The notes beneath the pieces are model-generated. The model was given only the letters and a program-made list of their open reading frames with translations, made no database searches and had not been told where the DNA came from. This document shows, piece after piece, positions 1 to 20,126 of a stretch of 20,126 nucleotides of DNA. Both the position numbers and the translations under genes were made by a program. Origin of the DNA: a virus; the IMG/VR virus record IMGVR_UViG_3300030329_000900, positions 1-20,126 of that record; one strand, given 5' to 3'. Position 1 is the stretch's first letter; each line of letters opens with the position of its first letter.

Positions 1-105
1 AAACAAGAGGTACAGAAGTTTGCTAATGAGCAAGTCGGTAGAAGACGAAGAGATGACTACACTGATGGCACTGTTCGTATACCGATAACTTCAGCAAACC
101 CGTAG
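1..105 (+). CDS. 3' end of an unidentified phage gene (partial)
   Basis: Frame 1 is open from the window edge to a TAG at 103-105, giving 34 residues ending in ITSANP. It contains a basic run (GRRRRDD) followed by an acidic, polar tail. The start lies outside the window, so length and family cannot be judged. It is followed after 10 bases by the next gene, whose GGAG ribosome binding site directly follows this stop codon, so both are probably on one late transcript. The C-terminus of a virion protein is a reasonable guess from context only; I do not recognise the family. Confidence 0.6.
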   Translation, partial: KQEVQKFANEQVGRRRRDDYTDGTVRIPITSANP

Positions 106-115
106 GAGATAAAAT

Positions 116-553
116 ATGGCAATAACATCGGCAATTTGCACAAGTTTTAAACAAGAAATTTTAGTTGGCACACACAATTTTACAGCTACAAGTGGAGACA
201 CTTTTAAAATAGCTTTATTTACAAGTGATGCAACTTTAGGGGCAAGCACAACTGCTTATGCAACTTCAAATGAAATTACAAACTCATCTGGAACTGCATA
301 TACTGCAGGAGGTGCAACTTTAACAAGTGTTACACCAACAACTTCTGGAACCACTGCATTTTGTGATTTTGCAGACGTAAGTTATACCTCAGCATCTTTT
401 ACAGCTAATGGTGCATTAATTTATAATGATGATCAATCTGATAAAGCTGTTGCTGTTATTGCTTTTGGTGGTGACAAAACAGTTTCTTCTGGAACTTTTA
501 CAATTCAATTCCCAACAGCAGACGCATCTAACGCAATCATTCGTATAGCATAA
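116..553 (+). CDS. Small putative virion structural protein, 145 aa
   Basis: A GGAG sequence 8 bases before the ATG (in taGGAGataaaatATG) supports this start. The protein is rich in Ala, Thr and Ser, has no membrane segment or signal peptide, and looks all-beta. It has the layout of a small protein I associate with marine phage structural blocks: TFKIALFTSDATL near residue 30, a TAGGATL turn near 63, DFADVSYTSA near 84, GALIYND near 99, and a closing GTFTIQFPTADASNAIIRIA. This resemblance is from memory. A capsid-decoration, head-fibre or tail role is possible, and the sequence does not decide between them. Its stop codon lies inside a hairpin that covers the start site of the next gene, which suggests translational coupling. 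Confidence 0.7.
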   Translation: MAITSAICTSFKQEILVGTHNFTATSGDTFKIALFTSDATLGASTTAYATSNEITNSSGTAYTAGGATLTSVTPTTSGTTAFCDFADVSYTSASFTANGALIYNDDQSDKAVAVIAFGGDKTVSSGTFTIQFPTADASNAIIRIA

Positions 554-569
554 GGAGGATCTCCTTATG
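549..569 (+). promoter_or_regulatory. Perfect 9-bp hairpin burying the RBS and start codon of the gene at 567
   Basis: Bases 549-557 (CATAAGGAG) are the exact reverse complement of 561-569 (CTCCTTATG), with a 3-base loop GAT at 558-560. The left arm holds the stop codon of the upstream gene (551-553) and the AAGGAG Shine-Dalgarno. The right arm ends in the ATG of the downstream gene. If the RNA folds this way, ribosomes cannot start the second gene until one terminating on the first melts the stem. There is no T-run after it, so it does not look like an intrinsic terminator. Confidence 0.65.
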
Positions 570-1868
570 GCTAATTCTTGGAACGAGTCAGGAACAACCT
601 GGAGCACCGGACGTTGGGGCACAACTGACGCTATAACAAGTGGTTGGGGTGCTGACGCTTGGAATACTGGTGGTTCATGGGGACAAGCTACCGATGAATT
701 AGCTTTATTAACTGGTGTATCTGCAACTTTTTCTATAGGTGAAATAATATCAGGATCAAACACAGGTTGGGGTAGAGACTTTTGGGGTGAAGAACCCTGG
801 GGCGAAAGTTTTGATCCAGTAGTAACTCTCGATAGTTTATCAGCAACAATATCTTTAGGTGATGCAGAAGCATTTAACGAAAGAGGTTGGGGAAGACTTT
901 CTTGGGGTCAAGCTGATTGGAACGAAGGCAGCGATGAAACTGTATCTATTTCAGGTGTAGAAGCAACAGCCTCCATAGGAAGTATAACTCCAGCTTTCAC
1001 ATATTTATTAGAAGTAGGTCCTGCATTTAAAATGACAGGAGAAGTCGGTGATGTTGGTTTAGGTTTAGGTATTAACGTTTCAGGTGTAGAATCAACTTTT
1101 GCAACACCAACTATAGGTTATGTTGGTCATACTGTTGGTTGGGGTAGAAATGAATGGGGAGAAGATAGTTGGGGTGAAAGTCCAGATGAAGTCATTACTT
1201 TGGTTGGTAGAAGCATTGAGTCTTTTATATCAGCTAATAACAGTTGGGGTGAAAGCACATGGAATAATGACGATGTTTGGGGAGGAACATTTGATGTAAA
1301 TATAAAAACAGCTTATGATTTATCTGGTCAAGAAGCAACAACAAATGTTGGTAGTGTAGATTTTGTAATTAGTCCAACAATTTCTTTAACTGGTGTATCT
1401 TCTACAGTTAATTTAGGAACGTTAGGATTAGAATTTGGTCCAGCAGCTATTAGTGGTGTGGCTGCAACAACAAATGTTGGAACTTTAGGTTTAGAATTTG
1501 GACCTGCAGAAATAACAGGTGTTGAAGCAACAGTAAGTATTGGAACTTTAAACGTTGGACCTATTTCTTTAATAGATTTAACAGGTGTTTCAGCAACCTC
1601 CTCTGTTGGTTCTTTAACACCAGCTGATGTTATGGGATTAACTGGAGTATCTTCAACAAGTTCTGTAGGTGCTTTAACACCAGCAGATGTAGTAGGTTTA
1701 ACTGGAGTTTTATCAACTACATTTTTAGGACAAATAACAACAATACCTCTTTACGGTGATGTTGACACCGGTTCAAATTCATCATATAGTACAACAGCAA
1801 CAGGATCTAATAGTAGTATTTCTGGGGTTGCAACTGGATCAAATACAAGTTATAGTGACGTAGCATAG
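567..1868 (+). CDS. Repeat-rich phage structural protein with Trp-Gly motifs, 433 aa
   Basis: Start at 567 is supported by an AAGGAGG Shine-Dalgarno. The N-terminal half carries Trp-Gly-rich units such as GWGRDFWGEEPWGE, GWGRLSWGQADWNE and GWGRNEWGEDSWGE, with less regular ones at the very N-terminus and around residue 225. From about residue 48 onward it has some eleven copies of a short unit of the form [LIV]-[ST]-G-[VQ]-x-[SA]-T-x-x-[VIL]-G, most regular in the C-terminal half. It ends with three TGSN[ST]S-type repeats. The pattern suggests stacked beta-strands, as in tail fibres or spikes, but no catalytic motif is visible. It lies directly before a tail-fibre-like gene, so a tail or tail-fibre-associated virion protein is the best inference; exact function is unknown. 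A GWG...SWG motif reappears in the protein encoded at 8607. Confidence 0.7.
   Translation: MANSWNESGTTWSTGRWGTTDAITSGWGADAWNTGGSWGQATDELALLTGVSATFSIGEIISGSNTGWGRDFWGEEPWGESFDPVVTLDSLSATISLGDAEAFNERGWGRLSWGQADWNEGSDETVSISGVEATASIGSITPAFTYLLEVGPAFKMTGEVGDVGLGLGINVSGVESTFATPTIGYVGHTVGWGRNEWGEDSWGESPDEVITLVGRSIESFISANNSWGESTWNNDDVWGGTFDVNIKTAYDLSGQEATTNVGSVDFVISPTISLTGVSSTVNLGTLGLEFGPAAISGVAATTNVGTLGLEFGPAEITGVEATVSIGTLNVGPISLIDLTGVSATSSVGSLTPADVMGLTGVSSTSSVGALTPADVVGLTGVLSTTFLGQITTIPLYGDVDTGSNSSYSTTATGSNSSISGVATGSNTSYSDVA
1420..1720 (+). repeat. Tandem coding repeats in the Trp-Gly/beta-repeat gene
   Basis: Neighbouring units remain similar at the DNA level. Two units read LGTLGLEFGPA followed by [AE]I[ST]GV (around 1417-1455 and 1480-1520), and two read LTPADV[MV]GLTGV (around 1614-1650 and 1674-1710). 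Synonymous differences between copies show they are not brand-new duplications. Such repeats can expand or contract by recombination. Confidence 0.6.
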
Positions 1869-1878
1869 GAGAAAAAAT

Positions 1879-3261
1879 ATGGCATCAACATACACACCTC
1901 TAGGTGTAGAACTTCAAGCAACTGGTGAAAACGCCGGTACATGGGGAACTAAAACAAATACTAATTTACAAATTATAGAACAAATTTCTGGTGGATACAC
2001 AACACAAGCAGTAACAAGTGGTGGCACAGTTAATTTATCTGTTTCAGATGGATCAACTGGAGCAACTTTATCTCACAGAATGATTGAGTTTACAGGGTCG
2101 TTATCTGACAATGCAGTTGTTACGATACCTTTAGATGTTCAAACTTTTTATTTTTTAAGAAATTCAACTTCAGGATCATACACAGTTCAATTTAAATATG
2201 TAACTGGTTCAGGAGACTCATTTACTTTTGCAGCAGGTGATAAAGGCGATGCTCTTGTATTTGCAACTGCAAATGATGGAACTAACCCAGACATTGATAC
2301 TTTACCAGCTGGTAACGTAACACTTACTGGAACACAAACTTTAACAAACAAAACTTTAACTTCACCTAAAATTGGAACTTCTATTTTAGATACAAATGGA
2401 AATGAAATAGCTTTAGTAACTGCAACAAGTTCTGCAGTAAACGAATTTACAATAGCAAACGCTGCTACAGGAAATGATCCAACATTATCTGCAACAGGTG
2501 GTGATTCAAATATTGACATAGCTATTAAACCAAAAGGGACTGGTGAAACTGTTTTTGGAACAGGAGCCGCTGCTGCAACTATTACAACAAGTGGAGCAAA
2601 TGATTTAGTTTTAGACACAAACAGTGGAACAAACTCTGGAACTATTACAATTACAGATGCAGCTAATGGAGATATAACTATTGCTCCTAATGGAACTGGA
2701 CAAGCTAAAGCAGTGGACGCTGCTGATGCTACAGGTGCAATTAAAATTGCTGGAAAAGAAACTATATGGGTGCCAGCTGTTGCCATGTATGCTAATTCCA
2801 CTAATGGTGCATCGGCAGAACAAGTAGAATTATCAAATGGTCCAGAAATTAAAGTATTAGATTTTGACAAAGATACTGATGAGTTTGCGCAGTTTGCTGT
2901 AGCATTTCCTAAATCATGGAATGCAGGAACAGTAACTTTTCAAGCTTTTTTTACAGCAACATCCACAGACACAGGAACTACAGCATGGGGATTATCCGCT
3001 GTAGCTTTAGCTGATAGTGGAGATTTAAATACAGCATTTGGAACACAAGTCGTTGCAACAGCAAAAGCACACAGTGGAACATCAAATGATTTAGATGTTG
3101 CTGCTGAAAGTGGAGCAGTTACAATAGCAGGATCACCTGGTGCGGATGAATATGTTTTCTTTCAAGTATCAAGAGACGTTTCAGCAGATAATTTAAATGC
3201 TGACGCAAGATTACTTGGAATTAAATTATTCTTTACAACTAGTGCTGCTAACGACGCATAA
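1879..3261 (+). CDS. Tail-fibre-like protein, 460 aa
   Basis: A GGAG Shine-Dalgarno overlaps the end of the previous gene (taGGAGaaaaaatATG). The N-terminus (MASTYTPLGVELQATGENAG, then TWGTKTNTNLQIIEQ) is typical, as I recall, of marine phage fibre proteins and would attach to the virion. Residues about 147-165 contain the widespread fibre repeat TLTGTQTLTNKTLTSPKI. The middle is rich in Thr, Gly, Asn and Asp beta-strand units (NDLVLDTNSG, NGDITIAPNG). From about residue 293 a separate globular domain starts with IWVPAVAMYAN and ends with GIKLFFTTSAANDA; I recall similar C-terminal domains in marine phage proteins and expect it to be a distal receptor-binding or trimerisation domain. Virion location and fibre role are well supported; receptor specificity is unknown. 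Confidence 0.8.
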   Translation: MASTYTPLGVELQATGENAGTWGTKTNTNLQIIEQISGGYTTQAVTSGGTVNLSVSDGSTGATLSHRMIEFTGSLSDNAVVTIPLDVQTFYFLRNSTSGSYTVQFKYVTGSGDSFTFAAGDKGDALVFATANDGTNPDIDTLPAGNVTLTGTQTLTNKTLTSPKIGTSILDTNGNEIALVTATSSAVNEFTIANAATGNDPTLSATGGDSNIDIAIKPKGTGETVFGTGAAAATITTSGANDLVLDTNSGTNSGTITITDAANGDITIAPNGTGQAKAVDAADATGAIKIAGKETIWVPAVAMYANSTNGASAEQVELSNGPEIKVLDFDKDTDEFAQFAVAFPKSWNAGTVTFQAFFTATSTDTGTTAWGLSAVALADSGDLNTAFGTQVVATAKAHSGTSNDLDVAAESGAVTIAGSPGADEYVFFQVSRDVSADNLNADARLLGIKLFFTTSAANDA

Positions 3262-3273
3262 GGAGAATAAAGA

Positions 3274-4134
3274 ATGAAAAAAATCGACTTTCCTTTAACA
3301 GTCGAAGGTAAAGGACAAAAAAATAAAATATCTCGTAGAGGTAAATCTTTTGGTTATCAAATTTTAGGATTCGGTTCCGGCGGTAGCGCAGGACCTTATG
3401 TAATACCTTCAATCTTAGTTGTAGCTGGCGGTGGCTCTGGCGGTGTAGATGGAGGGGGTTTCACCGGTGGTGGCGGTGGCGGAGGCGGTATGAGAATTGC
3501 CTCTTGTATTGAGGTTTCTCCTGGAGTAGCTTTAACTGTTACTATAGGTGCTGGAGGCAGTAAATCAAATGCTGAGCACGGATCTTGTCAAAGTGGAAAA
3601 CCTTCTAATTATTCTGGTTGTGGAGTAACAACTTTTCAATCTGCCGGCGGAGGTGGTGGCGGAACTCATGCTAGCGTTAATGGATTTGACGGTGGATCTG
3701 GAGGCGGAGCCGGTTCCGGCGGTAGCGCAGGTCAAGGAAATACACCTTCTACAAGTCCATCTCAAGGTGCCGATGGCGGAGGCGCTGGCGGCGGCGGAGG
3801 CGGCGGAGGAGCCCAAGGACAGTGTGGTCATAATTCGGGTTGTGGAGGACATGGTACAGCAGATTCAATAACAGGCTCTTCAGTTACTTATGCTGGAGGA
3901 GGTGCCGGAGGAAATTCTAGTACTAAGGGAAATGGAACTTTAGGACAGGGAGGTCACGGAAAACCTGGGGGAGGTGCAGGATCTGGAGCTGGCGGAAATG
4001 GTAGTTCTGGAGTGGTTATATTTAAAATTCCAACAGCAAATTATTCAGGAACAACCACTGGATGTCCTACTGTAACTACATCTGGTTGTTTTACGATTGT
4101 TCAATATGAAGGATCAGGAAGTCTAACAACTTAA
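3274..4134 (+). CDS. Glycine-rich adhesin-like tail protein, 286 aa
   Basis: Start follows a good Shine-Dalgarno (taaGGAGaataaagATG). After a basic N-terminus (about residues 1-28) the protein turns into glycine-rich low complexity from about residue 33 to 250, with runs of eight or more glycines interrupted by short beta-like inserts (MRIASCIEVSPGVALTVTIG near 73). The C-terminus after GSSGVVIFKIPT is non-repetitive. The layout matches glycine-rich domains at the tips of phage fibres, including polyglycine adhesins, where loops between glycine segments contact the receptor. It has seven cysteines, which is notable for such a protein. There is no regular Gly-X-Y periodicity, so it is not a collagen. 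It lies between a fibre gene and a putative modification cassette, making it a possible substrate; that link is inference only. GC content is higher than that of its neighbours because of glycine codons. Confidence 0.75.
   Translation: MKKIDFPLTVEGKGQKNKISRRGKSFGYQILGFGSGGSAGPYVIPSILVVAGGGSGGVDGGGFTGGGGGGGGMRIASCIEVSPGVALTVTIGAGGSKSNAEHGSCQSGKPSNYSGCGVTTFQSAGGGGGGTHASVNGFDGGSGGGAGSGGSAGQGNTPSTSPSQGADGGGAGGGGGGGGAQGQCGHNSGCGGHGTADSITGSSVTYAGGGAGGNSSTKGNGTLGQGGHGKPGGGAGSGAGGNGSSGVVIFKIPTANYSGTTTGCPTVTTSGCFTIVQYEGSGSLTT
3372..3392 (+). repeat. 21-base direct repeat, copy 1
   Basis: The sequence CGGTTCCGGCGGTAGCGCAG plus one further G is found identically at 3711-3731. Both copies are in the same reading frame and encode GSGGSAG. 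The copies are 339 bases (113 codons) apart. Confidence 0.85.
3711..3731 (+). repeat. 21-base direct repeat, copy 2
   Basis: Exact second copy of 3372-3392, in frame with it within the glycine-rich gene. Recombination between the copies would remove 113 codons without shifting the frame. Confidence 0.85.
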
Positions 4135-4138
4135 AATT

Positions 4139-4657
4139 ATGGCACATTTTGCAAAAATAAATTCAAGTAATACTGTTATAGAGGTTATTAAAGTAATGAA
4201 TGGAGTTTTACTTGATGATGAAGGAAATGAAGTAGAACAAAAAGGAATAGATTTTTGTAAATCTTTGTATGGTCAGAACACTAGATGGGTCCAATGTTCT
4301 TGGAACACAGATAAAGGTGTTCATTATACACAAGAAACAGATGAAACTGGATCTTTAATTCCAAGTGCCGATCAATCAAAAGCTTTAAGAAAAAATTTTC
4401 CTGACCCAGGATGTACTTACGATCCAGAAAGAGATGCTTTTTTATTTGTAAAAGTTTTTCCTTCTTGGGTTTTAAATGAAACTACATGTGATTGGGATTA
4501 TCCTGTGGCTAAACCTAGTTATGATTGGGATACTGAGAGACCAGATTGGGATGAGGAAAATCAAAAGTGGAATGTAGTTTCTAAGGACACACCACCTCCC
4601 GATTATTCTTCATATAAAAAAGCAGCAAAAGCCGCATTAAACATGACCGACGACTAA
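4139..4657 (+). CDS. MAHFA-type conserved marine phage protein, 172 aa
   Basis: The start MAHFAKINSSNTVIEVI, then GIDFCKSLYG, then a segment RKNFPDPGCTYDPERDAFLF and a Trp-rich C-terminal part (FPSWVLNETTCDWDYPVAKP, then two W-D-rich stretches ending in KWNVV) match, from memory, a protein family frequent near tail genes of cyanophages and other marine phages. The order Y-[DE]-x-x-R-D-A-F followed by PSW-x-L-[ND] is its most recognisable part. Function is unestablished; a tail-associated virion protein is likely from position. There is no Shine-Dalgarno in the 4-base gap after the adhesin gene, so it probably depends on translational coupling. The following gap holds a promoter-like element, so this seems to be the last gene of the fibre module. 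Confidence 0.75.
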   Translation: MAHFAKINSSNTVIEVIKVMNGVLLDDEGNEVEQKGIDFCKSLYGQNTRWVQCSWNTDKGVHYTQETDETGSLIPSADQSKALRKNFPDPGCTYDPERDAFLFVKVFPSWVLNETTCDWDYPVAKPSYDWDTERPDWDEENQKWNVVSKDTPPPDYSSYKKAAKAALNMTDD

Positions 4658-4691
4658 TTGACTTTTTAATAAAATCCTATATATGTAGGAT
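4658..4691 (+). promoter_or_regulatory. Promoter/operator-like element before the oxygenase cassette
   Basis: Right after the stop codon of the previous gene comes TTGACTTTTTAATAAAATCC, followed by an inverted repeat ATCCTA (4674-4679), loop TATATG, TAGGAT (4686-4691). TTGACT resembles a bacterial -35 box, but only weak -10 candidates (for example TATATG at 4680, 16 bases downstream) are present. The right arm of the dyad contains AGGA, the likely ribosome binding site for the ATG at 4695, so it might also act as an RNA hairpin. The element is similar to one at 8543, on the other side of the cassette. Confidence 0.45.
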
Positions 4692-4694
4692 AGA

Positions 4695-5225
4695 ATGTAT
4701 AGAAAGTTTATAGACAAAGTTAAAAATCACAAAAAAATAAAAGACAAACTATTAAACTTGATTGATAAAAGTCCATCAGGAAAAATTAATTCTTTTTTTG
4801 AAAAAACTGAAAAGTCAGATTTTGATATAAAAATGAAAGATAAAACTTATGTTAATGAAGTGGTGTCTAACATAGCACCGATTATGAATAATTTAGCACG
4901 TAAACTTAATGCTAAACACTGGGAAATACATCATATGTGGTGTCAATCATATTTAAAAGGTCATTACCATAAATGGCATACTCATCCCATGTCTCATTTT
5001 GCACACATTTATTACTTAGACCTTCCTGAAAAAAATATGATTACAGAATTTAAGGACGAAAAAGGAGTAAAAGCAAAAGAAGGGGATATCATAACTTTCC
5101 CGGCTTTTCTTTTTCACAGGTCAAAACCTAATACTTCAAAAAAAAGAAAAACAGTTATATCATTTAACTCCAGTATTTTTTGGTATCATAAGTATCCAGA
5201 TTGGTTAAGGGGAGAAAAAAAATGA
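4695..5225 (+). CDS. 2OG-Fe(II) oxygenase-like protein, subtype A, HxH variant, 176 aa
   Basis: First gene of the seven-gene cassette. The core runs from W82 to about residue 160: WCQSYLKGHYHKWHTHP, a strand with IYYLDLPE, then KEGDIITFPAFLFHRSKP and RKTVISFN. This is the double-stranded beta-helix pattern of the 2OG-Fe(II) oxygenase superfamily and most resembles the putative 2OG-FeII_Oxy_5 group. Candidate metal ligands are H95, H97 and H141, with R151 as the 2-oxoglutarate-binding arginine. Position 97 is His where most family enzymes have Asp or Glu, so activity should not be assumed. The N-terminal 75 residues are lysine-rich and helical-looking. The start follows AGGA closely. The gene ends in an ATGA overlap with the next. 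Substrate unknown. Confidence 0.75.
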   Translation: MYRKFIDKVKNHKKIKDKLLNLIDKSPSGKINSFFEKTEKSDFDIKMKDKTYVNEVVSNIAPIMNNLARKLNAKHWEIHHMWCQSYLKGHYHKWHTHPMSHFAHIYYLDLPEKNMITEFKDEKGVKAKEGDIITFPAFLFHRSKPNTSKKRKTVISFNSSIFWYHKYPDWLRGEKK

Positions 5226-5770
5226 AACTTATTTACAAAGTAAAAGGGGCTTACTCTAAATCCTCTTGTAAAAAATTAATTAAATGGTTTGAAGATAATA
5301 AAAACCTTTCTAAGCCAGGAGTAGGAGGAGAAAATACAACATTAAATAATTTAGAAATTGCTATAGAAATTAGAACAAATAAATGTTTTTTTAATTTAGG
5401 CAAAACTTTAACTACTTCTATTAATAAATTTAAAAAACATTATCCCGAAACTGATCGTTATTTAGAAAAATGGTCTGTTGACAGTATAGCTCAGGTAATG
5501 AAATATGAACCAAATCAGTATTATAATTTTCTTCATTGTGAAAATGGTGGGGTACCAAAGAATATAAAAAGAGTTTTTGCATGGATGATTTTTTTGAATA
5601 CTATTAAGAAAGGCGGCGGCACTAAATTTTTGTATCAAAAATTTACAGCTACACCTAAAGAAGGTGATTTTTATATTTGGCCTGCTGGTTGGTCTCATTT
5701 TCATAAAGGAGTAAATGCTCCCAAAGAAACAAAATATATTTTAACAGGTTGGTGTAGTTATTTAATATGA
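5222..5770 (+). CDS. 2OG-Fe(II) oxygenase, prolyl-4-hydroxylase-like, subtype B, 182 aa
   Basis: I chose the ATG at 5222 rather than an in-frame one at 5201: it has GGGGAG 8 bases upstream and forms an ATGA overlap with the previous stop, while 5201 lies well inside the previous gene. The N-terminus KLIYKVKGAYSKSSCKKLIK fits the start of this family. Motifs in this numbering: H105-C-E107 (FLHCENGG) as the first two metal ligands, a strand WMIFLNTIKKGGGTKF, then KEGDFYIWPAGWSHFHKG with H159 as the third ligand, and K171 in TKYILTGW as the likely 2-oxoglutarate anchor, as in prolyl 4-hydroxylases, which use Lys. All key residues are present, so it could be active. It is related to the gene at 7452, which shares the H-[KR]-G...-[KR]-Y-I-[LI]-T-G ending. 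Confidence 0.82.
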   Translation: MKLIYKVKGAYSKSSCKKLIKWFEDNKNLSKPGVGGENTTLNNLEIAIEIRTNKCFFNLGKTLTTSINKFKKHYPETDRYLEKWSVDSIAQVMKYEPNQYYNFLHCENGGVPKNIKRVFAWMIFLNTIKKGGGTKFLYQKFTATPKEGDFYIWPAGWSHFHKGVNAPKETKYILTGWCSYLI

Positions 5771-6243
5771 ATATATATAAAAATTTTATAGACAAAAAAA
5801 TATGTAAACAAATAAATAAAACTATGTTAAGTGTTGATTTCCCTTGGTTTTATAGAAAAAATCAAACTACTGGCGATAGTTCTTTTTTATACCATGTTTT
5901 TTTTGCAAACGATAAATTAAATTCTTATTTATATTATTTAATAGAACCATTAGTTAAAAAATTAAACCCATCTAAATTGGTAAACATAAGAGCTAATTTA
6001 TGTTTAAAAAGACCTATGAAATCTAACTGGCATATTGATTTTGATAAATTAAAATTAACACCTAAAAGTAAAACAGCCATATATTATGTAAATACCAACA
6101 ATGGTTACACTATTTTTAAAAATAAAAAAATAAGATCTGAAGCAAATAAAATGATTGTTTTTAACGGAGACACTATGCATAAAGTAAAATATCAAACAGA
6201 CAAGGATGCTAGAATAGTTATTAATTTTAGATATGAAGTTTAA
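5767..6243 (+). CDS. 2OG-Fe(II) oxygenase-like protein, short subtype C, 158 aa
   Basis: Overlaps the previous gene by 4 bases (ATGA). Begins MNIYKNFIDKKICKQI, typical of the N-terminal helix of phage 2OG oxygenases. The catalytic pattern is complete: H89-I-D91 in NWHIDF, a strand AIYYVNTNNGYTIF that fits the beta-helix core, H138 in FNGDTMHKV, and R149 in KDARIVINFR, 11 residues after the distal His. At 158 residues it is short for the superfamily but spans the core. It is paralogous to the gene at 6948, with which it shares [AV]-x-[YS]-VNTNNG, the xFPxx[FY] segment near residue 25 and the [DN]-AR-I end. Substrate unknown. Confidence 0.8.
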   Translation: MNIYKNFIDKKICKQINKTMLSVDFPWFYRKNQTTGDSSFLYHVFFANDKLNSYLYYLIEPLVKKLNPSKLVNIRANLCLKRPMKSNWHIDFDKLKLTPKSKTAIYYVNTNNGYTIFKNKKIRSEANKMIVFNGDTMHKVKYQTDKDARIVINFRYEV

Positions 6244-6958
6244 TAATATGAAACAAGGATACCCTCAAGAATTGTTAATAACTGAATATTTTAAATGTCC
6301 AATATGGACAGCTAAAGTACCTCATATGGTAAAGTCTTTAAATAAAGCTTCCGAAAAATATATAAAAGACTCACAAAAAAGAAGTAAAAAACAAATAGAT
6401 ACAAGAAATAAAAAATATGGTAATAAAAAAGATGCTGGGTGGGTATTTCACTCTACAAGCATTATGAAAGACGAAAAGTTTTTACAATTAGAAGAATACA
6501 TACGACACACTTCTAATAATCTTTTACATGAAATGGGTTTTAATTTAAGTGGTTTTGAAGTTCAAACTCAAGAGATGTGGGTGCAAGAGTTTTCTAGAAA
6601 TGGAGGTGGGTCTCATACTCTGCATACTCATTGGAATGGACATATATCTGGTTTTCTTTTTTTAAAGTGTAGTCCCGAAACTTCAATGCCTGTTTTTGAA
6701 GATCCAAGACCCGGTGCATTAATGAATGGTTTACCACAATTAGATTTTAATAAAATAACTTACTCAACTACTCAAGTTCATTTTAAAGTAGTTCCTGGTG
6801 ATATGATATTTTTTCCATCTTATATGCCACATCAGTACCCAGTAGATATTGGTTATAAACCTTTTAGATTTATTCATTGGAATGTTCAAGCAGTTCCTAA
6901 ACCAGAAGGTTTAGGACAGGTTTCTTCAACTTCGTATTTTAATAATTATGAAAAATAA
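6233..6958 (+). CDS. 2OG-Fe(II) oxygenase-like protein, subtype A (2OG-FeII_Oxy_5-like), 241 aa
   Basis: The longest cassette member. It has the layout I associate with 2OG-FeII_Oxy_5: an N-terminal CPIWTAKVP segment near residue 22, MWVQEFSRNGGGSHTLHTHW, GHISGFLFLKC, FEDPRPGA near 155, then VPGDMIFFPSYMPHQYPV and FRFIHWNVQA. Candidate ligands are H131, H133 and H200, with R212 as the 2-oxoglutarate contact; like the gene at 4695 it has HxH instead of HxD/E. The start is uncertain: ATG at 6233 overlaps the previous gene by 11 bases, while an in-frame ATG at 6248 (codon 6) follows the TAA after 4 bases. Neither has a clear Shine-Dalgarno. Confidence 0.8.
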   Translation: MKFNNMKQGYPQELLITEYFKCPIWTAKVPHMVKSLNKASEKYIKDSQKRSKKQIDTRNKKYGNKKDAGWVFHSTSIMKDEKFLQLEEYIRHTSNNLLHEMGFNLSGFEVQTQEMWVQEFSRNGGGSHTLHTHWNGHISGFLFLKCSPETSMPVFEDPRPGALMNGLPQLDFNKITYSTTQVHFKVVPGDMIFFPSYMPHQYPVDIGYKPFRFIHWNVQAVPKPEGLGQVSSTSYFNNYEK

Positions 6959-7448
6959 ATCTACATTATCAATTAAAACAATTAAAAATTTTTTACCCGA
7001 TCAAATTTTTAAAGAAATACAAAACATACTTTTTAGTGAAAGTTTTCCTTACTATTTTGTAAATTATGTAGTTAATGCTGATGATCGTTCTGATTATTTT
7101 TTTACTCATCACTTATTACATGAAAAAGGATCTAGTGCATATTTTAATAAAATATTAGCTCCTTTAATTGGTAGACTTACTTTTAACAGATTAACAAGAG
7201 CTAAAATTAATTTTTATACCAAAAAACATAAATTTATTAAAACCGCATACCATGTAGATTCTAAAAATCCTCATTTTGTTGCTTTATACTCTGTCAATAC
7301 AAATAATGGTTTTACTCAATTAGAAAATGGACCCACTCTTCCTTCGATTGAAAATACTATGCATATATTTGATGGTAGTCTTAAACATTGTAGCGTGGCT
7401 CAAACTGATACAAATGCTAGAATTAACATTAATATAAATTTATTATAA
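6948..7448 (+). CDS. 2OG-Fe(II) oxygenase-like protein, short subtype C, 166 aa
   Basis: Overlaps the previous gene by 11 bases; no other in-frame ATG occurs before residue 138, so this start is forced. Paralogue of the gene at 5767: IKTIKNFLPDQIFKEI at the N-terminus, SFPYYF near residue 32, then AYHVDSKNPHFVALYSVNTN and an ARININ end. Metal-ligand candidates are H102, D104 and H147 (SLKHCS), with R158 binding 2-oxoglutarate; all are present at normal spacing. The paralogues differ at many positions, so the duplication is old or the two copies were acquired separately. Function and substrate are unknown. Confidence 0.78.
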   Translation: MKNKSTLSIKTIKNFLPDQIFKEIQNILFSESFPYYFVNYVVNADDRSDYFFTHHLLHEKGSSAYFNKILAPLIGRLTFNRLTRAKINFYTKKHKFIKTAYHVDSKNPHFVALYSVNTNNGFTQLENGPTLPSIENTMHIFDGSLKHCSVAQTDTNARINININLL

Positions 7449-7451
7449 TTC

Positions 7452-7964
7452 ATGAAAAATTTTACTTATTTAAAAGATAATTTTTTAAGTTCTAAGTCAT
7501 GCACAAGTTTAATAAAAAAATTTAAAGATGATGTAAGACGTGGAGAAAAAGAGTATCACGGATATTTGGCTAAAGATTTAGAAAACACTGTAGAGTATTT
7601 AAAGCTTCATAAAAAGCTTACTCCTTTCTTAAAAAAATATGTAGATAAATTTCCAGAAATTAATTTTACAGCAGATGTTTGGGGAATTACTAATATGCGT
7701 TTTAAATTATTTAAACCTGGACAATCTTTTGAGAGATGGCATTCAGAGCATAGTTTTGATTATTCAACTAGGTTATTAAATATAATGATATATCTAACAG
7801 AACATAATTGTGGCACAGAATTTTTTAATGGAGATTATATAAAATCAGAAATTGGTAGGCTAGTTATTTTTCCATCTTACTTTACTCATACTCACAGAGG
7901 ACAGAAATGTCCTAATAATAAAACTAGGTATATTATTACCGGTTATGTTAATTTTATAAAATAA
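7452..7964 (+). CDS. 2OG-Fe(II) oxygenase, prolyl-4-hydroxylase-like, subtype B, 170 aa
   Basis: Starts 3 bases after the previous stop, without a clear Shine-Dalgarno. Core motifs are strong: RFKLFKPGQSFERWHSEHSF with H97 and E99 as ligands, RLLNIMIYLTEHNCGTEFF as the central strands, EIGRLVIFPSYFTHTHRG with H146 as third ligand, and R159 in TRYIITGYVNF as the 2-oxoglutarate contact. The W-H-x-E-H and F-P-x-x-x-T-H-T-H-R-G motifs are, as I recall, common in phage members of the prolyl-hydroxylase-like clade. Its order of features matches the gene at 5222. The enzyme is likely to be catalytically competent; possible targets include protein side chains, but the sequence does not show which. 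Confidence 0.84.
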   Translation: MKNFTYLKDNFLSSKSCTSLIKKFKDDVRRGEKEYHGYLAKDLENTVEYLKLHKKLTPFLKKYVDKFPEINFTADVWGITNMRFKLFKPGQSFERWHSEHSFDYSTRLLNIMIYLTEHNCGTEFFNGDYIKSEIGRLVIFPSYFTHTHRGQKCPNNKTRYIITGYVNFIK

Positions 7965-7968
7965 AAAA

Positions 7969-8541
7969 ATGGATATAGCTACTCCTGTAAAACATTGGTA
8001 TTGGTTTTTTGAAAATCTGTATACACCTAAAGAAATTAATCTTTTAAATAAAAAAATTAAAAAAAATTTACTTAATTTAAAAGATAACCCAGCCACGGGT
8101 GTGATTAAAACTTCTAAAGTTTCTATTTTTAATCCATCTAATATGCCAGAATTAGATCGAGTTTTTCAATGTATACATAAAGCAAATCGTTTTAATTTTG
8201 GTTTTTATTTATTTGATTCTGTAGATGAAAAAAGACTTCCACTTAATTATAATGTTTATGATTCTAAGACTAAAGCGGAATATAAGTATCATACAGATGG
8301 ACAGTATGAAAATCCCATAGCAGATACTAAGTTAACATCCATTTTAAATTTATCTACTTCTTCTTACAAAGGTGGAGAATTTTATATAAACCCTTTTGGA
8401 AAAGAGCACCTAGTTCCTCAAATTTCTAAACCCGGAACTTTGCTTGTTTTTCCATCTTCGTTTTTTCACAAAGTTACCCCTGTTATAGAGGGTAAACGAA
8501 TAACTGTAAGCATTTGGTCAAAAGGGCCCAAGTTTAGATAA
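7969..8541 (+). CDS. 2OG-Fe(II) oxygenase, PKHD/PiuC-like, subtype D, 190 aa
   Basis: The last cassette gene, 4 bases after the previous stop. It has the clearest match to the P4Hc/PKHD-type hydroxylase fold: WYWFFENLYTPKEINLLNKK at the N-terminus, EYKYHTDGQYENP with H108 and D110 as iron ligands, TKLTSILNLSTSSYKGGEFY, then KPGTLLVFPSSFFHKVTPV with H167 and EGKRITVSIWSKGP with R177 binding 2-oxoglutarate. The spacing of 10 between H167 and R177 and the S-x-W-x-x-GP ending are typical of this type. Similar enzymes are, from memory, common in cyanophages, where their targets are unknown. No promoter-like sequence precedes it, and a promoter-like element follows, so it closes the operon. Confidence 0.88.
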   Translation: MDIATPVKHWYWFFENLYTPKEINLLNKKIKKNLLNLKDNPATGVIKTSKVSIFNPSNMPELDRVFQCIHKANRFNFGFYLFDSVDEKRLPLNYNVYDSKTKAEYKYHTDGQYENPIADTKLTSILNLSTSSYKGGEFYINPFGKEHLVPQISKPGTLLVFPSSFFHKVTPVIEGKRITVSIWSKGPKFR

Positions 8542-8542
8542 G

Positions 8543-8599
8543 TTGATATTTCAATAAAATTCCAATATATTGCTATAAATAAACTTATAAATATTTATA
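8543..8599 (+). promoter_or_regulatory. Promoter/operator-like element after the oxygenase cassette
   Basis: This 65-base gap begins TTGATATTTCAATAAAATTC, matching 15 of 18 positions of the element at 4658 from TTGA to AATAAAAT. It continues with a perfect 10-base palindrome CAATATATTG at 8563-8572, whose centre lies 24.5 bases from the TTGA start, exactly as for the dyad at 4674-4691. It is followed by TGCTATAAATA (a -10-like or late-promoter-like box at 8574-8581) and a perfect 14-base palindrome TATAAATATTTATA at 8586-8599. A promoter driving the gene at 8607 and its followers is the simplest reading. Confidence 0.45.
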
Positions 8600-8606
8600 C
8601 AATGTT

Positions 8607-10817
8607 ATGCTACAAAAAATAGGTTTTCAACCTGGTATTAATAAACAAATCACACCTACAGGAGCTGAAGGACAATGGGTAGACTGTGATAATGTTCGTT
8701 TTAGATATGGTACACCAGAAAAAATAGGTGGTTGGAATCAATTAGGTGGATCTGGATCTAATGAATTAACAGGTGCGGGTAGAGGAATGCATCAATTTAT
8801 TAACAGTTTATCTAGAAAATATTCTATTATAGGAACTAACAGAATTTTATATGCATACTCAGGTGATGTTTTTTATGACATACACCCTATTAAATCTACA
8901 ACAACGCTTACAAGTGCATTTACCACGACTAATGGATCACCAACAGTAACTATTACTTTTAGCACATCTCATGGTATTAACCCTCAAGACATAATATTGT
9001 TAGATAATTTTTCTACAATTACAAATTCTAACTTCGGTGCTTCTGATTTTGATGATAAAAAATTTATGGTAACGACAGTGCCAACAGCCACAACTCTTAC
9101 AATTACCATGCCTTCAAATGAAACAGGTAGTGGCGCTACAACATCAGGCGGTATTAGAGTGCAACACTATTATCCTGTAGGACCAGCAGTGCAAGCAAAA
9201 GGTTTTGGTTGGGGTTTAGGTTCTTGGGGTGGTGAAGATACATCTGCAATTACTACAACTTTAAATGGAGCATTATTAGATGATACTGCAGGAACAGGTG
9301 GCTCAGGAACTTCTATAACTTTAACAGATGCTTCACAGTTTCCAAGTTCAGGAACTAATTTTATACAAGTTGGTAATGAAGAAATATCTTATACAGGTGT
9401 TTCTGGAAATAATTTAACAGGAATTACAAGAGCGGTTAGAAATTCTACAAGGTCTGCACACTCTGATGGAGCTACAGTTACAAACTCAACTGATTATGTT
9501 GCATGGGGTGAAGCTGCATCAGGAGACTTAGTGCTTGAACCAGGAATGTGGTCACTAGATAATTTTGGTGATAAAGCAATTTGTTTAATACATGATGGTG
9601 CGTGTTTTTCTTGGGACTCAAGTTTATCTAACGCAACAGAAACAAGAGCAGCAATTATATCAGGTGCACCTACTGCATCAAGACATATGATTGTATCTAC
9701 ACCGGATCGTCACTTAGTATTCTTTGGAACAGAGACAACTATTGGAACCACATCTACACAAGACAATATGTTTATTAGATTCTCGGACCAAGAAGATATA
9801 AATACTTATACACCTACAGCAACCAACACAGCTGGCACACAAAGACTAGCTGATGGATCAGAAATTAGAGGAGCAATCAGAGGTAGGGATGCAATTTATG
9901 TTTGGACTGATACAGCGTTATTTACACAACGTTTTGTTGGTCAACCATTTACGTTTGCGTTTGCACAAGTAGGGACTAACTGTGGACTTCTTGGACAGAA
10001 CGCATGTGTAGAGGTTGATGGTGCAGCTTATTGGATGTCAGAGAATGGTTTCTTTAGATATGCTGGTAAATTAGAATCATTACCGTGTTTGGTAGAGGAT
10101 TTTGTATTTGATGATATAAATATTGATTCTGGTAATCAAATGGTATCTGCTGGATTAAATAATTTGTTTGGTGAAGTAATATGGTTTTATCCACAATCTT
10201 CATCGTCAGTTGTAAATAGAATGGTTGCATATAATTATTTTGATTCATCACCACAAAGACCAGTGTGGACTGTCGGTAGTTTAGCGAGAACTATATGGAG
10301 AGACTCTGCTGTATTTGGTAAACCACACGCTTTAGAATATGATGCAGACACTGATACATCTTTTGATGTGGTAGGTAACACTGAGGGTAGAACAAGTTAC
10401 TATGAACACGAAACAGGGACTGATCAAAATAGAAATGGAACTATAAGTGCAATTACTGCAAATATTTTATCTGGAGATTTTGATATCACACAAGCAAGAG
10501 CACAAGGAACAGGAAAAGTTACAGGTGTTGCAACATTTAGAGGAGATGGTGAGTTCTTAATGAAAATTAGAAGATTTATACCTGACTTTATTTCACAGAC
10601 TGGCACTACTAGAGTTACATTAAATTTACGAAACTTTCCAAATGATTCGGCAGCTAGTTCATCACTTGGACCTTTTGATATTACAACTTCTACTCAAAAA
10701 GTAGACACACGTGCAAGAGCTAGAGCAATAGCTTTAAAAGTGGAAAATACATCAACAAGTCAAAACTGGAAGTTGGGAACTTTTAGATTAGACACACAAC
10801 CAGACGGAAGAAGATAA
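8607..10817 (+). CDS. Large tail or DNA-stabilisation-like virion protein, 736 aa
   Basis: The start MLQKIGFQPGINKQITPTGA followed by WVDCDNVRFRYGTPEKIGGW is a pattern I know from many marine phage genomes. After it come GAGRGMHQF and a strand-turn layout (IIGTNRILYAYSGDVF, later DRHLVFFGTE, DAIYVWTDTALFTQRF and AAYWMSENGFFRYAG) that looks like a beta-propeller, as in tail hub or packaged-DNA stabilisation proteins of P22 gp10 type; that parallel is inference. Around residues 225-292 lies an insert (TSITLTDASQFPSSGTNFI, EISYTGVSGNNLTGITRAVR) that resembles a small beta domain seen in other phage proteins. A GWGLGSWGGED motif near residue 203 echoes the repeats in the gene at 567. No strong Shine-Dalgarno precedes the ATG. 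Confidence 0.75.
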   Translation: MLQKIGFQPGINKQITPTGAEGQWVDCDNVRFRYGTPEKIGGWNQLGGSGSNELTGAGRGMHQFINSLSRKYSIIGTNRILYAYSGDVFYDIHPIKSTTTLTSAFTTTNGSPTVTITFSTSHGINPQDIILLDNFSTITNSNFGASDFDDKKFMVTTVPTATTLTITMPSNETGSGATTSGGIRVQHYYPVGPAVQAKGFGWGLGSWGGEDTSAITTTLNGALLDDTAGTGGSGTSITLTDASQFPSSGTNFIQVGNEEISYTGVSGNNLTGITRAVRNSTRSAHSDGATVTNSTDYVAWGEAASGDLVLEPGMWSLDNFGDKAICLIHDGACFSWDSSLSNATETRAAIISGAPTASRHMIVSTPDRHLVFFGTETTIGTTSTQDNMFIRFSDQEDINTYTPTATNTAGTQRLADGSEIRGAIRGRDAIYVWTDTALFTQRFVGQPFTFAFAQVGTNCGLLGQNACVEVDGAAYWMSENGFFRYAGKLESLPCLVEDFVFDDINIDSGNQMVSAGLNNLFGEVIWFYPQSSSSVVNRMVAYNYFDSSPQRPVWTVGSLARTIWRDSAVFGKPHALEYDADTDTSFDVVGNTEGRTSYYEHETGTDQNRNGTISAITANILSGDFDITQARAQGTGKVTGVATFRGDGEFLMKIRRFIPDFISQTGTTRVTLNLRNFPNDSAASSSLGPFDITTSTQKVDTRARARAIALKVENTSTSQNWKLGTFRLDTQPDGRR

Positions 10818-10981
10818 TGGCAAAGATAGTACAAGTGTTAACAAGACCTAGTAAAGAGTATGAAGTAACAACTGCAGAAGCACAAGTTAGAGATCTTGAT
10901 GCAATAGTTGAAAAGTTGAATACAACTTATCAAGAAGATTTAAAACAGGAGGTAGAAGCATTTAACTTCTTTCTACAATAA
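10817..10981 (+). CDS. Small hypothetical phage protein, 54 aa
   Basis: An ATG overlaps the previous stop by one base (TAATG), and the reading frame ends in a TAA that overlaps the next ATG in the same way. The product begins MAKIVQVLTRPSKEYEVTTA and ends EAFNFFLQ. Residues 20-50 look helical, with charged and hydrophobic residues in a heptad-like order (DLDAIVEKLN), so a short coiled coil is possible. I do not recognise a function. The tight coupling on both sides and the virion neighbours argue that it is a real gene. Confidence 0.7.
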   Translation: MAKIVQVLTRPSKEYEVTTAEAQVRDLDAIVEKLNTTYQEDLKQEVEAFNFFLQ

Positions 10982-11322
10982 TGGCTAATAATTTTAAAAA
11001 TAAAAAAGTAGATTTAACAACAACTGATTTAACTACACTGTATACAGTGCCAACTGCAACTACAACTGTAGTAAAATCATTATTAGTATCCGAGGATGCT
11101 GGATCAGGGAGCACGATAACTATAACACTAGTTGATTCTAGCGGCACCATATTTAATCTATTCAAAGATAAGGCTATAGCATCTAAAGCAACAACAGAAC
11201 TTTTAACTCAACCTCTTGTAATGGAAGAGAGTGAGGTATTGAAGGTACAAGCTGCTGACGCGAATGAGCTGCACGTCATAGCTTCTCTATTAGAAATACA
11301 GCCAAGAGGAGTAGTTACATAA
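10981..11322 (+). CDS. Small putative virion protein, 113 aa
   Basis: Begins MANNFKNKKVDLTTTDLTTL and continues YTVPTATTTVVKSLLVS, STITITLVDSSG and PLVMEESEVLKVQAADANEL, ending in a HVIASLLEIQP strand. The alternating hydrophobic pattern suggests an all-beta protein of about 110 residues, like small capsid-decoration or tail-associated proteins. I recall this N-terminus from marine phage virion gene blocks, though its exact role is not established to my knowledge. It overlaps both neighbours by one base (TAATG), so it is translated together with them. Confidence 0.72.
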   Translation: MANNFKNKKVDLTTTDLTTLYTVPTATTTVVKSLLVSEDAGSGSTITITLVDSSGTIFNLFKDKAIASKATTELLTQPLVMEESEVLKVQAADANELHVIASLLEIQPRGVVT

Positions 11323-11492
11323 TGATTGAATTAAAACCAACAAAAGTAGAAACAACGTATAGACATAAGGAAACTGGAGAGATTTTTAAAGAAAAAAAAG
11401 ACTGGGAAACTAAAGGTTATAAGGCAGAAGACATGGCTCAAGATGTAAATGTTATAATGCCAAGCCTTGATTTATTAGGTAAAACCAAATAA
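11322..11492 (+). CDS. Small hypothetical phage protein, 56 aa
   Basis: Starts in a TAATG overlap with the previous gene and ends TAA at 11490-11492, 9 bases before the next ATG. The product MIELKPTKVETTYRHKETGE, then IFKEKKDWETKGYKAEDM, is charged and lysine/glutamate-rich and has no membrane segment. The YRHKETGE-x-F-KEKKDWE part resembles a short beta-hairpin, but I cannot assign a family. Position and coupling support it being real. Confidence 0.65.
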   Translation: MIELKPTKVETTYRHKETGEIFKEKKDWETKGYKAEDMAQDVNVIMPSLDLLGKTK

Positions 11493-11501
11493 GATAGTAA
11501 G

Positions 11502-13625
11502 ATGGCCATAACTAAATCACAACAAGCAAGACAGATGTTAAAAAAAGCAGGATTCGTAGAACAAGATGGTTCTTTAAATTTTATAAAAAACTCTGAATCT
11601 GTAACTGTACCAAAAGAATTTAAAGCTAGAAAAAATGCACCAGCAACAAAACTAGCATACATCACAGCTGAAGAAGCTAAGATGTTGAAGAAAATAAAAA
11701 AAGGTACACCTCACAAAGGACCAAAAGATATACCTAGTTATGATTCTTTTGGATCGATAGATGCAAGTGGTAAAGATACAGGTGTTGCAGGTAGTCAAGT
11801 AAGTGCCGCAGAGAGAGGTGATTTTACTGGATTTCAAGGAACAGGTGGTGGTCCAAAATTACCTCCAGGAGTAAAGAAAAAACCTTCAAAAGAAGCACAA
11901 GATTTAAGATCTGCTTTTATTGCAGCAGGTGGTGGACAAAGAGTTAACCCAGGTTTTTTTGATAGTAGAAACATCGTGTCTCCACAAGAATTAAGACTTG
12001 CAAAACAATTTGCACCAAAAGCTTTTAGAAAAACAAGAGGTGGTGGTTTAATGAATTTTATTACAGGTGGAGGATTTTTAGGAAATTTAGTAAGGGGTCT
12101 TGGCCAAAAATTTGGTTTAGGAAAAAGATTTAATGAACCAACGTATGATATGAGTCAGTTCAGTGACATAGGTTTATTAACAAACAGAGTTACTCCAAAC
12201 AATTTTGATATCTATAACGAGTTTGTAGATGATGATGAGGAAGATACAAATATGATCACCCCAAAAAGAAAACCAGAAATATCTTTTACTCCTAGTAGAA
12301 ATCCAGTCGGTGGATTAGATCAACTCGCTAGAGAAATAGAATTATTAGAAGCTACAAGACCTGGTAGAACTAAAATTGACACATTACCGGGATCACTTAG
12401 AGATTTTTATGTAAACAAACAAGGACTTTCTCCAACAAAAGAAGTAGAAATTATTCCTGATGATATTAATTTTACACCTTTTCAAAAAAATGTAATTGAA
12501 TATACACAAGACCAGACAGACGATGACTTTTTAAAAAGTGCTGTGGCTGATGTTTCTGCAAACGATATTAATCGTTTATTAGGTTTTACTTACGGTACAA
12601 CAGGACAACAAAAATATTCTCCTGAGACTGACATAGATACTATTAGAACAATAGAGGGTCCGTTTTTAAATCCCTCAATAACTAATCAAGAAATTAAAGA
12701 TGTATTAAATAGAAGAATTACAGAACCAACCGGCGTGTTTGCAGCGGATGGTGGACGTATTGGTCTTATGGAAGGGGGCATGCCTTACGAAGGTGGGATC
12801 ATGGATCTTGAATCAGCAAGACAAATGTATGGTTTGGGTAAATTAGTTAAAAAAATTACACGTGGTGTTAAAAAAATTGCAAAGTCACCAGTAGGTAAAG
12901 CTGCATTGTTATACACAGGTCTTGGTGGTTTGGGTAGTGTTGCTGGAGGAGGAACTTTTTTTGGTAATTTTATGAGTCCAATGAGTCAACTTGGAGGCAT
13001 AGGATCCATATTTTCTAAATCTGGATTAAGTAACATAGCAAAAGCAGGCAAGTCATTATTTGGCACAATGGAAGCAGTTAGTCCTCATAAAGATGTTTTT
13101 AAGAAAAATATTTTAGGTAAAGTTTTAACAAGTCCTACGGGATTAATAGCAGGAACATCACTAGTAGCAGGATTACTAACACCAGAACAAGAAGCAGAAG
13201 CACAAATGATATCTGATGAAACTGGTATAGATATTCAAGAGATAAGAGATAATCCTGATAAATATTTAGCGAGAAGATTTAAAGCAGAAGGTGGTTCTAT
13301 GAAAGAACCAGTAGCCAAAAAAACTATGCCACTATTAGACATGGGTGGACAAGAGATGGATTTAAGAGCTGAAGGTGGCTTTGTGCCAATAGGTAGAATG
13401 GAAAAGGCAGATGATGTGCCAGCAAGATTATCTAAGAATGAGTTCGTGTTTACAGCCGATGCAGTTAGAAATGCAGGTGAGGGAGATGTGGACAAAGGCG
13501 CAGAAGTTATGTATAACATGATGAAGAACCTCGAATCCGGAGGTGACGTATCTGAAGAATCGCAAGGATTAGAAGGCGCACGTAAAATGTTTCAAACATC
13601 ACAAAGATTAGAGGAAGTATTATAA
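11502..13625 (+). CDS. Large structural protein with GG-R/AEGG motifs, 707 aa
   Basis: The N-terminus (MAITKSQQARQMLKKAGFVE) is basic and helical; the first 200 residues are lysine- and glycine-rich. Three copies of a short motif are visible: AADGGRIGL at 414-422, KAEGGSM at 594-600 and RAEGGFV at 622-628. Hydrophobic, Gly-rich stretches lie near residues 464-490 and 547-559 and could insert into a membrane. The C-terminus DDVPARLSKNEFVF (637-650), followed by TADAVRNAGEGDVDKGAEVM, is a sequence I recall as strongly conserved among marine phages, normally in putative internal-virion or structural proteins. A role in DNA ejection would fit the location before two further large proteins, but is inference. 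Confidence 0.72.
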   Translation: MAITKSQQARQMLKKAGFVEQDGSLNFIKNSESVTVPKEFKARKNAPATKLAYITAEEAKMLKKIKKGTPHKGPKDIPSYDSFGSIDASGKDTGVAGSQVSAAERGDFTGFQGTGGGPKLPPGVKKKPSKEAQDLRSAFIAAGGGQRVNPGFFDSRNIVSPQELRLAKQFAPKAFRKTRGGGLMNFITGGGFLGNLVRGLGQKFGLGKRFNEPTYDMSQFSDIGLLTNRVTPNNFDIYNEFVDDDEEDTNMITPKRKPEISFTPSRNPVGGLDQLAREIELLEATRPGRTKIDTLPGSLRDFYVNKQGLSPTKEVEIIPDDINFTPFQKNVIEYTQDQTDDDFLKSAVADVSANDINRLLGFTYGTTGQQKYSPETDIDTIRTIEGPFLNPSITNQEIKDVLNRRITEPTGVFAADGGRIGLMEGGMPYEGGIMDLESARQMYGLGKLVKKITRGVKKIAKSPVGKAALLYTGLGGLGSVAGGGTFFGNFMSPMSQLGGIGSIFSKSGLSNIAKAGKSLFGTMEAVSPHKDVFKKNILGKVLTSPTGLIAGTSLVAGLLTPEQEAEAQMISDETGIDIQEIRDNPDKYLARRFKAEGGSMKEPVAKKTMPLLDMGGQEMDLRAEGGFVPIGRMEKADDVPARLSKNEFVFTADAVRNAGEGDVDKGAEVMYNMMKNLESGGDVSEESQGLEGARKMFQTSQRLEEVL

Positions 13626-14692
13626 TGGCTGTTCAAACCGTACAAAATTTACCTGCGCAATTCGTACAAGATTTAGGACAAGATTTAGCAAAACAAGTTG
13701 TTGCACAATCTGGTGTACCAGTTGTTACAACAGGTATTGCTGGTATATCACAACAACCAGGTGAGTCAGCAGCTGACTTTCAAGCAAGACAACAAGCTGC
13801 ACAACAATTTACAACAAGACAACAAAATTTATCAGGAATTGCACCACAAGTTGCAGGTCAAGACGCATTACAAACACAAGCACAAAATTTAGCAACTCAA
13901 GGTGTAGGATCTTTTGCACCATTTTTAAATCAAGCACAAACACAAGCAACTTTAGCTTCTGGATTAGGAACACAGGCTCTTGGACAATTAGGCGGGATTG
14001 GAACTGGAGCAACTTCATTTCAACAAGGTGTACAAGATTTTATGTCCCCTTATCAATCACAAGTTATTGATGCCTCATTAGCAGAATTTGATCGTAACAA
14101 AGCTATACAAGAACAAAGTATACGAGATCAACAAGCGAAATTGGGTGTGCTCGGCGCTGGTCGAGCGGGCGTACAACTCGCCGAGTTTGGTACGGGGGCG
14201 GCAAGAGAACGTGCATTATTACAAGCAGGACTCTTGCAACAAGGATTTGGTCAGGCAGCAGCAGCCAGACAACAAGATATACAAAATAGAATGGGTCTAG
14301 CACAGGCTACACAAGGTTTAGGTGCATTCCAATCAGGATTAGCTGGTCAACAAGCACAACTCGGAACACAACAACAAGCATTACAAGGTACAGATATTTC
14401 ACGTTTAGGTCAGTTGGGCGCACTGAACCAGGCGCAAGCACAAGCTAACCTTGATGCACAAAGAGAAGCAGCGAGACAAGCAGCATTTTTACCACAAGAA
14501 CAATTAGATAGATTTGCTGGTCAAGTAACAGGGATCATGGGTGGTTATCCTGGTCAAACACAAACAACAAACATACCTAACCCTACACCATTACAAACTG
14601 CATTAGGAGTTGGAACAACATTAGCCGGAGTTTATGGTGCGATTAATAATCCAGGAAAAATGGATTTTACTAATTTTTTAAAAGGGTCATAA
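13625..14692 (+). CDS. Gln/Ala-rich putative internal virion protein, 355 aa
   Basis: Overlaps the previous gene by one base (TAATG). About a fifth or more of the residues are Gln, with Ala and Gly also abundant; the pattern (AADFQARQQAAQQFTTRQQN, QDIQNRMGLAQATQGLGAFQ) implies long amphipathic helices. A conserved-looking centre near residues 140-200 reads SPYQSQVIDASLAEFDRNKA then KLGVLGAGRAG, which I recall from phage proteins that I would compare with podophage ejection proteins such as T7 gp14; that comparison is from context. A hydrophobic, glycine-containing patch near residue 326 (TALGVGTTLAGVYGAI) could be membrane-interacting. The codons for residues 173-192 are far more GC-rich than the rest. 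Confidence 0.7.
   Translation: MAVQTVQNLPAQFVQDLGQDLAKQVVAQSGVPVVTTGIAGISQQPGESAADFQARQQAAQQFTTRQQNLSGIAPQVAGQDALQTQAQNLATQGVGSFAPFLNQAQTQATLASGLGTQALGQLGGIGTGATSFQQGVQDFMSPYQSQVIDASLAEFDRNKAIQEQSIRDQQAKLGVLGAGRAGVQLAEFGTGAARERALLQAGLLQQGFGQAAAARQQDIQNRMGLAQATQGLGAFQSGLAGQQAQLGTQQQALQGTDISRLGQLGALNQAQAQANLDAQREAARQAAFLPQEQLDRFAGQVTGIMGGYPGQTQTTNIPNPTPLQTALGVGTTLAGVYGAINNPGKMDFTNFLKGS
14141..14200 (+). other. GC-rich island within the Gln-rich gene
   Basis: I count 41 G or C in these 60 bases (68%), against 22 of 60 in a typical virion-gene sample (9301-9360). Within it, CTCGGCG at 14150-14156 is the reverse complement of CGCCGAG at 14179-14185, giving a 7-bp GC-rich stem with a 22-base loop. 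The reading frame stays open and encodes the conserved-looking GVLGAGRAG region. Confidence 0.7.
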
Positions 14693-14694
14693 AT

Positions 14695-15780
14695 ATGAAC
14701 AGAACATTAAAAAGACCAATGTTTAGAAGAGGTGGTGCAGCAGAAGGCATCACGTCTGGTTTAGATACACCAAGACAACAATATAAACAAGGAACCGATC
14801 CATACGACAGAGCTTTATTTACAACTGAAAGAGCGATGAAAGACCTCGAAAGATTTAGAGGAGAAAAATCTCCTATGTTACCAGGTTCTGGACCAAATTT
14901 TTTAACTTCGTTTGGTTTAAATTTATTATCACAAGCACCGACAGGAAATATATTTCAAACAGTTGCAACAGCAGCTAAAGATCCTTTTGAAACATATCAA
15001 GCAGCTAAATTAACTGAAAGAGGAGATAGAGCAAAAAGAGCAGAAGACATATTTTCTGGTGCGTTAGCGTCTGAATACGACATACTTGCACAAAAAGCAA
15101 AGGCTGGAGGTGGTGATAAAAAAGTAGCAGAAGTTGAAAGAGACATTGTAATAAATGCTCAAGAAGAAATATTTAAAAACCGAGACATATTAAACGATTT
15201 AACTTCTACAGATGAACAAAAAAACATAGCTCGAAGAAATATTAAAATTCAACAAAATGTTCTTCAAAAAGAATTAGGAGTACCCGCAGAATATTTAGCA
15301 ATTATTAGTAGTCCTGAGTTATTTGATTCTGAGCTTACTGCTTATATTCAAGGAGAAAATGATAAAATTAAACAACAACAAAAAAAATATTTAGATGCTA
15401 ATCCAGGTAAAACACCTGAGGATGCATTACGACAATATCCTTTAATTGATGCAAACTCTTCAACAGCAAGATCAATGACCATAGATTATTTAAGAAAAAG
15501 ATATGGTTATGCAGAAGGTGGTCGAGCAGAATACAGAATGGGTAGTGAACCTATGATGGAATCTGTTGCTAAAAGTGAAAGACAAACAGGTGAGGTTGAA
15601 GACTTGTCTTACACAGAATTAAGATCAAGATTACCACAAGAAATATCAAATGACATAGTAATGTTACTTGCAAACAGTAAACAAGCATTAGTAGATTTTG
15701 CAAACATCGCAACCACAGAGGACATTGCTAATTTCAATCAACAATATGATGTGAATTTGACATTACCGCAGGGGGCGTAG
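14695..15780 (+). CDS. Putative structural/ejection protein, MFRRGG type, 361 aa
   Basis: Starts 2 bases after the previous stop. The N-terminus MNRTLKRPMFRRGGAAEGIT followed by SGLDTPRQQYKQG is a pattern I know from marine phage structural blocks. The middle (about residues 100-270) is charged and helical (LTERGDRAKRAEDIF; DRDILNDLTSTDEQ-like segments), consistent with coiled coils. Near residue 273 a motif AEGGRAEYRMGSEPM appears, related to those in the protein encoded at 11502. No catalytic domain is visible. It ends directly at the ATG of the next gene (no gap), suggesting coupled production. A virion-internal or tail-attached role is inferred from neighbours. Confidence 0.7.
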   Translation: MNRTLKRPMFRRGGAAEGITSGLDTPRQQYKQGTDPYDRALFTTERAMKDLERFRGEKSPMLPGSGPNFLTSFGLNLLSQAPTGNIFQTVATAAKDPFETYQAAKLTERGDRAKRAEDIFSGALASEYDILAQKAKAGGGDKKVAEVERDIVINAQEEIFKNRDILNDLTSTDEQKNIARRNIKIQQNVLQKELGVPAEYLAIISSPELFDSELTAYIQGENDKIKQQQKKYLDANPGKTPEDALRQYPLIDANSSTARSMTIDYLRKRYGYAEGGRAEYRMGSEPMMESVAKSERQTGEVEDLSYTELRSRLPQEISNDIVMLLANSKQALVDFANIATTEDIANFNQQYDVNLTLPQGA

Positions 15781-18700
15781 ATGGAACCCTTTAAGAAGAA
15801 TCAACTTGTCTTGGACGCAGAGACTGTCAAAAATACTTTAAATACATCATTAAAAAATACACTTAACGTACAAAAGAAACCAGTAAAGTTTACGTGGGAG
15901 GGTCTTAAAAATTTTAGTCAAGTATTTACTACAAATCCATTTGATAAAATGAGAAATGAAAGACTTAGAGAATTAGTTGATAATAAAGATAAAGCTAAGG
16001 AAAAAGATTACATAGATTTTTTTGAAGACATGGAAAAATCTATATATGGAGCTGTGCAAAATATAGGTTATTCTTTTGGTGATTTAATTACCACTGGTAT
16101 TGACATGGCAGCCGATACCAATCTTACACAAAAATTAGATAAAATATACGAAGAAACTAAAATAGATGAACCTGAAACATTATTAGGTTCCGTTAATAAA
16201 GTTCTTATTGAATATGGACTACCGGGTGGTGCTGTATTTAAAATAATGAACAGAGCTAAAAAATTACTTAGAGCTAAAAAAATTAAAGATAAAAAAATAA
16301 CAACAAAAGAAATATCCGGTGGTTCATCTAAAGTAGTCAACATTGCAAAACGATCTGGTTACATGGCTACAGCTTTTGGTGCAACAGATTTTATAACATC
16401 TGGTGCAAGACAAAAGACACAAGAACCATTGCTCATGGAACAAGAAAGTGAAGAAGGTTTAGAAGGCAGAGATCTTGCTCTTGCAAGATTTAGAAACAAA
16501 TTAAGATTTGGTGCAGAAGGTACATTGATAGGTGGTGGATTTACATTGCTTGGCGGACCTCTTGCAAAAATTGCAACGGTTGGAGCAAAGTACGGTTTAA
16601 TGAAGCCTGCTGGTTATGCGCTACAAGGAGTTGACCTACTAGCAGTTAGGCCCCTTACATATCTTGCAGCAAACATACCAGGATCCACGACAGCTGGTAA
16701 GGGTTTAAGAAATGCAAGTTCGTATGTAATTGACAAAAGTTTATCTACGGTTCTAACAGGAAATCCAACAAAACAATTACCGGCGTTTGAAAAATGGAGA
16801 ATGTTTTCTTTAAAAAGTAAAGACCCATTAGAGGCAAGATTAAAAAAAGTAGACAATTTTTTATCTGCATTTAGGTCTTTGGGTAAATACACAGGTCTTG
16901 GATTTCAACTTACATCAGAAGCAAAAAGACAAATAAAAGCAAAATCAAGAACAATAGAAAAATATTTAGAGTCTATTGAAAAAAAATCTTATAATTTAGC
17001 TAAAAGTTTTGAAGGGTATTACAATACAGCAACTACTTCTCCTGCTAGTAAAGACTACTATTTAGATCAAATTCTTTCATATTTAAAAGGACAAATAAAA
17101 AAATCAGACTTACCTAAAGTTTTGCAACAAACAGCAGAAGATTTAAACAAAGAATTAATAAACACCAAAAAAATATTTGGTGAGTTATTACCACAAGGTG
17201 ATCTTAAAAATTTTATTTTAAGTAATTTAAAAACATACATGAGAAAATCTTTTTCTGTGTTTACAAATCCAGAATATATGCCAGATAAAAAAATAAAAGA
17301 TGGAGCAAAAAAATGGATATTAGAAAATGTTGTTAAAAAAAACAAAGATTTAAGACAATCTGCACTAAGTTTAAAAACAACTAAAATATCAAACGCACAA
17401 GCACTGGATGCATATGCAGATTCATTGGTTCATAAAATTTTAACTAACACAAAAACAGAAGGAATTGATCCATTAAGAGCATTACAACTAATTTCTAAAG
17501 ATCAATTAAGATCTGATAAATTAATAAAAACAGGAGAAGAGTTACCTGATGCAATTAAAAAATTATTGGGTGAAGAGAATAATTTAAAATCATCCGTGTT
17601 ACAAACTACATCTCATGCAATTACTCAAGCAACTAACAAATTAACACTTGATAAACTTGCAAAAGTTGGTTTGGATGAAGGGTGGCTGTATAGATCAGAA
17701 GCAGATGCAATTTCTAAAAATGCTTTTGATGCACAAAAAATAGGAGATCTTTCAAGTCTCGGTATATTAAAAAGTGGTATGTCAAAACTATACGCTAGTG
17801 CAGACATGGCTAAAGCTTTAAAAGGTGCTCCAGGTAAGTTAGATGGCCTATTGCAAGCAGGTATATACAGAAATATGTTACAGTTTAAAGTAGCAACACA
17901 GTTTGGTAAAACAGTTCTTTCACCAGCAACACAAGTTAGAAACGTAACATCTGCTAGTATGTTTCCATTAGCAAACGGACACATAGGTGGTAGAGCTTCT
18001 GTTACTGAATCAATCAAAATGGTTGTTGATGATATATTTGGTGCAGGAAAAGTTATTGATGAAACTAGGTTTATAAAAAATTTAGAAAATAAAATACGTC
18101 TTGGTGTGATTGATGAAAACATCGTAGCGTCAGAATTAAAAGCTGTATTAAAAGACATACAATCTGGTGCTAAAGTTAAAAACATAGACACTTTATTAGC
18201 AAGATTAGCAAATAGTAAAATGTTAAAAACAGCAACTAGAATATACGCTGGAGGTGATAACTTGTGGAAATGGTACGGTCACGAGTATGTAAAATCACAA
18301 ATGAGATCTATGTATAAAAATGTAGATGACATTGCAAGATGGACCAGAGAAATAACAGGTAGAAAATTTGATAGAATAAATACATTTACTGGAAAAGCTA
18401 AAACATTTGACGAAGCAATCGATGAGGCAGCTGCATGGCAAATAAGAAATACTTATCCAACATACAGTAAAGTACCACAAGTAATTCAAAATTTAAGAAA
18501 ACTACCATTTGGTAACTTCGTATCGTTTCCTGCAGAAATGATTAGAACAACGTACAATATATTAAGTTTAGGTTTAAAAGAAGCTACATCGTCAAATGCA
18601 CAATTAAGACAGAACGGTTATAGAAGATTAATTGGAGCTTTTGTTACATTAGGTGGAGCAGAAAAAGGTGTGTCTGCATTAGGTCAAAACTTAACTGGTG

Positions 18701-19974
18701 TAACTATGGAACAAATAGAGGCTTACAAAAGAAGCTTATCAGCGCCATGGGATTCAAGAGCAGCGATTATACCGATTAACAAATGGAAAGAAGGTGTTGG
18801 AAAAGCAATTAACTTCTCTTATTTCAGTCCATACGATGTTGTAAAACAACCTTTTGGAGCTGCAATTAAAACTTTAGAAGAGGGTAAATTAAAACAACAA
18901 GATGCAGATGTTGTAGCATTTAATTTAATGTTAGGTAAAGACGGACCTCTAATGAAACTTTTAGATCCGTTCGTATCACAAGCGATTGCTTTTGAAAAAG
19001 TAGAAGACGTCTTACCAAAAGGATTTTTAACTGGTGGTAGAGGTGGTGAAACAAAAACAGGAAAAAGAGTTTATTCAGACACGGACGATGGACCGACTTC
19101 TTTTATAAAAAGTATAGCTCATATCATAGAGGGTGTACAACCAACTGGAATTACGACAACCGGTAAAATAATAAAAGGTATCAAAGGAGATATAAAAAAA
19201 GGTGGACAACCTGTATCTTTAATGGATGAATTACTTGCATTATTTTCAGGTATAAGAATAATAAACGTTGATGTGCCAAAATCCATGCAATATAAAGTCA
19301 CAGATTATAATAAAAAAATTAAATCTGTAACAGCAACAGAAAAATTTTTTAGTTTAGAAAATTATCAAAACAGAGGACCGCTTGTATTAGCTGATGAGTT
19401 TAGACAAATACAAGAAGAAGCTTTTAGAGTTAATCAAGATTTTCATTTAATACTTCAAGACGGATTAGCAGTGGGTGTTCCAAAAAATCAATTAATTAAA
19501 ATATTAAGAAATAGAAGAATACCTTATGCAAAAGTTAAAAAGTTAATAAATGGCACTAACATTCCATACGTTGGGTACGAAGAACGTATGAAAAACAGAG
19601 TTAAAGAAGCTGAAGCTGAAGCAAAAAGAAGAGGAGAAGGTGAAACTATTAACAAAGAATATTTTTATCCTAAAAAATTATTTAAAGATATAGTAAATGA
19701 ATACAAACGAAAAAAATTATTAGAGTCAAAAGAAGACTCTAACTTACAAGAACTTGAAAAATATTTAGAACAACGAGACACAGATAATTTAAGTTCTCTT
19801 CCAACAGAAGAAACAACACAATTAGCTGATATACAAACACCACCATTACCAAATACTGGTATGCCTGTGGTGCAAAGAACACAACAAATATCTCCAAATA
19901 CTAACTTGACAAGAACACAGCAAGCTTTATTATCACCAACAGAGCAAGTTATTGCTAGTAGGAGAACAACATAA
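15781..19974 (+). CDS. Very large putative internal virion / DNA-ejection protein, 1397 aa
   Basis: The largest gene here. It is lysine-rich and mostly helical, with a glycine-rich hydrophobic region at about residues 243-300 (GGGFTLLGGPLAKIATVG and ALQGVDLLAVRPLTYLAANI) that may contact membranes. Near residues 709-735 is TVLSPATQVRNVTSASMFPL, then ANG, a signature I recall from large phage proteins in marine genomes. The C-terminal 100 residues are charged and then rich in Thr, Pro and Gln. Size and position after Gln-rich and coiled-coil proteins resemble the ejection proteins of T7-like phages (gp15/gp16), but I see no lytic transglycosylase motif at the N-terminus. Starts immediately after the previous stop; ends in TAATG with the next gene. 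Confidence 0.7.
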   Translation: MEPFKKNQLVLDAETVKNTLNTSLKNTLNVQKKPVKFTWEGLKNFSQVFTTNPFDKMRNERLRELVDNKDKAKEKDYIDFFEDMEKSIYGAVQNIGYSFGDLITTGIDMAADTNLTQKLDKIYEETKIDEPETLLGSVNKVLIEYGLPGGAVFKIMNRAKKLLRAKKIKDKKITTKEISGGSSKVVNIAKRSGYMATAFGATDFITSGARQKTQEPLLMEQESEEGLEGRDLALARFRNKLRFGAEGTLIGGGFTLLGGPLAKIATVGAKYGLMKPAGYALQGVDLLAVRPLTYLAANIPGSTTAGKGLRNASSYVIDKSLSTVLTGNPTKQLPAFEKWRMFSLKSKDPLEARLKKVDNFLSAFRSLGKYTGLGFQLTSEAKRQIKAKSRTIEKYLESIEKKSYNLAKSFEGYYNTATTSPASKDYYLDQILSYLKGQIKKSDLPKVLQQTAEDLNKELINTKKIFGELLPQGDLKNFILSNLKTYMRKSFSVFTNPEYMPDKKIKDGAKKWILENVVKKNKDLRQSALSLKTTKISNAQALDAYADSLVHKILTNTKTEGIDPLRALQLISKDQLRSDKLIKTGEELPDAIKKLLGEENNLKSSVLQTTSHAITQATNKLTLDKLAKVGLDEGWLYRSEADAISKNAFDAQKIGDLSSLGILKSGMSKLYASADMAKALKGAPGKLDGLLQAGIYRNMLQFKVATQFGKTVLSPATQVRNVTSASMFPLANGHIGGRASVTESIKMVVDDIFGAGKVIDETRFIKNLENKIRLGVIDENIVASELKAVLKDIQSGAKVKNIDTLLARLANSKMLKTATRIYAGGDNLWKWYGHEYVKSQMRSMYKNVDDIARWTREITGRKFDRINTFTGKAKTFDEAIDEAAAWQIRNTYPTYSKVPQVIQNLRKLPFGNFVSFPAEMIRTTYNILSLGLKEATSSNAQLRQNGYRRLIGAFVTLGGAEKGVSALGQNLTGVTMEQIEAYKRSLSAPWDSRAAIIPINKWKEGVGKAINFSYFSPYDVVKQPFGAAIKTLEEGKLKQQDADVVAFNLMLGKDGPLMKLLDPFVSQAIAFEKVEDVLPKGFLTGGRGGETKTGKRVYSDTDDGPTSFIKSIAHIIEGVQPTGITTTGKIIKGIKGDIKKGGQPVSLMDELLALFSGIRIINVDVPKSMQYKVTDYNKKIKSVTATEKFFSLENYQNRGPLVLADEFRQIQEEAFRVNQDFHLILQDGLAVGVPKNQLIKILRNRRIPYAKVKKLINGTNIPYVGYEERMKNRVKEAEAEAKRRGEGETINKEYFYPKKLFKDIVNEYKRKKLLESKEDSNLQELEKYLEQRDTDNLSSLPTEETTQLADIQTPPLPNTGMPVVQRTQQISPNTNLTRTQQALLSPTEQVIASRRTT

Positions 19975-20126
19975 TGGCGAGCAAAGACACAGCATTACAG
20001 AGAATAGACTCTCATGAAAAGCTTTGCAGAATAATGCAAAAGCAAACTCATGATAAGATACATAAAATAGAAAATCAAATAAACAGAATAGAAAGTATTT
20101 TATTAGTATCTGTTGGAGCATTAATC
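19974..20126 (+). CDS. Start of a small coiled-coil/membrane protein, XhlA- or holin-accessory-like (partial)
   Basis: Begins in a TAATG overlap and is open to the window edge (51 codons). The N-terminal 40 residues MASKDTALQRIDSHEKLCRI... are charged and heptad-like, with HDKIHKIENQINRIES forming a probable short coiled coil. From ILLVSVGALI a membrane helix begins. Coiled coil followed by one membrane helix is the plan of haemolysin XhlA-type proteins and small phage proteins near lysis genes. As the end is missing, this assignment is tentative. Confidence 0.6.
   Translation, partial: MASKDTALQRIDSHEKLCRIMQKQTHDKIHKIENQINRIESILLVSVGALI

Follow-up and report, generated by a model that had tools for sequence, protein, structure and literature searches.

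A contiguous array of seven oxygenase-like genes beside tail genes

The window, a 20,126-nucleotide stretch of viral DNA (IMG/VR record IMGVR_UViG_3300030329_000900), carries seven open reading frames that fill positions 4695-8541, the spacing between neighbors running from -11 (overlap) to +4 (gap) bases (Table 1). The window is probably part of the genome of a relative of the HTVC023P-type pelagiphages, and its kin include abundant phages that infect the ocean bacterium SAR11; the protein encoded directly after the array, here called the anchor, is 46-48% identical to its counterparts in HTVC027P, HTVC023P, and 023Pt_psg01, with the group itself being defined by PolA/helicase/capsid phylogeny, i.e., by genes that lie outside this 20-kb fragment. 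A preliminary description of this DNA put the cassette between the fibre-tip genes and the next tail gene; this position was borne out, the right neighbor being a virion gene for a P22 gp10-like protein.

TABLE 1 Genes of the window from the tail-associated flank to the anchor
Feature	Position	Strand	Type or product	Motif, matches, and remarks
Upstream flank	116-3261	+	Tail associated	phrog_644, phrog_31104; conserved in relatives
Gene in flank	116-553	+	Tail associated	Median identity to relatives 82%
Gene in flank	567-1868	+	Tail associated, GWGxxxWG repeats	Median identity to relatives 39%
Gene in flank	1879-3261	+	Fibre-like	phrog_31104; median identity to relatives 71%
Island start	3274-4134	+	Glycine-rich tail/fibre-tip protein	Gly_rich_2 E 3e-9; phrog_2295
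P	4139-4657	+		phrog_7759; left border of the array in about half of loci
g1	4695-5225	+	2OG-FeII_Oxy_5 type	H-T-H-P...H; PF13759, 46 bits; phrog_81 E 7e-25
g2	5222-5770	+	2OG-FeII_Oxy_3 type	H-C-E...H; PF13640; phrog_61 E 2e-28
g3	5767-6243	+		H-I-D...H...R; phrog_274 E 8e-41; PF13640 E 2e-4
g4	6233-6958	+	2OG-FeII_Oxy_5/TIGR02466 type; core 'H' class	H-T-H...H; phrog_81; PF13759, 45 bits
g5	6948-7448	+		H-V-D...H...R; phrog_274 E 4e-36; no Pfam match
g6	7452-7964	+	2OG-FeII_Oxy_3 type	H-S-E...H; PF13640, 29.7 bits; phrog_61 E 2e-22
g7	7969-8541	+	PKHD/PiuC-like	H-T-D...H; phrog_61; PF13640, 43 bits
Anchor	8607-10817	+	Virion structural (P22 gp10-like stabilization/head closure)	phrog_3287 E 3e-96; right border of the array

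The start of g2 is most likely the ATG at 5222 rather than the TTG at 5201, because the former has an AGGGGAG ribosome site and an ATGA overlap with g1. A copy 97% identical to g2 is present on another contig (L003), and relatives of g3 occur in 256 phage records. No tRNA genes were found in the window, and promoter-like sites within the array showed no excess over shuffled sequences; internal terminator-like sites numbered 5, compared to 1.7 in shuffles, with a single strong hairpin, within g4. The array may well be coexpressed with the virion genes. HTVC023P has five array genes, and the three oxygenase genes of HTVC027P lie on the opposite strand, so cotranscription with virion genes is not universal.

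Family, fold, and active site of the array products

All seven products matched 2OG-type PHROGs with E values of 1e-19 to 8e-41 (PHROG 81, 61, 274, 81, 274, 61, and 61, in gene order), none falling into an unrelated family, and all except g5 matched Pfam 2OG models, five above the curated cutoff and g3 below it. AlphaFold models of g4 (pLDDT 91) and g5 (pLDDT 94) are double-stranded beta-helices, with g4 resembling the PF13759 structures 3bvc and 2rg4 (Z 20; 20.4 for 3bvc) and g5 being PHD2-like (Z 15.8). Protein and peptide hydroxylases are among the nearest structures in the PDB, namely PHD2, the Pseudomonas putida P4H with EF-Tu, and a viral collagen hydroxylase. These data confirm the 2OG/Fe(II) oxygenase fold for all seven genes, by predicted model for g4 and g5 and by profile for the other five, and uphold the earlier reading of seven consecutive, tightly spaced 2OG-fold genes. 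Neither outcome that the preliminary description named as refuting, a missing beta-helix or the placement of several genes in other families, was observed in the profile and fold tests.

The H-x-D/E...H metal triad with a distal R/K is present in exactly five products (g2, g3, g5, g6, and g7), as the preliminary description had counted. As a correction to that description, g1 (HTHP) and g4 (HTHW) lack the D/E of the triad and have H-x-H...H instead, a form common among their relatives, and both still score above the PF13759 cutoff. Invariant residues are H131, H133, H200, and N217 in the g4 family and H102, D104, T123, and H147 in the g5 family, where R158 is nearly invariant. Among cluster representatives of the relatives, 121 of 128 retain the metal-ligand motif, which argues for selection for catalysis rather than chance. 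Judging from these residues, the array enzymes are probably catalytically competent and dependent on 2OG and Fe(II).

The curated TIGR02466 score of 62.5 bits exceeds those of g4 (60.9 bits) and g1 (47.3 bits), and g7 matches PKHD-type Fe2+ dioxygenase models at 42.7 bits, below the NCBIfam equivalog (YbiX/PiuC) cutoff of 143, with sequence similarity to PDB 3dkq (E 2e-6) and PiuC (9ghl). PKHD-type/PiuC and PHD2-like prolyl hydroxylases share fold and ligand set with g5 and sequence similarity with g7, although identity to g5 is only about 12-18% and g7 lies below the curated PKHD cutoffs.

Two names seemingly attached to 2OG-type proteins are liable to mislead annotation. The family phrog_274 is named DNA endonuclease V; the fold of the T4 DenV glycosylase (DNA endonuclease V) is all-helical, whereas the g5 model is a PHD2-type beta-helix with HxD...H, and the label looks like a misnomer in light of that model. 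The "ferrochelatase" neighbors in relatives (phrog_2954/3531) did not match any Pfam model for ferrochelatase at E 1. Their profile aligned with that of the g4 family of oxygenases (hhalign P 63%, E 7e-5), including the HxD and distal H; against solved relatives, only weak matches to Tet-like dioxygenases were obtained (E 0.06). By profile comparison, this class may be one more 2OG-type protein under a mistaken name.

A hypervariable island at a fixed position

Related loci (n = 96) were anchored on the gene following the array. The same slot, from the fibre-tip/P gene to the anchor, holds 2OG-type genes in 94 of the 96, with one to eleven oxygenases per locus, up to 11 of them consecutive, and more than 100 enzyme types overall. 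The array, earlier described as unusual, is so relative to phages in general but not within this lineage, since nearly all relatives have one. The set of oxygenases is replaced almost completely between phages with approximately 90% identical flanking genes; in the closest relatives (anchor 89-94% identical, gene 116 up to 97%), most array genes of the window are absent or present at 26-40% identity. The glycine-rich gene at the start of the island has a homologue in only 4 related loci.

No pair of genes within the same array was at least 40% identical, compared to 47 pairs expected by shuffling, though 86% of array genes have a relative at least 40% identical in another locus. Recent tandem duplication as the origin of the array was ruled out on this basis. 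A genome contig search for a cellular origin found no g4 relative.

In sister phages, other genes break up the arrays; they encode Trp halogenases, O-carbamoyltransferases, sulfotransferases, a methyltransferase, cupin/JmjC proteins, and tail fibres. Array content did not follow the neighboring fibre gene (partial rank correlation 0.04, a value reached in 155 of 500 permutations), a weak test because the fibre gene was chosen by rule, as the longest of the ORFs in the 2.5 kb upstream of P. The value for P itself was 0.15 (38 of 500 permutations as high), no coupling of array content to the backbone was found, and halogenase presence showed no link to the Trp content of neighboring proteins.

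Possible tailoring of virion proteins

We tentatively read the array as a hypervariable tailoring island by the fibre tip, whose cytoplasmic enzymes would hydroxylate virion (tail) proteins before assembly, an interpretation that may well hold but falls just short of probable. It draws on the slot shared by 94 of 96 loci, the turnover, the lack of similar pairs within arrays, and the tailoring and tail genes that interrupt them. Fibre association recurs in HTVC033P, where three of the array classes stand behind structural and tail-fibre genes, and in cyanophage S-SCSM1 (PMC9602691), and the protein and peptide hydroxylases among the closest solved folds point the same way, as do the grouping of oxygenases under host recognition in marine phage variable islands and the site of the group's known DNA-hypermodification genes by PolA. 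Of the substrates suggested earlier, a virion protein is the best supported, if still conjectural. The 2OG fold also suits small-molecule and nucleic-acid oxygenases, which counts against a tail-protein substrate, as do the lack of covariation between arrays and the neighboring fibre gene, the missing link between halogenases and Trp content, and the opposite-strand genes of HTVC027P.

The small, mostly prolyl-hydroxylase-like products would be expected in the cytoplasm; no signal-peptide-like N termini were seen by eye among them. Under this reading, each enzyme probably acts on its own residue or site in a coproduced phage protein, which it hydroxylates using O2, 2OG, and Fe(II), with the tail/fibre proteins encoded next door the likeliest substrate. 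The changing content and the lack of close paralogues suit parallel, site-specific enzymes more than the single ordered pathway implied by the sequential hydroxylation that the preliminary description raised. The analysis turned up no proteomic record of modifications on virion residues, and the published transcriptome text, as far as it was accessible, does not state the timing of array genes.

In sister phages, the O-carbamoyltransferases, sulfotransferases, methyltransferase, and Trp halogenases could add groups at such sites, and turnover of the set would vary tip chemistry as fibre genes vary tip sequence. That swapped, non-redundant hydroxylases and these partners together form a combinatorial system decorating the phage's own tail tips before assembly is a more doubtful proposal. 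If true, host recognition would vary through post-translational chemistry and not through sequence alone. If tail proteins are hydroxylated and then decorated, the host range of the commonest ocean phages would depend on chemistry invisible to genome comparison of fibres alone.

Alternatively, the enzymes might serve host takeover by hydroxylating host proteins (such as ribosomal proteins or EF-Tu), the virion-gene site being an insertion point for late cargo. The presence among the nearest folds of a P. putida prolyl hydroxylase whose solved structure includes EF-Tu and the independence of array content from the neighboring fibre are in line with this, but for such conserved targets an open set of more than 100 types that changes between near relatives is unexpected, and the location among virion genes suggests late expression; we consider host takeover unlikely. 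Less likely again is hypermodification of DNA or nucleotides, in which oxygenases would hydroxylate bases and carbamoyltransferases or others decorate them for restriction evasion. One phage carbamoyltransferase is reportedly tied to cytosine modification, the "ferrochelatase" class is weakly Tet-like, and phage P-HM2 has two such genes beside dam. Yet no array family ranks as TET/JBP or AlkB, no cytosine methyltransferase occurs among the scanned interrupters, and we know of no system in which Trp halogenases or sulfotransferases modify bases. The thymidine hypermodification genes known in this group adjoin PolA, elsewhere than the array (PMC9599517).

An action on envelope glycans, peptidoglycan, or small metabolites of the host that alters the surface of the infected cell and blocks superinfection ranks below both as improbable. 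Carbamoyl-, sulfo-, and methyltransferases work on glycans in known systems, and both HTVC023P and HTVC027P have glycosyltransferases downstream of the anchor, but the nearest solved relatives are largely peptide/protein hydroxylases, and five to eleven non-redundant oxygenases exceed the needs of known glycan pathways. A metabolic role, in which 2OG consumption resets host nitrogen/carbon signaling as proposed for cyanophages by Sullivan 2010 (PMC3037559), is very unlikely, as one enzyme would suffice and the diversity, non-redundancy, and fibre-side slot would go unexplained. Least credible is a non-catalytic array whose fold would give the virion a structural or binding module. In its favor, a class 'd' family beside P has lost both histidines and is still conserved, and one interrupter family is phrog_1644, labeled minor coat protein, but the metal ligands are kept in 121 of 128 representatives, and the S-SCSM1 proteome text, in the portion available, names no 2OG oxygenase among virion proteins.

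Relation to known systems

Expansions of 2OG oxygenases were already known in HTVC023P-type phages (Wittmers et al. 2022, PMC9599517) and cyanophages. In the former, eight 2OG-Fe(II) oxygenase types were described as "nearby although not adjacent," and ferrochelatase was presented as their iron-linked partner. The phage group and superfamily are the same, with several non-orthologous genes per genome beside "ferrochelatase" genes; here, however, the genes are strictly adjacent, the types exceed 100, the "ferrochelatase" is seemingly another 2OG-type protein, and the sister arrays contain halogenase, carbamoyltransferase, and sulfotransferase genes, unmentioned in that study. In marine phage variable islands (PMC3909814), few named genes are commoner than oxygenases, which are grouped under host recognition; these metaviromic islands are likewise variable and contain both fibre genes and oxygenases dependent on Fe(II), but the oxygenases are listed singly, and arrays, order, and chemistry are unaddressed. 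Cyanophage S-SCSM1 has 24 mutually divergent 2OG oxygenases (highest identity 44%), of which ORF240-243 are consecutive and ORF248, 249, and 251 near-consecutive by number, adjoining tail-fibre genes; in contrast to the present array, its genome is T4-like and 229 kb, and the genes are partly scattered and read as host-metabolism genes (PMC9602691). Array contiguity, non-redundancy, and the company of tailoring enzymes are apparently new, and with HTVC023P and HTVC027P both in culture, the question is directly testable.

A seven-gene 2OG-Fe(II) oxygenase array inside the virion gene block

In this virus record of 20,126 bases, the seven consecutive genes at 4695-8541, flagged in the preliminary description as 2OG-Fe(II) oxygenase-like, lie inside the virion gene block with inter-ORF spacing of -11 to +4 bases, and all seven products matched 2OG-oxygenase PHROGs. 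Their G+C content is 25-29%, compared to about 30-47% elsewhere in the window. As initially counted, five (g2, g3, g5, g6, and g7) contain H-x-D/E...H...R/K; g1 and g4 have H-x-H...H instead. Structure prediction (AlphaFold) covered two of the seven proteins: the g5 model (pLDDT 94.3) aligned with PHD2 over 147 residues (Z 15.8, 2.7 A), and the g4 model (pLDDT 90.6) matched 3bvc and 2rg4 with Z 20. Protein and peptide hydroxylases are among the nearest solved folds of the array enzymes.

Features of the window and tailoring-enzyme genes of related loci (L-numbers)
Feature	Position	PHROG	Pfam or remark
Upstream flank, tail-associated gene	116-553
Tail-associated protein	567-1868		GWGxxxWGxxxWG repeats; Trp 4.2%, Gly 15%
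Glycine-rich fibre-tip gene	3274-4134
P gene (usual left border)	4139-4657	phrog_7759
g1	4695-5225	phrog_81	PF13759
g2	5222-5770	phrog_61	PF13640
g3	5767-6243	phrog_274	PF13640 under curated cut-off
g4	6233-6958	phrog_81	PF13759
Hairpin in g4, + strand	6895-6916		9 pairs, then short T-rich stretch
g5	6948-7448	phrog_274	No Pfam match
g6	7452-7964	phrog_61	PF13640
g7	7969-8541	phrog_61	PF13640
Anchor (right border)	8607-10817	phrog_3287	P22 gp10-like virion protein
O-carbamoyltransferase	L052:6612-7955		In or beside array
Trp halogenase	L032:8234-9751		In or beside array
Sulfotransferases	L038:5685-6500, L037:9396-9995		In or beside array
Methyltransferase	L037:6421-7005		In or beside array

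One superfamily and some doubtful labels

The anchor has homologues at 46-48% identity in Pelagibacter phages HTVC023P and HTVC027P and in phage 023Pt_psg01; similarity to these cultured relatives suggests a SAR11 host. Through the anchor, and regardless of oxygenase content, we retrieved 80 IMG/VR loci, which are metagenomic fragments of the closest relatives rather than a random sample; a g2 search and phage records supplied additional loci. HMMs seeded from each of the seven proteins converged on one superfamily of 490 ORFs, 360 of them matched by all seven. Independent scans of 128 cluster representatives gave phrog_81 (81), phrog_274 (64), and phrog_61 (32), and PF13759 (69) and PF13640 (59). 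H-x-H was about as frequent in these representatives as H-x-D (64 and 52; H-x-E, 5), and H131, H133, H200, and N217 are invariant in the g4 family.

Some family labels appear to be misleading. About 250 phage records contain g3 relatives, many annotated DNA endonuclease V or denV (e.g., KC465899 of HTVC008M and GU075905 of P-HM2), a label that appears wrong judging by the predicted fold; members here of phrog_274, itself labelled "DNA endonuclease V," have an invariant H-x-D...H and a near-invariant Arg. Likewise, L036:5253-5891 and 67 similar ORFs, annotated ferrochelatase in cultured pelagiphages, conserve HxD and HWR patterns. Within the beta-helix core, the profile of this class aligned with that of the g4 oxygenases (hhalign P 63%, E 7e-5), HxD and the distal H being matched, and a Pfam scan gave no ferrochelatase match. 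The conserved class d (L006:2053-2556 and 16 similar ORFs), which adjoins the P gene, aligned with the g5 family (hhalign P 55%, E 1e-4) with both catalytic histidines lost; it looks like a 2OG-fold relative lacking these residues, possibly a structural pseudo-enzyme.

Constant position, variable gene set

The array keeps its place, but the genes in it change from phage to phage. Of the 96 anchor loci, 94 have at least one superfamily gene upstream of this border, with 1-11 genes per array (median 5; 46 loci with both borders), these lengths being upper values when they include the weaker members, i.e., the "ferrochelatase" class and degenerate class d. Clusters at 40% identity keep rising with sampling, from 26 in 10 loci to 117 in 94. 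In the closest relatives the flanks are kept (upstream tail-associated gene up to 97%, anchor 89-94%), whereas array genes are unrelated or 24-49% similar; exceptions are rare, one being g4, which reaches 62% in L033. Because the fibre-tip gene also turns over between these flanks, the variable island comprises fibre tip, P gene, and array. None of 912 same-array pairs reached 40% identity; random dealing of genes, near-identical loci included, gives 47 (range 32-71).

Some classes recur and keep a set order, d-C-(g2)-(k)-H-F. The window array includes H (g4) and the g2 class, while C and F are absent from it; HTVC033P has the same C-H-F set behind its structural and tail-fibre genes. In L035, L050, L056, and L112 the oxygenase and structural genes are on opposite strands, which implies that the island can invert or use its own promoter.

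Tailoring enzymes and the possible substrate

Arrays of sister phages are interrupted by Nod-like O-carbamoyltransferases and Trp halogenases (8 loci each), sulfotransferases, an O-methyltransferase-like gene, JmjC/cupin proteins, a second P gene, and tail collar or glycine-rich tail genes. This company suggests a tailoring island, in which oxygenases would put hydroxyls on side chains and accompanying enzymes could decorate such sites. In relatives, halogenase genes showed no association with the Trp content of neighbouring proteins.

A cytoplasmic location is most likely for the array enzymes. Virion tail proteins are our first, though tentative, choice of substrate, given the virion-block location, the protein and peptide hydroxylases among the nearest solved folds, and a slot adjoining the fibre tip not only in the window but also generally across HTVC023P-type phages and in HTVC033P and cyanophage S-SCSM1; a direct test of coupling between array and neighbouring fibre gene was negative, which keeps our confidence from being higher. 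Alternatively, the enzymes might hydroxylate bases for DNA or nucleotide hypermodification, evading restriction, but the known DNA-hypermodification genes of the HTVC023P-type group adjoin PolA (PMC9599517), which argues against this role.

Within the literature searched, contiguous arrays as the rule, non-redundancy, turnover, and tailoring-enzyme company appear to be new. Fe(II) oxygenases were already known in marine phage variable islands, listed under host recognition (PMC3909814), and S-SCSM1 has 24 2OG oxygenase genes (PMC9602691). Wittmers et al. (2022) reported eight 2OG types from the same phage group, partnered by ferrochelatase and placed "nearby (although not adjacent)" (PMC9599517); in contrast, the 2OG genes here are adjacent, and the "ferrochelatase" aligns with oxygenases.
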